Positions 1 through 64,000 of a DNA stretch of 64,000 nucleotides are shown one piece after another. Positions within the stretch are counted from its first letter, which is position 1. Every line of letters starts with the position of its first letter. The notes beneath the pieces were generated by a model, which was given only the letters and a program-made list of their open reading frames with translations, had not been told where the DNA came from and did not search any database. The position numbers and the translations under genes are program-made. The DNA is from Neorhizobium sp. NCHU2750 (lineage in GTDB: Bacteria > Pseudomonadota > Alphaproteobacteria > Rhizobiales > Rhizobiaceae): positions 1 to 64,000 of the forward strand of contig NZ_CP030828.1 of assembly GCF_003597675.1 (NCBI RefSeq), read 5' to 3'.

Positions 1-1266
1 ATGGCCGCATCGGCTAAAAAATCGAATTCGCCCAAGGGTGAAGGTCTGACCGAGGAAAGGCTGCTCGCCGACGAGGCGATCGCGCGCGATGCGCGGGCCC
101 TGTCCGAGCAGCTCAAGGCGATGCGGGAGAGGCTTTTCCCGCCGCTTTCGAGCAAGACACTGCGCAGCTTTTCGTCCGGCGAGGCCGCCAAGCTGATTGG
201 CGTGTCCGATGGCTATTTGCGTCAGTTGTCACTGGCCGGTGAAGGGCCGCAACCCGAGACCGGTGCCGGCGGCCGCCGCTTCTATTCGCTTGCCGACATC
301 AATGCCTTGCGCTCGCATCTTGCCGAGCAGGCGGTGGCCAAGGGCAATATCGCCAAGGCCCAATCCTATCTGCCCAAGCGCGATGCTGCGCGAAACGAGC
401 ATCTGCAGGTGATCTCGGTCACCAATTTCAAGGGCGGATCGGGCAAGACGACGTCGGCCGCTCATCTGGCACAATATCTGGCGCTGACCGGCCATCGGGT
501 CCTTGCGATCGATCTCGACCCGCAGGCGTCTCTGTCTGCGCTTTTTGGATATCAGCCGGAATTGGATCTCACCGGCAACGACACGCTTTATGGTGCGATC
601 CGCTATGATGACGAGCAGCGTGCGCTTTCCGATATTATTCGGGGCACCTATTTCCCCGGCCTCGATCTGGTGCCCGGCAATATCGAATTGCAGGAATTCG
701 AGCATGTGACGCCGCAGGCGCTCGCCAACCGGCAAAGCGGCAAGGACAGCGGGCCACTATTCTTCGCCCGTATCCAGGCGGTTCTGGCGACCGTCGAGCA
801 GGATTACGATGTTGTGGTCATCGACTGCCCGCCACAGCTCGGTTACCTGACATTGTCGGCGCTTTGCGCATCTACGTCGGTCATCGTCACGGTGCATCCG
901 CAGATGCTCGACGTTGCCTCGATGAACCAGTTCCTGTTCATGACGTCCGATCTGCTGTCGGTCGTGCGCGAGGCAGGCGGCACGCTGAATTTCGATTTCC
1001 TTCGCTATCTGGTGACACGGTTCGAGCCGAATGACGGCCCGCAGGCACAGATCGTCGGCTTCATGCGTTCGCTCTTCGGCGATCGGGTGCTGACAGCCCC
1101 GATGCTGAAGTCGACGGCCGTCTCCGATGCGGGACTGACGAAGCAGACGCTTTACGAGGTTGGCCGCGAGAATTTTACCCGTTCGACTTACGACCGCGCG
1201 CTCGAGGCGATGAACGCGGTCAATAGCGAGATCGAAACTCTGATCCACTCGGCCTGGGGCCGATAG
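1..1266 (+). CDS. repA: RepA, ParA-type partition ATPase of a repABC replicon
   Basis: ATPase that segregates the replicon together with RepB and, in this family, represses the repABC operon. The 421-residue protein has an N-terminal region with a MerR-like helix-turn-helix (about residues 58-105, SGEAAKLIGVSDGYLRQL). A ParA domain follows with a deviant Walker A, KGGSGKTT, at 144-151, then LDPQASLS near 172 and the VVIDCPPQLG Walker B near 273. Length fits the family. It is followed 35 bp later by repB. The window begins exactly at the ATG, so the promoter, upstream operators and any upstream parS lie outside it. The sequence was probably linearised here. Confidence 0.96.
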   Translation: MAASAKKSNSPKGEGLTEERLLADEAIARDARALSEQLKAMRERLFPPLSSKTLRSFSSGEAAKLIGVSDGYLRQLSLAGEGPQPETGAGGRRFYSLADINALRSHLAEQAVAKGNIAKAQSYLPKRDAARNEHLQVISVTNFKGGSGKTTSAAHLAQYLALTGHRVLAIDLDPQASLSALFGYQPELDLTGNDTLYGAIRYDDEQRALSDIIRGTYFPGLDLVPGNIELQEFEHVTPQALANRQSGKDSGPLFFARIQAVLATVEQDYDVVVIDCPPQLGYLTLSALCASTSVIVTVHPQMLDVASMNQFLFMTSDLLSVVREAGGTLNFDFLRYLVTRFEPNDGPQAQIVGFMRSLFGDRVLTAPMLKSTAVSDAGLTKQTLYEVGRENFTRSTYDRALEAMNAVNSEIETLIHSAWGR

Positions 1267-1301
1267 GCCAGGCGAGCGAGAGGGAAGGAAGGTTTCAAAA
1301 T

Positions 1302-2366
1302 ATGGCAGGCAGCCGCAAAAACGAGTTGAGGGCACTTTTTGGAGGCGGGCTCGCGCCCGGAGCCGAACCCGCGCCTGAAACGAAGTCGGTGCCGGTCGAT
1401 GAGGCTCGGGCTCCTTCAATCATGCCCAATGCCGTGGGACGCAGTTCGTCCGGCGCAGTCAAGGCGATGGGCCTGTCGCTCAATGCCATGAGCCGCGAAG
1501 TCGAAGAGGCACGGATCCTTCGCCAGGCGCTGAGCGAGGGTGAGCGGATCGTCACCATTCATCCCGACAAGATCGATTCATCCTTTGTCGAGGATCGCCT
1601 GCGGCTGGATGACGAAGACGATGAAGATCTCGCAACGCTGGTGGATAGCATCCGCGAAAGCGGTCAGCAGGTCCCGGTTCTGTTGCGCCACCATCCCGAC
1701 AAGCCGGGGCACTATCAGACGGCCTATGGTCATCGACGCATTCGCGCAGCTTCGCGACTGGGTATCGAGGTCAAGGCGATCGTCAGGACGCTGTCCAATG
1801 ACGAACTGGTTCTGGCGCAAGGCAAGGAAAATGCCGAGCGCCGTAACCTGTCCTTCATCGAACGCGCGGTTTTTGCGAAGAACCTGCTGGCTTACGGTTT
1901 TGATCGCAAGGTCATCGGCGATGCTTTGTCGGTACAGAAGAGCGAACTATCGCGGCTTTTGCAGGTTGTCGATGCCGTTCCAGACGCTGTTATTCGGGCG
2001 ATTGGTGCTGCGCCGAAGGCCGGACGCGAACGCTGGATGAAGCTCGGAGAGTTGCTTGGTTCCGAGGCCGGGCAGTCTTCGGCAGGCGAGGAGACGCAGA
2101 GCGACGCCTTTCGCATGTCGGGCAGCGACGAGCGTTTTCAGCGCCTGTTCGACCGCTTGTCCAAACCGCAGAAAAAGGCGCCTGTCGAGCCGGTGCCCCT
2201 GACCGATCGCAATGGCAAGGTGTTCGCACATTTGCGTATGGAAGGAAAAACAAGGCGGATCGAATTCGCGACCGTGGTCGATGCCAGTTTCGTCGACGAT
2301 GCAGCGAAGGCGCTCGTCCAGCAGTATAACGCATTTCTCGCCAAGCCAGCCCGCAGGAAGGGCTGA
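1302..2366 (+). CDS. repB: RepB, ParB-type centromere-binding protein
   Basis: Partner of RepA; binds the parS centromere of repABC replicons. The 354-residue protein opens with the usual RepB start MAGSRKNELRALF. It contains a ParB/Srx-like domain (VDSIRESGQQVPVLLRHHP, then AYGHRRIRAASRLG, about residues 110-155) and the KENAERRNLSFIERAVFAKNL segment. A helix-turn-helix follows (VIGDALSVQKSELSRLLQV). A purine-rich ribosome site (AAGGAAGG) precedes the ATG. It sits 35 bp after repA and shares its transcript by position. The 227 bp separating it from repC hold the antisense RNA. Confidence 0.95.
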   Translation: MAGSRKNELRALFGGGLAPGAEPAPETKSVPVDEARAPSIMPNAVGRSSSGAVKAMGLSLNAMSREVEEARILRQALSEGERIVTIHPDKIDSSFVEDRLRLDDEDDEDLATLVDSIRESGQQVPVLLRHHPDKPGHYQTAYGHRRIRAASRLGIEVKAIVRTLSNDELVLAQGKENAERRNLSFIERAVFAKNLLAYGFDRKVIGDALSVQKSELSRLLQVVDAVPDAVIRAIGAAPKAGRERWMKLGELLGSEAGQSSAGEETQSDAFRMSGSDERFQRLFDRLSKPQKKAPVEPVPLTDRNGKVFAHLRMEGKTRRIEFATVVDASFVDDAAKALVQQYNAFLAKPARRKG

Positions 2367-2418
2367 TAGTCGAGGAAACACGGAAAATGTCAGGCAAGAA
2401 AGGAACCTGAGAGAGCAA

Positions 2419-2470
2419 GAAAAAAGGCCCCCAAAACGTCACCGTCCTGGAAGCCCTCTTCAATCTAAGC
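2419..2470 (-). ncRNA. repABC antisense counter-transcribed RNA (incompatibility RNA)
   Basis: The repB-repC interval of repABC plasmids encodes a small antisense RNA that limits RepC synthesis. On the minus strand there is a -35 TTGACT (2500-2505), a 17 bp spacer and a weak -10 TTCTCT (2477-2482). Downstream is a 13-pair stem including GU pairs (top-strand arms 2426-2438 and 2443-2455, loop 2439-2442) ending in a run of six Ts at 2420-2425. This is a textbook intrinsic terminator in the minus direction. The 5' end is estimated from the -10 position. The block around 2426-2455 resembles the conserved antisense region of other repABC replicons. Confidence 0.8.
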
Positions 2471-2476
2471 AGTTCA

Positions 2477-2505
2477 AGAGAATCACTTCCGATGCCCAAA
2501 GTCAA
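2477..2505 (-). promoter_or_regulatory. Promoter of the repABC antisense RNA
   Basis: Minus-strand -35 TTGACT at 2500-2505 and -10 TTCTCT at 2477-2482, 17 bp apart. Only the -35 is close to consensus; the placement fits a start just upstream of the antisense terminator stem. Confidence 0.55.
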
Positions 2506-2593
2506 GAGTCGACGGCGATTAAGCCGCTTTCGGCGCGATGAACTGTGGGTAACTGTGCGTCCGACGGCCACTTGCCTCCGAACGGAGACGCAT

Positions 2594-3799
2594 ATGGTAG
2601 AACGAATGGCAACGACGCCTTTTGGCGGCGCGCGGTTTTCTGCGCGAAATTTTGCCCTGCAGACGGAAGTCGAACGCCGGCAGGAAAGCCTGCGCAACGG
2701 CGACGCCGGAAACTTGAAGGGCAAGTCCGAAAAGTGGCAACTGATCAGGGCACTCATTGAGGCCCGCGATGTCTATGGTCTGTCGGACCGCTCCATCATG
2801 GTGCTCGAGGCACTGACGACATTTCATCAGGACAGGGAACTGGACGGTAGCGCGCCGATCATCGTCTTCCCCTCCAATGTCGAACTGTCGATCCGCTCGC
2901 GGGGCATGTCTCCCGCGACATTGAGGCGGCATCTGGCAGCTCTCGTAGAGCAGGGCTTCATTTTCAGACGCGATAGCGCAAACGGCAAACGCTTCTGCCG
3001 GCGTGATGAAAATGGCCAGGTAGAGGATGCCTTCGGGTTCGACCTGGCGCCCTTCGCACTGCGTGCCGAGGAGATACTGGCATCGGCAGAAAAGGTCAGA
3101 GCTGAAAATAAACGGCTGGCGACGCTCAGGGCAGAAATGACGCTGCATCTGCGCGATGTTGCGAAGATCATAGAGGCCGCTCTTCATGAAGGCCGTAAAG
3201 GTGAGTGGCTTGATTTCCAGGAACGCTTGGCAGCACTCTTCGTTCGGCGGTTGCGGCAGATGGACGGAATGGATCTTGAACGGCGACTTGCAGATCTGGT
3301 CAGACTGAGGGCAGAGGTCGAAACACAGTATCTCGACGGTTTGTCTGAACAAGAAATGAGCGCCAATGACGCCCTTTTTGAGCGGCATATTCAGAATTCA
3401 AAAACAGACCCAAATATTGAATTAAGCGGCCAAGAACAAATAAAGCGGCAGGCGCCCTCTGCGGGAGCTAAACGCAAACCTCGCGAGGAGGCTATATCGC
3501 TAGACGAGTTTCTGCAGCGCTGCCCGCAGATGGGTGACTATGTGAAGGGTGGCATACACGACTGGCGCGATGTTCTTGCCGCAGCCGAGCTGGTTCGCTC
3601 TATGCTTGGCGTAAGTCCGAGCGCTTGGGTGGATGCACGTCAGGCGATGGGAGATCGCACGGCAGCAATTGTCATCGCGGCCATGTTGGAGAAGGCGGAA
3701 ACTATTCGTTCCGCCGGTGGCTATTTGCGAGAGTTGAGCCGAAAGGCGCAAGCCGGGCGGTTCTCGGTAAGGCCGATGTTGAATGCTCTCAGAGTTTAA
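2594..3799 (+). CDS. repC: RepC, replication initiator of the repABC replicon
   Basis: Initiator that is limiting for replication of repABC plasmids; in the family the origin lies inside repC itself. I chose the ATG at 2594 (401 residues): GGAGA lies 5 bases upstream, and the protein then begins MVERMATTPFGG, matching the TTPFG start of RepC proteins. The open frame extends upstream to 2492 but across the antisense RNA promoter. A winged-helix region is visible (SPATLRRHLAALVEQGFIFRRDSANGKRF split over about residues 95-125). The C-terminal part is more divergent, as is usual. Confidence 0.94.
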   Translation: MVERMATTPFGGARFSARNFALQTEVERRQESLRNGDAGNLKGKSEKWQLIRALIEARDVYGLSDRSIMVLEALTTFHQDRELDGSAPIIVFPSNVELSIRSRGMSPATLRRHLAALVEQGFIFRRDSANGKRFCRRDENGQVEDAFGFDLAPFALRAEEILASAEKVRAENKRLATLRAEMTLHLRDVAKIIEAALHEGRKGEWLDFQERLAALFVRRLRQMDGMDLERRLADLVRLRAEVETQYLDGLSEQEMSANDALFERHIQNSKTDPNIELSGQEQIKRQAPSAGAKRKPREEAISLDEFLQRCPQMGDYVKGGIHDWRDVLAAAELVRSMLGVSPSAWVDARQAMGDRTAAIVIAAMLEKAETIRSAGGYLRELSRKAQAGRFSVRPMLNALRV

Positions 3800-3845
3800 G
3801 TCGTGACGCCGGCGCTTCCCGTTGCGCGATTGGAGGCTAACTTTA

Positions 3846-3938
3846 GACAGCGGCGGCTGTCCGCGGCAAAGTTGCTGACAGCCGACCAGTTACGAGGGAA
3901 TTGCACCGGATACCGAGCTGCGCTTTTGCAGCCTCGGT
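3846..3938. repeat. Cluster of inverted repeats downstream of repC
   Basis: GACAGC (3846-3851) and GCTGTC (3856-3861) form a stem with a 4-base loop, and a further GACAGC lies at about 3877-3882. The three copies could form alternative hairpins. A second imperfect stem pairs ACCGAG (3912-3917) with CTCGGT (3933-3938), with inner CTGC/GCAG. There is no T-run, so a classical terminator is unlikely. In some repABC plasmids the centromere lies downstream of repC, but I see no GTT-N4-GC-N4-AAC parS consensus here. Confidence 0.35.
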
Positions 3939-3980
3939 GTGTTAGCAGGGACAAATAGCATTACAGGGAAATGGCAAACG

Positions 3981-5048
3981 ATGACGACCCTTATCATAGG
4001 TAGCTACACACATTCTCTTCCGCATGTAGTGGCGAAAGGAAGCGGTGTTTCCTTGCTCAGGCTGGATGGCGAGACGGCGCGGATTGAGCCTGTCGACGTG
4101 ATCGGTGCTATCCGTAATCCCACCTACCTTGCTCTCTCCCCGGATGAACAAACGCTCTATTGCGTTGAAGAGCTTGACCAGAAGGATGGTGCCGCAGTGG
4201 CGATCCTGAAGCTGGACGTTGATCAGGACCGCTGGTCGGTATCTGATCGGTTCCCTGTCCCTGGCGATGCGCCTTGCCATGTCTCGGTTGATGAGAGCAG
4301 CAAGTGGCTGTTCATATCCAATTACGGGTCCGGAAATTTCATCGCCTACCCTCTCGGAGCGGACGGTCTGCGAAACCGCGAGGGGATTGATATCAGGCGC
4401 GCCGGGCGGGGCGCCAATCCCGACCGCCAGGAGGGACCGCATGTTCACCAGGTCACGGTGTCGCCGGACAATCGATATGTCCTGATCTGTGATGCAGGGA
4501 CGGACGAGATCGCCAGATATCCCCTGTCGGAAGAGGGGCCGGAAAGCCAGCCCGATCTGGCGATCAAGGCGAAGCCAGGCAGTTTACCTCGCCACCTCAC
4601 CTTTTCCAGAGATGGCAAATATGTTTTTGCCCTGCAGGAACTCGGCTGCACGATCACGCGCTACGCTTATGCGGATGAAGGGTTGCAGTTGCTGGGTGAG
4701 ATTTCCACCTTACCGGCCGGCTATGTGGGCATGTCGGCCGGGGCTGCGATCCATCTTCACCCAAATGGTCGCTTCCTTTATGCGTCCAACCGCGGAGACG
4801 ACAGCATTGCGGCCTTCGAAGTCGGAGAGGAGCGAGGCGAGCTTGTTTCAATCGGGTGGTTTTCGACCGGCGGACGAACGCCGCGGGATTTTGCCATCGA
4901 TCCTTCCGGCCGTTTCCTTGTCGCCGCGAATCAGGACAGTGATACGCTCGTGGTCTTTTCGATTGACCCGGCGAGCGGAGCACTTTCGTCTGTTGGCGAT
5001 CCCTATTCGATCGGGACGCCGGTCTGCGTCCTCTTTGCCGGAAATTGA
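3981..5048 (+). CDS. pgl: Lactonase of the 7-bladed beta-propeller family (6-phosphogluconolactonase-like)
   Basis: Probably hydrolyses a sugar lactone such as 6-phosphogluconolactone (YbhE/Pgl propeller family). The 355-residue protein begins MTTLIIGSYTHSLPH, and propeller-type repeats recur throughout: NPTYLALSPDEQTLYCVEE, GPHVHQVTVSPDNRYVLICD, LPRHLTFSRDGKYVFALQE, AAIHLHPNGRFLYASNRGDD and TPRDFAIDPSGRFLVAANQ. I start at ATG 3981 because the frame upstream (GTG 3939) runs through an inverted repeat and adds nothing family-like. It stands alone between repC and a convergent operon. The true substrate could be another lactone. Confidence 0.82.
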   Translation: MTTLIIGSYTHSLPHVVAKGSGVSLLRLDGETARIEPVDVIGAIRNPTYLALSPDEQTLYCVEELDQKDGAAVAILKLDVDQDRWSVSDRFPVPGDAPCHVSVDESSKWLFISNYGSGNFIAYPLGADGLRNREGIDIRRAGRGANPDRQEGPHVHQVTVSPDNRYVLICDAGTDEIARYPLSEEGPESQPDLAIKAKPGSLPRHLTFSRDGKYVFALQELGCTITRYAYADEGLQLLGEISTLPAGYVGMSAGAAIHLHPNGRFLYASNRGDDSIAAFEVGEERGELVSIGWFSTGGRTPRDFAIDPSGRFLVAANQDSDTLVVFSIDPASGALSSVGDPYSIGTPVCVLFAGN

Positions 5049-5053
5049 ACATT

Positions 5054-5079
5054 GGGCCGCGCTTCTTAAGGCGCGGCCC
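5054..5079. terminator. Hairpin between convergent lactonase and cupin genes
   Basis: GGGCCGCGC (5054-5062) pairs perfectly with GCGCGGCCC (5071-5079) across an 8-base loop, six bases after the lactonase stop. There is no clear T-run on either side, so it is a probable shared bidirectional terminator of modest strength. Confidence 0.55.
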
Positions 5080-5094
5080 TAGTCCGGAAAAGGG

Positions 5095-5448
5095 TCAGGC
5101 CGCAACCACGAAGATCTTGCGAACAGTCTCAATGGTTTTCCAGGTGCCGACGAAACCAGGTTTCATGACGAAGCTGTCGCCTGCGGAATAACGAACCGGC
5201 GTGCCGCCTTCTTCCGTAAGTTCCACCAGGCCGGACAGGATGTAGCAGAATTCGAAGCTTTCCCCCTTGATCGACATGTTCTCGCCCGGCGTCGATTCCC
5301 ACACACCAGTGCGGATCTTTCCGTCCCGGGCGGTGTCCTGCAGCCAGGTGCTATAGATTGGATCACCCGCGATCAGTCTGTCGGGAGCGGCCTTGCTGGT
5401 CTGGGGCGTGAATTGCGGATCTTTGTCGAGAGTTACGAGAAGCGACAT
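5095..5448 (-). CDS. Small cupin protein (DUF861/EutQ-like), copy 1
   Basis: Single-domain cupin of 117 residues of unknown reaction. GESFEFCYILSGLVELTEE and AGDSFVMKPGFVGTWKTIE are the two cupin motifs, with a C-terminal beta strand KIFVV. The start MSLLVTLDKDP at 5448 follows GAAAGGAAAAAC and aligns with the paralogue at 16810-17166; the frame extends nine codons further without support. It is the last gene of the minus-strand cluster with the oxidase and ABC transporter, separated from the oxidase by a strong hairpin. Proteins of this type commonly sit beside amine-catabolism genes, and a role in binding or isomerising a pathway intermediate is inference. Confidence 0.8.
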   Translation of the reverse strand: MSLLVTLDKDPQFTPQTSKAAPDRLIAGDPIYSTWLQDTARDGKIRTGVWESTPGENMSIKGESFEFCYILSGLVELTEEGGTPVRYSAGDSFVMKPGFVGTWKTIETVRKIFVVAA

Positions 5449-5483
5449 GTTTTTCCTTTCAGTCAGAGTATGCAAAAGGTCAT

Positions 5484-5511
5484 CTGCCTGCTCTGTGGGC
5501 AGAGCAGGCAG
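5484..5511 (-). terminator. Intercistronic hairpin between oxidase and cupin
   Basis: CTGCCTGCTCTG (5484-5495) and CAGAGCAGGCAG (5500-5511) form a perfect 12 bp stem with a 4-base loop. On the minus strand it lies between the oxidase stop and the cupin start. Only a short TTTT follows, 6 bases on, so attenuation or mRNA protection is as likely as full termination. Confidence 0.55.
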
Positions 5512-5541
5512 AAAGCGGAAAGCAGCGGATTGTTCGGAAGA

Positions 5542-6837
5542 TCAGAGCAGGCCAGCGTCGCGCATCCGATACCAGGTGACTGCTGCGGCGAGATAAAGTT
5601 GCTGCAGTCCATGGAACGGTATCGGTGAGAGCTTCGTCAGCGGGAAGGGCAGAACGCGGGGGTCGCGTGTGATCTGATAGCGGGCAAGTGCAGCTCCCAT
5701 CGAGGTTTCCAAGGCGACGCCTCGGCCTTGGCAGCCGATATTGATGAGCAGGCCGGGTTCCGGTTCATGCACATGCGGAAGGAAATCACGCGTGACCGCG
5801 ACGTGCCCACACCAGTGATGGTCGAAGGATATGCCCTCAAGCTGGGGAAACATTCGAGGCACGATGCGTTCGAGATGAGCCCAATCGCTTTTGGACGTCG
5901 GTTGGCGGAAGGGACCGCGCCCACCCATGATAAGGCGGCCCGTATGATCGCGGCGAAAGTAGAGGAGCAGATTGCGCGTATCGGAGGAGACCTGCCCACC
6001 CGGCATGACGCTATCAGATTGTGCCCAGGTCAGGGGAACGGTTGCGACCTGATAGGTGTTTGGCGTAATCACGGTGCTGGCAAGTTGCTGCGAGAGTTCG
6101 CGCGTATAGGCATTGGTGCAAACGATCACGGTTTTCGCGGTGACCGCGGGCCCCTTCGCTGTCGCGACTTTCCATGATGCACCCTGGTGTTGCCAGCCGG
6201 TCACGACCGTCTGGCCGAAGATCTTTGCACCGGCCGCAAGTGCGATGCGGGCCAGTTCGCGGGCGTAGCTCTGCGGCTGCAGACCGCCACCGCGGGGATC
6301 GAGCCAGCCGCCCTTGTAAGCCTGTGTCCCCAAAAGCTCGGCCACTCCGGACTTGTCGAGAAGTCTCGCGCCTTCGACGCCGCGGCGCTGCCATTGCCGA
6401 ACGCGCGCTTCGACCGTCTTCATAACCTCGTCATTATGAGCACCCTGAACCCAACCCTTGCGGACATGCGGAACGGAGAGATTTTCCGAGGCGATGAGAT
6501 TGAAGACCTGATCGGTTGTCGATCCGGCAAAGGTCGCGACGGCCCGGCCGGCATCTCCACCGAACTTTGCTTCGAGCTCATCGGGATCGTATTTCAGCCC
6601 GGCGATAACCTGTCCGCCGTTGCGACCGGAGCCACCCCAGCCCGGTTCGCGTGCCTCAAGCACGACGACATTGACGCCGGCCTTGGCGAGGTGGAAGGCG
6701 GTCGAAAGGCCGGCATAACCTGCACCGATGATCGCGACATCGGCATTGCAGCTGCTATCTAGCGGAGGTGTCGCAACCGGCGGGACGGCCGTATCGGCCC
6801 AGAGTGACGGAGAGAGAGGGAAAAGTTCGCTGGACAT
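5542..6837 (-). CDS. FAD-dependent oxidoreductase, gamma-glutamylputrescine oxidase-like (DAO family), copy 1
   Basis: DAO-family flavoprotein that probably oxidises a primary or secondary amine to an aldehyde or ketone, as PuuB does with gamma-glutamylputrescine. The 431 residues include a Rossmann FAD motif IIGAGYAGLSTAFHLAKAG near 35-53, VVLEAREPGWGGSGRNGGQ near 58, and the C-terminal GQGRGVALETSMGAALARY segment expected of PuuB-like enzymes. It lies downstream of the amino-acid ABC genes and upstream of the cupin on the same strand. A related protein is encoded at 21303-22577. The substrate cannot be read from sequence. Confidence 0.82.
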   Translation of the reverse strand: MSSELFPLSPSLWADTAVPPVATPPLDSSCNADVAIIGAGYAGLSTAFHLAKAGVNVVVLEAREPGWGGSGRNGGQVIAGLKYDPDELEAKFGGDAGRAVATFAGSTTDQVFNLIASENLSVPHVRKGWVQGAHNDEVMKTVEARVRQWQRRGVEGARLLDKSGVAELLGTQAYKGGWLDPRGGGLQPQSYARELARIALAAGAKIFGQTVVTGWQHQGASWKVATAKGPAVTAKTVIVCTNAYTRELSQQLASTVITPNTYQVATVPLTWAQSDSVMPGGQVSSDTRNLLLYFRRDHTGRLIMGGRGPFRQPTSKSDWAHLERIVPRMFPQLEGISFDHHWCGHVAVTRDFLPHVHEPEPGLLINIGCQGRGVALETSMGAALARYQITRDPRVLPFPLTKLSPIPFHGLQQLYLAAAVTWYRMRDAGLL

Positions 6838-6867
6838 GGCTTCCTCAAGATCACGAGTGTCTGTGGA

Positions 6868-6891
6868 TAGGGCCGCCGGATGGCGGCCCTA
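6868..6891 (-). terminator. Intercistronic hairpin after the ABC ATPase gene
   Basis: TAGGGCCGCC (6868-6877) pairs perfectly with GGCGGCCCTA (6882-6891) around a GGAT loop. It lies just after the ATPase stop on the minus strand and lacks a T-run. It is probably an mRNA-stabilising or attenuating element between the transporter and oxidase genes. Confidence 0.5.
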
Positions 6892-6897
6892 CCTCTC

Positions 6898-7629
6898 TCA
6901 AACGTGTTCGATGACCCGCCGCAGGAAATCCTGCGTGCGCGGGTGTTTGGGATTGCCAAGCACGTCCTTGGCCGGGCCCTGTTCGACGATGACGCCACCG
7001 TCGAGAAACAGCACGCGGTCCGCGACGTCACGGGCAAAACCCATTTCATGGGTCACCACGACCATCGTCATGGCCTCGTCGGCAAGGCTTCGCATGACGG
7101 CGAGAACCTCTCCCACCAGCTCCGGATCGAGCGCCGATGTCGGTTCGTCGAACAGGATCGCTTTCGGCTGCATGGCAAGTGCGCGCGCAATGGCGACGCG
7201 CTGCTGCTGGCCGCCGGAAAGCTGGCCGGGATAGGAGTTTTCCTTGGTCGAAAGGCCGACGCGATTGAGAAGGTGGCGGCCGCGTTCGACTGCCTCGGAG
7301 CGCCGCTCGCCCTTCACGAAGATTGGTCCCTCAATGACATTTTCCAGCGCCGTGCGATGGGGGAAAAGGTTGAAGCGCTGGAACACCATCGATACATGGG
7401 TGCGGATGTAATTGATCGATTTCTGGCGGGGATCGACGGTTCGGCCTTCGAAGGTGATGGAGCCCTTCTGATAGGTTTCCAGCCCGTTGATGCAGCGCAG
7501 GATCGTCGACTTCCCTGAACCCGATGGACCGATCAGGCAGACCACTTCACCCTTGTTGACGGATGCTGATATGCCCTTGATGACCTCCAGCGTGCCATAG
7601 CTTTTGTGTACGTCGTTGAGTTCGATCAT
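6898..7629 (-). CDS. Polar amino-acid ABC transporter ATP-binding protein
   Basis: Cytoplasmic ATPase of a GlnQ/HisP-type importer, 243 residues. Walker [10 protein letters not shown] is at 34-42, the Q-loop lies in [10 protein letters not shown], the signature is [15 protein letters not shown] near 139, Walker B is [11 protein letters not shown] near 162, and the switch histidine lies in VVTHEMGFA. The start MIELNDV at 7629 overlaps the permease stop by 4 bp (ATGA), implying coupled translation; the frame upstream is not conserved-looking. The operon order is substrate-binding protein, permease, ATPase, then oxidase and cupin. The imported solute is probably the oxidase substrate, which is inference from context. 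Confidence 0.93.
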
Positions 7630-8285
7630 CGGCTTTTGCCTCCGAATTTCTTTTCCAGACGGCTGACCACGAGAAACAGCGGAACGCACATCACCAGATA
7701 GAGAATGGCAACCAGTGTGAAGACTGTGGCATTCTGGAAGGTCGAGGCGGCAATCAGCTTGCCCTGCATGGCCAGTTCGGCAACGGTGATGGTCGATGCC
7801 TGGGAACTATCCTTCAGCATCATGATCATCGTGTTGCCGTAAGGGGGCAGCGCGATGCGGAAGGCTTGCGGCAGGACCACCCGGCGCATCGTCATTGCCC
7901 AGCCCATGCCGATCGACTGCGCAGCTTCAAGCTGGCCTTTGTCGATCGCCTCGATCCCGGCGCGAAAATTCTCGGCCTGGTAGGCGGAATAGGCTATCCC
8001 GAGGCCGATGATCGCAGCGCTGAGCGCCGAAAGCGCGATCCCCATGTCGGGAAGCACGAAGTAGATATAGAAGAGTTGGACGATAATCGGCACGCCGCGA
8101 ATGAAGTTGATGAAGACGCGGGCGATGAGATCGAGCACGGCGATGCCCGAGACGCGCATCAGCGCCCATATCATACCGAGCAGCGTCGACAGGACCAGGG
8201 AGCCGAGGGTCACGAGGATCGTCAGCTTCACGCCCTGAAGGAGGATCGGAAGATATTCGGTCGAATCCCGAAGAAAATTCTGCAT
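7626..8285 (-). CDS. Polar amino-acid ABC transporter permease
   Basis: Inner-membrane subunit of a His/Glu/Gln/Arg/opine-type importer, 219 residues. Hydrophobic segments are visible at about residues 15-40 ([19 protein letters not shown]), 50-70, 80-100 and near the C-terminus. The family EAA loop, [20 protein letters not shown], is present. It has a 4 bp translational overlap with the ATPase downstream. Only one permease gene is present, so the channel is probably a homodimer, unlike HisQ/HisM systems. Confidence 0.92.
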
Positions 8286-8445
8286 GGGCCTTTTCTCCTT
8301 GCCTGGATGGCAAAGACAGAGTGTGGGAAAGAGGGCGCGCCGCTACGTCGCATGAATAGCGGGCAGCATGAGGCTTAGGCAGCGCCACACGTGCGACATG
8401 GCGTGGGCGGCGCTGCGGTGTTCCGGCGTCTGCTTTAAGATAGGC

Positions 8446-8471
8446 TTCGAAGATCGTTGGTGATCTTCGAA
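8446..8471 (-). terminator. Hairpin between substrate-binding protein and permease genes
   Basis: TTCGAAGATC (8446-8455) and GATCTTCGAA (8462-8471) form a perfect 10 bp stem. On the minus strand it starts about 9 bases after the stop of the binding-protein gene. Such hairpins often keep binding-protein mRNA more abundant than the membrane genes. Confidence 0.55.
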
Positions 8472-8479
8472 AAGATCTG

Positions 8480-9232
8480 TCAGAGGCCCCACTTCTTCAC
8501 GATGGCGTCGATACGACCGTCAGCCTTCACCTTGGCAATCGCTGCGTTGAGCTTTGCCAGCCGCTCTGGGTTACCCTTGGCGATCGCGATCCCGATGTCG
8601 CCGGTCATGGTGGGCTTGTAGCTGGTCACGAGGCGTGTGTTCGGGAAATTGTTCTGGGCGATCTGATAGGCGACGATCGGATAATCCGCGAACGCAGCCT
8701 TGATGCGGCCGGCATTGACGTCGCGCATCATGTCCTGGATCGTCTCATAACCCTTCACTTCGGCAAACAGGCCGCTGTCCTGCAGCTTCTTGATGTAGAT
8801 TGTGCCGATCTGCGCACCGATAACCTGGCCCTTTAACTCGTCATAGGAGACATATTGTGTGGTGTCCGACTTCGACACGAACAGGCCTTCGCCATAGCCG
8901 TAGATCGTGTTGGTGAAGTCAACCACCTCAGCGCGGGCAGGGGTGGCAAACATGGCTGCTGATATGGCGTCGATCTTGCCGGAGGTCAGCGAGGGAATGA
9001 GCGCCGACCATGCCAGCGGTTCGGTCTCGACATCGAAGCCGGCCTCCTTGGCGATTTCGGCCATGATGTCGACCATGACACCGGTCACCTTGTTGGTCTT
9101 GGTGTCGAGAAATGTAAAGGGAACGCCCGTCGGTGTGGAGCCGACCTTCAGCGTTTCCGCATGCGCCATACCGGAGATAGCTATGCCGGCGGCTATGGTG
9201 ATCCCAGCCAGAATTGTCTTGAAAGTTGTCAT
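8480..9232 (-). CDS. Amino-acid ABC transporter periplasmic substrate-binding protein
   Basis: Periplasmic receptor of the importer, 250 residues, SBP_bac_3 family. The Sec signal peptide ends at about residue 25 (GMAHA). The mature part starts ETLKVGSTPTGVPFTFLD and shows the family landmarks GVMVDIMAEIAKEAG, IPSLTSGKIDAISAAM and DIGIAIAKGNPERLAKLNAAI. A GGGG ribosome site lies ahead of ATG 9232. It is divergent from the XRE-cupin regulator, with two identical operator-like palindromes in the shared 148 bp. The ligand is unknown. Confidence 0.92.
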   Translation of the reverse strand: MTTFKTILAGITIAAGIAISGMAHAETLKVGSTPTGVPFTFLDTKTNKVTGVMVDIMAEIAKEAGFDVETEPLAWSALIPSLTSGKIDAISAAMFATPARAEVVDFTNTIYGYGEGLFVSKSDTTQYVSYDELKGQVIGAQIGTIYIKKLQDSGLFAEVKGYETIQDMMRDVNAGRIKAAFADYPIVAYQIAQNNFPNTRLVTSYKPTMTGDIGIAIAKGNPERLAKLNAAIAKVKADGRIDAIVKKWGL

Positions 9233-9290
9233 CTGTCACCCCTTTTATTATGCCTGCCCCTTGGGCCGGTGCTTTACCGTTTTTCAACGA

Positions 9291-9312
9291 TTTTTTCATC
9301 GTTGTGAAAAAA
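9291..9312. promoter_or_regulatory. Operator-like palindrome O1 (TTTTCA-N6-TGAAAA)
   Basis: TTTTTTCA (9291-9298) and TGAAAAAA (9305-9312) are perfect 8 bp arms around TCGTTG. The core TTTTCA-N6-TGAAAA is identical to that of O2, whose centre lies 51 bp away, close to five helical turns. It lies 59 bp upstream of the binding-protein start codon. Confidence 0.65.
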
Positions 9313-9319
9313 GCTAGCA

Positions 9320-9348
9320 TTGACTAAATTTGATGACAAGCAATTTTC
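9320..9348 (+). promoter_or_regulatory. Putative promoter of the XRE-cupin regulator
   Basis: -35 TTGACT at 9320-9325, a 17 bp spacer and a weak -10 ATTTTC at 9343-9348 that runs into operator O2. This arrangement would allow autorepression. It is weak evidence apart from the -35. Confidence 0.4.
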
Positions 9349-9361
9349 ACTTCCGTGAAAA
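9344..9361. promoter_or_regulatory. Operator-like palindrome O2 (TTTTCA-N6-TGAAAA)
   Basis: TTTTCAC (9344-9350) and GTGAAAA (9355-9361) are perfect 7 bp arms around TTCC. It shares the O1 core exactly and lies just before the ribosome site of the regulator gene. Confidence 0.65.
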
Positions 9362-9380
9362 ATACCGTGGGGAAGACCGA

Positions 9381-10148
9381 GTGCCTGAAAGCAATGGCAG
9401 CCGCGATAAACGGCGAGATAACATGGATTCAGATACGCCGGAGGCCGGAGGCTCGATGCATATCGAGGCTGACAGGACGATGGGAGAACGTATCCGCGCC
9501 CTTCGCCGGGAGAGATCTTTGTCACTGATGGATATTGCCCAGCGCACGGGTTATTCCGTCGGATATTTGAGCCAGATCGAACGGGGTCTTTCATCGCCGT
9601 CGCTACGCACGATGGTTGCATTGGGGGAAGCGTTTGGGATTGGTCTTTCGGGCCTGTTTTCGCGCGGTGCGTCGGCCAGCGAAGGCGACAGTGATGGAGT
9701 TGTCGTGCGCGCAAGTGAGCGCGGTCGCATGGACCTATGGCGGACCGGCATCGACAAGGCTATTCTGACACCTCATGACGAGGCCTTCGGCCTCGATCTC
9801 TACCTGATGAAAATTGCGCCAGGCGGCTTTTCCGACGAAGACTTCTTTGCGCATTCCGGCGAGGAGGCGGGAGTGGTGATCGAAGGGACGATGGAGTTGA
9901 ACGTTGCCGGCAGTTCCTGGATGCTCCAAACAGGTGATAGCTTCCGGTTCGCCAGCAATCGACCGCACCGCTACCGAAATCCGTCCAGCACATTACCCAC
10001 CCAGGTATTGTGGGCCACGCACACACCTATGGATCCGGCCAAGGGGACTCGCATGCCGCGCAAGCCGGTTCCCCTAAGGCAAAATCCGGACGGCACTTTT
10101 TCGGGCGGGCCAGCGGAAGTCGATCCTGGCGCTCTTAGCGACGAATGA
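9381..10148 (+). CDS. XRE-family regulator with C-terminal cupin (PuuR-like)
   Basis: DNA-binding regulator of about 255 residues. An XRE helix-turn-helix (MGERIRALRRERSLSLMDIA, then RTGYSVGYLSQIERGLSSPS) is followed by a cupin sensor domain with HSGEEAGVVIEGTMELNVAG and LQTGDSFRFASNRPHRYRNP. This is the PuuR architecture, which usually controls uptake and oxidation of an amine or amino acid. I chose GTG 9381, preceded by GGGGAAG; ATG 9423 is an alternative, while the open frame back to 9330 crosses O2 and the putative -10. It is divergent from the ABC operon and probably represses both directions through O1 and O2. Confidence 0.88.
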   Translation: MPESNGSRDKRRDNMDSDTPEAGGSMHIEADRTMGERIRALRRERSLSLMDIAQRTGYSVGYLSQIERGLSSPSLRTMVALGEAFGIGLSGLFSRGASASEGDSDGVVVRASERGRMDLWRTGIDKAILTPHDEAFGLDLYLMKIAPGGFSDEDFFAHSGEEAGVVIEGTMELNVAGSSWMLQTGDSFRFASNRPHRYRNPSSTLPTQVLWATHTPMDPAKGTRMPRKPVPLRQNPDGTFSGGPAEVDPGALSDE

Positions 10149-10288
10149 CGAGATGCCGCTGCGCCGTAGCGTATTCTTCGTTACACTTGGAAATAGAATG
10201 TACTCATCTACACATGCAGATCGCGTAATCTGTCTTATGGAACTGATTTGGTGGCGCAGATATCTGCTCACTCACATTTCCAGATGCC

Positions 10289-13200
10289 TTATGCCGCGGC
10301 GTTTGCTTGACGCTTCTGTGTCAGGCTCGGGATTTCCGCCAGCAATTCGTCGATCTGCTGTGCCTTGAGCGGCTTGGCCATGAGGAAGCCCTGGACCTCG
10401 TTGCACTGATCGGCCGCGAGAAGTGCGAGTTGCTCCTTGGTTTCGACACCCTCTGCGGTGACTGAAAGGCCCAGCGCTTTTCCAAGGCCAAGGATCGCCT
10501 GAACGATCGGTCTGGCACTTTCGCGCGTATCGAGGTCGCTTATGAAGCTTCGGTCGATCTTGATCACGTCGAATGGGAAGTTTCGCAAATAGCTCAGCGA
10601 GGAATAGCCGGTCCCGAAGTCGTCCATCGCCAGTTTGACGCCGAGGCTCTTCAATTCGTCCAGAACCTTGATGGCTCTGTCGGCGTCTTCAAGCAGCACA
10701 CCTTCGGTAATCTCCAGTTCCAGCAATTCGGATTGCAGCCCGGATTGATCAAGCGCGTCCTTGACCGTCTTTACCAGATTGCCGTCCCGGAACTGGACCG
10801 GTGATACGTTGACGGAGACCCCCACGCCATCCCAGGAGGATGCGGTCTGGCAGGCGGACTTGAGGATCCAGTCGCCGAGCGGCACGATCAGGCCGTTCTG
10901 CTCGGCCAAAGGAATGAAGTCCGCCGGGCTGATGCGACCACGCTCCGGATGAGCCCAGCGCACGAGGGCTTCGACGCTGCGGATACGGCGCGCATGCGTG
11001 TCGAAGCGCGGCTGATATTCGAGATAGAAATGCCCGGCCGAAAGGCTGTGCCGCATGTCTTCGGCAAGCTTGCGCTGGGCGAGGATCTTCTCGTTCATCT
11101 CGGTCGCATAGAAGCTGTACTGGCCGCGGCCGTTCTGCTTGGAGCGATAGAGTGCGGCGTCTGCCGCGCGCAGCAGTTCGTCCGGCGTCGTGCCATCGGT
11201 CGGCGCCATGGCAATGCCGACCGACATGCCGACATGAATGTCGCCGCCGTCATGACGGATCGGCACGGCGACCACTTCATAGAGATGCTTACAGAAGCGT
11301 TCTATGCTTTCGACGGGCATGCCGGGAGCGGCGATGACGAATTCGTCTCCACCGACGCGGGCAACCATCTGATCCTCACGCAAGGCGCGCCGCATCCGGT
11401 CGGCGACCTCGCCCAGTACGCGGTCTCCGACATGGTGGCCAAACGTGTCGTTGATCGGCTTGAACCGGTCGAGATCGATGTAGAAGACGGCCATGTTGGC
11501 GCTTGCGCTGCCGAGGCCGTTATCCATGAAGGCCGAGAGTTTCACGCGGTTGGGCAAGGATGTTGCTGAATCATGCTGTGCCTGCCGCTTGGCATCGTCG
11601 AATGCTTCTGCCAGCGCCACATTCGAACTGACGTCGGTTGCATACTTGATGACCCTCGTCGGTCGGCCGTTGAAGTCGAGGATCGGATTGTAGGACGCCT
11701 GAATCCAGATTTCCCGCCCGTCTTTGCCGAGCCGCTTGTACATGCCGGAGTGGTATTCGCCCGATCTCAGGCGTTCCCAGAATTCTGCATAGTCGCTTTC
11801 GGAAGATGTATTCCGTTCGACCAGCAACGAGTGATGCTGTCCCCTCACCTCCTCGATTGAGTATCCGAACATCTCAAGGAAATTGGGGTTGGCGTCGATG
11901 ATCGTACCGTCGAGCCCAAAGACGATCACACCCTGCGATTTGTTGATCGCTGCTATCTGACTTCCGTAGTCAGCCTGGCGGAGCTTCTGTTCGGTGACGT
12001 CTGTCGCGTATTTGACGATCTTGAAGGGGCGACCGTCCATGTCGAGTATCGGGTTATAAGTCGCCTGCAGCCAGAGCTCGCGGCCATCTTTGCCGATGCG
12101 CTTATATTCTCCGGCACGGTGACGGCCGGTGGCCAGATCGGCCCAGAAATCGCTATATTCTTCGCTGCGAGCATGATCGGCAGTGACGAACATGCGGTGA
12201 TGCTGGCCCCGTACCTCTCCGAAGCGGTAGCCGGTCGCATTCAGGAAATTTTCGTTGGCGTCGATGATCGTTCCGTCGAGCTCGAAGGAGATCACGCATT
12301 GGGCATTGTGAATTGCAGCGATCTGCCCCTGATATTCGGACTGTAGCCGGCGCTCATTGGTAACGACGGAGGCGAACTTGATGACCTTTATTGGCTTGCC
12401 CGAGGCATCGAATATCGGATTGTAGCTGGATTGCAGCCAGATTTCACGATTTCCTTTGCCGAGCCGCTTGTAGAGGCCCGACCGGTGCTTTCCGCGCCGC
12501 AGATCTTCCCAGAAAATATTGTACTGCGCACCATGGGCATGGGCACCATCAACGAAGATCTTGTGATGGCGGCCGACGATCTCTTCCAGCGTATAGCCCG
12601 TGGCATCGAGAAACTTGTCGTTGGCGTCAAGTATGGTGCCATACATGTCGAAGGTGATGACGCTGTTGGACTTGTTAATGGCATTAACCTGCCATTCGTA
12701 ATCCGCCTGACGCAGCTTTTCGGCGGTGATATCAGAGGCGTATTTCACGACCTTGACCGGCCGGCCTGCGAGATCGAAAATCGGGCTGTAGACGGCCTGC
12801 AGCCAGACGTCGTGGCCGTTCTTATGGATGCGGCGATAGTCACCGGAGCGATGTTCGCCGCCCGCCAGGGCCTTCCAGAACTCACGATATGCTTCGCTGT
12901 CTCGGGTATCGCTATCAACGAACATGGCGTGATGGCGCCCGACAATCTCGCCCAGATCGTAGCCCATCGTATCGAGAAACAGCCTGTTGGCTTCCAGCAC
13001 CTTGCCATCCAGCGAGAAATGAATGACGGCTTGGCTTTTGATGATCGCGGCGATTTGGCCGCGCTCGTCAGAAAGCCTGGCTTGGTCCTCGGTCACATCG
13101 TGGATGACCTGGACAATCTCGGTGATTGAACCTTCTTCATCTGCCAGAGGCACATAACGCGAATGAAGCCAGAGTTCCTTTCCGGATTTGGCGATCCATA

Positions 13201-13462
13201 GGCTTGTCTGTTCCTTCGTCTCTCCCTGCCTAAGGGCATCCCAAAGCTCGATGCGCTGGTTGCGGCCATAGGAGCTCGAAATGAACATGGACGTATCGAC
13301 GCCGATCAGGTCATCGAGATCGTAGCCCACCAGCCGGACGAATTGATGATTGGCTGATATGATCTTTCCATCACGCCCATATCTGACGGTGCCAAACAAC
13401 TGGTTGAGGGCGCGCAGTTCTGCGGTCGAGGCGAAGGTGTCGGCGGATGATGGGAGGTTCAC
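10289..13462 (-). CDS. Five-PAS GGDEF-EAL protein (cyclic-di-GMP turnover)
   Basis: Cytoplasmic sensor enzyme of 1057 residues with no obvious transmembrane segment. Five PAS domains of about 122 residues repeat from about 15 to 616, each with a D-G-x-[IV] strand, an AN-x-x-F-L-x-x-x-GY-type core and a W-[LI]-[QH]-x-x-Y-x-P end. Copies 3-5 are the most alike, suggesting recent tandem duplication. A GGDEF domain follows with intact RVGGDEF near residue 700 and YIDLDRFKPINDTFGHHVGD. The EAL domain has intact EALVRW, LELEITEG and DDFGTGYSSLSYL. Both activities may therefore be functional. GTG appears to be the only usable start, and its ribosome site is poor. Confidence 0.93.
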   Translation of the reverse strand: MNLPSSADTFASTAELRALNQLFGTVRYGRDGKIISANHQFVRLVGYDLDDLIGVDTSMFISSSYGRNQRIELWDALRQGETKEQTSLWIAKSGKELWLHSRYVPLADEEGSITEIVQVIHDVTEDQARLSDERGQIAAIIKSQAVIHFSLDGKVLEANRLFLDTMGYDLGEIVGRHHAMFVDSDTRDSEAYREFWKALAGGEHRSGDYRRIHKNGHDVWLQAVYSPIFDLAGRPVKVVKYASDITAEKLRQADYEWQVNAINKSNSVITFDMYGTILDANDKFLDATGYTLEEIVGRHHKIFVDGAHAHGAQYNIFWEDLRRGKHRSGLYKRLGKGNREIWLQSSYNPIFDASGKPIKVIKFASVVTNERRLQSEYQGQIAAIHNAQCVISFELDGTIIDANENFLNATGYRFGEVRGQHHRMFVTADHARSEEYSDFWADLATGRHRAGEYKRIGKDGRELWLQATYNPILDMDGRPFKIVKYATDVTEQKLRQADYGSQIAAINKSQGVIVFGLDGTIIDANPNFLEMFGYSIEEVRGQHHSLLVERNTSSESDYAEFWERLRSGEYHSGMYKRLGKDGREIWIQASYNPILDFNGRPTRVIKYATDVSSNVALAEAFDDAKRQAQHDSATSLPNRVKLSAFMDNGLGSASANMAVFYIDLDRFKPINDTFGHHVGDRVLGEVADRMRRALREDQMVARVGGDEFVIAAPGMPVESIERFCKHLYEVVAVPIRHDGGDIHVGMSVGIAMAPTDGTTPDELLRAADAALYRSKQNGRGQYSFYATEMNEKILAQRKLAEDMRHSLSAGHFYLEYQPRFDTHARRIRSVEALVRWAHPERGRISPADFIPLAEQNGLIVPLGDWILKSACQTASSWDGVGVSVNVSPVQFRDGNLVKTVKDALDQSGLQSELLELEITEGVLLEDADRAIKVLDELKSLGVKLAMDDFGTGYSSLSYLRNFPFDVIKIDRSFISDLDTRESARPIVQAILGLGKALGLSVTAEGVETKEQLALLAADQCNEVQGFLMAKPLKAQQIDELLAEIPSLTQKRQANAAA

Positions 13463-13571
13463 GGCGGCCTGAGCTTTGAGAGACGAATATCACATGATCG
13501 TCATAAGCCGCTAATTAAATGTAAAGTTCTGAACACATTAGGAAAATGCAACTATCGATCGCAATTTGGGT

Positions 13572-14465
13572 TCAACCGAATGATTGCGACGACATGCCGT
13601 AAACGATCGGCTGACCTCCGTCGCTCTCACCATAGCTGGCCTTGTCGGAGGTCACCATGGTCTTCACCGTGTCATAGACAGACATGCCGGATTGCTGCAC
13701 GAAATTGGCGAAATCGCCGGTATCGAAGCGGAGGTCTATGCGCAGAAAATTGCCCACATGGGCGGCGACCTGTGGATGAGTGACGGCGATTGCGTCGGCA
13801 TCGCAGGACGCAACGATGGGACCGACTACGTGGCCGCGGCCGAACCGGCGCCGCATGGAGTATGCTAGCAGGCGGTCACCGTCATAAAGGCCGTAACCGA
13901 TTGAGCTGTCGAAAAGGCGATGTATGTGGACGCCCCGTTCCGCGCCGAAGGCGGGCGCGTCAAGTGTGACAACCGCATCGAGATCACTTCGATCCAGTCG
14001 CCTGACTGTCAATCCATCGGCCAGTGTCGGACCGGCCGGCGGGTTGATCGCTTCTCCCTGGCACTGAAATACGGTGCGCTGGGGACGAAAGCCGAATGAC
14101 GCATAAAGCCGCCTCGCCTCCCGTGTTGAATTGAGGCGGATATCGCGGCCGGGACACTCGGCAAGCATGCGCTCCATCAGCCACCGGGCTGTTCCGTTCG
14201 CTTGTAGCCTGGGCGAAGTAATCAGCATGCCGAAGGTTGCGAAGGTATCGCCGTGTGGAAACCACATGGTGGAGGCGGATACGCGACCAATTTCGTCCAG
14301 CGCGGCAAAACCATGGCCGACGTCGCGGGCATGCTGCCAGTCTGCCGCCCGATGCGGCCAGCCGACTGAAATCGAGAGCGCCTGCAATTTGGGAAGCTCG
14401 ATTTCGGTAATATCCACATAGCGCATTTCGAATGCATCGACATACAATGTCTTCGGTATATTCAT
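13572..14465 (-). CDS. GNAT N-acetyltransferase, tandem-domain type, copy 1
   Basis: Probable acetyl-CoA-dependent N-acetyltransferase of 297 residues. An N-terminal GNAT-like half (SISVGWPHRAADWQHA, then LQANGTARWLMERMLAECP and ARRLYASFGFRPQRT) is joined to a second domain (LTVRRLDRSDLDAVVTLDAPAFGAER, split in two segments). The acetyl-CoA loop LQANGTARWLMERM departs from the canonical Q/R-x-x-G-x-G/A. It is homologous along its length to the protein at 23586-24425 (shared GWPHR-x-x-DWQ and x-x-AFGA motifs). It is divergent from the ArgE-like operon. An alternative start is ATG 14426. The substrate is unknown. Confidence 0.72.
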   Translation of the reverse strand: MNIPKTLYVDAFEMRYVDITEIELPKLQALSISVGWPHRAADWQHARDVGHGFAALDEIGRVSASTMWFPHGDTFATFGMLITSPRLQANGTARWLMERMLAECPGRDIRLNSTREARRLYASFGFRPQRTVFQCQGEAINPPAGPTLADGLTVRRLDRSDLDAVVTLDAPAFGAERGVHIHRLFDSSIGYGLYDGDRLLAYSMRRRFGRGHVVGPIVASCDADAIAVTHPQVAAHVGNFLRIDLRFDTGDFANFVQQSGMSVYDTVKTMVTSDKASYGESDGGQPIVYGMSSQSFG

Positions 14466-14567
14466 ATGCGTTCGTCACCCAGCCGCGATAGGACTTTCCC
14501 ACAAGCTCAACGAAAGGCCTGCCTCTCCGAGAGCCTACACTAGACTGCAGTCGGCGAAACATTTCAC

Positions 14568-14587
14568 TGCCGGAAAGAGTTCCGGCA
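14568..14587. promoter_or_regulatory. 20 bp palindrome between GNAT and ArgE-like genes
   Basis: TGCCGGAA (14568-14575) and TTCCGGCA (14580-14587) are perfect arms around AGAG, in the 228 bp shared by two divergent genes. It could be an operator, or a hairpin in either leader. A smaller stem GCCGA/TCGGC lies at about 14604-14616. Confidence 0.5.
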
Positions 14588-14693
14588 CAAGATTACACCG
14601 TATGAGGCCGACTTTCGGCAGCTATTCCGCTCCTTTGCCTCTACTCTTGGCACAGAAAAATTGAGGATTTGCCGTCGGCACGGCACGGGGCAG

Positions 14694-15845
14694 ATGGGCT
14701 TGGCAGCGGCTATGGGTGAGACCTACGGCATTCTTGAGAAACTGGTGAGTTTCCCCTCTGTCGTCGGCACAGCCAATGGCGGCATCGTTGGATGGATCGC
14801 AGACTACCTGAAGTCTTTCGGCATCGATGCGCACATTCTTCCCGGACCTGAGGGGGACCGCTCGAACCTCTTCGCAACGATTGGCCCTGTCGATAAGCCG
14901 GGCTATGTCCTTTCGGGACATATGGATGTGGTGCCGGCTGTCGAGCCCGGCTGGTCGAGCAATCCCTTTCGCCTGAGACAGGATGGCGAGCGGCTCTATG
15001 GCCGCGGCACGACCGATATGAAAGGGTTCCTGGCGGCTGTCCTTGCGGCCGTTCCCGAGCTTGTGGCCTCTCCCCTCGCCCGCCCCGTTCATATCGCCTT
15101 CTCCTACGATGAGGAGGCCGGTTGCCGCGGCGTCCCGCACCTGCTTGCGCGGCTGCCTCAGCTCTGTACTGAGCCTCTTGGTGCCATTATCGGCGAACCG
15201 AGCGGCATGCGCGCCATCCTTGCCCACAAGGGGAAGGCAGCGGCGCGGATATCGGCAAAAGGTCGAGCCGGTCATTCCTCCCGACCGGATCTTGGCTTGA
15301 ATGCGATCCACGCGATTGCCGACGTCCTTCAGGCGGCTGTCAATGCCGCAAACGAGCTGACGAAAGGCCCGTTCGAGACCGAATTCGAACCGCCCTACTC
15401 GTCGATTTCGGTCGGTACGATCCATGGGGGGCAGGCAGTCAATGTAATACCGGATCTCTGTATCGTGGAGATCGAGGCCAGGGCGATTTCATCCGCCGAC
15501 CCGCAGGCTCTTCTGGCTCCCGTGCGCAAGGCTGCCGAGATACTCCGTGGGAAGGGTTTCGATATCAACTGGCAGTTGCTCAGCAGCTATCCCGCTCTGC
15601 TGCTCGACGCGGGGTCACCGCTTGCCGCACTTCTTGAGGAGCTCACCGGCAGCGCCCCGCTTGCGGCGGTGAGCTATGGGACCGAGGCCGGCCTCTACCA
15701 GCGGGCTGGAGTTGACGCGATTATCTGTGGACCTGGAGACATAGATCGCGCGCACAAGCCGGACGAATTCATACTGAAAAGTGAACTCGTTGCCTGCCAG
15801 ACCATGATTACGAAGCTCGGCCGGAAGTTCCGCATCGAGACCTGA
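14694..15845 (+). CDS. ArgE-like M20 deacetylase (acetylornithine deacetylase family)
   Basis: Zinc-dependent hydrolase removing an N-acyl group from an amino acid, 383 residues, M20 family. Metal ligands are recognisable: SGHMDVVPA (His/Asp), RGTTDMKGF (bridging Asp), YDEEAGCRG (catalytic Glu-Glu), and a C-terminal GDIDRAHKPDEF (His). The dimerisation segment holds RAGHSSRPDLGLNAI. ATG 14694 follows GGGG at 5 bases; ATG 14712 is possible, and the frame extends to a TTG at 14661. It is first in a six-gene plus-strand run. The acyl substrate may be a pathway intermediate rather than acetylornithine. Confidence 0.85.
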   Translation: MGLAAAMGETYGILEKLVSFPSVVGTANGGIVGWIADYLKSFGIDAHILPGPEGDRSNLFATIGPVDKPGYVLSGHMDVVPAVEPGWSSNPFRLRQDGERLYGRGTTDMKGFLAAVLAAVPELVASPLARPVHIAFSYDEEAGCRGVPHLLARLPQLCTEPLGAIIGEPSGMRAILAHKGKAAARISAKGRAGHSSRPDLGLNAIHAIADVLQAAVNAANELTKGPFETEFEPPYSSISVGTIHGGQAVNVIPDLCIVEIEARAISSADPQALLAPVRKAAEILRGKGFDINWQLLSSYPALLLDAGSPLAALLEELTGSAPLAAVSYGTEAGLYQRAGVDAIICGPGDIDRAHKPDEFILKSELVACQTMITKLGRKFRIET

Positions 15846-15863
15846 CGACAGAGAGCCCACGAT

Positions 15864-16787
15864 ATGACTTTTCTTTTCCATTCCGATGCAATACGCGGCC
15901 AGATTTTCAAGGAAGCTTTCGCGCGGGAACTGCCTGATCTGCCCTATTCCATGGATCCCGCCACCGTGGATCCGGATGCCGTCCGCTATCTGATCACCTG
16001 GACCGTGCCGGAAAACCTGTCGCGCTATCGCAATCTCGAAGTGCTGTTTTCCACCGGGGCCGGTATCGACCAGTTCAGCGGCGCGTCGATACCGGATCAC
16101 GTGAAGATCGTTCGCATGATCGAGGAAGGCATCGTACGGATGATGCAGGAATATGCCGTGCTCGGCGTGCTTGCTCTACACCGCAAGCTGCCAGCCTATC
16201 TGCAGCAGCAGCGGACGGAAACCTGGAAAGTGCTGCCACAGCCCCAGGCAGGAGAATGCCGCATCGGCGTTCTCGGGCTCGGCAACCTGGGACAGGCCGT
16301 ACTCGACCAGCTGAAGCCTTTCGGGTTTCCGCTTGCGGGCTGGAACCGCTCCGAGCGCAACATCGACGGTGTGCGGACGTTCAGCGGGCGGGAGGGTCTC
16401 AAGACGATGCTGGCTGAGACGGATATCCTCATCTGCCTGCTTCCTCTTACGGATGAGACGCGTGGCTTCCTGAATGCTGATCTGTTCGACGCAATGCCGC
16501 GCGGCGCTCGCCTTGTCCATGTCGGACGCGGTCCGCAACTCGATCAGGATGCATTGCTTGCCGCTCTTGAAAACGGTCAGCTGGCGGCGGCGGTGATCGA
16601 CGTCACCGATCCGGAGCCGCTTACCGCCGGACATCCGTTCTGGCATCACGAGAAGATCCTGCTCACGCCGCATATCGCCAGTGTCACGCAGCCGCATACG
16701 GCTGCACTTGCCGTGGTCGAGAACATGAAAAGGCTGCGCGCGGGGCTGGACCCGATCGGTCTCATCGACCGGCAGCGCGGCTACTAA
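15864..16787 (+). CDS. D-isomer-specific 2-hydroxyacid dehydrogenase, GhrA-like
   Basis: NAD(P)H-dependent reductase of glyoxylate, hydroxypyruvate or a related 2-keto acid, 307 residues. The Rossmann motif [12 protein letters not shown] is near residue 136 and the catalytic region [20 protein letters not shown] near 215. The catalytic histidine lies in [12 protein letters not shown], and the WHHEKI segment precedes it. It starts 18 bp after the ArgE-like gene and is followed 22 bp later by the cupin. Length and short N-terminal domain match the GhrA branch rather than GhrB. Confidence 0.85.
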
Positions 16788-16809
16788 GCTTCAACATAAA
16801 AGGTATTCT

Positions 16810-17166
16810 ATGTCGCTTCTCAAGACCATCGATCCCAACCCGTCGTTTACGCCTGAAGAAGGGACTGCGACTGTCGAGAAACTCATCTCCGGCAATCCGC
16901 AATTCAAGACATGGGTGCAGGATGAAGCGCATGGCGAATTGATCAACACCGGAGTGTGGGAAGCGACACCCGGTGCAACGCATTCGATCAGGGGCGAGAC
17001 ATTCGAGTTCTGCCACATCATTTCCGGCGTTGTCGAAATCACGCCGAAGGATGGCGAGGCGGTCACCTATAAGGCAGGTGACAGCTTCATCATGAAGCCG
17101 GGTTTTGTCGGCGTCTGGAAAACGATCGAGACCGTCCGCAAGATTTATATCACCGTCACCCCCTGA
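16810..17166 (+). CDS. Small cupin protein (DUF861/EutQ-like), copy 2
   Basis: 118-residue cupin, strongly similar along its length to the one at 5095-5448 (shared MSLL start, TGVWE-x-TPG, GE-x-FEFC-x-I-SG and MKPGFVG-x-WKTIETVRKI). Cupin motifs are GETFEFCHIISGVVEITPK and AGDSFIMKPGFVGVWKTIE. Having one copy beside each oxidative gene set suggests a repeated function on a shared intermediate. The biochemical role is unknown. Confidence 0.8.
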   Translation: MSLLKTIDPNPSFTPEEGTATVEKLISGNPQFKTWVQDEAHGELINTGVWEATPGATHSIRGETFEFCHIISGVVEITPKDGEAVTYKAGDSFIMKPGFVGVWKTIETVRKIYITVTP

Positions 17167-17203
17167 GACTGATGATGGCCATTCGGTGGCTGGAGGCATA
17201 GTG

Positions 17204-18667
17204 ATGACCCTGAGTTTTGATCCCGATAGCCTGATATTGCCTGTCGGGCATTTCATTGGAGGTCAGCTCCTGCCTGCTCAGGGCGTGCTGCCGATGCACA
17301 GGCCCTCCGACGAAAAGGCTTATGCCGATTGCCCGGTCGCAAATGTCGATCTCGTCGACCAGGCCGTACAGACCGCGAAAGCCGCCTTGAAGACCAGCAA
17401 TTGGGGAGGTGTGCGGCCACGCGAAAGGCTGAATGTCCTTCATCGTTGGGCCGATCTCATCGAACAGGAAGCTGTAACCCTTGCCAGACTGGAAGCTATT
17501 TCGTCGACACGTCCCGTCGGCCAGCTCGTCTCCGGTGATATTGCGGTTTCGGCCGAGCAGATCCGCTTCTTTGCCGAGTTCGCCGACAAGGAAGGCAGTG
17601 ATCTGGTACCGACCGACGATGCCAGTCTCGGGATGATTATGACGGAACCCTATGGCGTCGTGGGTGCCATCACGCCATGGAACTTCCCGATCAACATGGC
17701 GGCATGGAAGCTCGGCCCGGCGCTTGCTGCTGGTAATGCGGTCGTTCTCAAACCGTCCGAGATGACGCCGTTCTCAACGCTTTACCTTGCGGAACTGGCG
17801 GTCCGCGCAGGAATGCCCGCAGGTCTCATCAATATCGTGCTCGGCGACGGAATGACGACCGGCAACGCCATGACAGGGCATCCGGATATTGCCAAGGTGA
17901 GCTTCACCGGTTCCACCCGTGCGGGTTCGGCGATCATGGAGAATATAGCGCGTACCGGCATCAAGCCGATGACGCTCGAACTCGGCGGAAAGAGCCCGCA
18001 GGTCGTCTTCGCCGACGCGGATATCGGCAAGGCCGCGGCGGCGGTGACCGCAAGCATCATCAGCAATGCCGGACAGGCATGCGTGGCGGGATCACGACTT
18101 ATCGTAGAGAAGAGCGCTGCGGCCGAATTGATCGATGCCATTCTGGTGAAGATGGCAGCGGTCACACCCGGTCCGACATGGGATGCAGAAAGCCGGTATT
18201 CGCCGATCATCTCCGACAGGCAGCGCTGGCGCATTGATGATATCGTCAAGGCATCTGTTGCTGCGGGTGCGCAATGCCTGACGGGCGGTCATTTTATGGA
18301 CTCAGAAGGCTACTTCTACGCGCCGACTCTGTTGACGGCTGTCAACCAGAATTCGCCTGCCGTCATCGAGGAAATTTTCGGACCGGTGCTGACGTTGCAG
18401 ACCTTCGAGGATGAAGAGGAAGCCATGATGCTGGCAGATCATCCGAGTTATGGCCTTGCTGCCGGGCTTTTCACCGGCGATCTTTCCCGCGCGATCCGAC
18501 TCACGCGCCGACTGCAGGCCGGTACGATCTGGGTCAACCGTTATGGCCGCTCTCGCGACCACATATTGCCGACTGGCGGTTACAAGCAGTCAGGTATCGG
18601 CAAGGATCTTGGCCGGGAAGCATTCCAGGCCAACCGCAAGAGCAAAAGCGTTTTGATAAGCCTTTGA
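17204..18667 (+). CDS. NAD-dependent aldehyde dehydrogenase (PuuC-like)
   Basis: Oxidises an aldehyde, probably the product of the neighbouring amine oxidase, to the acid. The 487-residue protein carries all ALDH landmarks: [31 protein letters not shown], the general base in [12 protein letters not shown], the catalytic cysteine in [12 protein letters not shown] and [11 protein letters not shown] 17204 follows GGAGG at 7 bases; the open frame back to 17105 overlaps the cupin gene out of frame and is not credible. It is 37 bp after the cupin and 11 bp before the next gene. Confidence 0.9.
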
Positions 18668-18678
18668 GGACGACGAAG

Positions 18679-19719
18679 ATGAAGACACATACGATAGCTC
18701 TGATCCCGGGAGACGGTATCGGCCGCGACATGACCGCAGCGGCGTGGTCCGTATTGGAAAAGGCGGCCAGCGCGCATGGTTTTGCCCTCAAGGGGACGGA
18801 ATTCCCATGGTCCTGCGCCTTTTACAAGGAGACCGGCGCGATGATGCCGGCGGGCGGCATAGAGACGCTGCGCGGTTTCGATGCGATCCTGCTCGGCGCT
18901 GTCGGCTGGCCGGCGGAGGTGCCGGATTCAGTGTCGCTCCATGGTTTGCTTCTGCCGATCCGCAAGAGCTTCGTGCAATATGCCAATATTCGTCCTCATC
19001 GACTGTTGGCGGGCGTCGAGGGTCCGCTGAAGGCAAGGGAATTCGATATTCTCTGCATCCGCGAGAATACCGAAGGGGAATATTCAGGAGCCGGTGGCCG
19101 CATTCATCAGGGCAGTTCGGACGAGGTTGCCGTCGAGACTTCGATCTTCACCCGTAAGGGCGTCGAGCGCATCCTGCGCTTCGCCTTTGAGCAGGCCCGC
19201 AGCCGTCGCGGCAAGCTTGCTTCCGTGACCAAATCGAATGCGCAGAAATACTCGATGGTGTTCTGGGACGACGTGACGAAGGAGCTCGCGGCTGAATATC
19301 CGGATGTTCAGGTTACCAGCTATCACATCGATGCGATGGCGGCGCGCATGGTGATGGCACCGGAAAGCCTCGACGTCGTCGTCGCGTCCAATCTTTTCGG
19401 CGATATCCTGACCGATCTTGGTGCCGCGATCCAGGGCGGGCTTGGCTTTGCCGCCTCAGCCAACATCAATCCCGAACGCAATGCGCCGTCGATGTTCGAG
19501 CCGGTCCATGGCTCTGCGCCTGACATTGCACATCTCGGCATTGCCAACCCGATCGCAACCGTCTGGTCTGGCGCAATGATGCTCGACCACCTGGGCGAGA
19601 AGGATGCGGCAGCCGCCGTGATGAAGGCCATCGAAACCACCACGGCCAGCGGGATCGGCACGGTGCCCGGCAAGGATCGCACGGACGCGATCACCACGGC
19701 GCTGCTCGCGGCCATCTGA
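18679..19719 (+). CDS. Isocitrate/isopropylmalate-type dehydrogenase, tartrate/D-malate dehydrogenase-like
   Basis: Beta-decarboxylating dehydrogenase of 346 residues acting on a 2-hydroxy acid. It begins KTHTIALIPGDGIGRDM and contains LLPIRKSFVQYANIRPHR, RENTEGEYSGAGGR and the metal-site SNLFGDILTDLGAA. The NAD-binding EPVHGSAPDIAHLGIANPIA is also present. The LLPIRKSFVQYANIRP/RENTEGEYSGAGG pattern fits tartrate dehydrogenase (TtuC/DmlA) better than LeuB. The start at ATG 18679 follows GAGG; an in-frame TTG 18664 would overlap the ALDH stop. The substrate is uncertain. Confidence 0.83.
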   Translation: MKTHTIALIPGDGIGRDMTAAAWSVLEKAASAHGFALKGTEFPWSCAFYKETGAMMPAGGIETLRGFDAILLGAVGWPAEVPDSVSLHGLLLPIRKSFVQYANIRPHRLLAGVEGPLKAREFDILCIRENTEGEYSGAGGRIHQGSSDEVAVETSIFTRKGVERILRFAFEQARSRRGKLASVTKSNAQKYSMVFWDDVTKELAAEYPDVQVTSYHIDAMAARMVMAPESLDVVVASNLFGDILTDLGAAIQGGLGFAASANINPERNAPSMFEPVHGSAPDIAHLGIANPIATVWSGAMMLDHLGEKDAAAAVMKAIETTTASGIGTVPGKDRTDAITTALLAAI

Positions 19720-19741
19720 CATCTCATCAAGGATCCAATCG

Positions 19742-21199
19742 ATGCGGAATTTGAACCTTCCATCCCTGTTTCGCCAGGAAGGCCTGATTGGCGGCAACTG
19801 GATTGCCGCGCGATCCGGCAAGACCGTCGACGTTACCGATCCGGCCACCCAGGCCGTCATCGGGACCGTGCCGGATATGGGCGGCGACGAGACGCGCGCT
19901 GCGATCGAAGCCGCTGACAAGGCCTACGGCGCATGGAAGCGCAAGACCCATGTCGAACGGGCCGCCCTGCTTGAAAAGTGGTACGGCCTGATGATCGAGC
20001 ATATCGAAGATCTGGCATTGATCCTGACGACCGAGCAGGGCAAGCCGCTCGACGAGGCGCGGGGCGAAATCCGCTACGGAGCCTCCTTCGTCAAGTGGTT
20101 TGCCGAGGAGGCGCGCCGCATCGACGGCCATACGATCCCCTCACCCACTGCCGATCGCCGTATCCTTGTTCTGAAGGAACCCATCGGCGTCTGCGGTATC
20201 ATCACGCCGTGGAATTTTCCCAATGCGATGATCACCCGCAAGATTGCACCGGCATTGGCAGCGGGTTGCACGGTTGTCGTGAAGCCATCCGAATTCACGC
20301 CCTATTCGGCGCTGGCGCTTGGCGTACTGGCCGAGATGGCGGGCATTCCTGCAGGCATCGTCAATATCGTCACCGGCATGCCGAAGGAGATCGGCAGCGA
20401 GATCATGGCCAATACGACGGTGCGCAAGATCTCCTTTACCGGTTCCACCCCCGTCGGCTCTTTGCTGATGCGCGGCGCGGCCGACAGTCTGAAGCGGCTT
20501 TCGCTCGAACTTGGTGGCAATGCGCCGTTCATCGTCTTCGATGATGCTGATCTCGATCTCGCCATCGAAGGTGCCATCATCTCCAAGTTCCGCAATGGCG
20601 GCCAGACCTGCGTCTGCGCCAACCGGATATTGGTACAGGCCGGCGTCTACGATCGCTTTGCCGAGAAGCTTACCGCCAAGGTCAATGCCATGAAGGTCGG
20701 CCCTGGCACCGAAGCGGGCGTTTCAATCGGCCCGATGATCAACAATGCCGCGATCGCCAAGATCAACCGCCACGTCGATGACGCGCTTGCCAAGGGCGCG
20801 ACGATCATCACCAAAAAGGCGGATCTCCCAGCCGGCGAACAATATACCGCTCCGATCGTGCTGAGTGGCGCGACGACGGAGATGCAACTCGCCAGCGAAG
20901 AGACATTCGGCCCTGTTGCTCCCCTCTTTCGTTTCGAGACCGAGGAAGAAGCAATCGCAATTGCCAATGGCACGCCTTATGGTCTGGCTGCCTATTTCTA
21001 TACCGAAAGCCTGAAGCGTGCGTGGCGTGTCGGCGAGGCGCTGGAATTCGGCATGGTGGGCCTTAATACCGGCCTGATTTCCACGGAAGTGGCACCTTTC
21101 GGCGGCGTCAAGCAGTCGGGTCTCGGCCGCGAAGGATCAAAGCTCGGTATCGAGGAATATCTTGAAGTGAAGACCTTCCACATGGGTGGTCTTTCCTGA
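19742..21199 (+). CDS. gabD: NAD(P)-dependent succinate-semialdehyde dehydrogenase (GabD-like)
   Basis: Converts succinate semialdehyde, or a related semialdehyde, to the dicarboxylate feeding the TCA cycle. The 485 residues include LTTEQGKPLDEARGEIRYGA (the GabD-type motif), TPWNFPNAMITRKIAPALAA, FTGSTPVGSLLMR, the base in LELGGNAPFIVF and the catalytic cysteine in NGGQTCVCANRI. SSADH enzymes carry this C-x-CAN pattern. It is last in the plus-strand run, 22 bp after the preceding gene, and ends at a strong hairpin shared with a convergent oxidase. Confidence 0.88.
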   Translation: MRNLNLPSLFRQEGLIGGNWIAARSGKTVDVTDPATQAVIGTVPDMGGDETRAAIEAADKAYGAWKRKTHVERAALLEKWYGLMIEHIEDLALILTTEQGKPLDEARGEIRYGASFVKWFAEEARRIDGHTIPSPTADRRILVLKEPIGVCGIITPWNFPNAMITRKIAPALAAGCTVVVKPSEFTPYSALALGVLAEMAGIPAGIVNIVTGMPKEIGSEIMANTTVRKISFTGSTPVGSLLMRGAADSLKRLSLELGGNAPFIVFDDADLDLAIEGAIISKFRNGGQTCVCANRILVQAGVYDRFAEKLTAKVNAMKVGPGTEAGVSIGPMINNAAIAKINRHVDDALAKGATIITKKADLPAGEQYTAPIVLSGATTEMQLASEETFGPVAPLFRFETEEEAIAIANGTPYGLAAYFYTESLKRAWRVGEALEFGMVGLNTGLISTEVAPFGGVKQSGLGREGSKLGIEEYLEVKTFHMGGLS

Positions 21200-21228
21200 T
21201 GAGACCGGATTGATCTGCAGTAGAAATG

Positions 21229-21258
21229 AAATTGGGGTCGCTTTTGCGGCCCCAATTT
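21229..21258. terminator. Bidirectional terminator between gabD-like gene and FAD oxidase
   Basis: A 13 bp stem (21229-21241 with 21246-21258, one GT pair) closes a TTTT loop. Its outer AAATT/AATTT pairs give T-rich ends in both directions. It lies between convergent genes. Confidence 0.7.
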
Positions 21259-21302
21259 GTATCGCCCCTGGCGCGGCAGACGCAGTGCCTGCAGGTCCGC
21301 AG

Positions 21303-22577
21303 TTATTGAATCTTGTCGAGCATCGTATAGTAAAGCCCGACAAATGGCAGGAACCAGGGCTTGCCGAAATGGCCGGGCACGGCTGGCCAGGCCAGATCCT
21401 TGACCGGATTTCTATCCGGCCGACCTAGGATTGCATCCGCCATCGTCATGCCGAGATGGGTGGAGAGCTGCGCCCCATGGCCGGAATAGCCCATGGCGTA
21501 CCAGAGACCGTCATGATACCCGGCGCGCGGGTAGCGATCCTTGGTGATGTCGACGAGACCGCCCCAGCAATAGTCGATTTCGACCTTGGCAAGCTGCGGG
21601 AAGATCCGTGCAAGGCTGGCCCGCAGGATGTCGCCGCTTTTGGCATCCGAACGCTGATCGGATGTCGCCGAAAATCGCGCCCTGCCCCCGAAGATCAGCC
21701 GGTTGTCCGGCGACAGTCGCCAGTAATTGCCGATATTCATGGTGTTCACGCAGGTGCGATTGCCGGGCATCGTCGCGGCCACCTCCGCCTCAGTCAAAGG
21801 CCGCGTGGCGATGATGAAGCTGCCGACGGCCATGATGCGACGGCGGAAGTAGCCGAAGTTCGGGGTCGTATAGGCACCGCTCGCGACCAGCACGTTATCC
21901 GCGGTGACGACGCCTTTGGCGGTCTTGAGCCGATGCTGGGCTCTCTCCTGTGAATGCTCCGTGACGGACGCTTTTTCGACGATGATCGCACCACGACGGG
22001 CCGCCGCCGCGGCAAGGCCGGCGGCGTAGCGGCCCATATGCATCATCGCGCTTTTCTTCGACAACATGGCGCCGTGGAAGACTGCGCCGATTTCAGACCC
22101 GAGATCGGATGGGGACAGCAGTGCCGTGTCCGGATCGACTTCCGCATGTAGTGCTTCGAAATTCTTCGCCAGTCCCTCGAAATGCTGCGGCTTCGAGGCA
22201 AGCTTGAGCTTGCCGGCGCGGCGGAAGTTGCAATCGATGCCCTCCTCGGCAATCAGTGCCTCGAGCGTATCGATGGAACTGTCGAGTGCCTTGTAGAGGG
22301 CGATTGCCCGTTCCTTGCCGATCTGCTGCTTGGCTGCAAGATAACTATGCGCCAGGCCGTTGTTCAAATGGCCACCATTGCGGCCGGAGGCCCCGAAGCC
22401 GACGGTTTCCGCGTCCAGGACGATGACTTTGGCGCCGGCCATGGCCAGCTGCCTTGCAGCGCCAAGGCCGGTAAAGCCGCCACCGATGACGGCAACGTCA
22501 TAGTGGCCCTCGATCGGACCTTGGACCGCATCTTTGAACGGTGATGCGGTGTCATGCCAGTAAGAGACGTATTTCAT
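21303..22577 (-). CDS. FAD-dependent oxidoreductase, gamma-glutamylputrescine oxidase-like (DAO family), copy 2
   Basis: 424-residue DAO flavoprotein related to the one at 5542-6837. FAD motif VIGGGFTGLGAARQLAMAG is near residues 31-49, VIVLDAETVGFGASGRNGGH near 52, and the C-terminal YSGHGAQLSTHLGMTMADAI is present. It starts MKYVSYWHDTA, the short N-terminus typical of PuuB/OrdL proteins. The HAD hydrolase gene lies only 15 bp upstream on the same strand, so the pair is probably one transcript. The amine substrate is unknown. Confidence 0.84.
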   Translation of the reverse strand: MKYVSYWHDTASPFKDAVQGPIEGHYDVAVIGGGFTGLGAARQLAMAGAKVIVLDAETVGFGASGRNGGHLNNGLAHSYLAAKQQIGKERAIALYKALDSSIDTLEALIAEEGIDCNFRRAGKLKLASKPQHFEGLAKNFEALHAEVDPDTALLSPSDLGSEIGAVFHGAMLSKKSAMMHMGRYAAGLAAAAARRGAIIVEKASVTEHSQERAQHRLKTAKGVVTADNVLVASGAYTTPNFGYFRRRIMAVGSFIIATRPLTEAEVAATMPGNRTCVNTMNIGNYWRLSPDNRLIFGGRARFSATSDQRSDAKSGDILRASLARIFPQLAKVEIDYCWGGLVDITKDRYPRAGYHDGLWYAMGYSGHGAQLSTHLGMTMADAILGRPDRNPVKDLAWPAVPGHFGKPWFLPFVGLYYTMLDKIQ

Positions 22578-22592
22578 CGGCTTCGGCCTTTC

Positions 22593-23261
22593 CTATAGCC
22601 CGACGACACCCGGCAAGCCGGAAATGTCTGCGATTTCGGTATAGCCATAATAAGGGTTGGCCGGTTCATGGCCGCGATTGACCCAAACCTTGTTCTTGAT
22701 GCCGAGGTCGTGGGCGGACATCAGATCGTAGCGGAACGAGGAGGAGCAGTGCAGGATATCTTCCGGCCCGCAGCCAAGCATGTCGAACATGTATTCGAAC
22801 GCCTGGAAGCGTGGCTTGTAGGCATTGGCCTGTTCGGCCGTATAGACGGCATGGAACGGGGCGCCGAGCTTTGCGACATTGGATGGAATCTGGTCGTTCA
22901 TGGCATTGGAGAGAATGACCAGCGGGATCTCCTTGGCGACCTTCGCAAGGCCTGCCGGCACATCGGCATGCGGACCCCAGGTCGGCACGCGCTCGTAGAC
23001 CATTCTGGCATCTTCGTCCTTGAACGACACACCGTTGGCCTTGCAGGCGCGTTCGAGCGAATTATGCACGACATCGGCATAGGGTTTCCAGTCGCCCATG
23101 ATCTCGTCGATGCGATAGGCGGCAAAGTTCTTGATGAACTGCAGCATGCGCGGCTCGTCCAGACGATCGCCATAGAGGTCGCGCGCGGCTTCCGCCATCT
23201 GGAAGTTGATCAGTGTTCCGTGGCAATCGAAGGTGATGTATTTCGGGCGGAAGGTGGACAT
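22593..23261 (-). CDS. HAD-superfamily hydrolase, haloacid dehalogenase type II-like, copy 1
   Basis: 222-residue HAD hydrolase. Motif I is ITFDCHGTLINFQ (nucleophile near residue 11), motif II IPLVILSNAMND, and motif III is around YKPRFQAFEYMF; EDILHCSSSFRYDLMSAHDLG gives the acidic end. The start MSTFRPKYITF at 23261 has AAGGA upstream. The frame remains open for about 350 further codons upstream, but that part overlaps the opposite-strand acetyltransferase and looks like shadow coding. It heads the pair with the FAD oxidase. The same family recurs at 24755. Phosphatase, dehalogenase or other C-X hydrolase activity cannot be told apart here. Confidence 0.8.
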   Translation of the reverse strand: MSTFRPKYITFDCHGTLINFQMAEAARDLYGDRLDEPRMLQFIKNFAAYRIDEIMGDWKPYADVVHNSLERACKANGVSFKDEDARMVYERVPTWGPHADVPAGLAKVAKEIPLVILSNAMNDQIPSNVAKLGAPFHAVYTAEQANAYKPRFQAFEYMFDMLGCGPEDILHCSSSFRYDLMSAHDLGIKNKVWVNRGHEPANPYYGYTEIADISGLPGVVGL

Positions 23262-23585
23262 GCGCTTCATCCTTGAATAGGGGCTCGGCGAGCCTTTCGG
23301 GTGATGCATGATAATAGAACCGCTATCTGCGCCTCTGCCGACTGATTTACCGGTCTTCGAAGCACAAAGTTTCGTATCAGGCAGCCGGTTTGGCATTTGC
23401 TTGCAAGAGCCGCGATGGAATGCCCGCCAGAAGCCGCCGTGTTCGCCTCGATCATGCTCATTGGCGGCATAAGATGCGGCAAGCACATATCGCTTTGGCG
23501 AAAGATACCACTCCTGCCGTTGCCTTCGGATAATCGTCCGGCTTTTTCCCCCTGACACTTGAAGAGAACACAGGGAGCATCGTCC
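23262..23585. other. Divergent intergenic region HAD hydrolase / GNAT, with one GCAT-N3-ATGC site
   Basis: 324 bp without a credible gene. It holds GCATAAGATGC at 23467-23477, the same GCAT-N3-ATGC core as the palindromes beside the lrp-type gene. A minus-strand TATTAT at 23311-23316 could be the -10 of the HAD gene, but no -35 is convincing. Nothing else was recognised. Confidence 0.45.
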
Positions 23586-24425
23586 ATGCAGGTTGGCGAG
23601 ATCGAGATTACGACTTTCTGCCCGGAGCATCTGGCTGCGGCCGTCCGTCTCTCCCAGGAGGCTGGCTGGCCTCACCGGCTTGAAGACTGGCAGGTCGCGC
23701 TGGAGTTGAGCAAGGGCATGGTTGCCATCGATGAGCATGGCAATGTCGTCGGCACGGTTCTCGTCACGCTTTATGAGCGGGATTGTGCGACAATCAATAT
23801 GGTGATCGTCGATGCAGCTATGCGCGGCCGTGGTCTTGGGCGACGGTTGATGGAGGCCGCTCTGGCCTTCGGCGGCGAGCGGCCGCTCCGACTGGTTGCA
23901 ACGCGCGAGGGACTTCCGCTTTACGAAAAGCTCGGGTTCCGGGAGGCCGGAACTATTCTGCAGCATCAGGGAATTGTGGCTGCCGTGGCAAGCCCGCCGA
24001 ACACGGAGGTGGCAAAGGCAGCCGATCTGCCGGCAATCATTGGGCTGGATCGGCAGGCCTTCGGCGCGGATCGGTCGGCTCTGATGGCAAAGTTCTTCGC
24101 GATAGGAGAATTTGCCATCATCCGCCGCGCGGGCGGGATCGCCGGTTTTTCCTGCATCAGGCCCTTCGGTCGTGGCGATGTGATCGGGCCCGTTGTTGCC
24201 AGCGGCTTCAGCGACGCCGGATCGCTTACGTCTCATTTTCTGAGCCGTAGAGCCGGACGTTTCGTCCGCGTCGATACTATTGATGGCATCGGGCTCGGGC
24301 CATGGCTTGCGGATCACGCGCTTGGTCATGTCGGCGGAGGTGTTTCGATGATGCGCCCGCCCGTGGCGAGATCTGATGCTCCGGTGGCCAGGACCTTTGC
24401 CCTCGCCAGTCAGGCTTTCGGCTGA
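23586..24425 (+). CDS. GNAT N-acetyltransferase, tandem-domain type, copy 2
   Basis: 279 residues. The N-terminal GNAT domain is better preserved than in copy 1: VNMVIVDAAMRGRGLGRRLMEAAL-type acetyl-CoA loop (R-G-R-G-L-G at about 78-83) and GLPLYEKLGFREAGTI. The C-terminal domain holds IIGLDRQAFGADRSALMAKF and GFSCIRPFGRGDVIGPVVAS. Start ATG 23586 follows GGGAG; the frame extends upstream to 23559. Copy 1 is at 13572-14465 and shares the GWPHR-x-x-DWQ motif. Each copy sits beside an oxidase or deacetylase gene set, suggesting that the pathway uses acetylation. The substrate is unknown. Confidence 0.78.
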   Translation: MQVGEIEITTFCPEHLAAAVRLSQEAGWPHRLEDWQVALELSKGMVAIDEHGNVVGTVLVTLYERDCATINMVIVDAAMRGRGLGRRLMEAALAFGGERPLRLVATREGLPLYEKLGFREAGTILQHQGIVAAVASPPNTEVAKAADLPAIIGLDRQAFGADRSALMAKFFAIGEFAIIRRAGGIAGFSCIRPFGRGDVIGPVVASGFSDAGSLTSHFLSRRAGRFVRVDTIDGIGLGPWLADHALGHVGGGVSMMRPPVARSDAPVARTFALASQAFG

Positions 24426-24754
24426 TCAGGGGGCATCATGCTTGGAGATCGTAAATCAAAAGCGCTCCGGACAGCCGAATTTCCCCGGTGGCATACGGTG
24501 ATCATCCGCTACGTTTTGGCTGATTTTCGGACCGATCCCTTATACCGCCAGCCGCCGATTTTCAGAATTTTCTGCCGCACCACCCCGTCGATTCGGAGAA
24601 AACGGCGGGCCTGAACTGTCAAACTTGATCCAATAACGGCCCACAACCTCGGAAAACCCGGAAAGGGAGAGGGAAAAAATCGAGGCCTGGAACAGCATAA
24701 TATTCGGCATTCGGCCGCATCGCGTACCGTCTGCTCAGAAACCGGGATGCTAAC
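24426..24754. other. Gene-free leader upstream of the HAD/peptide-ABC operon
   Basis: 329 bp with no ORF of note. CAGCATAATAT at 24693-24703 matches 11 bases of the palindrome upstream of the lrp-type gene (31297-31317, read on the minus strand). Tandem ATTCGGC copies follow at about 24702-24715. This is a plausible Lrp site about 50 bp ahead of the first gene. No clear -35/-10 pair was seen. Confidence 0.45.
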
Positions 24755-25471
24755 GTGACGAAACCTCTGAATACATTCAAATACCTGACCTTTGATGTTG
24801 TCGGAACATTGATCGATTTCGAAGGCGGGCTGACATCCTGCCTGAAAGAGATCGGTGCCGAGGCCGGCGTTGAGGTCGACGGCGAACAGGCGCTGGCACT
24901 CTATCGTGCAGCCCGCTATTCCGACGCAACCGATCTGTTTCCCGACGATCTGGTGCGCGTCTATATGGTCATCGCGCCAGAACTCGGCCTGCCGGTGGAG
25001 AAGGCCTTCGGCGAGCGGCTGCGGGATTCGGCCAAGAGCTGGAAGGGGTTTCCCGACAGCGCGAAAGCGCTAGCCGAGTTGAAGAAGCATTACCGACTGA
25101 TCGCCATGACCAACGCGCGGCGCTGGGCGTTCGATTTCTTTTCCGCCGAGCTCGGTCATCCGTTCCACGCGGCCTTCACGGCAGACGATACCGGTACCGA
25201 AAAGCCCGATCCGGCCTTCTTCCACCAGGTATTTGACTTTGTCGGCGGCGAAGGTGCGAGCAAGGATGACATTCTTCATGTCGCCCAGAGCCAGTACCAC
25301 GATATCGGTGTTTCGCGGCAGCTTGGCATGACCAATTGCTGGATCCAGCGGCGCCATGCGCAAAAGGGATATGGCGGCACTATCGAGCCGGCCGAATTCA
25401 CCAAGCCCGACTATCATTTCACTTCGATGGCCGAACTGGCCGAAGCCGTGAGGATAGCCAACGAAAACTGA
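24755..25471 (+). CDS. HAD-superfamily hydrolase, haloacid dehalogenase type II-like, copy 2
   Basis: 238 residues. Motif I is LTFDVVGTLIDFEGG (nucleophile near residue 14), motif II YRLIAMTNARRWA, lysine in DDTGTEKPDPAFF, and the C-terminal acid in ILHVAQSQYHDIGVSRQLG. The overall plan, including a cap between motifs I and II, matches copy 1 at 22593-23261. Start is GTG 24755; no in-frame ATG occurs before the cap domain. It leads the peptide-type ABC operon, with the binding protein 75 bp downstream, so it may act on the imported compound. Confidence 0.8.
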   Translation: MTKPLNTFKYLTFDVVGTLIDFEGGLTSCLKEIGAEAGVEVDGEQALALYRAARYSDATDLFPDDLVRVYMVIAPELGLPVEKAFGERLRDSAKSWKGFPDSAKALAELKKHYRLIAMTNARRWAFDFFSAELGHPFHAAFTADDTGTEKPDPAFFHQVFDFVGGEGASKDDILHVAQSQYHDIGVSRQLGMTNCWIQRRHAQKGYGGTIEPAEFTKPDYHFTSMAELAEAVRIANEN

Positions 25472-25546
25472 CCATCCATGATCTTCATAACACCCGGCCA
25501 AGTCGGCTGAAGACCGGCTGTCCGCCAACGGCAAAAGGGGAATGAC

Positions 25547-27157
25547 ATGCATGACAAGATCACCAACTGGACCGCGTCGGATGACGCCATGGTCGAGAAT
25601 GCCATTCGCCGCGGGGCAACCCGGCGTGAACTGCTGAGCATGATGCTTGCCGGCGGTGTCGCAATGTCCGCCGGCGGACTGATCCTCGGTCGCGCCTCCG
25701 ATGCCGTTGCTGCAACTCCGAAAAAGGGTGGGAACCTGAAGGCCGCAGGCTGGTCGTCTTCGACGGCCGACACGCTCGACCCGGCCAAGGCGTCGCTTTC
25801 GACCGACTATGTTCGCTGCTGCGCGCTCTATAACCGTCTGACCTTCCTTGATGAAGGCGGCAATGTTCAGATGGAACTCGCCGAGAGCATGAAGAGTGGC
25901 GACGCCAAGGTCTGGACCGTCAAGCTGCGCTCGGGCGTTACTTTCCATGATGGCAAGACACTGTCTGCCAAGGACGTCGCCTTTTCGCTGAAGCGACATC
26001 TCGATCCAGCCGTGGGCTCGAAGGTCAATGCGATCGCCAAGCAGATCACCGACGTCAAGGATCTCGATGCCCTGACGATCGAGATCACCCTTGCCAATCC
26101 GAATGCCGACCTGCCGACCATCCTGTCGCAGCATCACTTCATGATCGTCCAGGACGGCACGACGGACTTTTCCAAGGGCATCGGTACCGGTGCCTTCAAG
26201 ATGGAGACATTCCAGCCGGGCGTGAAGTCGATCTTCACGAAGAACCCGAACTACTTCAAGGCCGGCGGTGCGAATGTGGATTCGTTCGAATTCTTCGCCA
26301 TCACCGACGACAATGCCCGTGTAAACGCATTGCTGTCGGGTGACATCCAGCTCGCTGCGTCGATCAAGCCGCGGTCGATGCGACTGGTCGAGAGCCAGCC
26401 GGGCTTCGTCCTGTCCAAGACGACATCCGGCAACTACACCGACCTCAACATCCGCCTCGACATGGCGCCCGGTGACAAGGCCGATTTCATCCAGGGCATG
26501 AAATACATCATCAATCGCGAGCAGATCCAGAAGTCTGTCATGCGCGGACTGGCAGAAATTGCCAACGACCAGCCGATTTCTCCGGCGAGCATCTACCACA
26601 ATGCCGATCTGAAGCCGAAGGCCTACGATCCGGACAAGGCAAAGTTCCATTTCCAGAAATCCGGTCTGCTCGGCCAGAAGGTCCCGATGATCGCATCCGA
26701 AGCCGCCACCTCTTCGGTCGAGATGGCGACGATCGTGCAACAGTCCGCAGCCGAGATCGGCATGAACATCGACGTCCAGCGCGTCCCGTCCGATGGTTAC
26801 TGGTCGAATTACTGGCTGAAGGCTCCCGTTCATTTCGGCAACATCAATCCGCGCCCGACCCCCGATATCCTGTTCTCGCTTCTCTATGCGTCCAACGCTC
26901 CGTGGAACGAGAGCCAGTACAAGTCCGAGAAGTTCGACAGCATGCTTGTCGAGGCCCGTGGCCTTCTCGACGAAGCCAAGCGCAAGGAAATTTACGGCCA
27001 GATGCAGGCCATGGTGGCCGATGAAGCCGGCACGATCATCCCGGTCTACATCTCCAACGTCGATGCCATTTCGGGCAAGCTGAAAGGCCTTCAGGCCAAT
27101 CCGCTCGGCGGCATGATGGGTTACGCCTTCGCCGAATACGTCTGGCTCGACGCCTGA
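25547..27157 (+). CDS. Peptide/opine-type ABC transporter substrate-binding protein (family 5)
   Basis: Periplasmic receptor of 536 residues, SBP_bac_5 family. The long N-terminus holds a twin-arginine-like motif (GATRRELLSMMLAGGVAMSAG near 23-43) with likely cleavage near 55 (AVAA), so Tat export is plausible. The family core includes LDPAKASLSTDYVRCCALYN, LAESMKSGDAKVWTVKLRSG, VTFHDGKTLSAKDVAFSLKR and GTGAFKMETFQPG. AAGGGG precedes ATG 25547. It is followed by two permeases and a fused ATPase. The ligand might be a peptide, opine or other amine-containing compound. Confidence 0.92.
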   Translation: MHDKITNWTASDDAMVENAIRRGATRRELLSMMLAGGVAMSAGGLILGRASDAVAATPKKGGNLKAAGWSSSTADTLDPAKASLSTDYVRCCALYNRLTFLDEGGNVQMELAESMKSGDAKVWTVKLRSGVTFHDGKTLSAKDVAFSLKRHLDPAVGSKVNAIAKQITDVKDLDALTIEITLANPNADLPTILSQHHFMIVQDGTTDFSKGIGTGAFKMETFQPGVKSIFTKNPNYFKAGGANVDSFEFFAITDDNARVNALLSGDIQLAASIKPRSMRLVESQPGFVLSKTTSGNYTDLNIRLDMAPGDKADFIQGMKYIINREQIQKSVMRGLAEIANDQPISPASIYHNADLKPKAYDPDKAKFHFQKSGLLGQKVPMIASEAATSSVEMATIVQQSAAEIGMNIDVQRVPSDGYWSNYWLKAPVHFGNINPRPTPDILFSLLYASNAPWNESQYKSEKFDSMLVEARGLLDEAKRKEIYGQMQAMVADEAGTIIPVYISNVDAISGKLKGLQANPLGGMMGYAFAEYVWLDA

Positions 27158-27280
27158 TGCTCATGCATGATGACGGCAGGCTTCTGCTTGCCGCCATCAT
27201 TGCCATGCTGTGCCGGCACCAGACCTGCCCGAAGCAGAATAGAGCCGGTATTTGACGTTTCTCGAACCAGGGAGCCGATA

Positions 27281-28231
27281 TTGAGGACTTACGTACTCAA
27301 TCTCATCGCGCACCGGCTTCTCATCGCAGGCCTGACGCTGCTGATCGTGTCCTTCGCGGTCTTTTTCGCAACCGCCATGCTGCCGGGGGATACGGCTACA
27401 ATTCTGCTCGGCCAGGCTGCGACGCCTGAAGCCGTGGCCGGTCTTCGCGCCGCGATGCATCTGGATGAACCTGCGCTGTTTCGCTTTTTTCGTTGGCTCA
27501 TCGGCTTGCTGCACGGTGATCTTGGCACATCCTATGTCAACAACATGGCGGTGGCCGATCTGATTGGCGGGCGTTTCGTCAATACGATGCGCCTTGCCGG
27601 CATCACTACCCTGGTTTCCGTGCCTGTCGCACTGGCGCTCGGCATTACCTCGGCGATGTTCCGTGGCTCGATTTATGATCGGATCGTGACTGTGCTGACG
27701 ATCGGTGTCATCTCGGTTCCGGAATTCATGATTGCCACGTCGGCGGTTCTGATCTTCTCGGTCTATCTGAAATGGCTGCCGGCCCTGTCCTTCGCCAATG
27801 AGGTGACCTCGTTCTGGCAGGTGCTGAAGATCTATGCCATGCCGGTCATCACGCTGGCCTTCGTCGTGTCGGCACAAATGATCCGCATGACCCGTGCGGC
27901 GGTGATCGATACGATCAACACGCCTTATGTGGAGGCCGCCCTTCTGAAAGGGGCATCGCGGCCGCGCGCCGTACTTTATCACGCACTGCCGAACGCGGTC
28001 GGGCCGATCGCCAATGCGATTGCGCTGTCGCTGTCCTATCTCGTCGGCGGCGTCATCATTGTCGAGACGATCTTCAACTATCCCGGTGTCGCCAAGCTGA
28101 TGGTGGACGGCGTGTCGACGCGCGACCTGCCGCTCATTCAATCCTGCGCCATCATCTTCTGCGTCGGCTATCTCGCACTGATCACGCTTGCCGATATCGT
28201 TGCAATTCTTGCCAATCCGAGGTTGCGCTGA
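27281..28231 (+). CDS. Peptide-type ABC transporter permease (DppB-like)
   Basis: Inner-membrane subunit, about 316 residues. An N-terminal transmembrane segment (LLIAGLTLLIVSFAVFFATA) is followed by the DppB-type LPGDTATILLGQAATPEAV region. Then come several helices and the EAA loop VEAALLKGASRPRAVLYHAL. I start at TTG 27281 (LRTYVLNLIAHR), preceded by GGGAG at 6 bases; the ATG at 27167 would add 38 residues with no membrane character. It is 1 bp from the next gene. Confidence 0.9.
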   Translation: MRTYVLNLIAHRLLIAGLTLLIVSFAVFFATAMLPGDTATILLGQAATPEAVAGLRAAMHLDEPALFRFFRWLIGLLHGDLGTSYVNNMAVADLIGGRFVNTMRLAGITTLVSVPVALALGITSAMFRGSIYDRIVTVLTIGVISVPEFMIATSAVLIFSVYLKWLPALSFANEVTSFWQVLKIYAMPVITLAFVVSAQMIRMTRAAVIDTINTPYVEAALLKGASRPRAVLYHALPNAVGPIANAIALSLSYLVGGVIIVETIFNYPGVAKLMVDGVSTRDLPLIQSCAIIFCVGYLALITLADIVAILANPRLR

Positions 28232-28232
28232 C

Positions 28233-29075
28233 ATGACATCATCCACGCCCCTGTCGAGCAGGCTCAGCTATCGATTCAACTGGATCGGCATGATCGGCCT
28301 TGCGGTCATCGTCTTCTGGGCCATCATTGCCCTGGCCGCACCCCATATCATTCCCTATCCCGTGGGCGATATCGTCGACGACGATTACTTTAGTGGCATG
28401 AGCGCGAAATTGCCTCTCGGCTCGGACTATCTCGGCCGCGACATGCTTTCGCGGGTGATAATGGGCGCGCGTTACACAGTCGGCATCTCGCTTGCCGCCG
28501 TATGTATCGCCTGTTTCGTGGGTACTGCGCTCGGCATGGCGGCAGCCGTCATCGGCGGTTGGTTCGATACGGTTTTGAGCCGCTTTCTCGATGCGCTGAA
28601 CTCCATCCCGAGCAAGCTTTCGGGGCTTGTGGTGGCGGCGGCCGTCGGCTCATCGATCAACATCCTGATCGTCATGCTGGCAGTCATCTATACGCCAGGG
28701 GCTTTTCGTTTTTCTCGCGCCCTTGCGGTCAACATCAACACGATGGACTACATCACGGTGGCGCGCACCCGCGGTGAAAACATCATTTACATCATCTTCT
28801 CTGAGATCCTGCCCAACATTATCGGTCCGTTGCTTGCCGATTTCGGCATTCGCTTCGTCTTCATAACGCTGCTGCTGTCAGGCCTGTCCTTCCTCGGACT
28901 TGGCGTGCAGCCACCCTATGCGGACTGGGGCGCGCTCGTGCATGAGAATATCAGTGGCCTGCCTTTCGGTGCGCCGGCCGTGATCGTGCCGTCGCTTGCG
29001 ATCGCCAGCCTGACGATCAGCGTAAACCTGCTGATCGACAACCTGCCCAAGAAAATTCGCGACCGGAGTGCGTGA
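28233..29075 (+). CDS. Peptide-type ABC transporter permease (DppC-like)
   Basis: 280-residue inner-membrane subunit. The N-terminal helix (FNWIGMIGLAVIVFWAIIAL) is followed by the DppC-typical LPLGSDYLGRDMLSRVIMGA. The EAA-type loop is ITVARTRGENIIYIIFSEIL and the C-terminal motif LSFLGLGVQPPYADWGALV. Start ATG 28233 comes one base after the upstream stop; the frame extends back to 28188 inside the preceding gene. The stop directly abuts the ATPase ATG, so the three genes are tightly coupled. Confidence 0.92.
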   Translation: MTSSTPLSSRLSYRFNWIGMIGLAVIVFWAIIALAAPHIIPYPVGDIVDDDYFSGMSAKLPLGSDYLGRDMLSRVIMGARYTVGISLAAVCIACFVGTALGMAAAVIGGWFDTVLSRFLDALNSIPSKLSGLVVAAAVGSSINILIVMLAVIYTPGAFRFSRALAVNINTMDYITVARTRGENIIYIIFSEILPNIIGPLLADFGIRFVFITLLLSGLSFLGLGVQPPYADWGALVHENISGLPFGAPAVIVPSLAIASLTISVNLLIDNLPKKIRDRSA

Positions 29076-30731
29076 ATGGAAAATCTAGTCGAAGTCCGCG
29101 GATTGAAGGTCGAGGCAACCACAGACGCAGGCCGCCGCGTCGAGATCATCAAGGATGTAGACCTCGATATCGCGCCGGGAGAAATCGTCGCCCTGATCGG
29201 CGAGAGCGGTTCGGGCAAGACGACGATCGCGCTGACACTGATGGGTTATACCCGTACGGGCTGCCGGATTTCGGGCGGCAGCATTCGCGTCGCCGGCGGT
29301 GATATGGTGATGTCGAGTGAGCGCCAGAGAGCGACGATCCGCGGCCGGGAGGTCTCCTATGTGCCGCAATCGGCTGCAGCGGCCTTCAACCCGACCAAGC
29401 GCATCATTGATCAGGTCGTCGAGGTGACACGTATTCACCGGTTGATGTCTCCGGCCGAGGCTCGGGAGAAGGCGGTGTCGCTGTTCAAGGCGCTTTCGCT
29501 GCCTAATCCGGAAGGGATCGGCGATCGTTATCCCCATCAGGTTTCGGGCGGTCAGTTGCAGCGTCTGGCGGCGGCCATGGCGCTGATCAGCGACCCGAAA
29601 CTGGTGATTTTCGATGAACCGACGACGGCTCTGGATGTGACGACCCAGATCGAAGTGCTGCGCGCCTTCAAGTCCGTAATGAAGAAGAGCGGCATTGCGG
29701 GGGTCTACGTATCCCATGATCTCGCCGTGGTGGCGCAGATCGCCGATCGTATCCTCGTCCTACGGCACGGCGAGGTGCAGGAGGTCGGGTCGACCGACGC
29801 CATTCTTTCCAATGCCCAGCATCCCTATACGCGCGAACTGCTTTCCTCCTTCGAGCCGAAGCCACGTGGCGACAATCCTCCGTCCGTTTCCAAGGCCAGG
29901 CCATTGCTGGAAATCATGGCATTGACGGCAGGTTATGGCCCCATCCAGCCCAATGGACTTCCGCTGGTGCGGGCGGTGAAGGAAGCCAGTGTAACGGTCC
30001 AGACTGGCCGCAATCTCGGCATCATCGGGGAGTCCGGCTGCGGAAAATCCACCCTAGCCCGCTCCATTGCCGGAATTCTTCCTGCCGCTGCAGGACAGAT
30101 GATTTTCGATGGCGGGGAATTGGCCCGCTCTTCGCGGCAGAGAAGCCGCGAGCAATTGCGCGAGTTGCAGATCGTCTTCCAGCATGCGGACACGTCGCTC
30201 AATCCTGCAAAAACGATCGAGGACATTCTCGGTCGGCCCCTCACCTTCTATCACGGCATGAGAGGCACGGCCCGCAATGCCCGTATCGACCAGCTGCTCG
30301 ACATGGTGCATCTGCCGAAGGCGCTGCGCAGCCGGACCCCGGCCGAGCTTTCCGGCGGCCAGAAGCAACGCATCAATTTTGCCCGCGCACTTGCCGCAGA
30401 ACCGAAGCTGATCCTTTGCGATGAGATCACCTCCGCTCTCGACACGGTCGTCGCCGCAGCCGTGATCGACCTGCTGAAGGAGCTGCAGCGGGAGCTTTCT
30501 CTCTCCTACATATTCATCAGCCACGACCTGTCGGTCGTGGAAGCGATCTGCGATGAGATCGTCGTGATGTATCGCGGAGAGAAGGTCGAGCAGATCACGC
30601 CCGGCCTATCGAAAGTGCCGCAGCACCCCTATTCCAAGCTGCTGTTTTCGTCGGTGCCGAAACTCGACCCCAAATGGCTGGATAGTCTTGAACGCGATCC
30701 GGAACTGGTGAAATCCTACGCGCAGGCTTGA
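29076..30731 (+). CDS. Peptide-type ABC transporter, fused double ATP-binding protein (DppD-DppF type)
   Basis: 551 residues with two complete nucleotide-binding domains in one chain. Domain 1 has Walker A GESGSGKTT near 44-52, signature VSGGQLQRLAAAMAL and Walker B LVIFDEPTTALD. Domain 2, from about 280, has Walker A GESGCGKST, signature LSGGQKQRINFARAL and Walker B LILCDEITSALD. The domain 2 Walker B ends EITSALD rather than EPTSALD, which keeps the catalytic Glu. It is the last gene of the operon; the convergent lrp-type gene ends 61 bp further on. Confidence 0.93.
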   Translation: MENLVEVRGLKVEATTDAGRRVEIIKDVDLDIAPGEIVALIGESGSGKTTIALTLMGYTRTGCRISGGSIRVAGGDMVMSSERQRATIRGREVSYVPQSAAAAFNPTKRIIDQVVEVTRIHRLMSPAEAREKAVSLFKALSLPNPEGIGDRYPHQVSGGQLQRLAAAMALISDPKLVIFDEPTTALDVTTQIEVLRAFKSVMKKSGIAGVYVSHDLAVVAQIADRILVLRHGEVQEVGSTDAILSNAQHPYTRELLSSFEPKPRGDNPPSVSKARPLLEIMALTAGYGPIQPNGLPLVRAVKEASVTVQTGRNLGIIGESGCGKSTLARSIAGILPAAAGQMIFDGGELARSSRQRSREQLRELQIVFQHADTSLNPAKTIEDILGRPLTFYHGMRGTARNARIDQLLDMVHLPKALRSRTPAELSGGQKQRINFARALAAEPKLILCDEITSALDTVVAAAVIDLLKELQRELSLSYIFISHDLSVVEAICDEIVVMYRGEKVEQITPGLSKVPQHPYSKLLFSSVPKLDPKWLDSLERDPELVKSYAQA

Positions 30732-30792
30732 TCCACACACGTCCCTGGTCTGCGGTGCCGGTGGCACACTGCCTGTCGGAATGGCGCGGACG

Positions 30793-31275
30793 CTAGACGA
30801 GGAACAGGCTGGTCAATGGCATATGCGCCTTGACGATCGGTGACTTTAGCACGACGAAGCTGAAATACTTGTCGATACCGATATCCATGTCGGTCAGCCG
30901 TTCCATGATCGTCTGGTATTCGCCGATCCCGGCGGTGACGAATTTCAACAGGTAGTCATAGCCGCCGGAAACGAGGTGGCATTCGATTACCTGATCGACC
31001 TTTTCGGCGGCCGCGAGAAAGCGGGCGAAGTCTATCTGGCGATGGTTCTTGAGCGTCACCTCGGTGAAAACCGTCAGCGTCTGGCCAAGCTTGCCGATGT
31101 TGATCTGGGCCGAATATCCCTCGATATAGCCTTCCTGTTGCAGCTTCTTGACCCGCATCAGGCAAGGGCTGGGAGAGAGGTTCACCAACTCGGTCAGCTC
31201 GACATTGGTGATGCGCCCGTTCTTCTGGAGTTCGTAGAGAATCTTGATGTCGATACGGTCGAGCTTCATCTGCAT
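30793..31275 (-). CDS. Lrp/AsnC-family transcriptional regulator
   Basis: 160-residue amino-acid-responsive regulator. The helix-turn-helix (LDRIDIKILYELQKNGRITN, then VELTELVNLSPSPCLMRVKKLQ) is followed by the RAM ligand-binding domain (TLTVFTEVTLKNHRQIDF, ECHLVSGGYDYLLKFV, and IDKYFSFVVLKS). I start at ATG 31275 because GAGGA lies 5 bases upstream; the frame extends 32 codons further through the palindrome. It is convergent with the peptide-ABC operon and divergent from an FAD oxidoreductase. GCAT-N3-ATGC palindromes on both sides suggest autoregulation and control of these neighbours. Confidence 0.9.
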   Translation of the reverse strand: MQMKLDRIDIKILYELQKNGRITNVELTELVNLSPSPCLMRVKKLQQEGYIEGYSAQINIGKLGQTLTVFTEVTLKNHRQIDFARFLAAAEKVDQVIECHLVSGGYDYLLKFVTAGIGEYQTIMERLTDMDIGIDKYFSFVVLKSPIVKAHMPLTSLFLV

Positions 31276-31296
31276 TCTGTCCTCGGTCGTCATGCG

Positions 31297-31317
31297 CTGC
31301 AGCATATTATGCTGCAG
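31297..31317. promoter_or_regulatory. 21 bp palindrome upstream of the lrp-type gene
   Basis: Arms CTGCAGCATA (31297-31306) and TATGCTGCAG (31308-31317) are perfect and flank a single T. The core is GCAT-N3-ATGC. It lies 22 bp upstream of the chosen start codon, a normal place for an Lrp/AsnC autoregulatory site. Confidence 0.7.
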
Positions 31318-31411
31318 ACTCCAGGAAATCAGCTTAACACTATGAATGTGTTTGTCTATTCCATTGTGCACTAAAGTCAGCGGCAGAAAAATCCGCCGTC
31401 GATGGTATGAC

Positions 31412-31426
31412 CGGCATTTAATGCCG
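31412..31426. promoter_or_regulatory. 15 bp palindrome upstream of the FAD oxidoreductase, same core
   Basis: Arms CGGCATT (31412-31418) and AATGCCG (31420-31426) flank a single T and share the GCAT-N3-ATGC core with 31297-31317. It lies 73 bp ahead of the divergent oxidoreductase gene. Confidence 0.6.
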
Positions 31427-31498
31427 CTTGGGCCACGTGTCCGGTAACCGGGCGGCGGCTCATCCCGTTATGCTTGTGGCGACAAGGAGGACTGCCCG

Positions 31499-32824
31499 AT
31501 GCCTGCGCCGCTCACGCTCGTCACGACTTCAAACGATCTCCCGCCCTCCGCCGATGCCGTCGTCATCGGTGCCGGGATCGTCGGTGTTTTTGCCGCATAT
31601 TATCTAGCGCTGCGCGGGCTGAAAGTTGTGCTTCTGGAAAAGGGCCTTGTGGGCGCCGAGCAATCAAGCCGCAATTGGGGCTGGTGCCGGCAGCAGAACC
31701 GCGATGCGCGCGAGCTGCCGATGGCGACCAAAAGCCTCGATCTATGGGAGCGCTTTGCGGCCGAGAGTGGAGAGAATACCGGCTTCCGTCGCTGCGGCCT
31801 CCTTTATCTGAGCAATAGCGAGGAAGAGATCGCCGGATGGGCCAGATGGAGAGATTTTGCCCGGACGGTAGGTGTGACCACCCACATGCTGGATGGTGCT
31901 GCGGCCGGTGAATACGGCCGGGCGACCGGGCGAAGCTGGAAAGGTGGCGTATTTTCGCCGACGGATGGGACGGCCGATCCGGCCAGCGCCGCGCCCGCGG
32001 TTGCGCGTGCCATCATGACGCTCGGAGGTCGCGTCCTGCAGAACTGCGCCGCCCGCGGGATCGAGATGGAAGGCGGGAAGCTATCGGCTGTCGTGACCGA
32101 ACGCGGCACGATCGGGACCAAGGTGGCGATCCTGTCAGGGGGGGCCTGGGCTTCGTCCTTCTGCCGCCAGCTTGGCATCCGTTTCCCACAATCTTCCGTC
32201 CGCTCCTCCATTCTGTCGGTCGGTCCCGGCGAGGGAGAAATTCCCGATGCGCTCCACACGGCGAGGGTTTCGGTGACCCGCCGCGGCGACGGTGGCCATA
32301 CATTGGCGATCAGTGGTCGTGGGCGTGTCGATCCGACAGCCCAGAACATGCGCTATGCCGCGCAGTTCCTGCCGATGTTCATGCGGCGCTGGCGCAGCCT
32401 CTCGCCCGGCGGTCTGGAGGGGATCCGCAGCGGCCATGAGAGCCTGAAGACATGGCGCCTCGACCGGCCGACACCGATGGAAGAAATGCGCATTCTCGAT
32501 CCGGCGACCGATCGCGACACCATCAAGCTCACCCATGAGCGGGCCGTCGAACTGCTGCCTGCGCTGAAGGGGCGTTCCGTGAGTGCAGCATGGGCCGGCT
32601 ACATCGATTCGACGCCTGACGGCGTGCCGGCGATCGGCGAAACATCCACCGTGCCGGGTCTGGTTCTGGCGGCAGGCTTCAGCGGCCACGGCTTCGGAAT
32701 TGGTCCGGGCGCAGGCCACCTCGTTGCCGATATCATCACGGGCGCCGAGCCGATCGTCGATCCGCGTCCTTATGATCCTGAGCGCTTCCGCCGGTCGTCC
32801 TGGGGGAAGGTCGCAAACTTCTGA
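31499..32824 (+). CDS. FAD-dependent oxidoreductase, D-amino-acid dehydrogenase/opine oxidase-like
   Basis: 441-residue DAO flavoprotein, distinct from the two PuuB-like ones. FAD motif VVIGAGIVGVFAAYYLALRG is near residues 21-40, VVLLEKGLVGAEQSSRNWGW near 43, and the C-terminal FAD-closing motif AGFSGHGFGIGPGAGHLVAD is present. The SSRNWGWCRQQNRD segment contains a cysteine at the position often used for flavin-region contacts, but covalent attachment cannot be claimed. A consensus AAGGAGG precedes ATG 31499. Divergent from the Lrp regulator and sharing its palindrome core, it is probably Lrp-controlled and probably oxidises an amino-acid-like substrate. Confidence 0.85.
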   Translation: MPAPLTLVTTSNDLPPSADAVVIGAGIVGVFAAYYLALRGLKVVLLEKGLVGAEQSSRNWGWCRQQNRDARELPMATKSLDLWERFAAESGENTGFRRCGLLYLSNSEEEIAGWARWRDFARTVGVTTHMLDGAAAGEYGRATGRSWKGGVFSPTDGTADPASAAPAVARAIMTLGGRVLQNCAARGIEMEGGKLSAVVTERGTIGTKVAILSGGAWASSFCRQLGIRFPQSSVRSSILSVGPGEGEIPDALHTARVSVTRRGDGGHTLAISGRGRVDPTAQNMRYAAQFLPMFMRRWRSLSPGGLEGIRSGHESLKTWRLDRPTPMEEMRILDPATDRDTIKLTHERAVELLPALKGRSVSAAWAGYIDSTPDGVPAIGETSTVPGLVLAAGFSGHGFGIGPGAGHLVADIITGAEPIVDPRPYDPERFRRSSWGKVANF

Positions 32825-32997
32825 CGCGTTTGGCAGCGTGGGCTCGCGTTGCCAAGCGTCTGACTTGGCAGATGATAGATGATGGCCGCTTCCGCGGCGG
32901 CGTGTTCCCACGAGTTCGGCGGTAGATCTGGCAGCCTGCCGTCAATTCGTGGTAGGAGCGCAATTCGTTCGTGAGGCTGGCTTTGGAGGAGGTTGGC

Positions 32998-34398
32998 ATG
33001 CAGCTCCGTCACCAGATCATTGCGCTTGCCATCGTGCCGCTTATCGTCGCTATCCTGACGGTGACGGCCTTCATCACTTGGCAGTCGACCACGCTGGCAC
33101 AAAGCAATATCGATACATTCGAGCGGAACATGCTGAAGGCGAAGGAGACGGAACTCCTCAACCTCACCAATCTCGCGCTTTCGGCGATCGACGAGGTCTA
33201 CCAGCATGCTGGCGCGGATGATGAGGCTGCCAAGGAAAAGGTAAGGTCTATCCTCACCTCGCTCGATTACGGCAAGGATGGCTATTTCTTCGTCTACGAC
33301 TATGCCGGCAACAACATTGTCCATCCGCGCCAGGCCTTTCGTCCGGGCCATAACTGGCTGAACCTCGTTGATCCCGATGGCGACCAGGTGATTGCCAATC
33401 TGATTGCCAAGGCGAAGGAAGGCGGCGGTCTGCATCAATACAAATGGGAAAAGCCGTCATCGGGTGAGATGGCCGACAAGCTGTCCTTTGCAGCGGGTCT
33501 CGACAAGTGGCACTGGATGGTAGGAACAGGCGTCTATCTCGACGACGTGTTTGCCCAGACGGAAGCGGCGAAGGCCGACATGCGAGACAATATTCGCCGC
33601 ACCTTCACCACCGTCGCATCGATCGCAGTGCCGGCGGTGCTGGTCGTTTTCGCCACCTGCATTTTCATCACCTTGCGTGAGCGGCGGCTGGCAGACCGCA
33701 AGCTGGCTGCCCTCACCCAGCGGGTCATCGATGCGCAGGAAGAGGAACGCGCCCGGCTGGCGCGGGAACTGCACGACGGCATATCCCAGAGCCTGATCGG
33801 GGTACGGTATTCGATCGATCTTGCCGGCCGCAAGGCTAAGAACCATACGGATGACGTCTCGGCCGCCATCGAAAAGGGCGCGGACGCGCTGACTGCGGCG
33901 ATCAAGGAGGTCCGCCGGCTTTCCCATGAACTGCGCCCCAGGCTTCTCGACGATCTGGGCCTGACACCGGCGATAAAATCGCTGGCCGAGAATTTTGCGG
34001 AAAGAACCGGGATCAGCGTATTTGTCGAAGCCGAGACGCCGGACACGCTGAAACCGGAGCCGAGTACGGCAATCTATCGGATCACCCAGGAGGCGCTGAC
34101 CAATGTCGAGCGACATGCCGGCGCCAACCGGGTGGACATCCGGCTCTGGAGCGAGCGCGGGCGCATGCGCATGACGATCTCCGACAATGGTCGGGGATTT
34201 GACGGGTCGCAGGAGGGACCACCCCAAGCCGGACACACCAAGGCGCTCGGCGGTCTCGGCCTGAGGAACATGCAGGAGCGCATGGCGCATTTCGGCGGCG
34301 TGTTGTTGATCCGGTCATCGGAAGCGGGGACGACCTTGACTGCGATGCTGCCGAAATCCGCCAGCCGCAATCTGCGGGAAGTGCAGGAGGCTGCGTAG
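32998..34398 (+). CDS. Cache-domain sensor histidine kinase (NarX/DegS type)
   Basis: Membrane sensor kinase, 466 residues. TM1 is near residues 8-28. A periplasmic single-Cache domain follows (LDYGKDGYFFVYDYAGNNIV, GHNWLNLVDPDG, LDKWHWMVGTGVYLDDV), then TM2 near 200-220. A HisKA_3 dimerisation domain holds the phospho-acceptor His in ARLARELHDGISQSL. The HATPase ends with DNGRGFDG and GLGLRNMQERMAHFGG. ATG 32998 follows AGGAGG; the frame extends to GTG 32971. Its stop overlaps the response-regulator GTG by one base. The kinase is followed by a TRAP transporter, so the Cache domain probably senses the TRAP substrate. Confidence 0.93.
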   Translation: MQLRHQIIALAIVPLIVAILTVTAFITWQSTTLAQSNIDTFERNMLKAKETELLNLTNLALSAIDEVYQHAGADDEAAKEKVRSILTSLDYGKDGYFFVYDYAGNNIVHPRQAFRPGHNWLNLVDPDGDQVIANLIAKAKEGGGLHQYKWEKPSSGEMADKLSFAAGLDKWHWMVGTGVYLDDVFAQTEAAKADMRDNIRRTFTTVASIAVPAVLVVFATCIFITLRERRLADRKLAALTQRVIDAQEEERARLARELHDGISQSLIGVRYSIDLAGRKAKNHTDDVSAAIEKGADALTAAIKEVRRLSHELRPRLLDDLGLTPAIKSLAENFAERTGISVFVEAETPDTLKPEPSTAIYRITQEALTNVERHAGANRVDIRLWSERGRMRMTISDNGRGFDGSQEGPPQAGHTKALGGLGLRNMQERMAHFGGVLLIRSSEAGTTLTAMLPKSASRNLREVQEAA

Positions 34399-35039
34399 TG
34401 GCGGATCGGATCAAGGTCGTTCTCGTCGACAACCACCCGCTTGTGCTTGACGGCCTGAAGGCACTTCTGGAGACCTATCCCCATATCGTTGTCGTCGGCA
34501 CGGCGGTCCATCCCGTGGCAGGCGTGGAAGAAGCGCGGCGCCATCGGCCGAACGTGGTCCTCATGGATATCAACATGCCGCAGATGAACGGCATCGAGGC
34601 GATTGCGCTGTTCAAGTCCGAACTGCCGGACACACAGATCCTGATGCTCTCCATGCATGACAATCGCGAGTATATTTCGGCCTCCGTCATGCGCGGGGCT
34701 GCCGGTTACATCCTGAAGGATGTGCCGACCGAGGAAATCGTTTCGGCCATCGAGCGTGTCGCAGCCGGGGGCAGCTACTTTTCGTCAGGCGTTTCCGAGG
34801 CGCTGATGTCGGGCAAGGCTATGCAGGTCACCGACAGCCTGACGGCACGGGAGCGCAATATCCTGGCCAATCTGGCGGCCGGGAAAAGCAACCGTGACAT
34901 CGCGGAACTTCTGGCCATCTCGCCGGCGACGGTGGAGACGCATCGCAAGAACATCAAGAAGAAGTTGGGCATTGCAACCACCGCCGGTCTTACTCGCTAC
35001 GTGCTGGAGAACGGTATATCCTTTCAAGGCGGGCGATGA
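34398..35039 (+). CDS. NarL/FixJ-type response regulator
   Basis: 213 residues. The receiver domain has the phospho-acceptor Asp in NVVLMDINMPQMNGIEAI (near residue 55), the Thr/Ser switch in ILMLSMHD, and the conserved Lys in GAAGYILKDVPTEE. The C-terminal LuxR helix-turn-helix is LTARERNILANLAAGKSNRD followed by IAELLAISPATVETHRKNIK. It starts at GTG 34398, sharing one base with the kinase stop. A perfect NarL-type palindrome lies 5 bp after its stop codon, upstream of the TRAP operon. Confidence 0.95.
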   Translation: MADRIKVVLVDNHPLVLDGLKALLETYPHIVVVGTAVHPVAGVEEARRHRPNVVLMDINMPQMNGIEAIALFKSELPDTQILMLSMHDNREYISASVMRGAAGYILKDVPTEEIVSAIERVAAGGSYFSSGVSEALMSGKAMQVTDSLTARERNILANLAAGKSNRDIAELLAISPATVETHRKNIKKKLGIATTAGLTRYVLENGISFQGGR

Positions 35040-35043
35040 GACT

Positions 35044-35059
35044 TACCCATTAATGGGTA
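35044..35059. promoter_or_regulatory. NarL-type 7-2-7 response-regulator site upstream of the TRAP operon
   Basis: TACCCAT (35044-35050), TA, ATGGGTA (35053-35059) is a perfect 16 bp palindrome. Each half fits the NarL heptamer consensus TACYYMT in the 7-2-7 arrangement. It lies 100 bp ahead of the first TRAP gene and immediately after a NarL-family regulator gene. Confidence 0.75.
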
Positions 35060-35158
35060 GTTTCGTTCTTTTCTTCGGCCCCTCCTCTTGTTCTGCCAAA
35101 ATGCCGCACGTAGGAATTGTGCCATGCCCTGTCCATGACGGGGTTTGGGAGGAGTTTC

Positions 35159-35707
35159 ATGTCTGGTCTATTGGCGCTGTCGCGTTTCATCGACGCGGCA
35201 AACACGTTTATTGGAAAGGCCGTATCCTGGCTGATCCTGCTGGCGATCGTCATCAGTGCGGTCAACGCTGTCACCCGCAAGCTGTTCAATCTCAGTTCGA
35301 ATGCCTGGCTGGAGGCGCAATGGTACCTGTTTTCTGCAGGCTTTCTCGTCGCCGCAGGCTATACATTGCTCAACAATGAACATGTGAAGGTCGATCTCGT
35401 CTACGGTCGCCTGTCTCGCCGGACCCAGCTCTGGATCGAGATCCTGGGCACGCTCTTCTTCCTTTTCCCGTTCTGTCTGATCACCATTTATCTCTCCTGG
35501 CCGCGTGTGACGTCCAAGTTCATCAGCGGCGAGATTTCCAACAACACCGGTGGTCTCATCCTCTGGCCTGTCTGGGCACTCATTCCGCTCGGCTTTGGCC
35601 TGCTCGCGCTTCAAGGGGTGTCCGAGCTGATCAAGCGTATCGCGATCCTGCGCGGCGAACTGCCGGATGCAATCGCCCTGGCCGATGCCGAAGCGCAGAC
35701 CCTTTAA
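35159..35707 (+). CDS. TRAP transporter small membrane subunit (DctQ type)
   Basis: 182-residue four-helix membrane protein of a tripartite ATP-independent periplasmic transporter. Hydrophobic segments lie near residues 20-40, 58-75, 95-115 and 137-160; the family-typical LEAQWYLFSAGFLVAAGYTL is present. ATG 35159 follows GGGAGGAG; the frame extends to 35117 without support. It is 6 bp from the large subunit. Confidence 0.92.
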   Translation: MSGLLALSRFIDAANTFIGKAVSWLILLAIVISAVNAVTRKLFNLSSNAWLEAQWYLFSAGFLVAAGYTLLNNEHVKVDLVYGRLSRRTQLWIEILGTLFFLFPFCLITIYLSWPRVTSKFISGEISNNTGGLILWPVWALIPLGFGLLALQGVSELIKRIAILRGELPDAIALADAEAQTL

Positions 35708-35713
35708 GGACGG

Positions 35714-37360
35714 ATGGCAGCCATGTTTGCATTCTTCGCGGAAAATCTCGCGCCGATCATGTTCGGCTCCCTTATCGTCATCCTTCTGCTCGGTTATCCG
35801 GTTGCCTTCGCTTTGGCCTTTGTCGGCTTTGTGTTCGGTTTCATCGGCATCGAGATGGGTCTGCTTCCGGTCAACCTGTTCGGTGCGATCCCGGACCGCA
35901 TTTTCGGCCAGATGTCGAACGAAACCCTTCTGGCGATTCCGTTCTTCACCTTCATGGGGTTGATCCTCGAACGAAGCGGGATGGCGGAGGAACTGCTCGA
36001 TACGATCGGCCAACTGTTCGGTCCCGTGCGTGGCGGTCTGGCCTTCGCCGTCATATTCGTCGGCGCGATCCTCGCGGCAACCACCGGCGTCGTTGCGGCC
36101 TCCGTCATCTCGATGGGCCTGATCTCGCTGCCGATCATGCTGCGTTACGGCTATGACCGGCGTGTCGCTGCGGGAACGATTGCCGCCTCGGGCACGCTGG
36201 CGCAGATCATCCCGCCTAGCCTTGTGCTGATCATTCTCGCCGACCAGCTCGGTCGATCTGTCGGCGACATGTACAAGGGTGCGCTGATCCCCGGGCTTCT
36301 GCTCTGCGCGGCCTATGCCGGTTACATCATCCTGATGTCCTTCCTCTATCCGAAGACTGTGCCGGCTTTGCCGATCGAAGCGCGGTCGTTGCGTGGCTGG
36401 AAGCTGCTTCGCAAGGTGATCACCTCGCTGGTGCCGCCCTTGGTTCTGATCTTCCTGGTTCTTGGCACGATCTTCATCGGCCTTGCGACGCCGACCGAAG
36501 GCGGGGCCATGGGGGCGGTCGGCGCGCTGGCGCTCGCTGCCTTGAACCGCAGGCTCACGCTGGAGATCGTCAAGTCGGCGCTCTATGCGACCGTCAAGCT
36601 GTCGTCCTTCGTCATCTTCATTCTGCTCGGTGCGCGCGTCTTTTCGCTCACCTTCTATGGCGTCAACGGCCATATCTGGGTCGAACACCTGATGACATCC
36701 GTACCAGGAGGCGAAGTCGGCTTCTTGATCGTCGCCAACCTCCTGGTCTTCTTCCTGGCATTCTTCCTCGACTATTTCGAACTCGCCTTCATCATCGTGC
36801 CGCTTCTGGCGCCGGTGGCCGACAGCCTTGGCATCGATCTTATCTGGTTCGGCGTGATGCTGGCGATCAACATGCAGACTTCGTTCATGCATCCGCCATT
36901 CGGGTTCTCGCTGTTCTACCTGCGTTCGGTGGCGCCGACTCGTGCCTACAAGGACAGGATTACCGGAGCGACGATCCAGCCGGTGACGTCTGGCCAGATC
37001 TATATGGGCTCGATCCCGTTCCTGGTGATGCAGCTGATCATGGTGGTGATCGTGGTCGTGTTTCCGGGTCTCGTCACGCACTACAAGTCCGGTGCGGCGA
37101 CGGTTGATCCGAACTCGGTCCAGATCAATATCCCGATGCCGGGCGGCGATGGCCTCAATCCCTTCGGAAGCCCGTCCGCACCGTTCGGCGCCCCTGGTGC
37201 AACGCCCGAGGGCAGCCCGCCCGCACCGAGCTTCGGCGCTCCGCCGCCAAGCTTTGGAGCCCCTGCGCCCGGCAGCAGCGAGCCTGCTCCGCCAAGCTTC
37301 GGTTCGCCAACGCCGAATTTCGGCAGCCCGCAACCGAGTTCGGGGACGACCAATCCCTGA
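35714..37360 (+). CDS. TRAP transporter large membrane subunit (DctM type) with FG-repeat tail
   Basis: 548-residue multi-helix permease, the ion-coupled channel of the TRAP system. DctM motifs are GSLIVILLLGYPVAFALAFV, GAILAATTGVVAASVISMG, ASGTLAQIIPPSLVLIILAD and NMQTSFMHPPFGFSLFYL. The membrane domain ends near residue 470. About 74 further residues form a Pro/Gly/Ser/Ala-rich tail with six FG[AS]P units and no Lys or Arg, a tail not expected of ordinary DctM proteins. It is 73 bp upstream of the binding-protein gene. The substrate is probably an organic acid, from the family. Confidence 0.93.
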   Translation: MAAMFAFFAENLAPIMFGSLIVILLLGYPVAFALAFVGFVFGFIGIEMGLLPVNLFGAIPDRIFGQMSNETLLAIPFFTFMGLILERSGMAEELLDTIGQLFGPVRGGLAFAVIFVGAILAATTGVVAASVISMGLISLPIMLRYGYDRRVAAGTIAASGTLAQIIPPSLVLIILADQLGRSVGDMYKGALIPGLLLCAAYAGYIILMSFLYPKTVPALPIEARSLRGWKLLRKVITSLVPPLVLIFLVLGTIFIGLATPTEGGAMGAVGALALAALNRRLTLEIVKSALYATVKLSSFVIFILLGARVFSLTFYGVNGHIWVEHLMTSVPGGEVGFLIVANLLVFFLAFFLDYFELAFIIVPLLAPVADSLGIDLIWFGVMLAINMQTSFMHPPFGFSLFYLRSVAPTRAYKDRITGATIQPVTSGQIYMGSIPFLVMQLIMVVIVVVFPGLVTHYKSGAATVDPNSVQINIPMPGGDGLNPFGSPSAPFGAPGATPEGSPPAPSFGAPPPSFGAPAPGSSEPAPPSFGSPTPNFGSPQPSSGTTNP

Positions 37361-37433
37361 CTCAAGTTCCGGCGCCGCGGGCGCCGGGTCCATCCAGAAA
37401 GCTTTCCTGACAGATCAATTGAGGAGGATTGAA

Positions 37434-38549
37434 ATGAAAAAGGACGTAAGCCGTCGTGGCTTCATGACGAAAGGGGCGATCGCCGGCGTTGCGACCGCTG
37501 CCGGAGCCTCGCTCGCAGCGCCTGCCGTTGCGCAAAGCCTGCCATCGATACGCTGGCGCCTGACATCGGGCTTTCCGAACAATCTCGACACCATCTATGG
37601 CGGTGCCGTGGTCATGGCCGATGCGTTGTCCAAGATCACCGAAGGCAAATTCCAGATCCAGGTCTTCCAGGCCGGCGAAATCGTGCCCGGTGCGCAGGCG
37701 ATCGATGCGGTGAAGGAGAATACCGTCGAAATCGCCCATACCTGCGGCTATTACTTCACCGGCAAGGATCCGACATTCGCGATCGGTTCCACCATCCCGT
37801 TCGGCCTCAATGGGCGCCAGCAGAATGCCTGGCTTTATCATGGTGGCGGCAACGAGGCCTATAACGAGTTCCTGTCCAACTATGGCGTCGTCGGTATTCC
37901 CGGTGGTGCGACCGGGGCGCAGATGGGTGGCTGGTTCCGCAAGGAGATCAAGAGTGCCGCTGATCTGCAGGGCGTCAAGATGCGTATCGCAGGCGTTGCC
38001 GGCCAGGTTATGGCCAAGCTCGGCGTCGTTCCGCAGCAGCTTCCCGGCGGTGATATCTATCCGGCGCTGGAACGCGGCACGATCGATGCCGCTGAATGGA
38101 TCGGCCCTTACGACGACGAGCGGCTCGGCTTCTATCAGATCGCCAAGAATTACTATTATCCGGCCTATTGGGAAGGTGGCCTGACGATCCACTTCTTCGT
38201 CAACCAGGCTCAGTATGCCGGATTGCCGGACGCCTACAAGGCTGCGCTCGACACGGCCTGCAAGGCCGCAAACGTCAACATGCAGGCGCTATACGACGTC
38301 AAGAATACCTCGGCTATCCGCTCGCTTGTGGCCAAGGGTGTCCAGCTTCGGCCACTGCCGCGCGACGTGATGGACGCGGCCTACAAGGCCTCGTTCGAAC
38401 TCTACGGTGAATACAGCCAGAAATATCCGACCTGGGCGAAGATCTATCCGGGTTGGAAGAAATTCCGGGATGAAAGCTTCGAGTGGTTCCGCGTCGCGGA
38501 ATACAGCTACGACAGCTACATGTACGCTGCCCAGGCAGCCGGCAAGTAA
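37434..38549 (+). CDS. TRAP transporter periplasmic substrate-binding protein (DctP type)
   Basis: 371-residue receptor with a Tat-type signal (SRRGFMTKG near residues 6-14, then a hydrophobic stretch and AVAQ cleavage near 33). Family motifs include FQAGEIVPGAQAIDAVKENT, LQGVKMRIAGVAGQVMAKLG and QQLPGGDIYPALERGTIDAA with the WIGPYDD segment. The last motifs resemble the DctP subgroup that binds 2-oxo acids or similar monocarboxylates. GAGGAGG precedes ATG 37434; the open frame back to 37092 overlaps the permease gene. A large hairpin follows the stop. Confidence 0.93.
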   Translation: MKKDVSRRGFMTKGAIAGVATAAGASLAAPAVAQSLPSIRWRLTSGFPNNLDTIYGGAVVMADALSKITEGKFQIQVFQAGEIVPGAQAIDAVKENTVEIAHTCGYYFTGKDPTFAIGSTIPFGLNGRQQNAWLYHGGGNEAYNEFLSNYGVVGIPGGATGAQMGGWFRKEIKSAADLQGVKMRIAGVAGQVMAKLGVVPQQLPGGDIYPALERGTIDAAEWIGPYDDERLGFYQIAKNYYYPAYWEGGLTIHFFVNQAQYAGLPDAYKAALDTACKAANVNMQALYDVKNTSAIRSLVAKGVQLRPLPRDVMDAAYKASFELYGEYSQKYPTWAKIYPGWKKFRDESFEWFRVAEYSYDSYMYAAQAAGK

Positions 38550-38558
38550 CGACCAAAC

Positions 38559-38590
38559 GGCACTGGGGCAGATCAATCTGCCGCAGTGCC
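38559..38590 (+). terminator. Hairpin at the end of the TRAP operon
   Basis: A 15 bp stem (38559-38573 with 38576-38590) has a single mismatch and a tiny loop, 10 bp after the binding-protein stop. There is no T-run, so it may be a 3' stabiliser or a Rho-assisted terminator. Confidence 0.55.
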
Positions 38591-38756
38591 TGCAGCATTC
38601 TCTGGCCGGTCTGCTATTTTCGCACCGCACGGCGACTACCGATTTTCATTCGCAGAAAATCGACGAGAGGGTCCTGTGCTCAATGACGCAGTCTCTTCAC
38701 GGAAGCAGGTAGGGTGATCACTACGGGGCAGGAGTAATCCGTGCCATGGCCCAGAA

Positions 38757-38796
38757 TCGAAAAAGCCTGCCGCGGGAGGAGGAGCGGCAGGCTTTT
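38757..38796 (-). terminator. Cuckoo hairpin 4 and intrinsic terminator
   Basis: A perfect 13 bp stem (38761-38773 with 38784-38796) has CCTCCTCCC in its 10-base loop. It is followed on the minus strand by a five-T run, so the same hairpin displays the motif and ends transcription. Confidence 0.8.
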
Positions 38797-38807
38797 CGAA
38801 TATATTT

Positions 38808-38840
38808 GAACAGCGACTGGGAGGAGGAGTGCCGCCGTTC
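38808..38840 (-). ncRNA. Cuckoo hairpin 3
   Basis: A ten-pair stem between 38808-38817 and 38831-38840, including two positions that pair only as G-U in the minus-strand RNA. The loop carries CCTCCTCCC. Confidence 0.75.
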
Positions 38841-38841
38841 C

Positions 38842-38879
38842 TTCAGGCTTCCCTTGGGAGGAGGAGCGGGTCGCCTGAA
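38842..38879 (-). ncRNA. Cuckoo hairpin 2
   Basis: Outer stem TTCAGGC/GCCTGAA (38842-38848 with 38873-38879), an internal loop, then three C-G pairs, with CCTCCTCCC in the loop on the minus strand. Confidence 0.75.
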
Positions 38880-38881
38880 AC

Positions 38882-38915
38882 ACGAAGCTCTGTGGGAGGA
38901 GGTACATCGCTTCGT
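38882..38915 (-). ncRNA. Cuckoo hairpin 1 (5'-most on the minus strand)
   Basis: Outer stem ACGAAGC/GCTTCGT (38882-38888 with 38909-38915), a 2x2 internal loop, then TGT/ACA, closing a loop with CCTCCTCCC on the minus strand. Confidence 0.75.
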
Positions 38916-38923
38916 TGGATGTA

Positions 38924-38929
38924 GTTATA
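38924..38929 (-). promoter_or_regulatory. Putative -10 box of the cuckoo RNA array
   Basis: Minus-strand TATAAC, placed so that the predicted start (about 38917) falls right at the first hairpin. No sigma-70 -35 is seen 16-18 bp upstream; a stress sigma factor is possible. A 10 bp palindrome AACGGCCGTT lies at 38941-38950. Confidence 0.4.
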
Positions 38930-39216
38930 CAGCATTCCCGAACGGCCGTTAGTGGCTCTGTCGCAGCCCAGCTATGCGCTCAGCGCATTGAGCGGCTAGT
39001 ATTTGCCTAAATTTGTGCCGATGGATGAGGCAGATGATGGATCATTGCGCGCCGCAGTCTGAGATACGGCGACGCGCAATGAAGTTTGACTATGTTCGGT
39101 CGCATCATTTGTGGCTTGCCACCACCAATTGGTCCTCTCGATATAGGCGGGCGCATCTTCTTGCGCTAAGACGAAGGGAGGAAGCTGCTGGCGGCTTTTC
39201 CGAATGGAGAATTTTT
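38930..39216. other. Intergenic region ahead of the IclR regulator
   Basis: The remainder of a 667 bp gap between the TRAP operon and the IclR gene. An open frame continues upstream of the chosen IclR start to 39013 but encodes nothing recognisable. AACGGCCGTT at 38941-38950 is the only palindrome noted. Confidence 0.4.
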
Positions 39217-40086
39217 TTGTCGCGTAAGCCTTTAAAACCCGGTCATGTCCGCACGGAAGGCAGCGAAGATGCTGCTGGCGGCAAATCGCCAACCGGTACG
39301 CAGACCTTGCTTCGCGGTCTGACCTTGCTGGAGCAGGTCGCTCAAGGCGTCTGTGATGTAAAGGGCCTTTCCGAACGCCTCGGCATGCCGCGCAGCACCA
39401 CCCACCGGGTGTTGAGCAATCTGGTGGCCGAAGGCTATCTGCATCACGTGCCGTATCAGGGTTACACCCTCGGCTATAAACTCATCTATCTGGGCACCCG
39501 CGCAAGGGAGCAGCGGCCCTTGGCCCAGCTGGCACGCCCTTTTCTCGAGAAGCTCGCGGATTTCTGTGGCGACACCATCCATCTCGGGCAGATCGAGGGC
39601 CCGCATGTCCTCTATCTCGATAAGCTGTCGGGGCAACGAGGCCTTGAAATGCGCTCACGCATCGGCCAGCGCATGCCGCTCGCCTCGACCGGCGTTGGCC
39701 GCGCGCTGATGCTGGGAATGACCGAGGAACGTTGGCGGGAAGTCTATGACGAGGCGGTACTGCTGCGCGAGCGGACTGCCAGCGACCGCCCCCCATTGCC
39801 GCAATGGCCCGAATATCTCGCGAAGATGCGTGATTATCGTCAGCGTGGCTGGGTGATGGAGTTTGAAGAGAACGAGATCGGTATCCGCTGTGTCGGCGCG
39901 CCCGTGCGTGACGTGAACGGCGAGGTCGTGGCAGCCGTCAGCATAGCGAGCGCCAGCTTTCATATGCCGGAAGCACGCATGTTCGAGCTTGGGCCGGTCG
40001 TCGCTGCAACCGCGCATTCCATTTCGCGGGCGCTTGGAGAAGCGCCCAGGGAGTTGTCATCACTGCCGGTATCGCTCCGGAAGTGA
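39217..40086 (+). CDS. IclR-family transcriptional regulator
   Basis: About 289 residues. The winged helix-turn-helix (TQTLLRGLTLLEQVAQGVCD, then VKGLSERLGMPRSTTHRVLS) is followed by the IclR effector domain (LEKLADFCGDTIHLGQIEGP, GQRMPLASTGVGRALMLGMT and VMEFEENEIGIRCVGAPVRD). I propose TTG 39217, with GGAGA 6 bases upstream, because it gives the usual family length; GTG 39247 is an alternative. The open frame reaches 39013 but its first 68 residues look non-coding. It ends 15 bp from the convergent galactonate operon, which it may regulate. Confidence 0.85.
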   Translation: MSRKPLKPGHVRTEGSEDAAGGKSPTGTQTLLRGLTLLEQVAQGVCDVKGLSERLGMPRSTTHRVLSNLVAEGYLHHVPYQGYTLGYKLIYLGTRAREQRPLAQLARPFLEKLADFCGDTIHLGQIEGPHVLYLDKLSGQRGLEMRSRIGQRMPLASTGVGRALMLGMTEERWREVYDEAVLLRERTASDRPPLPQWPEYLAKMRDYRQRGWVMEFEENEIGIRCVGAPVRDVNGEVVAAVSIASASFHMPEARMFELGPVVAATAHSISRALGEAPRELSSLPVSLRK

Positions 40087-40101
40087 TGAATAGGTTCGGT
40101 C

Positions 40102-41052
40102 TTAATAAGGATTGACCGGTGTTTTCAGCGGCTGCCCGCTGAAATGGGCGGCGACGTTGTCGAACACGAGATCGCCCATGGCCTTTCGGGTTGAATGGGT
40201 CGCGCTCGCCATGTGAGGCGTCACCACCACATTTGCGCGACCTTGCAGAGCCTTGGGCACTACCGGTTCGCACTCGAACACGTCGAGACCCGCACCGGCG
40301 ATCGTGCCTGCGTCCAGCGCTTCGATCAATGCTGCCTCGTCCACCACCGTGCCGCGAGCAATATTGATGAGAATGCCCTGCGGACCGAGCGCCTTCAAGA
40401 TCGTGGCGTCGACCAGAGCGCGTGTTTTATCGCCACCGTTGACGCAGATAACGAGAAAGTCGACCTCGGCCGCAAGCGTTGCGAGATCGGAGACGAACCG
40501 ATACGGGCAGCCGGACAGGGGTTGACGATCGGTATAGGTGATCTCCATGTCGAAGCCGGCGGCACGACGGGCAATCGTCTGGCCTATGCGGCCCATGCCG
40601 GCAATGCCGAGCTTGCCGCCAGAAACTTTCTTGGTCCAGGTAAAGCCGCCATTTGCCCAGTCGCCGCGCTCGACGAAGCGTTGGGCTTCGACGATCTGGC
40701 GGGACGTGGCAAGCAGCAGGCCCATTGCCATGTCTGCGACATCGTCCGTCAGAACGCCCGGCGTATTGGTCACTGCGATGCCGCGTGCATGGGCTGCTGC
40801 CACGTCGATACCGTCGTAGCCGACGCCGAAATCGGCGATCAGTTCCAGTTTGGGGAAGCGGTCGATGAATTCGGCCGTGACGACCGATTCACCATTGACT
40901 GCGAGAACGCGCGCATTCTGCGCGGCCTTGTTCTGCTCCGTCACGCTCAGAGTTTCCCAGTCGGCAAGCGTGCAGGTTTCATCCAGACGCTGCGCCAGGG
41001 CCGGTGGAAGGAAAGCGGCCTTGACGACCGTCGCTTCGGTCTTGTCGAACAT
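40102..41052 (-). CDS. D-isomer-specific 2-hydroxyacid dehydrogenase (GhrB/glyoxylate reductase-like)
   Basis: 316-residue NAD(P)-dependent 2-keto-acid reductase. The Rossmann motif GIAGMGRIGQTIARRAAGF is near residue 150. The catalytic Arg lies in FLVICVNGGDKTRALVDATI, the Glu near ALDAGTIAGAGLDVFECEP, and the His in VVTPHMASATHSTRKAMGD. Start ATG 41052 is 20 bp after dgoD; upstream codons to 41109 overlap dgoD. It is last in the galactonate operon, where it might recycle glyoxylate, hydroxypyruvate or another 2-keto acid; no standard step of D-galactonate breakdown needs it. Confidence 0.85.
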   Translation of the reverse strand: MFDKTEATVVKAAFLPPALAQRLDETCTLADWETLSVTEQNKAAQNARVLAVNGESVVTAEFIDRFPKLELIADFGVGYDGIDVAAAHARGIAVTNTPGVLTDDVADMAMGLLLATSRQIVEAQRFVERGDWANGGFTWTKKVSGGKLGIAGMGRIGQTIARRAAGFDMEITYTDRQPLSGCPYRFVSDLATLAAEVDFLVICVNGGDKTRALVDATILKALGPQGILINIARGTVVDEAALIEALDAGTIAGAGLDVFECEPVVPKALQGRANVVVTPHMASATHSTRKAMGDLVFDNVAAHFSGQPLKTPVNPY

Positions 41053-41072
41053 GATGATCTCTTTCTTCTCGC

Positions 41073-42221
41073 TTACCACTCGGCCACGGCGCCATCGGCA
41101 AGCCGCCATACCGGGTTGCGCCAGTCGGGGGCTGTCTTCGAGCGCTCGATGACCAGCGCTTCGTCAACCTCGACACCGAGACCGGGCCGCTTGTTGGGAT
41201 AGAACCAGCCGCCATCGATGCGGAAGTCATCCTTGTTGGCGACATAGTCGAACAGTTCGGCACCCTTGTTGTAGTGGATACCCATGCTCTGTTCCTGAAA
41301 CACGGCATTGTGCGAGACGAAGTCGACCGCAAGGCAGGAGGCAAGCGCCAAAGGCCCAAGCGGGCAATGGGGCGCAAGCGCGACATCGTAGGCCTCGGCC
41401 ATCGCGGCAATGCGGAAGCATTCCGAGACACCGCCCGCATGGCTGAGGTCGGGCTGCAGAATAGAGATGCCGCCGCCCTCGAGGACACGCTTGAAATCGA
41501 AGCGCGAGAACATCCGCTCGCCGGCCGCGATCGGGATATGTGTCTGGGCCGCAAGGCGAGGGTAATATTCTGCCTGCTCTGCCAGAACCGGTTCTTCGAT
41601 GAACAGGGGTCTATAGGGCTCAAGCTCATGAATGAGAACTTTGGCCATGGGCGCTGCGACGCGGCCGTGGAAATCGATGCCGAACTCGATCGTATTGCCG
41701 AAGGTCTGGCGAATTTCCGCCACCACGGCGACCGCGGCATCGATCTTCGCCGAGCTGTCGATGATGCCCATTTCTTCGCAGCCGTTCAGCTTGAACGTGT
41801 CGAAGCCGATTTCCTGCAGCTTGCGGATATTGGCTATGACATCGGCCGGGCGATCGCCGCCCACCCAGGAATAGGCCTTGACGCGATCGCGGACCAGGCC
41901 GCCAAGCAGCTCGTACACCGGTGCGTTGAGGACTTTGCCCTTGATGTCCCACAGAGCCTGATCGATGCCGGCGATCGCGCTCATCAGGATCGGGCCGCCG
42001 CGATAGAAGCCGGCGCGATAAAGCACCTGCCACAAGTCGTTGATGCGAGACGGATCCTTGCCGATCAGATAGTCGCTAAGTTCGTGGACCGCTGCCTCGA
42101 CGCTGCGGGCACGCCCCTCGATAACCGGTTCGCCCCAACCGGTAATGCCCTCATCCGTCTCGATTTTGAGAAACATCCAGCGGGGTGGCAGGCGATAGGT
42201 GGTAAGTTTGGTGATCTTCAT
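41073..42221 (-). CDS. dgoD: D-galactonate dehydratase (mandelate racemase/enolase superfamily)
   Basis: Removes water from D-galactonate to give 2-keto-3-deoxygalactonate. The 382 residues equal the usual DgoD length. It starts [20 protein letters not shown], and metal and catalytic residues are in place: FGIDFHGRV (Asp and the DgoD-type His), LFIEEPVL (Glu), [15 protein letters not shown] (Glu), [10 protein letters not shown] and LAPHCPLGP (base His). ATG 42221 follows AGGA; the frame extends to 42281 inside the intergenic gap and dgoA end. It lies between dgoA and the dehydrogenase. Confidence 0.92.
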
Positions 42222-42255
42222 TGAAATGCGTCCTGATTGGAAATTGCCGGCGCGA

Positions 42256-42906
42256 TCACGCGCCGGCACGTCCGGCAGCAAACGCGGCCACGAAGCGGCG
42301 GGCCTCGGCGGTCAATTCCTGCCATTTTCCGGCGGAGATGAGATCCCTGCGGACGAGATTGCTGCCGACGCCGGCGGCGTAAGCGCCGGCACGCGCAAAT
42401 GCTTCGAGATTGTCCAGGCCAACGCCGCCCACCGGAATGAGCGCGGCCTCGGCAAACGGTCCCCTCAGGTCCTTGATGTAGCCGGGGCCGAGACCGCCGG
42501 CCGGGAACAGCTTGAGCAGGTCGCAACCAAGCCTGTGAGCCTTGACGACTTCGGTCGGCGTCGTGACCGACGGGATCATCAGTCGCTGCCGTTCGTGTAC
42601 CGTCGCAATGACGTCCGGATCAAAGTTGGGAGCCAGGACGAAATCGGCTCCCGCATCGAGCGCCAGTGTCGCTGACACAGGGTTGATGACGGTACCGGCG
42701 CCGATCCGCATGCGGTCTCCGAGCGCTGCCTTCAGCGCCCGGATACCCTCGTAGACAGAAGGGCTGTTGCAGGTGATCTCGAACACCTTGACGCCACCTT
42801 CGAGCAGCGCCTGGGCCGTCGGCACCACGTCCGCGGGCGAAAGCCCGCGGGATATGGCGATGATGCCGCTTTCCCGGATCGTGGTGACAACCTCGTGTTT
42901 CAGCAT
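42256..42906 (-). CDS. dgoA: 2-dehydro-3-deoxy-6-phosphogalactonate aldolase (KDPG aldolase family)
   Basis: Cleaves 2-keto-3-deoxy-6-phosphogalactonate to pyruvate and glyceraldehyde 3-phosphate. The 216-residue TIM-barrel class I aldolase shows [13 protein letters not shown] (catalytic Glu), [11 protein letters not shown], and the Schiff-base lysine in [17 protein letters not shown], with the phosphate loop [10 protein letters not shown]. Assignment to the galactonate rather than the gluconate pathway rests on the dgoK, dgoT and dgoD neighbours. Gaps are 27 bp from dgoT and 34 bp to dgoD. Confidence 0.9.
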
Positions 42907-42933
42907 TGTTTCAACCTTTCGAAACGATGATAA

Positions 42934-44235
42934 TCAGGCCTCGGCTTCAATCGGCGCCCGGACGATGAACCAGTAGCAAATGGCCGAGCAGGCTGCGATG
43001 AAGCCGCCGCTGATGAATGCCATAGCATAGGAACCCGTTGCGTCGGCGATCATGCCGGTGACGAGCGGCGAGAGCGAGCCGGCGAAATAGCCGCCGAAAT
43101 TCTGGATGCTGCCGACCGAGCCGACCATCGAGCTGGGTGCCACGTCGCCAGGCAGTGCCCAGCCATTGGCCGACAGCGACGACAGCATGGCCATGCCGAT
43201 CGACAACAGGATCAGCGTTCCGCCGAGGCTGGTGAAGAACGGAGCGATCATCAGCGCAGCGCCGCCAAGCAGGGCCGAGACAGAGATGGTTGCCCGCTTC
43301 GCGTTGAGCGGAGAGGCGATGCCCTTGTCGACGAGCCATTTGGAGACGTAACCGCCAAGGAAGGCACCGACGATGCCGGCGAAGAAGGGTACTGAAGCCA
43401 GGAAGCCCATCGACTGCATGTTGAGGTTCTGGGTCTTCAGCAGATAAAGCGGCACGAAATAGGTGAGGATGTTGAACATCCAGATATAGCAGAACCAACC
43501 GATGATCATGCCCCAGACGGCACGGTAGCCGAAAAGGTCGCGCCAACGAATGGAATTCTTGCCTGCGCCGAGCGTCTGGGCGGTGCCGCCACCATCGGCC
43601 TTGATATAGTCAAGTTCTTCCTTGGAAAGCCATGTGGTCTTTTCCGGCTGGTGATAGGCAATGATCAGCAGAAGGCCGAACAGAATGCCGAAGCCGCCGG
43701 CGATATAGAAGAGTTCGCGCCAGCCGAAGCTGACCATCAGGAAGACCAGCAGCGGCGGGGCCAGTGCCGGGCCCCATTTCGAGGCGGCATCCCATATGCC
43801 GGTGGCAAGTGCGCGTTCCTTTTTCGGGAACCATGCAGCCGTGATCTTGGCAGCGCTTGGCCAGCAAGGGGCTTCGGTGACGCCGAGAACGCCGCGGGCC
43901 GCGATCAGGGCGAACTTGGACGAGCAGACACCTGTCAGAGCGGTCGCGCCGCTCCAGAAGATCATCGCCATCGTATAGACGCGTTTTGCGCCAAGCTTGT
44001 CGATAAGCCAACCGGCCGGAAGCTGGAACAGGGCATAGATGACCGAGAACACGGTGCCCAGCAGGCCGATATCGGAATTGGTTAGCTGGAGTTCCTTCAT
44101 CATCTCAGGCGCTGCAACCGATAGCGCAGTACGGTCGATGAAGTTGACCATCCCGCCTACCAAAAGGATAAGCACGATGAGCCACCTGCGGCTGCCGACC
44201 TTTTTGGCGGCTCCCACAGCTTGTTGAATAGACAT
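42934..44235 (-). CDS. dgoT: MFS sugar-acid transporter, D-galactonate type (DgoT-like)
   Basis: 433-residue major-facilitator protein of the anion:cation symporter group. Twelve hydrophobic segments are apparent. VLILLVGGMVNFIDRTALSV forms helix 1, followed by SDIGLLGTVFSVIYALFQLP and GWLIDKLGAKRVY, the family A-motif. WPSAAKITAAWFPKKERALATG is also typical of galactonate/glucarate porters. It lies 30 bp after dgoK. Uptake of a related aldonate is possible. Confidence 0.87.
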   Translation of the reverse strand: MSIQQAVGAAKKVGSRRWLIVLILLVGGMVNFIDRTALSVAAPEMMKELQLTNSDIGLLGTVFSVIYALFQLPAGWLIDKLGAKRVYTMAMIFWSGATALTGVCSSKFALIAARGVLGVTEAPCWPSAAKITAAWFPKKERALATGIWDAASKWGPALAPPLLVFLMVSFGWRELFYIAGGFGILFGLLLIIAYHQPEKTTWLSKEELDYIKADGGGTAQTLGAGKNSIRWRDLFGYRAVWGMIIGWFCYIWMFNILTYFVPLYLLKTQNLNMQSMGFLASVPFFAGIVGAFLGGYVSKWLVDKGIASPLNAKRATISVSALLGGAALMIAPFFTSLGGTLILLSIGMAMLSSLSANGWALPGDVAPSSMVGSVGSIQNFGGYFAGSLSPLVTGMIADATGSYAMAFISGGFIAACSAICYWFIVRAPIEAEA

Positions 44236-44265
44236 TTTCTCTTCCCTTTACTTCTTCTGAATTCC

Positions 44266-45258
44266 TCAAATCAGTCCGCGGATGCGGGCAATTTCCATCG
44301 CGCCCAGCGCGGAAATAGAATGTATCGTGTCAGGTGCCCCCTCGATCGGACCTGTGAAATATGGATCCGCGGCAAACAGTGCCATCAATGCGTCCCGCAG
44401 GCCGGCCTTGCCAGCGACGATGATGTGGCTCTCCGGTGCGACCTTGAGAGAATCGCTGTTCTTGAGCGCGGCCAGATCGCCGGCAAGAACTGCGCCGAGC
44501 AGGAAGCTGGCGCGTCCGTCGCGATCCAGATCTCCGAAGAGGTCGAGAAGCCTGACCAGAAACGCGGACCGGGCGATGCCGAGACGGGCGCCGTGATCTG
44601 CGCCGCGCAGCAAGGCTTCCGTATTGACCTTTTCGGCGAAGCCGTGCTCGACCGAGCCGGCAATCAAGGTGTGGCGCGTGATGACGTCCAGCAATTCGCC
44701 CGAAATGCTGGTGATCGACCCGGCGATACGGCCGGCTTCGTCTATTCCGACAAATTTTGCATGGGAGCCCGGCAGGACGAGAACCGCGGGTCCCTTGATG
44801 TCGAGGGCGTGGATCACGCCGATCGTTTCGGTTTCCTCGCCCCGCATGATGTCCATCATGTCGCAATCTTGAAGGCTGATTGCGCCGGCCCGGTTCTTGA
44901 CACCGGGAATGAACCAGATCGGCCTGTCGGCTACGCCCGGAAGTTCGATGGAACGCATTCCGGCGGCGAGTTCATTCTTGCCGGCCGGCGCCGCCAGATG
45001 CGGGATCTCGCAAAGGCCGGCATTGGAGGTGATCATGCCGGAGCCGAGATACAGACGATCTTCGCCCGGCGAGACATTGGCGCTTGAAAGTGCCTCCGAC
45101 AGGGCTTCTCCGACGGCGGCTTTCAACTTGTTGGTGCTGCCAGTAATCGCGGTGTCGCGCACACCGACCGGGCGTCCGGCTTCTGCGACGGGAGAGCCGT
45201 CACGCCAGACGATTACGCGTGTGTTGGTGGTGCCGGTATCCAAAGTGGCAATCAGCAT
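44266..45258 (-). CDS. dgoK: 2-dehydro-3-deoxygalactonokinase
   Basis: Phosphorylates 2-keto-3-deoxygalactonate at C6 before aldol cleavage. The 330-residue sugar-kinase-fold protein starts MLIATLDTGTTNTRVIVWRD (phosphate-1 loop DTGTTN). It has VLVLPGSHAKFVGIDEAGRI and SGELLDVITRHTLIAGSVE, hallmarks of the DgoK family, and a C-terminal IIVAGKAGLRDALMALF. GGAGGGG precedes ATG 45258. It is the first gene of the five-gene dgo operon, about 120 bases downstream of the predicted transcription start. Confidence 0.92.
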   Translation of the reverse strand: MLIATLDTGTTNTRVIVWRDGSPVAEAGRPVGVRDTAITGSTNKLKAAVGEALSEALSSANVSPGEDRLYLGSGMITSNAGLCEIPHLAAPAGKNELAAGMRSIELPGVADRPIWFIPGVKNRAGAISLQDCDMMDIMRGEETETIGVIHALDIKGPAVLVLPGSHAKFVGIDEAGRIAGSITSISGELLDVITRHTLIAGSVEHGFAEKVNTEALLRGADHGARLGIARSAFLVRLLDLFGDLDRDGRASFLLGAVLAGDLAALKNSDSLKVAPESHIIVAGKAGLRDALMALFAADPYFTGPIEGAPDTIHSISALGAMEIARIRGLI

Positions 45259-45363
45259 AAAGAACCCCTCCCGCGGTTCGCATGTTAAGACCTTGAGTGC
45301 CGCGCATATCGGTACGGATGTGCCGCTGCGGGGTCAGGTGGGAATGCATCAATGTCTCAAATA

Positions 45364-45381
45364 ATGAGATATGCATCTCAT
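45364..45381. promoter_or_regulatory. Operator-like palindrome at the dgo transcription start
   Basis: ATGAGAT (45364-45370) and ATCTCAT (45375-45381) are perfect arms around ATGC. AAAT/ATTT extend the symmetry with a one-base offset. It overlaps the predicted +1 of the dgo promoter, a typical repressor position. Confidence 0.6.
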
Positions 45382-45384
45382 ATT

Positions 45385-45413
45385 TAGATACACCTGTGGC
45401 ATACGGTGGTCAA
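45385..45413 (-). promoter_or_regulatory. Promoter of the dgo operon
   Basis: Minus-strand -35 TTGACC (45408-45413), 17 bp spacer, -10 TATCTA (45385-45390). A second inverted repeat, TGTGGCAT (45395-45402) and ATGCCACA (45422-45429), brackets the -35. Confidence 0.6.
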
Positions 45414-45429
45414 AGGATAAAATGCCACA

Positions 45430-45718
45430 TTGCACTACGAAGGCGGCCCCCACCCGCGACAGGCAGCACCTTTCATCTGAACCGGGAATGTAGCCTTGGA
45501 TGGGGTCGCCTCGTCCCCGGAAATATGGGGGCACGTTCTTCGAAATTTGGGTAGTTCCGCCGATGTTACGACCTGCGGCAGCGCTTATCCAAGGGGCAGC
45601 CGCTCCGATTTGATCCTCGACCAATTCCAATGCGCTCATAAAACATCCCATGCGGAGGGCTGCCGGCCTGGTTCGTCCAGGGATCCCATAGTGCCATGCA
45701 CGAAAGGAATGAGCAGTA
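45430..45718. other. Gene-free region between dgo promoter and LysE gene
   Basis: The remainder of a 460 bp divergent gap. I recognise no gene, terminator or convincing promoter here. Confidence 0.4.
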
Positions 45719-46321
45719 ATGTCGATTGTTGTCGCAAGTGCGTTTCTCGCCTTTTCCATTGCCCTCCCCTTCGGTCCGGTTTCGCTCATGTGTGTCCAGC
45801 GCAGCATGTTTCGCGGCGCCCATTGCGGCCTGATATGTGGTGCCGGGGCCTCCACTGCGCATGGCCTTTTCGCAAGCCTTGCAATTCTTGGCGCCGGCAC
45901 GATCGCCAGCGTGCTTGCCGGCTGGCAGCCGGTCATCCAGGTTGCGTCCGGAGTGACGCTGATCGCAATCGGTTCGAAAATCGTTCTCAAGGTTGCGGGC
46001 ACGCCTCAGTCCGCGGCCAGCGTTCCGAGCCTTTTCACCGATTACGGTGCCGGATTGATCACCGCGCTGTCGAACCCGATCACCGTAGTTTCCTATCTGG
46101 CCATAGCATCATCCGGTGCGATGACCGACCGTGTGGACTTGCCTGACCTCGCGGCAACGATCGCCGGTGTAATTCTGGGTAGCATTAGTTGGTATGCGAT
46201 CATCAGCAGTTCCGCATGGATATTGCGTGGGCGCCTGCCGCGGCATCTGTTGCGAAAGCTTAACCTATTAGGAGGAGCCATCCTCATATTCATGGGCTTG
46301 CGGCTCGCCATTTTCCCGTAA
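45719..46321 (+). CDS. LysE/RhtB-family amino-acid exporter
   Basis: 200-residue inner-membrane protein with about six hydrophobic segments. The LysE-type N-terminus (VASAFLAFSIALPFGPVSLM) contains the family GP-V signature, and SNPITVVSYLAIASSGAMTD is the conserved N-P motif in the middle. It probably exports an amino acid or a similar small metabolite. AAGGA lies somewhat far upstream of ATG 45719. It is a single gene between divergent dgo and the downstream LuxR-type regulator. Confidence 0.85.
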   Translation: MSIVVASAFLAFSIALPFGPVSLMCVQRSMFRGAHCGLICGAGASTAHGLFASLAILGAGTIASVLAGWQPVIQVASGVTLIAIGSKIVLKVAGTPQSAASVPSLFTDYGAGLITALSNPITVVSYLAIASSGAMTDRVDLPDLAATIAGVILGSISWYAIISSSAWILRGRLPRHLLRKLNLLGGAILIFMGLRLAIFP

Positions 46322-46398
46322 TATCTCGGGAAATTCTGGGTAGGCTATCTATTGCTGACGGTGGCCTGGCTTTCTTTCCAGTATCCCTGCACTATTTA

Positions 46399-46429
46399 GC
46401 GTCGGAAGCTCTGGTTTAGCTTCCGGCGC
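46399..46429 (+). terminator. Hairpin between LysE and AAA-LuxR genes
   Basis: A 12-pair stem (46399-46410 with 46418-46429, one GT pair) with a 7-base loop, about 78 bp after the exporter stop. It lacks a T-run, so termination is only probable. Confidence 0.4.
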
Positions 46430-46541
46430 ACAGTAATTGCATGTGGAATAACTTCAGTGAAGCGTGATCCGCTTGCGATCGCAGATCTCAGCCAGCTTCA
46501 TCGACCGTAACCGCATATGACCGTCCGCATGGGGAAATCCG

Positions 46542-49214
46542 ATGCTGCTGGAAAGAGAAGCCATTACGGAAGCCTTGCTCAGCACCCTGGCGGATGCATC
46601 CCTGGGTCGAGGTCGCGTGGTCGTGCTCGAGGGTGAGCCGGGCATCGGCAAGACTGCATTGCTTCAGCACTTCTGCGCGCTCGTCGATGATCATCAGAGT
46701 GTGCATTGGGGCTGGAACGATCCTTTCACGACCCCACGTCCTCTCGGACCGCTTCAGGACATGGCGACGACCATAGAATCAGATCTGGGAGATCTCCTGC
46801 GACAGGCCGCGGCGCCGGATGTGATTTTCACCGAGCTGTTGAATACGATGATCCGGTCAAGACGGCCGATGGTCCTGATCTTCGAGGATCTGCATTGGGC
46901 AGACCGGGCGACCCTGGATCTCATTCGCTTTCTCGGCCGGCGTGTTTCGCTGTTGAAGGCAGTCATCGTGCTGACGATCCGCGATGCCGACGTGGATCGA
47001 GAGCATCCGGTCACACAGCTCTTGGGAGATCTACCGGCGTCGGCAGTGACGAGATTGTCGATGATGCCGCTATCTCGAGCTGCCGTGGCAATTTTAGCAG
47101 GAGATCCGGAAAAGGGTTACGCACTCCATGGCGCGACCGGCGGCAATCCGTTCTTCGTCATGGAATTGCTCGCGGACGGTGACCCGATCGACGGGCATCT
47201 TCCCGTCTCGATCCGGGACGCGGTCTGGGCAAGACTGTCGCGGTTACCTACGGCTATCCGCGAGTTTCTCGATACGATCAGTATTCTGCCCAGCGGTGTT
47301 TTTCCGCAGATGATCCCGCTCCTGATGGGAAACGATGCCCAGCTTATCGCGGATCAATGCATCGATCGCGGGTTGCTTCGACTGGATGAGAAGGGAGCCC
47401 TCATCTTCCGACATGAGTTGGCAAGGCAGGCGACGGTGGAGCGTCTGTCCCCAGCCGTTCGGAGGAACTTGCATCTGCGCGTGGAAAACATGTTCGCGTC
47501 GATGCCGGAGGCGGACAACGACCCCGCAATCCTGTCCCAACGTCTTCACCATGCGGGTCTTTCGGGCAATTCCACCCACGTCCTTGATCTTGCTCCGCGG
47601 GCAGCTGCACAGGCGGCCATGCTTGGAGCCCACCAGCAGGCTGCAACGCATCTGAGAGCCGCTCTTGACCATGTCGCACTGGCGCCTCCGCGTGTTGCCG
47701 CACAGATATATGAAGACTGGGCGCACGAAACCTTTCTGGCCGGCACGGTCTCGTCGGAAGAGACGATGCGGGCCTACACGGTGGCGATCTCGCTCTGGCG
47801 CTCGCAGGATGATATCCGAAAAGTGGGGCTTAATCTCTGTCGTCTTGCTCGCCTGCACTGGCGGCGTGGGGAAACTAACCAGGCGGTCGCCTATACCGAA
47901 CAGGCCGTGGCAGATCTCGAGGCTCAGCCGCAGAGCATCGAGCTTGCTCTTGCCTACAGCACTCGATCGCAATTGCTGATGCTGCAGGATCGCTTCGAGG
48001 AGTCGATTGTATGGGGAATGCAGGCTATCAAACTATCCGAGGAACTGGGCCAGATCGAAACTCGCATCCATGCTCTCAATAATGTCGGGACCTCGCTGAT
48101 GATCCTCGGGCGGTCGGGTGGTGACGCACTGCTGGAGGAAAGCCTTTCCCTCTCCCTGAAACACGGCTTTCACGATCACGCATCCCGCGCATTCACCAAC
48201 TTCTCGGAATGCTGCATGACGGCCAGAGACTTCGCCAAGGCAGAGAAGCTGATCGTCGAGGGCACCGCCTTGTGTGTTCAATACGATCTTGATGCCGCAG
48301 CCCACTACCTGCTCGGCCGCCATGCGCAGTTGCGAATGGAACAGGGCCGTTTTCGCGAAGCGGAGACCATTGCCGACGGGGTGATTGCCAAAGACGGCTT
48401 TCCCCGTGTCATGCACCTGCCCGCCCTTGCGGTACTTGGCCGCGTGAAGCTCAGGCTTGGCCAGGCCGAAGGCCTGACAGCGCTGAATCAGGCGCTTGAA
48501 GAAGGCCTTTTCACCGGCGAACCTCAGCGGATCATACCCGTGCGCCTGGCTTTGCTGGAGGCTGCCTGGCTGCACGAGAACGGCGACGCAGCGCGTGAGA
48601 ACATGAATGCCGTACTTGCGCTCGGGACCGAAACGATGAGCAGCTGGGATCTTGGCGAATTCCTTGTCTGGTGTCGCAGATGCGCTCTCGCCTCGCCGGA
48701 CATCAAACTTGAGGAAAAGTTGCCGGCGCCACGCGCCGCCGAGCTTGCCGGCGATTTCGAACGGGCGGCGGATCTGTGGGTGGCTCTGGAACAGCCATAC
48801 GAGGCAGCCCTGTCGCTGCTTCAGGCCGGGGAAAATGATGCACGCCGAATGCTGCCGCGAGCGGTCAGGTTGCTGGACGAACTGGAAGCGCGGCAAGCCG
48901 CGGTGTTCGCCCGGCGGTTGGCGTTGCGTTTCGGCCTTGCGGGGGCAATGCCGCGACGACGAAGAGGGCCTTATGCATCCGCCCGACAACATCCGCTCGG
49001 CCTTACCCGCTCGGAACAGAACGTTTTGAAATTTCTTGTGCAGGGGCTGAGCAACAAGGAGATCGCCCGAAAGGTCACTCGTTCCCTGCGCACTGTCGAA
49101 CATCAGGTCTCTTCTGTTCTTGCCAAGTTTAACGCCGGCAACCGGCTGGAAGTCCTGTTGCGGGTTCGCAACGAGCCCTGGCTTGTCGAGCAACATGCCG
49201 ATGGCGGCGGCTAA
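46542..49214 (+). CDS. Large AAA-ATPase LuxR-type regulator (LAL/MalT-like)
   Basis: 890-residue cytoplasmic regulator. An N-terminal AAA_16 ATPase has Walker A GEPGIGKTALLQ (near residues 31-42) and Walker B MVLIFEDLHWADR near 108. A long helical, TPR-like middle (from about 340 to 720) is followed by a C-terminal LuxR helix-turn-helix, LTRSEQNVLKFLVQGLSNKE then IARKVTRSLRTVEHQVSSVL (about 825-875). GGGGAAA precedes ATG 46542. Such proteins activate transcription upon ligand and ATP binding. No target is evident. Its stop overlaps the convergent LysR gene by 4 bp. Confidence 0.9.
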   Translation: MLLEREAITEALLSTLADASLGRGRVVVLEGEPGIGKTALLQHFCALVDDHQSVHWGWNDPFTTPRPLGPLQDMATTIESDLGDLLRQAAAPDVIFTELLNTMIRSRRPMVLIFEDLHWADRATLDLIRFLGRRVSLLKAVIVLTIRDADVDREHPVTQLLGDLPASAVTRLSMMPLSRAAVAILAGDPEKGYALHGATGGNPFFVMELLADGDPIDGHLPVSIRDAVWARLSRLPTAIREFLDTISILPSGVFPQMIPLLMGNDAQLIADQCIDRGLLRLDEKGALIFRHELARQATVERLSPAVRRNLHLRVENMFASMPEADNDPAILSQRLHHAGLSGNSTHVLDLAPRAAAQAAMLGAHQQAATHLRAALDHVALAPPRVAAQIYEDWAHETFLAGTVSSEETMRAYTVAISLWRSQDDIRKVGLNLCRLARLHWRRGETNQAVAYTEQAVADLEAQPQSIELALAYSTRSQLLMLQDRFEESIVWGMQAIKLSEELGQIETRIHALNNVGTSLMILGRSGGDALLEESLSLSLKHGFHDHASRAFTNFSECCMTARDFAKAEKLIVEGTALCVQYDLDAAAHYLLGRHAQLRMEQGRFREAETIADGVIAKDGFPRVMHLPALAVLGRVKLRLGQAEGLTALNQALEEGLFTGEPQRIIPVRLALLEAAWLHENGDAARENMNAVLALGTETMSSWDLGEFLVWCRRCALASPDIKLEEKLPAPRAAELAGDFERAADLWVALEQPYEAALSLLQAGENDARRMLPRAVRLLDELEARQAAVFARRLALRFGLAGAMPRRRRGPYASARQHPLGLTRSEQNVLKFLVQGLSNKEIARKVTRSLRTVEHQVSSVLAKFNAGNRLEVLLRVRNEPWLVEQHADGGG

Positions 49215-50119
49215 CTGCCCTGCTTTCCCTTAATCTTCTCCACATAATCAAGAAGATGAGTGAGCAGTGCCCGCCCATAGCGGGGAAGCTGGGCCTCGGC
49301 GCGTACGCAGAGGAAAAGCTCGCGCTCTGCCCAGTCCTCTGCTATCGGTCGGGTTTGAAAACGCATGAAACGTGCATATCGGCGCGCGGCCGTTTCGGGC
49401 ACGATGCCGATGCCGGCCCCGCCCTCGACCATCCTGCATAATCCCTCGAAGCCATCGACGCGTATGCGGATATGTGGTTTTCGCCCAAGCTCATTTGTCG
49501 TTCGCCACAGAAACTGCGACAGTGCCACGGTCTCTCGTAACCCGATCTGCGGATGGCTGAGGATTTCAGAGAAGCTCATCTGCCCTGTGACATCCCAATC
49601 CGGTGGAATGACGACGACCAATCTGTCGGGAACGAAACGCCAGCGCTCCAGCTTGCTCATGTCTGCGGACGAGGCAACGATGCCGATATCTGCATCGCCG
49701 TTCTTCAACATGGTGACCACTTCCAGGCTTGGCCTGTCCTGGACTGTAACGTCGATCTGCGGATTGTCAGCAAGAAAGGTGGAAAGCGCTTGAGGCATAT
49801 GCTCTGCGAGCATGTTGGTGTTGGAAAGCAGCCTGACCTGGCCGCTACGCCCGACGGCAAACTCCTCGAGTTCCGTCTCCGCTTTTCGTGCGTCATCGAC
49901 GAGTTGGCGGGCTCGGCGGGCAAGCATCTCGCCTGCCAGGGTCGGGCGAATTCCCCGGCCCGTCCGTTCGAAAAGTTCAAGGCCGAAAGTGTTCTCCAGC
50001 CGCCGCAGCCGGGCGCTGACGGCGGCGACGACGACGTTGTTTTCAGCCGCTGCAGATGTCAGGCTGCCACCATCCACGGCTGAAACGAAAACCTTGAGAT
50101 CGGTGAGGTCAAATTTCAT
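49211..50119 (-). CDS. LysR-family transcriptional regulator
   Basis: 302 residues. The N-terminal winged helix-turn-helix (LTDLKVFVSAVDGGSLTSAA, then NNVVVAAVSARLRRLENTFG) is followed by a substrate-binding domain (VRLLSNTNMLAEHMPQALST, GDADIGIVASSADM and GGAGIGIVPETAARRYARFM). It is divergent from the GMC dehydrogenase operon, with a T-N11-A palindrome 9 bp upstream of its start codon. It is therefore the probable regulator of the operon and of itself. Confidence 0.92.
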   Translation of the reverse strand: MKFDLTDLKVFVSAVDGGSLTSAAAENNVVVAAVSARLRRLENTFGLELFERTGRGIRPTLAGEMLARRARQLVDDARKAETELEEFAVGRSGQVRLLSNTNMLAEHMPQALSTFLADNPQIDVTVQDRPSLEVVTMLKNGDADIGIVASSADMSKLERWRFVPDRLVVVIPPDWDVTGQMSFSEILSHPQIGLRETVALSQFLWRTTNELGRKPHIRIRVDGFEGLCRMVEGGAGIGIVPETAARRYARFMRFQTRPIAEDWAERELFLCVRAEAQLPRYGRALLTHLLDYVEKIKGKQGS

Positions 50120-50127
50120 CTGAAGCT

Positions 50128-50142
50128 TTCATAATACATGAA
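50128..50142. promoter_or_regulatory. LysR-type T-N11-A palindrome
   Basis: TTCAT (50128-50132) and ATGAA (50138-50142) around AATAC contain the T-N11-A LysR signature. It lies between lysR and the dehydrogenase operon; the other 260 bp of the gap show nothing definite. Confidence 0.5.
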
Positions 50143-50407
50143 GGCTGATTTTACCAAAAACTGATTTTCAATGCCAGCGCCGCGACGCTATGACCCAGAT
50201 CAAGCTGTATGCGCGACACATCGACACGCTCTCCGAAACGCCCAAAAGTTGGTCATCGAAGCGCTTTTTGTCCAAGAGTTGCTTCGTCAGGTGTGGTTGT
50301 ATTCCTGAAGTTGCAGTGCTCCATGCGGCGATGCAAACCCGTCTTGTTCGTGGGAGGCGAACCCGGCTGGCATCTGATATTCACGCTTGATGAAAGCTTA
50401 AGGATTT

Positions 50408-51871
50408 ATGCCTACGCCCAATATCTCGCCCCGCTCCTCCTTCAGCCGGGCTCTGGTTGCACCGATTTCGGCCTCGTTCCGATCCGCGATTCTCTGTCTT
50501 GGCACGCTGGCGGCAACGTCCAGCGTGGTCTTGGCCGACGACAATTCGGACCTTGTCGCAAGGGGGCGTTATCTCGCAACCGCAGCCGATTGCGCTGCCT
50601 GTCACACCGCGCCACGTGGCGGAGCGCCTTTCGCGGGCGGCTATGGCATCGATACGCCGCTTGGCAAGATCTTCTCCACCAACATCACTCCTTCGAAGGA
50701 AGACGGTATCGGCAGCTACAGCGAAGCGGATTTCGCCCGCGCCGTGCGTGAAGGCGTGGCGAAGGACGGTAGCCACCTTTATCCGGCCATGCCTTACACG
50801 GCCTATTCCAAGATCACCGATGACGACATGAAGGCGCTCTATGCCTATTTCATGCACGAGGTGAAGCCGGACGACCACAAGCCGCAGCAGACCGAACTGC
50901 CGTTCCCGTTCTCGGTCCGCAGCTCGATGGCGGTCTGGAACCTGTTGTTCCTTGGCCAAGACCGCTTCAAGCCGAACCCGGCCAAGTCTGCCGAATGGAA
51001 CCGTGGCGCCTACCTTGCCGAAGCGCTGGAGCATTGCAGCACTTGTCACACGCCGCGCAATACGTTGATGGCGGAAGCAAGCGGTCAGTCTTTGGCTGGT
51101 GGTTCGATCGGCTCCTGGTATGCTCCCAATATCACCTCGGACAAGGTTTCCGGTATCGGCGGCTGGTCGGATGAGGATCTGACCCAATACCTCAAGACAG
51201 GTCACGTGGCGGGCAAGGCTCAGGCCGCAGGTCCGATGGCGGAAGCCGTCGAGAATAGCCTTCAGCACCTGTCCGACGACGATATCAAGGCGATTGTCAC
51301 CTATCTCAAGGATACGCCGGCGATCTCGTCCGGCGACAAGCAGTCCCGCAGCGATCTCGGCAAGCCTTCGACGGAAGCCGAAGCGGCGTTGCGCGGTACT
51401 CCTGGACAGGAGATCGGAGAAAACGGCTTCCACGTCTTTACCGGTAGCTGCGCGGCCTGCCACCAGGTGGATGGCCAGGGCAACGATCACTATCCGTCGC
51501 TGTTCCACAACACGGCAACCGGCGGTGACCGTCCGGACAATCTCGTTTCGACCATCCTTTACGGTCTGCATCGCACGGTTGGTGAGACTGAGACCTTCAT
51601 GCCTGCCTTTGGCCCGGATGCCTCCTTCACCGATCGCCTGTCGGATCGCGATATTGCCGATGTCAGCAACTACGTCCTTTCTCACTATGGCAATTCAGCC
51701 GTGAAGGTGACGCCGACCGATGTTGCACGCATCCGGGACGGTGGCGAAAAGCCGATGATTGTCGAACTGGCACCCTTTGCCGGACCGATCGCTGTCGGCG
51801 TCGTCGTCTTCGTGATCGCGCTCATCACCTGGCTGGCTTTGCGTCGTCGTTCGCAGCCCGCCCTCGGTTGA
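50408..51871 (+). CDS. Triheme cytochrome c subunit of a membrane-bound sugar/alcohol dehydrogenase
   Basis: 487-residue periplasmic cytochrome that passes electrons from the flavoprotein to quinone or the respiratory chain. An N-terminal signal (SAILCLGTLAATSSVVLA near 26-43) is followed by three heme c sites: CAACH at 62-66, CSTCH at 210-214 and CAACH at 348-352. A C-terminal membrane anchor lies near 457-477 (GVVVFVIALITWLALRRR). The three-domain layout matches cytochrome subunits of gluconate, sorbitol and fructose dehydrogenases. It is first of three genes; the small and large subunits follow at 46 and 13 bp. Confidence 0.92.
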   Translation: MPTPNISPRSSFSRALVAPISASFRSAILCLGTLAATSSVVLADDNSDLVARGRYLATAADCAACHTAPRGGAPFAGGYGIDTPLGKIFSTNITPSKEDGIGSYSEADFARAVREGVAKDGSHLYPAMPYTAYSKITDDDMKALYAYFMHEVKPDDHKPQQTELPFPFSVRSSMAVWNLLFLGQDRFKPNPAKSAEWNRGAYLAEALEHCSTCHTPRNTLMAEASGQSLAGGSIGSWYAPNITSDKVSGIGGWSDEDLTQYLKTGHVAGKAQAAGPMAEAVENSLQHLSDDDIKAIVTYLKDTPAISSGDKQSRSDLGKPSTEAEAALRGTPGQEIGENGFHVFTGSCAACHQVDGQGNDHYPSLFHNTATGGDRPDNLVSTILYGLHRTVGETETFMPAFGPDASFTDRLSDRDIADVSNYVLSHYGNSAVKVTPTDVARIRDGGEKPMIVELAPFAGPIAVGVVVFVIALITWLALRRRSQPALG

Positions 51872-51917
51872 GCCGCGTCCTTTCCATTTTGCATTGAACG
51901 CTCCCTCGGAGATCATG

Positions 51918-52445
51918 ATGCCTTTCGATCCTTCTTCCCCGGCCACTTTTGGCCACCGTTTTTCTCGGCGCAGCTTCCTGCGAACGACTGCCGCTCTTGG
52001 CGGTCTCGCGATGGCTGCCAGTCTGGGGACGCCACTTTCGGCCGCTGCGGCGGATGACAGTGTCGCCTCCTTCACGCAGCTCTCGGAATTCCTGACCGGG
52101 TATTCTCTCGATCCGGTTCTTGGGGCCCGCTTCCTGGCGGCGCTGAAGAAGCGGGATGCCCATTTCGATGCCAGCATGGCGTCGCTGTCGCAACTGATCA
52201 AGCAGTCCGGCGTCCCCAATATGGACGGTTTCCTGGCCTTGACAGGTACCGATCCGGCACTGACCAAGGCTGCGACCAAGATCGTGTCGGCCTGGTATCT
52301 TGGTGTCGTCGGCGATCCTGAGGACGCCGAGCTCATCACCTATGCCGAAGCGCTGATGTACCGCCCGACCAAGGGCATTCTTCCCATTCCGACCTATGGT
52401 CCCGGCCCCAATGCCTGGGGACCTAAGCCCGGCAGCAAGATCTGA
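51918..52445 (+). CDS. Small subunit of a GMC-type sugar dehydrogenase (Tat-exported)
   Basis: 175-residue small subunit that helps the flavoprotein fold and cross the membrane. The Tat signal FSRRSFLRTTAALGGLAMAAS (at about 14-34) is clear; the flavoprotein has no signal of its own and is probably co-exported. The body includes FLTGYSLDPVLGARFLAAL, AWYLGVVG and MYRPTKGILPIPTYGPGPN, typical of the sorbitol/gluconate dehydrogenase small-subunit family. I chose ATG 51918, with GGAGA 5 bases upstream, over ATG 51915 and TTG 51894. Confidence 0.87.
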   Translation: MPFDPSSPATFGHRFSRRSFLRTTAALGGLAMAASLGTPLSAAAADDSVASFTQLSEFLTGYSLDPVLGARFLAALKKRDAHFDASMASLSQLIKQSGVPNMDGFLALTGTDPALTKAATKIVSAWYLGVVGDPEDAELITYAEALMYRPTKGILPIPTYGPGPNAWGPKPGSKI

Positions 52446-52458
52446 CAGGACAAGAACA

Positions 52459-54093
52459 ATGGCTAACACATCATATGATGCGGACCTGATCGTCATCGGT
52501 TCGGGGGTCATGGGCGGTATCGTTGCATCCCAGCTCGCCAAGGCCGGCAAGAAGGTGATCATTCTTGAGGCCGGCCCGCGCGTCGAACGCCGCGAGATCG
52601 TCGAAACCTTCCGCAATGCTCCAGTCAAGCTCTCGCTCGCCAATGCCAAGCTGCAGGGCGCCGGCTCGCCGTTTCCCAGCATGCCCTGGGCGCCATCCAC
52701 GTATGGTGACTACCTTCAGTACGAAGGCCCGGTCAAATACAACACGTCCTACCTGCGCGTCGTCGGCGGCACGACCTGGCACTTCGGTTCGGCTCTCTGG
52801 CGCATGATCCCGAATGACTTCAAGCTGCAGTCGCTTTACGGTCGCGGGCGTGACTGGCCGATTGGTTATGACGACCTCGAGCAGTATTACAACAAGGCGG
52901 AACTGGAACTTGGCGTCACCGGTGTCGACGGTCAGGATGAAAGCGGCCAGGGCGGTAGCCCGATGCCGCCCCGTTCCATGCCCTTCCCGATGAAGCAGCT
53001 GAACAAGAGCTATATGTTCCAGACGCTTGCGGACAAGCTTTCGGTGGGCGGCTTCAATCCGGTTCTGGAGCCGCATGGCCGCGCCTCGCGCCCCTATGGC
53101 AACCGCCCGGTCTGCGCCGGCAACAACAACTGCAATCCGGTCTGTCCGATCGGTGCCAAGTATGACGGCACCCAGCATATCGATCTCGCCGAACGCCATG
53201 GCGCAAAGGTTCTCGACAACTCGGTTGTCTACAACATCGAGGCTGGTGATGACGGCAAGATCACGGCCGTCTGGTACATGAAGCCGGACGGTTCAAAGCA
53301 CAAGCTGACGGCGCCCTATTTCGTTCTCGCCGCCTATGGCATTGAATCGGCCAAGCTGCTCTTGATGTCGACCTCGGAGAAATATCCGAACGGCATCGCC
53401 AACTCGTCGGATCAGGTCGGACGTAACCTCATGGACCACACCGGCATCAGCATGAACATGCTGACCAAGGAGGACATGTGGCCGGGCGAAGGTCCGACGG
53501 AACTTCTGGTCTATCTGAACCAGCGTGACGGCGCTTTCCGCAAGGACTACCCGAGCTACAAGATCAAGGTTCGCAACACGGTTCCGACCTCGCAGATGAC
53601 CGAAGGCTTCATCAAGAAGGGCATTCTGGGCTCAAAGCTCGACGAACAGATCCGCAAATACTCGGCGCGTTCGCTGAACTGGGCGATCGACTTCGAGCCG
53701 CTGCCGCTGCCGGAAAACCGCGTCACGCCATCCAAGACGAAGTTCGATGCGCTTGGCCTGCCGGTTCCTGTTCTCTACTACAGCGTCACCGACTACTGGA
53801 ACGCCGGTCGCGACCGTGGCCTCGAGGACCTGAACAAGATCGCCCAGCTGCTCGATGCCGAGGTGCTTTCGACGGACGTCAAGTGGCAGAACCGCCAGCA
53901 TGTCATGGGCACGACGCGGATGGGCAACGATCCGAAGGACTCCGTTGTCGACAGCGATTGCCGCACCCACGACCACAAGAACATGTTCATCGCCGGTACC
54001 AGCGTCATGCCCTCGGCATCCTGCATGAACCCTACATTGACGGGCGCGGCGCTCAGCGTTCGTATCGCAGAGCAGCTCATCAAGGAAATCTGA
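52459..54093 (+). CDS. FAD/3Fe-4S large subunit of a membrane-bound GMC sugar or polyol dehydrogenase
   Basis: 544-residue GMC flavoprotein that oxidises a sugar, sugar acid or polyol in the periplasm. FAD motif VIGSGVMGGIVASQLAKAG is near residues 11-29 and VIILEAGPRVERR follows. The cysteine pattern C219-x5-C225-x3-C229 (VCAGNNNCNPVCPIG) matches the 3Fe-4S ligands of the FAD-dependent glucose dehydrogenase group. The C-terminal MGTTRMGNDPKDSVVD and ASCMNPTLTGAALSVRIAEQ hold the GMC catalytic region. ATG 52459 follows AGGA; upstream codons overlap the small-subunit gene. The exact substrate is undetermined. Confidence 0.9.
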   Translation: MANTSYDADLIVIGSGVMGGIVASQLAKAGKKVIILEAGPRVERREIVETFRNAPVKLSLANAKLQGAGSPFPSMPWAPSTYGDYLQYEGPVKYNTSYLRVVGGTTWHFGSALWRMIPNDFKLQSLYGRGRDWPIGYDDLEQYYNKAELELGVTGVDGQDESGQGGSPMPPRSMPFPMKQLNKSYMFQTLADKLSVGGFNPVLEPHGRASRPYGNRPVCAGNNNCNPVCPIGAKYDGTQHIDLAERHGAKVLDNSVVYNIEAGDDGKITAVWYMKPDGSKHKLTAPYFVLAAYGIESAKLLLMSTSEKYPNGIANSSDQVGRNLMDHTGISMNMLTKEDMWPGEGPTELLVYLNQRDGAFRKDYPSYKIKVRNTVPTSQMTEGFIKKGILGSKLDEQIRKYSARSLNWAIDFEPLPLPENRVTPSKTKFDALGLPVPVLYYSVTDYWNAGRDRGLEDLNKIAQLLDAEVLSTDVKWQNRQHVMGTTRMGNDPKDSVVDSDCRTHDHKNMFIAGTSVMPSASCMNPTLTGAALSVRIAEQLIKEI

Positions 54094-54136
54094 GTTTCGC
54101 CGGCGCTTGCGCCGGGAATGAAGGCAAAAGAATGAG

Positions 54137-54175
54137 ACGGTCGGGTTCGGCGAAGGCTGGGCCCGGCCGTTTTTT
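54137..54175 (+). terminator. Intrinsic terminator of the GMC dehydrogenase operon
   Basis: ACGGTCGGG (54137-54145) pairs with CCCGGCCGT (54162-54170), with one GT pair, and is followed by TTTTT (54171-54175). Confidence 0.75.
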
Positions 54176-54267
54176 GCCTGCACGAGCACCTCTGGCTTGA
54201 GCTGACTGCGCCGGGTGCCCTTACGGCTGCAACGATGGGCCTCGCATTCATTGCGAAATCACGAGGT

Positions 54268-54296
54268 TTGACAATGCCTCCGGATGGGAGATCAAT
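54268..54296 (+). promoter_or_regulatory. Putative promoter of the amidase gene
   Basis: Perfect -35 TTGACA (54268-54273), 17 bp spacer, weak -10 ATCAAT (54291-54296). It would give a leader of about 135 bases. The rest of the 344 bp gap (54094-54437) holds the upstream terminator and nothing else I recognise. Confidence 0.45.
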
Positions 54297-54437
54297 ATTC
54301 CTGCATGAAGAGGATTCGCGCCGGCCGGACCTCTGCGCCTTGAGGTAAATTTTCGGGGGCGTCTAACCGGCTGTCTCACCGCATTTCACGGGTCCGTTCG
54401 GGCCTGATCTCTCAAAAAGAACATCGGGGAATGGCAT

Positions 54438-55916
54438 ATGACGACGGTAATGAGCTGGGCCGAATGGTTTGCCAGGGATGGTGTCGGCCTTGCGGACATG
54501 GTGAAGAAGGGCGAGGTCAGCGCGTCCGAGCTTGCGGCCCAGGCCGCCGAAGGCATCAGGGCGGTCAACCCAGACATATGCGGCGTCATCGAGATCTTCG
54601 ACGATGCGGTCGCCGATGCGACGGCGAATGGTACTGATCCTCAAGGTGCCTTTGCCGGCCTGCCATTCCTGCTCAAGGATCTCGGGCCGACGGTTGCCGG
54701 CAGGCTGCAGGAGCAGGGATCGCTCTACATGAAGGGAAACCGGCCGACAGCCGATACCTTTCTGACCACGAAGATGAAGGCTGCGGGGCTCAATATCATC
54801 GGCCGCACGACGACGCCGGAATTCGGTTGCTGCAGCTCGGCCGAAAATCCGGCCATGTATATTACCCGCAACCCCTGGGATACCGATTATACGAGCTGTG
54901 GTTCCTCTGCCGGCTCATCGGTCATGGTCGGCGCCGGTGTGGTGCCTCTGGCCCATGCCACGGATGGCGGTGGCTCCATCCGCATCCCTGCCGGCACCAA
55001 TGGTGCCATCGGGCTCAAATCCTCCCGGGGTACCTTTTCCATCGCGCCGACCAATTCGGATTTCACTTCTGTCGTGTCGACACAGGGATGCATCACCCGT
55101 TCGGTGCGCGACACCGCCGCCTTCGTCGACAATTGCCGGGGACCTGCTCCGGGCGAATTCATGCCGTACTGGCGGCCGGAAACTTCCTTCCTTGAGGCGA
55201 TCGGATGCGATCCGAAGCCGCTTCGCATTGCCGTGTCGCATGAGTGGGGACCGTATAGATCGACATCGCATATTGCGGCGGAGCTGGACCGTGTCGCGCA
55301 TTTTCTCGAAGGTCTAGGCCATCACGTGGAATGGGTGGTGCCGGATATCGATTTCGAGAAGGCCTATACGGCGCAGACGACCTGCTACATCACCAATTTT
55401 GCCCAGACGGTGAATAACCTTCTGCGCATGCGCAGTCTCGATAAACCGCCTGCCGATCTCATCGAGCCGATGAACATCCGAATCTGGGAACAGGGCAAGG
55501 ATGCGACCTTTACCGAAAGGGCGGACATGCAGTTAGCCTTCAACGAGACGTCACGCGCCTTCGGAGCGTTCTTCGAAAACTGGGACATCATCCTGACGCC
55601 GGTGACTGCCCGCGAAACGCCGCCGATCGGCACGACAGAATATCTGACGCTCACCGACAATCCATCGGCGCGGGACTGGTTCTTCAATCTCTGGGGCTAT
55701 TTTGCCTATACGCCCTTCAACAATCTCTGCGGCACGCCGGCGCTCTCATTGCCACTGGCCAAGCACGCCAATGGCCTGCCTCTTGGCATGCAAGTACAGG
55801 CCGGGCTCGGCAATGACGGCCTGTTGCTGCAGCTCGGGGCGCAGATCGAGCGGGCCATTGATGGCAAATGGAATCTCGGCGACCTGCCGAAGGTGCATGT
55901 CACCAAACTCCCCTGA
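54438..55916 (+). CDS. Amidase-signature family hydrolase
   Basis: 492-residue amide hydrolase. The Ser-cisSer-Lys triad region is recognisable: LPFLLKDLGPTVAG (catalytic Lys near residue 76), YTSCGSSAGSSVMVGAGVV (cis-Ser) and THATDGGGSIRIPAG-type loop reading HATDGGGSIRIPAGTNGAIG (nucleophile Ser). The TDGGGSIRIPA form resembles amidases acting on linear or cyclic amides, including 6-aminohexanoate-dimer hydrolases. GGGGA precedes ATG 54438. It is a single gene, convergent with adhE at a strong hairpin. The natural substrate is unknown. Confidence 0.88.
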   Translation: MTTVMSWAEWFARDGVGLADMVKKGEVSASELAAQAAEGIRAVNPDICGVIEIFDDAVADATANGTDPQGAFAGLPFLLKDLGPTVAGRLQEQGSLYMKGNRPTADTFLTTKMKAAGLNIIGRTTTPEFGCCSSAENPAMYITRNPWDTDYTSCGSSAGSSVMVGAGVVPLAHATDGGGSIRIPAGTNGAIGLKSSRGTFSIAPTNSDFTSVVSTQGCITRSVRDTAAFVDNCRGPAPGEFMPYWRPETSFLEAIGCDPKPLRIAVSHEWGPYRSTSHIAAELDRVAHFLEGLGHHVEWVVPDIDFEKAYTAQTTCYITNFAQTVNNLLRMRSLDKPPADLIEPMNIRIWEQGKDATFTERADMQLAFNETSRAFGAFFENWDIILTPVTARETPPIGTTEYLTLTDNPSARDWFFNLWGYFAYTPFNNLCGTPALSLPLAKHANGLPLGMQVQAGLGNDGLLLQLGAQIERAIDGKWNLGDLPKVHVTKLP

Positions 55917-55948
55917 ATGAGAAGACGATAACGCGCCCTGACATGAAA

Positions 55949-55978
55949 ACAGGCCATATCCTCGCAGATATGGCCTGT
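55949..55978. terminator. Bidirectional terminator between amidase and adhE
   Basis: ACAGGCCATATC (55949-55960) and GATATGGCCTGT (55967-55978) form a perfect 12 bp stem with a 6-base loop. A TTTT run follows on the minus strand and a T-rich stretch on the plus strand. Confidence 0.75.
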
Positions 55979-56011
55979 CTGTTTCTCAATGGATCGCTTG
56001 AGGCTAAGCGA

Positions 56012-58669
56012 TCAAGCCTTCGTCTTGAGTGCGATCACCTGATGATCCTTCGGCTTGGCTGCATCCTTCTGCTCCTCGACATAAGCCTGGCCGTGGAAGC
56101 TTGCGATCAGCACGTAGCGAATTTCGGCGATCAGCGGGTAACGCGGGTTGGCACCCGTGCACTGGTCGTCGAAGGCCATTTCGGCAAGCTTGTCGACCTT
56201 GGCCATGAAGTCCGCTTCACCCACGCCTGCAGCCTGGATCGAGACGGGGATATCGAGGTCGCGCTTCAGCTGTTCCAGCCACTGGACGAGGTTTTCGACC
56301 GAGGCCGCATCGTTCTTGCCACCGAGGCCGAGATGCTGGGCAATCTCGGCGTAGCGGCACAGGGCCTTCGGGCGGTCATACTGGCTGAACGCTGCCTGCT
56401 TGCTGGGATTGTCGACGGCGTTGTAGCGAACGACGTTGGAGATCAGAAGCGCATTCGACAGGCCGTGCGGCAGGTGGAACTCGGCGCCGATCTTGTGCGC
56501 CATCGAGTGGCAGACACCGAGGAAGGCATTGGCGAAGGCGATGCCGGCGAGCGTTGCCGCGTTATGTACCTGCTCCCTGGCCTTCGGATCCTTCGCGCCG
56601 TTCTTGTAGGCTGAGGGAAGATAAGCCTTGAGTAGCTTTAATGCCTGGAGCGCTTGCCCGTCCGAATACTCGTTGGCCATGACCGAGACATAGGCTTCGA
56701 GCGCATGGGTAACCGCGTCGATACCGCCATGTGCCGTCAGCGACTTCGGCATGTTCATCACGAGATTGGCGTCAACGATCGCCATATGAGGCGTCAGCTC
56801 GTAGTCTGCGATCGGATATTTGATGCCTGTCGCCTCGTCGGTGACCACCGCAAACGGGGTGACTTCCGAGCCGGTGCCCGAGGTCGTCGGGATGGCGACG
56901 AACATCGCCTTCTTGCCGAGCTTGGGGAACCGGTAGATGCGCTTGCGAATATCCATGAAGCGCAATGCCAGATCGGTGAACTCGACATCCGGATGCTCGT
57001 ACATCACCCACATGATCTTGGCGGCATCCATCGGAGAACCGCCGCCGACCGCAAGAATCAGGTCCGGCTGGAAGGCATTGGCGAGCGCAGTTGCCTTGCG
57101 CACGACCGCAAGCGTCGGGTCGGCGCTGACTTCGAAGAACACTTCAACCTCAAGACCGAGTTCCTTCAATATGCGGATCGTGTCGTTGACATTGCCGTTC
57201 TCGAAGAGGAAGCGGTCCGTGACGATCAGGCAGCGTTTCTTTTCCTTGAGGTCATCGAGCGCGAAAGGCAGGCTGCCGCGGCGGAAATAGATGGACGGCG
57301 GCAGCTTGTGCCACAGCATGTTTTCTGCGCGCATGGCGACGGTCTTCCGGTTGATCAGGTGCTGAGGCCCGACATTTTCGGAGATAGAATTCCCGCCCCA
57401 GGAGCCGCAGCCGAGCGTCAGTGACGGGGCGAGGCGGAAATTATAGAGGTCGCCGATGCCGCCATGGGACGCCGGCGAGTTGATGAGAATGCGCGACGTC
57501 TTCATCTTCGCGCCATAGGTGGCAATGCGCTGCGGCTGAAGGTCCTGGTCCGTGTAAAGCACGGATGTATGGCCAACGCCCCCGAAGGCGACCAGCGCTT
57601 CGGCCTTGTCGCAAGCCTCCTCGAATGTCTTTGCCTTGTACATGGCGAGTAGCGGCGACAGCTTTTCATAGGCAAACGGTTCCGTTTCGTCGATTGCCTC
57701 GACTTCGGCGATCAGGACCTTGGTACCGGCGGGAACCTCGAAACCCGCCATTTCGGCAATCTTGCCTGCCGATTGTCCGACGATTTCAGCATTGATCGAT
57801 CCCTTCTTGAGGATCAGGCTCTTGATCGCTCCAGCTTCGTTGCCCGACAGGACATAACCGCCGTGATTGCGGAAACGCTCGCGTATGGCATCGTAAACCG
57901 GCTCGACGACGACCACCGACTGTTCCGACGCGCAGACGACCCCGTTATCGAACGTCTTCGACATCAGGATCGAGGCGACGGCCCGCTTGATATCGGCGAA
58001 TTCATCGATCACCGCAGGCGTGTTGCCAGCGCCGACGCCGATTGCCGGCTTTCCGGACGAATAGGCGGCCTTGACCATGCCGGGACCGCCTGTTGCCAGG
58101 ATGAGGTCGATCGACTTGTGGTGCATGAGCGCATTGGAAAGTTCGACGCTGGGCTCGTCGATCCAGCCGATGATATCCTTCGGTGCGCCGGCCTTGACTG
58201 CTGCCTCAAGCACGAGGCGGGCTGCCTCGCAGGTCGAGCGCCTGGCGCGCGGATGGGGCGAGAAGACGATGCCGTTGCGTGTCTTCAAGGCAATCAGCGC
58301 CTTGAAGATAGCCGTAGAGGTCGGGTTGGTCGTCGGCACGATCGCGCATATCAGGCCGATCGGCTCTGCAATCGTCGCCGTGCCGTATTCGGGCTCTTCG
58401 GAAAGGACGCCGCAGGTCTTTTCGTCCTTGTACTTGTTATAGATGTATTCGGAGGCAAAGTGGTTCTTCCCCACCTTGTCCTCCATCACCCCCATGCCGG
58501 TTTCCTCGACCGCCATCTTGGCGAGCGGGATGCGGGCATTCGCGGCGGCGAGCGCCGCGTTACGGAAGATCTCATCCACCTGGGACTGGCTGAACCCCGC
58601 ATAAACTTTCTGGGCAGCCTCGACGCGGGCAACGAGTTCATCGAGTGCGGCTTGTGTGCTGACTGTCAT
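56012..58669 (-). CDS. adhE: Bifunctional acetaldehyde-CoA/alcohol dehydrogenase
   Basis: 885-residue fusion. The N-terminal half is a CoA-acylating aldehyde dehydrogenase (GVLSEEPEYGTATIAEPIGL, ATGGPGMVKAAYSSGKPAIG, and catalytic Cys in FDNGVVCASEQSVVV). The C-terminal half, from about 455, is an iron-dependent alcohol dehydrogenase (LILAVGGGSPMDAAKIMWV, MVAIPTTSGTGSEVTPF-type loop, and metal ligands in HGGIDAVTHALEAYVS and GVCHSMAHKIGAEFHLPHG). Length is close to that of E. coli AdhE. It normally reduces acetyl-CoA to ethanol under anaerobiosis, or the reverse for growth on ethanol. It is 40 bp downstream of uxaB on the same strand, an unusual partner. Confidence 0.96.
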   Translation of the reverse strand: MTVSTQAALDELVARVEAAQKVYAGFSQSQVDEIFRNAALAAANARIPLAKMAVEETGMGVMEDKVGKNHFASEYIYNKYKDEKTCGVLSEEPEYGTATIAEPIGLICAIVPTTNPTSTAIFKALIALKTRNGIVFSPHPRARRSTCEAARLVLEAAVKAGAPKDIIGWIDEPSVELSNALMHHKSIDLILATGGPGMVKAAYSSGKPAIGVGAGNTPAVIDEFADIKRAVASILMSKTFDNGVVCASEQSVVVVEPVYDAIRERFRNHGGYVLSGNEAGAIKSLILKKGSINAEIVGQSAGKIAEMAGFEVPAGTKVLIAEVEAIDETEPFAYEKLSPLLAMYKAKTFEEACDKAEALVAFGGVGHTSVLYTDQDLQPQRIATYGAKMKTSRILINSPASHGGIGDLYNFRLAPSLTLGCGSWGGNSISENVGPQHLINRKTVAMRAENMLWHKLPPSIYFRRGSLPFALDDLKEKKRCLIVTDRFLFENGNVNDTIRILKELGLEVEVFFEVSADPTLAVVRKATALANAFQPDLILAVGGGSPMDAAKIMWVMYEHPDVEFTDLALRFMDIRKRIYRFPKLGKKAMFVAIPTTSGTGSEVTPFAVVTDEATGIKYPIADYELTPHMAIVDANLVMNMPKSLTAHGGIDAVTHALEAYVSVMANEYSDGQALQALKLLKAYLPSAYKNGAKDPKAREQVHNAATLAGIAFANAFLGVCHSMAHKIGAEFHLPHGLSNALLISNVVRYNAVDNPSKQAAFSQYDRPKALCRYAEIAQHLGLGGKNDAASVENLVQWLEQLKRDLDIPVSIQAAGVGEADFMAKVDKLAEMAFDDQCTGANPRYPLIAEIRYVLIASFHGQAYVEEQKDAAKPKDHQVIALKTKA

Positions 58670-58709
58670 GATGCTCTTTCTCCTGAGTTGTCTATGCGGA
58701 GTGTTCCCT

Positions 58710-60179
58710 TCAGGCTTTGTCCAGGAAGGCGTCGAGGCGGGTGAACGAGAACGGTTCTTCGGTCAGATAGCGGAAGTCTTCGATGACCTTGGCCCGCAGG
58801 TTGGGCGTATCGATCGAGCGACCCCAGAAGGCGGTTTCCTGCAGATAGGCCGCGATCATGCTTTCCAGCCCCTTGTCGGTGCCGTCATCGGCTGCGGCGA
58901 TCGACGCGACGCGCTCGATGATGTCGGCCGAATCGCGCGGCGGCAGTGCCTTCGCACCCTCGAAGCGACCGAGATAGAAGGCGAGCCAGGAGGCAAGCGA
59001 CAAGGTCATCAGCGGCGCCGGCTTGCCGAATTTCTCATCGTAAGCCAGCAGGCGATCGAGATTGCGCGTCTGGTACTTGACGATGCCGTTGAGGCTGATG
59101 TCGTACCAGAGGTGGCGGATATAGGGGTTCTGGAAACGGCGCAGCACTGCGGCCGCAAACTCCTGCAATTCGCCCTTGGGCAAGGTGAGGAAGGGAATGA
59201 CTTCCTCATTGAGAAGACGATCGAGGAAACGTGCGCCAGCCGGCTGCGATACGGCCTCACCGACGGATTCGACGCCGGCCAGAAGGGAAAGTGCGCAGAG
59301 GCCGGTATGGGCGCCATTGAGGATCGCTACCTTGCGAGCCTTGTACGGAGTGACGTCCTCTACAACGACAGTACCCTCATCATGATCGGCCAGCGGAATC
59401 CTGAGTTCCGGCATGCCGGGCTTCCGTTCGATAACGAAGAAGTGGAAGAGTTCGGCAGCAGACATGAACTTGTCCTCGTAGCCGAGTTCTTCGGTCAGCG
59501 TGTCGGCTTCTGCCCGTGGAAAACCGGGCACGATCCGGTCGACCAGCGTGTTGTAGAAGGCGTTGGCCGTCTCCAGCCAGGCGATGAAGGTCGGTTCAAG
59601 AGTCCACTCGTTTGCGTGCTGCAGGACGATCCGCCGCAACTCGTCGCCGTTATGGTCAATGAGTTCGCAGGCCACCATCTGCAGGCCCGCCTCTGCCTTC
59701 CCACCGAATGCCTTCCAGCGTTCGTAAAGGAAGCGGGTCAGTTTGCCGGGGTAGGAGACTGGCGGTGCATCTTCGAATTTCACGGTCGGGACATAGGCAA
59801 TACCGGCATCCGTCGTATTCGAGACGACGACCGTGATATCCGGATTGTGGGCGAGTGCCAGCACGCCCTGCCAGTCTTCGTGAGACGAGATTTCCTGGCG
59901 CACGCAGGCGATCAGCCGCGGTTCCGAGACTTTTTCTCCGGCTTCGTTCATGCCGCGCGACAGGACGGTATAGACGCCATCCTGCTCGTTGAGGGTGAAG
60001 GGAAGACCGCCGGCGATTGGCCGCAGAACGATGACACCCCAGTCTGAACCCGCTTTCTCGTTAAGCCGGTCGACCTTCCAGTCGACAAAGGACCTGAGGA
60101 AGTTGCCTTCGCCCCACTGCAATATCCGGGGCGTCGGGCGGGCGCGCCCTTTCAGAAAGCTCTCATTCAAACGTGTCAT
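58710..60179 (-). CDS. uxaB: Tagaturonate reductase / altronate oxidoreductase (mannitol dehydrogenase family)
   Basis: 489-residue NAD-dependent dehydrogenase interconverting D-tagaturonate and D-altronate in galacturonate breakdown. The N-terminus RILQWGEGNFLRSFVDWKVD is the UxaB-type start. VVVSNTTDAGIAY, LNGAHTGLCALSLLAGVESV (family active-site NGAH, then K region) and LWYDISLNGIVKYQTRNLDR fit the family. AGGA precedes ATG 60179. A TGCAGAC-N4-GTCTGCA palindrome lies 20 bp upstream. No uxaA or uxaC is in the window. Fructuronate or mannonate activity is the main alternative. Confidence 0.87.
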   Translation of the reverse strand: MTRLNESFLKGRARPTPRILQWGEGNFLRSFVDWKVDRLNEKAGSDWGVIVLRPIAGGLPFTLNEQDGVYTVLSRGMNEAGEKVSEPRLIACVRQEISSHEDWQGVLALAHNPDITVVVSNTTDAGIAYVPTVKFEDAPPVSYPGKLTRFLYERWKAFGGKAEAGLQMVACELIDHNGDELRRIVLQHANEWTLEPTFIAWLETANAFYNTLVDRIVPGFPRAEADTLTEELGYEDKFMSAAELFHFFVIERKPGMPELRIPLADHDEGTVVVEDVTPYKARKVAILNGAHTGLCALSLLAGVESVGEAVSQPAGARFLDRLLNEEVIPFLTLPKGELQEFAAAVLRRFQNPYIRHLWYDISLNGIVKYQTRNLDRLLAYDEKFGKPAPLMTLSLASWLAFYLGRFEGAKALPPRDSADIIERVASIAAADDGTDKGLESMIAAYLQETAFWGRSIDTPNLRAKVIEDFRYLTEEPFSFTRLDAFLDKA

Positions 60180-60198
60180 ATACTTGTCCTTCCAATGC

Positions 60199-60216
60199 TG
60201 CAGACACTCGTCTGCA
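60199..60216. promoter_or_regulatory. Operator-like palindrome upstream of uxaB
   Basis: TGCAGAC (60199-60205) and GTCTGCA (60210-60216) are perfect arms around ACTC, 20 bp upstream of the uxaB start codon. A sugar-acid repressor of GntR or LacI type is a reasonable guess; none is encoded nearby. Confidence 0.5.
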
Positions 60217-60563
60217 CGTCGGAGGCATGTTGAAGATCAAGACATGCGACCTGTCATTGATCTAGCTTCGTGCTTTCCCGCGATCGGAGATAATTCGGCA
60301 CGTGGAGGAAGAGCGCACGGCTATGCCAGATGCCGCCGCGGTGACTGCCAGCGGCTTATCGGCAGGTGCGAGGTCGAAGATGACTGTCTGGTTTTCCAAA
60401 TTTTCGGTCGGGCTTCGTCTCGAAGAGGTCGTTCATGCTTTTGGTTGCCGGCAGGTGCGGACCCTGCGTCAGGCTCGAAGTCATGCAGTTTTCTGACGTT
60501 CATGCGGAAATGTCACATATGCGGCAAAGATTCACACGTGAGGTACGTAAATCAAAAATGCTG
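60217..60563. other. Divergent region uxaB / xylF, no gene recognised
   Basis: Part of a 553 bp gap. A 64-codon plus-strand ORF at 60302-60496 has no recognisable motif or good ribosome site. I see no further palindrome with confidence. Confidence 0.35.
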
Positions 60564-60591
60564 TTGCAACCTATGAGAACTGACGTATCAA
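60564..60591 (+). promoter_or_regulatory. Putative promoter of the xyl operon
   Basis: -35 TTGCAA (60564-60569), 16 bp spacer, -10 TATCAA (60586-60591), leaving a leader of about 135 bases before xylF. Confidence 0.45.
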
Positions 60592-60732
60592 TACGGCCAG
60601 AGGACGGTGGTGGCTGCTTTTAGGTGGCTGTCGCTTGCATTTCGGTACACTTCTTTTCGGGTGTGCCGTGGTGAATGGGAATGGGATTTGGGAAGCGGGC
60701 CACACAGGGCTGCGCTCGAAGAGGAGGCGAGT

Positions 60733-61749
60733 ATGAAGAAAGCTTTTCTATACACGTGTGCAATTATTGGCATGACATCCGGCATGTTTGTCGGTGTCGG
60801 AACCGCAAGTGCATCTGCTGACAAGCCGGTGATCGGGTTCTCGATCGACGATCTCCGCGTTGAGCGCTGGGTGCGCGACCGCGACTATTTCGTTTCGGCT
60901 GCTGAAGGCCTTGGTGCCAAGGTCAGCGTTCAGTCGGCCGACGGCAATGAAGAGAAGCAGGTCAAGCAGGTGGAAAACCTGATCGCGCAGGGCGTGGACG
61001 CGATCGTCATCGTGCCCATGAACTCCAAGGTGTTCGATGCTGTCGTTGCGGACGCGAAGGCTTCCGGCATCAAGGTCCTGTCCTATGACCGCCTCATCCT
61101 CAACGCCGACATCGATGCCTATATCTCGTTCGATAACGAGCGGGTCGGCTACATGCAGGCCGAAGGTGTGCTGAAGGCGAAGCCCGAGGGCAATTACTAC
61201 CTGCTCGGCGGATCACCGACCGATAACAACGCAAAGTATCTACGTGCGGGCCAAGAACGCGCTCTGAAGCCGGCGATCGATGCTGGCAAGGTCAAGATCG
61301 TTGGTTCTCAGTGGGTTAAGGAATGGAGCCCGACCGAAGCTCTTTCCATCATGGAAAACGCCCTGACCGCCAACCAGAACAAGATCGACGCCGTTGTGGC
61401 TTCTAATGATGGTACCGCCGGCGGCGCGATCCAGGCGCTGGCTGCCCAAGGGTTGGCTGGCGAGACCGCGGTATCCGGGCAGGACTCCGACCTTGCAGCA
61501 GTAAAGCGCCTTCTCGACGGGACGCAGACAATCACCGTCTACAAGCCGCTGAAGCTGATCGCTTCCGAAGCTGCCAAGCTCACGGTCCAGCTGGTCAAGG
61601 GTGAGAAACCGGCGTTCACCTCGAAGATCAACAACGGGGCCAAGGATGTCGATACCCTGTTGCTGACCCCGACCGCCGTCACCAAGGACAATATCGATAT
61701 CTACGTGAAGGACGGCTTCTACACGAAGGAACAGATCGGCCTGAAGTGA
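60733..61749 (+). CDS. xylF: D-xylose-type ABC transporter periplasmic binding protein
   Basis: 338-residue pentose receptor with a Sec signal ending near residue 30 (GTASASA). The mature part begins [20 protein letters not shown], the XylF-type start, and continues with [40 protein letters not shown] and [27 protein letters not shown] precedes ATG 60733; the frame extends to 60607 without a plausible start or homology. It is followed by a strong hairpin and then xylG. Related sugar-binding proteins such as ChvE share the fold, so other sugars may also bind. Confidence 0.92.
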
Positions 61750-61761
61750 ACAAGGCGAAGG

Positions 61762-61793
61762 ACCTCGGGGCCGGCTGCGGCCCCGAGGTTTTC
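61762..61793 (+). terminator. Attenuator hairpin between xylF and xylG
   Basis: A perfect 12 bp GC-rich stem (61762-61773 with 61778-61789) with a GCTG loop runs into a short T-run. It is probably a partial terminator that lets binding-protein mRNA exceed that of the membrane components. Confidence 0.7.
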
Positions 61794-61813
61794 AGCGAGC
61801 TTGCGAGGGTACG

Positions 61814-63346
61814 ATGAGCGAATTTCTTCTTGAGATGAAGAACATCTCCAAGAGCTTCTCCGGCGTGAAGGCCCTGGACGGCATTCATCTGCAGGTCCGT
61901 CGCGGAGAATGCGTCGGTCTCTGCGGCGAAAACGGCGCCGGAAAATCGACGTTGATGAAGGTCCTGTCGGCCGTTCATCCCTACGGCTCCTGGGAGGGTG
62001 AAATCCTCTGGGAAGGCCACGAACTCAAGGCGACATCGATCCGTGAGACGGAGAAGGCGGGTATCGTCATCATCCATCAGGAACTGATGATGGTGCCGCA
62101 TCTTTCCGTGGCCGAGAATATCTTTCTCGGCTCCGAAATCAGCAATCACGGCTTTCTCGACTATGACGCGATGAATGCCCGTGCGCAGGAACTGCTCGCC
62201 AAGCTCAATGTCCACGACATCAACCCGGCGCTGCCGGTCCTCAACTATTCCGGCGGCAAGCAGCAGCTTATCGAGATCGCCAAGGCGCTCAACAAGAATG
62301 CCAAGCTTCTGATTCTGGATGAGCCGACTTCGGCACTGACATCCACCGAAATCCGCACCCTGCTAAACCTGATCAAGCAGTTCAAGGCTGAGGGCATGGC
62401 CTGCGTCTACATTTCGCACAAACTCGACGAGGTGGCCGAGATCGCCGATACGGTCACCGTCATTCGCGACGGAACGCATATTGCGACGAAGCCTATCGGA
62501 GAGCTGAGCACCAGCAGCATCGTGACGATGATGGTCGGTCGCGAAATGAAAAATCTCTATCCCAAGGAAGATCATGCGATTGGCGATGTCGTTCTGGAGG
62601 CCCGCAACATCTCATGCTGGGATGTTACCAATCCAGACCGGAAGGTCGTTGATGATGTGTCGTTTGAGATCCGCAAGGGCGAGATTCTCGGCATAGCCGG
62701 TCTGGTCGGCGCCGGCCGTACCGAACTGGTGTCGACCCTGTTCGGAGCCTATCCCAGCACCCATAAGGGAAGCGTTCATCTCGACGGCAAGGAGGTGACG
62801 ATCAGGTCGCCGCGCGATGCCGTCAAGGCCGGCATTTGCATGGTGCCGGAGGATCGCAAGCGCAGCGGCATCCTGCCCATTCTTGGCGTGGGGCACAACA
62901 TGACCGTCTCGGTGCTCGACCGCTTCGCCGGGCTGGGGCTCATCGATGAGCATGCGGAGCTTGCGCAGATCCAGGCGGAGATCGTGCGGCTGAAGATCAA
63001 GACTGCCGATCCAATGTTGCCGATCGCTGCCCTGTCGGGCGGTAACCAGCAGAAGGCCGTGCTCTCCAAGATGATGTTGCCGGAACCGCGCATCCTCATT
63101 CTCGACGAGCCGACGAGAGGCGTCGATGTCGGTGCCAAGTACGAGATCTACAAACTGATTTTTGCTCTCGCCAAGGCCGGCGTGGCGGTACTGATGGTGT
63201 CATCCGAACTGCCCGAAGTCCTCGGTATTTCCGACCGCGTTCTCGTCATCGGCGAAGGACGGCTGCGCGGCGATTTCGTCAATGACAACCTGACCCAGGA
63301 ACAAGTGTTGGCTGCTGCCTTGGGCCAGGCCGCTCAGGTGGCCTGA
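61814..63346 (+). CDS. xylG: D-xylose-type ABC transporter ATP-binding protein
   Basis: 510-residue tandem sugar ATPase. Domain 1 has Walker [22 protein letters not shown] (near 36-56), signature [15 protein letters not shown] and Walker [13 protein letters not shown]. Domain 2 has [20 protein letters not shown] in place of a canonical Walker A, as is normal for the second domain in this family. Its signature is [15 protein letters not shown] and its Walker [34 protein letters not shown] is the XylG-type insertion. Confidence 0.95.
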
Positions 63347-63380
63347 CAAATACGGCCATGGCTGTGGAAGGCGTTTCAAT

Positions 63381-64000
63381 ATGACTGGCAATACTTTCCG
63401 AAAATTTCTTTCCGAAAACAAGATCGTTGCCCTGCTGATCGTGGTTTGCCTGATCTGGGCATTGTTCGGCTACCTGACCTATAGTCCGGATACCGGCGTT
63501 TCCGGCTTTCTGACGGCACGCAACTTTTCAAACCTGCTTCGCCAGATGGCGATAACGGGCATACTCGCGGCAGCAATGGTGTTTGTTATCGTTGCGGGCG
63601 AAATCGATCTCTCCGTCGGTTCACTGCTTGGCCTGCTTGGCGGCATAGCGGCTATTCTGGACGCGATCTATGGGTGGCCGTTGGCGGGGACGATCGCTTT
63701 CGTACTCATTGCGGGCGCTGCTTTCGGTCTGCTGAACGGCTGGATGACCGCCTATCTGGGCATTCCGTCGTTCATTGTGACCCTCGGAGGGCAGCTCGCC
63801 TTTCGAGGTGCGGTGCTCGGGCTCACCGGCGGCATCACGATTGCCCCCGTATCTCCAAGCCTGCGCTATGTCGGGCAGGGCTACCTGCCGGGCTGGCTCG
63901 GCAATGGATGCGCCATCCTGCTGTTCGCTGTCCTGCTTGTGATGGCTTTCAGGACGCGGCGCAAGCGTCTTCAGCATAGTCTGCGCGTGCCGACGATAAC
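63381..64000 (+). CDS. xylH: D-xylose-type ABC transporter permease, truncated by the window end
   Basis: The first 206 codons of a sugar permease of the BPD_transp_2 family; the frame is still open at the window edge. Hydrophobic segments are visible (IVALLIVVCLIWALFGYL; MAITGILAAAMVFVIVAGEI) and the family motif EIDLSVGSLLGLLGG is intact, followed by GLLNGWMTAYLGIPSFIVTL. ATG 63381 is 34 bp after xylG. The missing part would carry the remaining helices. Confidence 0.93.
   Translation, partial: MTGNTFRKFLSENKIVALLIVVCLIWALFGYLTYSPDTGVSGFLTARNFSNLLRQMAITGILAAAMVFVIVAGEIDLSVGSLLGLLGGIAAILDAIYGWPLAGTIAFVLIAGAAFGLLNGWMTAYLGIPSFIVTLGGQLAFRGAVLGLTGGITIAPVSPSLRYVGQGYLPGWLGNGCAILLFAVLLVMAFRTRRKRLQHSLRVPTI

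Follow-up and report, generated by a model that had tools for sequence, protein, structure and literature searches.

A previously unannotated four-hairpin small RNA gene of the ar14/SmelA099 kind in Neorhizobium sp. NCHU2750

Between dctP and an IclR-type regulator gene of Neorhizobium sp. NCHU2750, an unannotated interval carries four copies of GGGAGGAGG on the plus strand, which raises the question of what this array is, which strand is read and what it might do. The copies lie at 38774, 38819, 38856 and 38894, spaced 45, 37 and 38 bp apart as an earlier note on this DNA had reported (37-45 bp), and no further copy occurs on either strand of the window, by which we mean the whole 64-kb stretch of DNA analysed. 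The window would be expected to hold 0.66 copies. Four copies arose in 0 of 100 dinucleotide shuffles, and when 64 kb of sequence was simulated 100 times under an order-2 Markov model, at most two fell within any 150 nt; because neither the shuffles nor the simulations ever match the array, its clustering is not chance. The surroundings, comprising the TRAP transporter and IclR-type genes together with genes for a 2-hydroxyacid dehydrogenase, a mandelate-racemase-like enolase and a KDPG-type aldolase (40102-42906, minus strand), look like a sugar-acid catabolic cluster.

RNA folding of the minus strand from 38917 to 38757 yielded four successive hairpins with CCUCCUCCC in every loop, in agreement with the earlier reading of the loops. 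This fold reaches -74 kcal/mol (z -6.2) and was equalled by 0 of 200 shuffles, compared to a z of -1.3 on the plus strand, where 23 of 200 shuffles folded equally well. Two G-U pairs in hairpin 3 become A-C on the plus strand, the mismatches that the earlier note had seen in one stem, and UUUUU directly follows the last hairpin, as befits the intrinsic terminator that it had proposed. A terminator scan did not detect this minus-strand terminator because the loop of hairpin 4 exceeds the scan's loop limit. The same segment, 38757-38799, also folds into a hairpin on the plus strand, where an A tract precedes it and TTTTC follows, so that it may double as a terminator for the convergent dctQMP operon. 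The features of the locus are collected in Table 1.

Table 1. Features of the array and its surroundings (window coordinates)
Feature	Position	Strand	Basis
TRAP transporter genes dctQ, dctM, dctP (convergent with the array)	35159..38549	plus	Pfam DctQ, DctM, DctP
dctQ translation start (Shine-Dalgarno site plus start codon), GGGAGGAGTTTCATG	35147..35161	plus	complementary to the loops over 8 nt without mismatch
sRNA gene with four CCUCCUCCC hairpins (predicted RNA ~161 nt)	38757..38917	minus	ar14 and R1 matches
Hairpin 1, nearest the 5' end, not covered by the ar14 match	38882..38915	minus	fold and alignment
Hairpin 2	38841..38880	minus	fold and alignment
Hairpin 3	38808..38840	minus	fold and alignment
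AT-rich linker, ahead of hairpin 4	38800..38807	minus	unpaired in fold
Hairpin 4, intrinsic terminator with U5 tract	38757..38799	minus	sequence and fold
Loop motif 1, CCUCCUCCC	38894..38902	minus	motif search
Loop motif 2, CCUCCUCCC	38856..38864	minus	motif search
Loop motif 3, CCUCCUCCC	38819..38827	minus	motif search
Loop motif 4, CCUCCUCCC	38774..38782	minus	motif search
-10 box TATAAC	38924..38929	minus	sequence; -12 to -7 of the SmelA099-predicted start
Weak -35-like stretch CACTAAC	38948..38954	minus	sequence only
Adjoining conserved element GCATAGCTGGGCTGC	38963..38977	minus	upstream alignment
LsrB-like box TGCGCTGAGCGCAT, differing from TGCA-N6-GCAT at one position	38974..38987	minus	upstream alignment
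IclR-type regulator frame; start approximate	39013..40086	plus	Pfam IclR_C, HTH_IclR

A covariance-model search, a check that the earlier note had proposed, placed the array in a described family. The Rfam ar14 model (RF02344) matches 38758-38883 at 99.6 bits, above its cut-off of 58.8, over positions 1-123 of its 123. The match spans hairpins 2-4, with three CCUCCUCCC loops of which the last belongs to a terminator, and leaves an additional hairpin at the 5' end. We also built a model, R1, from the three four-loop copies of the NCHU2750 genome; it matches the window at 38754-38918 with 175 bits, the window copy being one of its three training sequences. On pSymA of S. meliloti, R1 recovered a full-length match at 1328172-1328335 on the minus strand (111.8 bits). 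This is SmelA099 (smrA6), a 160-nt RNA found by cDNA sequencing at 1328175-1328334, minus strand (PMC2873474; coordinates also in PMC7143759). The R1 ends differ from the published ones by 1-3 nt, and the window RNA is 77% identical to SmelA099 over 168 alignment columns. Its predicted ends were placed by alignment with those of SmelA099 and agree with the single RNA of about 160 nt suggested earlier.

Other families were rejected on score: CcsR (RF02791; CcsR1 model 34.3 bits, cut-off 65.3), ar7 (27.5 bits, cut-off 60) and FsrA (24 bits, cut-off 80). The kinship with cuckoo-motif RNAs claimed in the earlier note is thus borne out by ar14 and SmelA099, whereas its link to CcsR fails both on the model score and on the lack of an adjoining DUF1127 gene. 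The same note had considered four loops with a shared terminator a possibly undescribed arrangement. SmelA075 and SmelA099 were described in 2011 with three and four hairpins and similar CCUCCUCCC loops, and were proposed to belong to a single family whose members differ in module number (PMC3927594 section 2.7); since the four hairpins of SmelA099 (family RFMSmelA099 in PMC3927594) have been in print from that year, the arrangement is not new. Together our results establish the array as a real, well-supported and previously unannotated sRNA gene of a described family, and the window RNA, if taken alone, as an ordinary member of the ar14/SmelA099 ('cuckoo') kind. The cuckoo RNA family was reportedly defined by Reinkensmeier and Giegerich in 2015 by means of a thermodynamic matcher.

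Comparison with characterized RNAs places the window RNA more closely. It has in common with SmelA099 the four CCUCCUCCC hairpins, the common terminator and the length of about 160 nt, but SmelA099 is without an LsrB-like box (at one mismatch or fewer) upstream and the window copy has one. Upstream of the ar14 RNA NfeR1 lies an LsrB site that the one-mismatch box of the window copy resembles, and hairpins 2-4 of the window RNA match the whole ar14 model; ar14 has three hairpins, to which the window RNA adds a fourth at the 5' end. CcsR1-4 of Rhodobacter sphaeroides are alike in their CCUCCUCCC loops and tandem hairpins but have two loops per RNA, are four RNAs cut from a precursor common with ccaF1, and have an RpoHI/RpoHII promoter (PMC10253847, PMC3927594). 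AbcR1 and AbcR2 (ar15) resemble it in aSD-type seeds, a link to LsrB and transporter mRNA targets (PMC7143759, PMC10746234), yet their structure is unlike that of the window RNA and the window region has no ar15 match.

The NCHU2750 genome contains seven ar14 matches, six of them above the cut-off. Three are four-loop copies, on contigs C2 (the window's), C3 and C4, and three are three-loop copies, all on the large contig C1. As repC is present on C2, C3, C4, C5 and C6 and absent from C1, the four-loop copies here sit on repABC-type replicons. The seventh match (L007, C1:4115646-4115768, minus strand) scores 53 bits and lacks the CTCCTCC motif; it has three hairpins with C-rich loops such as GTCCCCC and is perhaps an ar7 relative. 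Every one of 35 same-genus genomes has ar14 matches, with 3-9 per genome. We searched 57 genomes of the genus with R1 and, from the matches listed, fetched 80 of the best besides the three of NCHU2750, one or two of them at the score border. Strict CTCCTCC motifs number four in 71 of these 83 loci, three in 6, two in 5 and one in 1; since the loci are the best R1 matches, 71 of 83 is not a rate. Among the fetched loci, at least 43 of the 57 genomes carry a strict four-motif array. R1 scores leave no clean gap between four-motif loci and those with fewer motifs: among fetched loci, four strict motifs occur down to 82.2 bits, and the three at the bottom of the set (79.5, 79.3 and 75.8 bits) carry three.

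Beyond the genus, 486 of 72,556 plasmid records in PLSDB match the array, 453 of them over at least 80% of it, in a count irrespective of motif number; all but one (Roseateles) bear rhizobial genus names, and no plasmid record matches the 5-kb surroundings of the array over 80%. A three-motif pattern search of genome contigs returned at least 120 loci, which, when grouped with gaps of up to 75 nt so that neighbouring RNAs may be joined, comprise 69 with four motifs, 18 with three and 33 with five to seventeen. Four loops are therefore not unusual, being present in 69 of the 120 loci listed. Among the 80 of these loci with a name listed, the long arrays, in which as many as 17 CTCCTCC motifs follow one another about every 40 nt (L246, L249, L181 and others), come in many cases from Rhodobacterales by name, and a six-motif Mesorhizobium array (L209) extends long arrays past those names. 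Three-motif arrays in assembled genomes labelled Clostridiales (L183) and Xylophilus (L222) are probably mis-binned contigs.

Alignment of the 71 strict four-motif copies (A2; the 12 loci with fewer motifs left out, the window's own fold applied) reveals covarying stems and fixed loops. Compensatory changes of the kind that the earlier note had proposed to look for are frequent, with 31 of 47 base pairs changed on both sides in at least one relative. Both-side changes fill 189 cells against 72.9 in shuffles, and 0 of 500 shuffles reach that value, in a comparison that favours the fold by the relatedness of the aligned sequences. Similarly, 89.7% of cells are paired compared to 36-45% with partners slid by one to three columns, a control tilted towards the fold because the fold was drawn from one aligned sequence. 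Both-side changes affect all ten pairs of hairpin 1, 10 of 11 in hairpin 2 (79.1% of cells paired) and 7 of 10 in hairpin 3 (97.2% of cells paired); the terminator stem of hairpin 4 is near-invariant. Stem-column identity is 82.6, 72.5, 86.9 and 93.5% for hairpins 1 to 4, and loop-motif columns are 98.7-99.5% identical, a near-invariance that is partly built in because the loci were chosen for four strict CTCCTCC motifs. Loops are thus conserved by sequence and stems by pairing. The earlier view, in which selection acts on the loop rather than the stem, is too strong, because compensatory changes maintain pairing in stems of 73-94% identity, beside about 99% in the loops. Loops varying while stems stay fixed, which the earlier note named as evidence against its reading, was not seen in the 71 copies, chosen as they were for strict motifs.

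The alignment also identifies the strand. Cells that read G-U on the minus strand outnumber A-C cells by 240 to 58, indicating that the minus strand is the RNA, as first proposed and in keeping with the fold z-scores (-6.2 against -1.3). We gave almost no credence to the repeat being coding, or serving on the plus strand as GGGAGGAGG. Open frames do span the array on both strands (68 aa on plus, 75 aa on minus), yet neither has a Pfam match, the copies do not share a single reading frame and their spacing varies among relatives; a plus-strand function is contradicted in turn by a fold little above shuffles and by the G-U excess.

Upstream of the RNA, the TATAAC box named in the earlier note stands at the correct spot for a -10 element, and GTAT is conserved at this position in the upstream alignment of relatives. 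The -35 region is weak, and a consensus scan found no sigma-70 pair on either strand. Two further elements are shared with relatives. TGCA-N6-GCAT, with at most one mismatch, precedes 44 of the 71 copies (10 exact, 34 with one mismatch) and was found in 61 of 1270 background pieces; its position is mostly 68-69 nt ahead of the model start, and the window box, with one mismatch, is at -69. The remaining 27 four-loop relatives and SmelA099 are without the box at this threshold. The adjoining element GCATRNCTGNNYTGY occurs in 43 of the 71 copies, always between -58 and -62, and in 2 of 1281 background pieces; GCATGGCTGGGTTGC upstream of SmelA099 fits it, and the window copy carries both elements. 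NfeR1 has an LsrB site, TGCA-N6-GCAT, near -72 to -57 (PMC10746234). By analogy, the window RNA is probably activated by an LsrB-like regulator. In S. meliloti, lsrB sits beside tandem ar15 (AbcR) RNAs (PMC7143759), and the NCHU2750 genome has tandem ar15 RNAs with an adjoining LysR gene, outside the window array.

These upstream elements bear on whether the window copy is used at all. With seven ar14 matches in the genome, it could be a silent or seldom used plasmid-type duplicate while other family copies do the work, and in S. meliloti one of six NfeR1 copies was reliably detected on Northern blots (PMC7143759). However, the window copy retains four intact loops and paired stems along with its terminator, its -10 box and the two upstream elements, and its pSymA homologue SmelA099 was seen in cDNA sequencing at 160 nt (PMC2873474), so that we consider silence unlikely.

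NfeR1 also provides a model for function. In reporter assays it silences ntrB and two transporter mRNAs; its three loops are redundant, its action is Hfq-independent, LsrB activates it and NtrC represses it (PMC10746234, PMC7143759). Homology suggests that the window RNA would behave in the same way, with four loops in place of three. On the sequence, structure, strand, family match, conserved upstream elements and complementarity established here, our preferred reading, to which we give a probability of roughly 0.7, is a trans-acting ar14/SmelA099-type sRNA under LsrB-like activation that masks the Shine-Dalgarno sites of transport-biased mRNAs. Transcription of the minus strand would start from a promoter whose -10 is good and whose -35 is poor and yield a single RNA of about 161 nt, with an LsrB-like LysR activator acting at the upstream box. 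The four CCUCCUCCC loops, as interchangeable seeds, would pair with G-rich Shine-Dalgarno sites and exclude ribosomes, and so depress translation of a group of mRNAs in which nutrient-transport functions are over-represented; the neighbouring TRAP operon, at dctQ, may be among them. Transcription of this copy, activation by LsrB, translational repression and loop redundancy are here modelled on NfeR1 and SmelA099.

We searched the NCHU2750 genome for sites that the loops might recognize. GGGAGGAG-N3-9-ATG, whose 8 nt complement the loops perfectly, occurs 44 times compared to 5 for a reversed control; GGAGG-rich sites before genes are expected in any case, and a control strong site, GAAGGAGA, exceeds its own reversed control too (49 against 10). 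What differs is the genes behind the sites. We fetched 30 of the 44 candidate sites; with nine frames shorter than 90 aa and one duplicate set aside, 20 different frames remained, and ten encode transport proteins by Pfam (SBP_bac_1 twice, ABC_tran, EamA, TctC, DctQ twice, SBP_bac_5, DctP and Peripla_BP_6). The 30 sites fetched out of 49 for the control gave 18 frames; two lack a Pfam family and may not be genes, and two encode transport proteins (DctP, ExbD). The difference gives a one-sided p of 0.012, and 0.007 for frames with a Pfam family only (10 of 17 against 2 of 16). Four identical loops look suited to blocking the ribosome-binding sites of many mRNAs, especially those of nutrient transporters, and complementarity makes dctQ, the first gene of the convergent TRAP operon, a candidate target. 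For a previously unannotated stretch the analysis supplies a family, a strand, predicted ends and a testable mode of action, along with the alignment of 71 four-loop copies. One of the short candidate-site frames (under 90 aa) is antisense to a three-loop array.

The loops might instead mimic the 16S rRNA 3' end as a decoy and bind a CCUCC-recognising protein or factor in place of mRNAs. We know of no protein partner of ar14 RNAs, which counts against this. The loop motif does hold the anti-Shine-Dalgarno core, called the aSD sequence in PMC3927594, and the DUF1127 protein CcaF1 binds RNA including CcsR RNAs (PMC10253847); silencing by NfeR1, on the other hand, is lost on mutating its three loops and is explained by mRNA pairing (PMC10746234), leaving a decoy role very improbable.

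A further question is whether the 161-nt RNA is itself the active form. CcsR1-4 are produced by RNase E processing (PMC10253847, PMC8307010), SmelA075 has shorter forms without one or two stem-loops (PMC2873474), and the AT-rich linker lies directly before hairpin 4, all of which would suit a precursor whose shorter hairpin pieces act. We doubt this for the window RNA: SmelA099 is listed as a single 160-nt RNA (PMC2873474), the CcsR model match is under its cut-off and no DUF1127 gene is near the array.

DUF1127 genes do accompany some relatives, as they accompany such RNAs in the CIN1 locus (PMC10253847). A DUF1127 gene lies 140-197 nt upstream on the same strand at 23 of the 71 four-motif loci, and a DEDDh-type exonuclease gene (PF00929), also upstream on the same strand, at 14, three of which have DUF1127 too. 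In L089, L096 and L106 an exonuclease gene comes first, then DUF1127, then the array. The exonuclease genes end in LTAFDRFRA, mostly about 100 nt from the array (for example L073:1851-2894), and one, matched in two pieces, is upstream of the NCHU2750 array on C4 (L006). Across the 57 genomes, 16 of 28 exonuclease matches are within 0.9 kb of an array and 12 are not, among the arrays listed. A limited literature search found no publication on an exonuclease-array link in rhizobia, which is not proof of absence. The window copy has neither gene just upstream, and the five DUF1127 matches of the NCHU2750 genome are all on C1, none on C2.

From this pattern one may venture, as a long shot, that the four-loop form is a plasmid-borne branch, each replicon supplying a dose of its own: a portable Shine-Dalgarno-masking module, often with suspected upstream processing partners (the DEDDh exonuclease, the DUF1127 protein, or both) that would retune the nutrient uptake of a recipient host, the window copy being a partnerless module regulating the adjoining TRAP operon. 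If the plasmid-borne exonuclease- or DUF1127-linked form were a module of its own, it would illustrate how plasmids can equip a newly entered host with a wide-acting translational regulator. Of the fetched relatives, only L097 has neighbours in common with the window array, namely an IclR gene (82% over 288 aa) and a 2-hydroxyacid dehydrogenase gene (84% over 322 aa); dctM and dctP were not found in the 3-kb flanks of its array. On C1 of NCHU2750, at 2205180-2206005, a three-loop ar14 copy is followed by two DUF1127 genes on the same strand, an order that is CIN1-like but with the RNA first.
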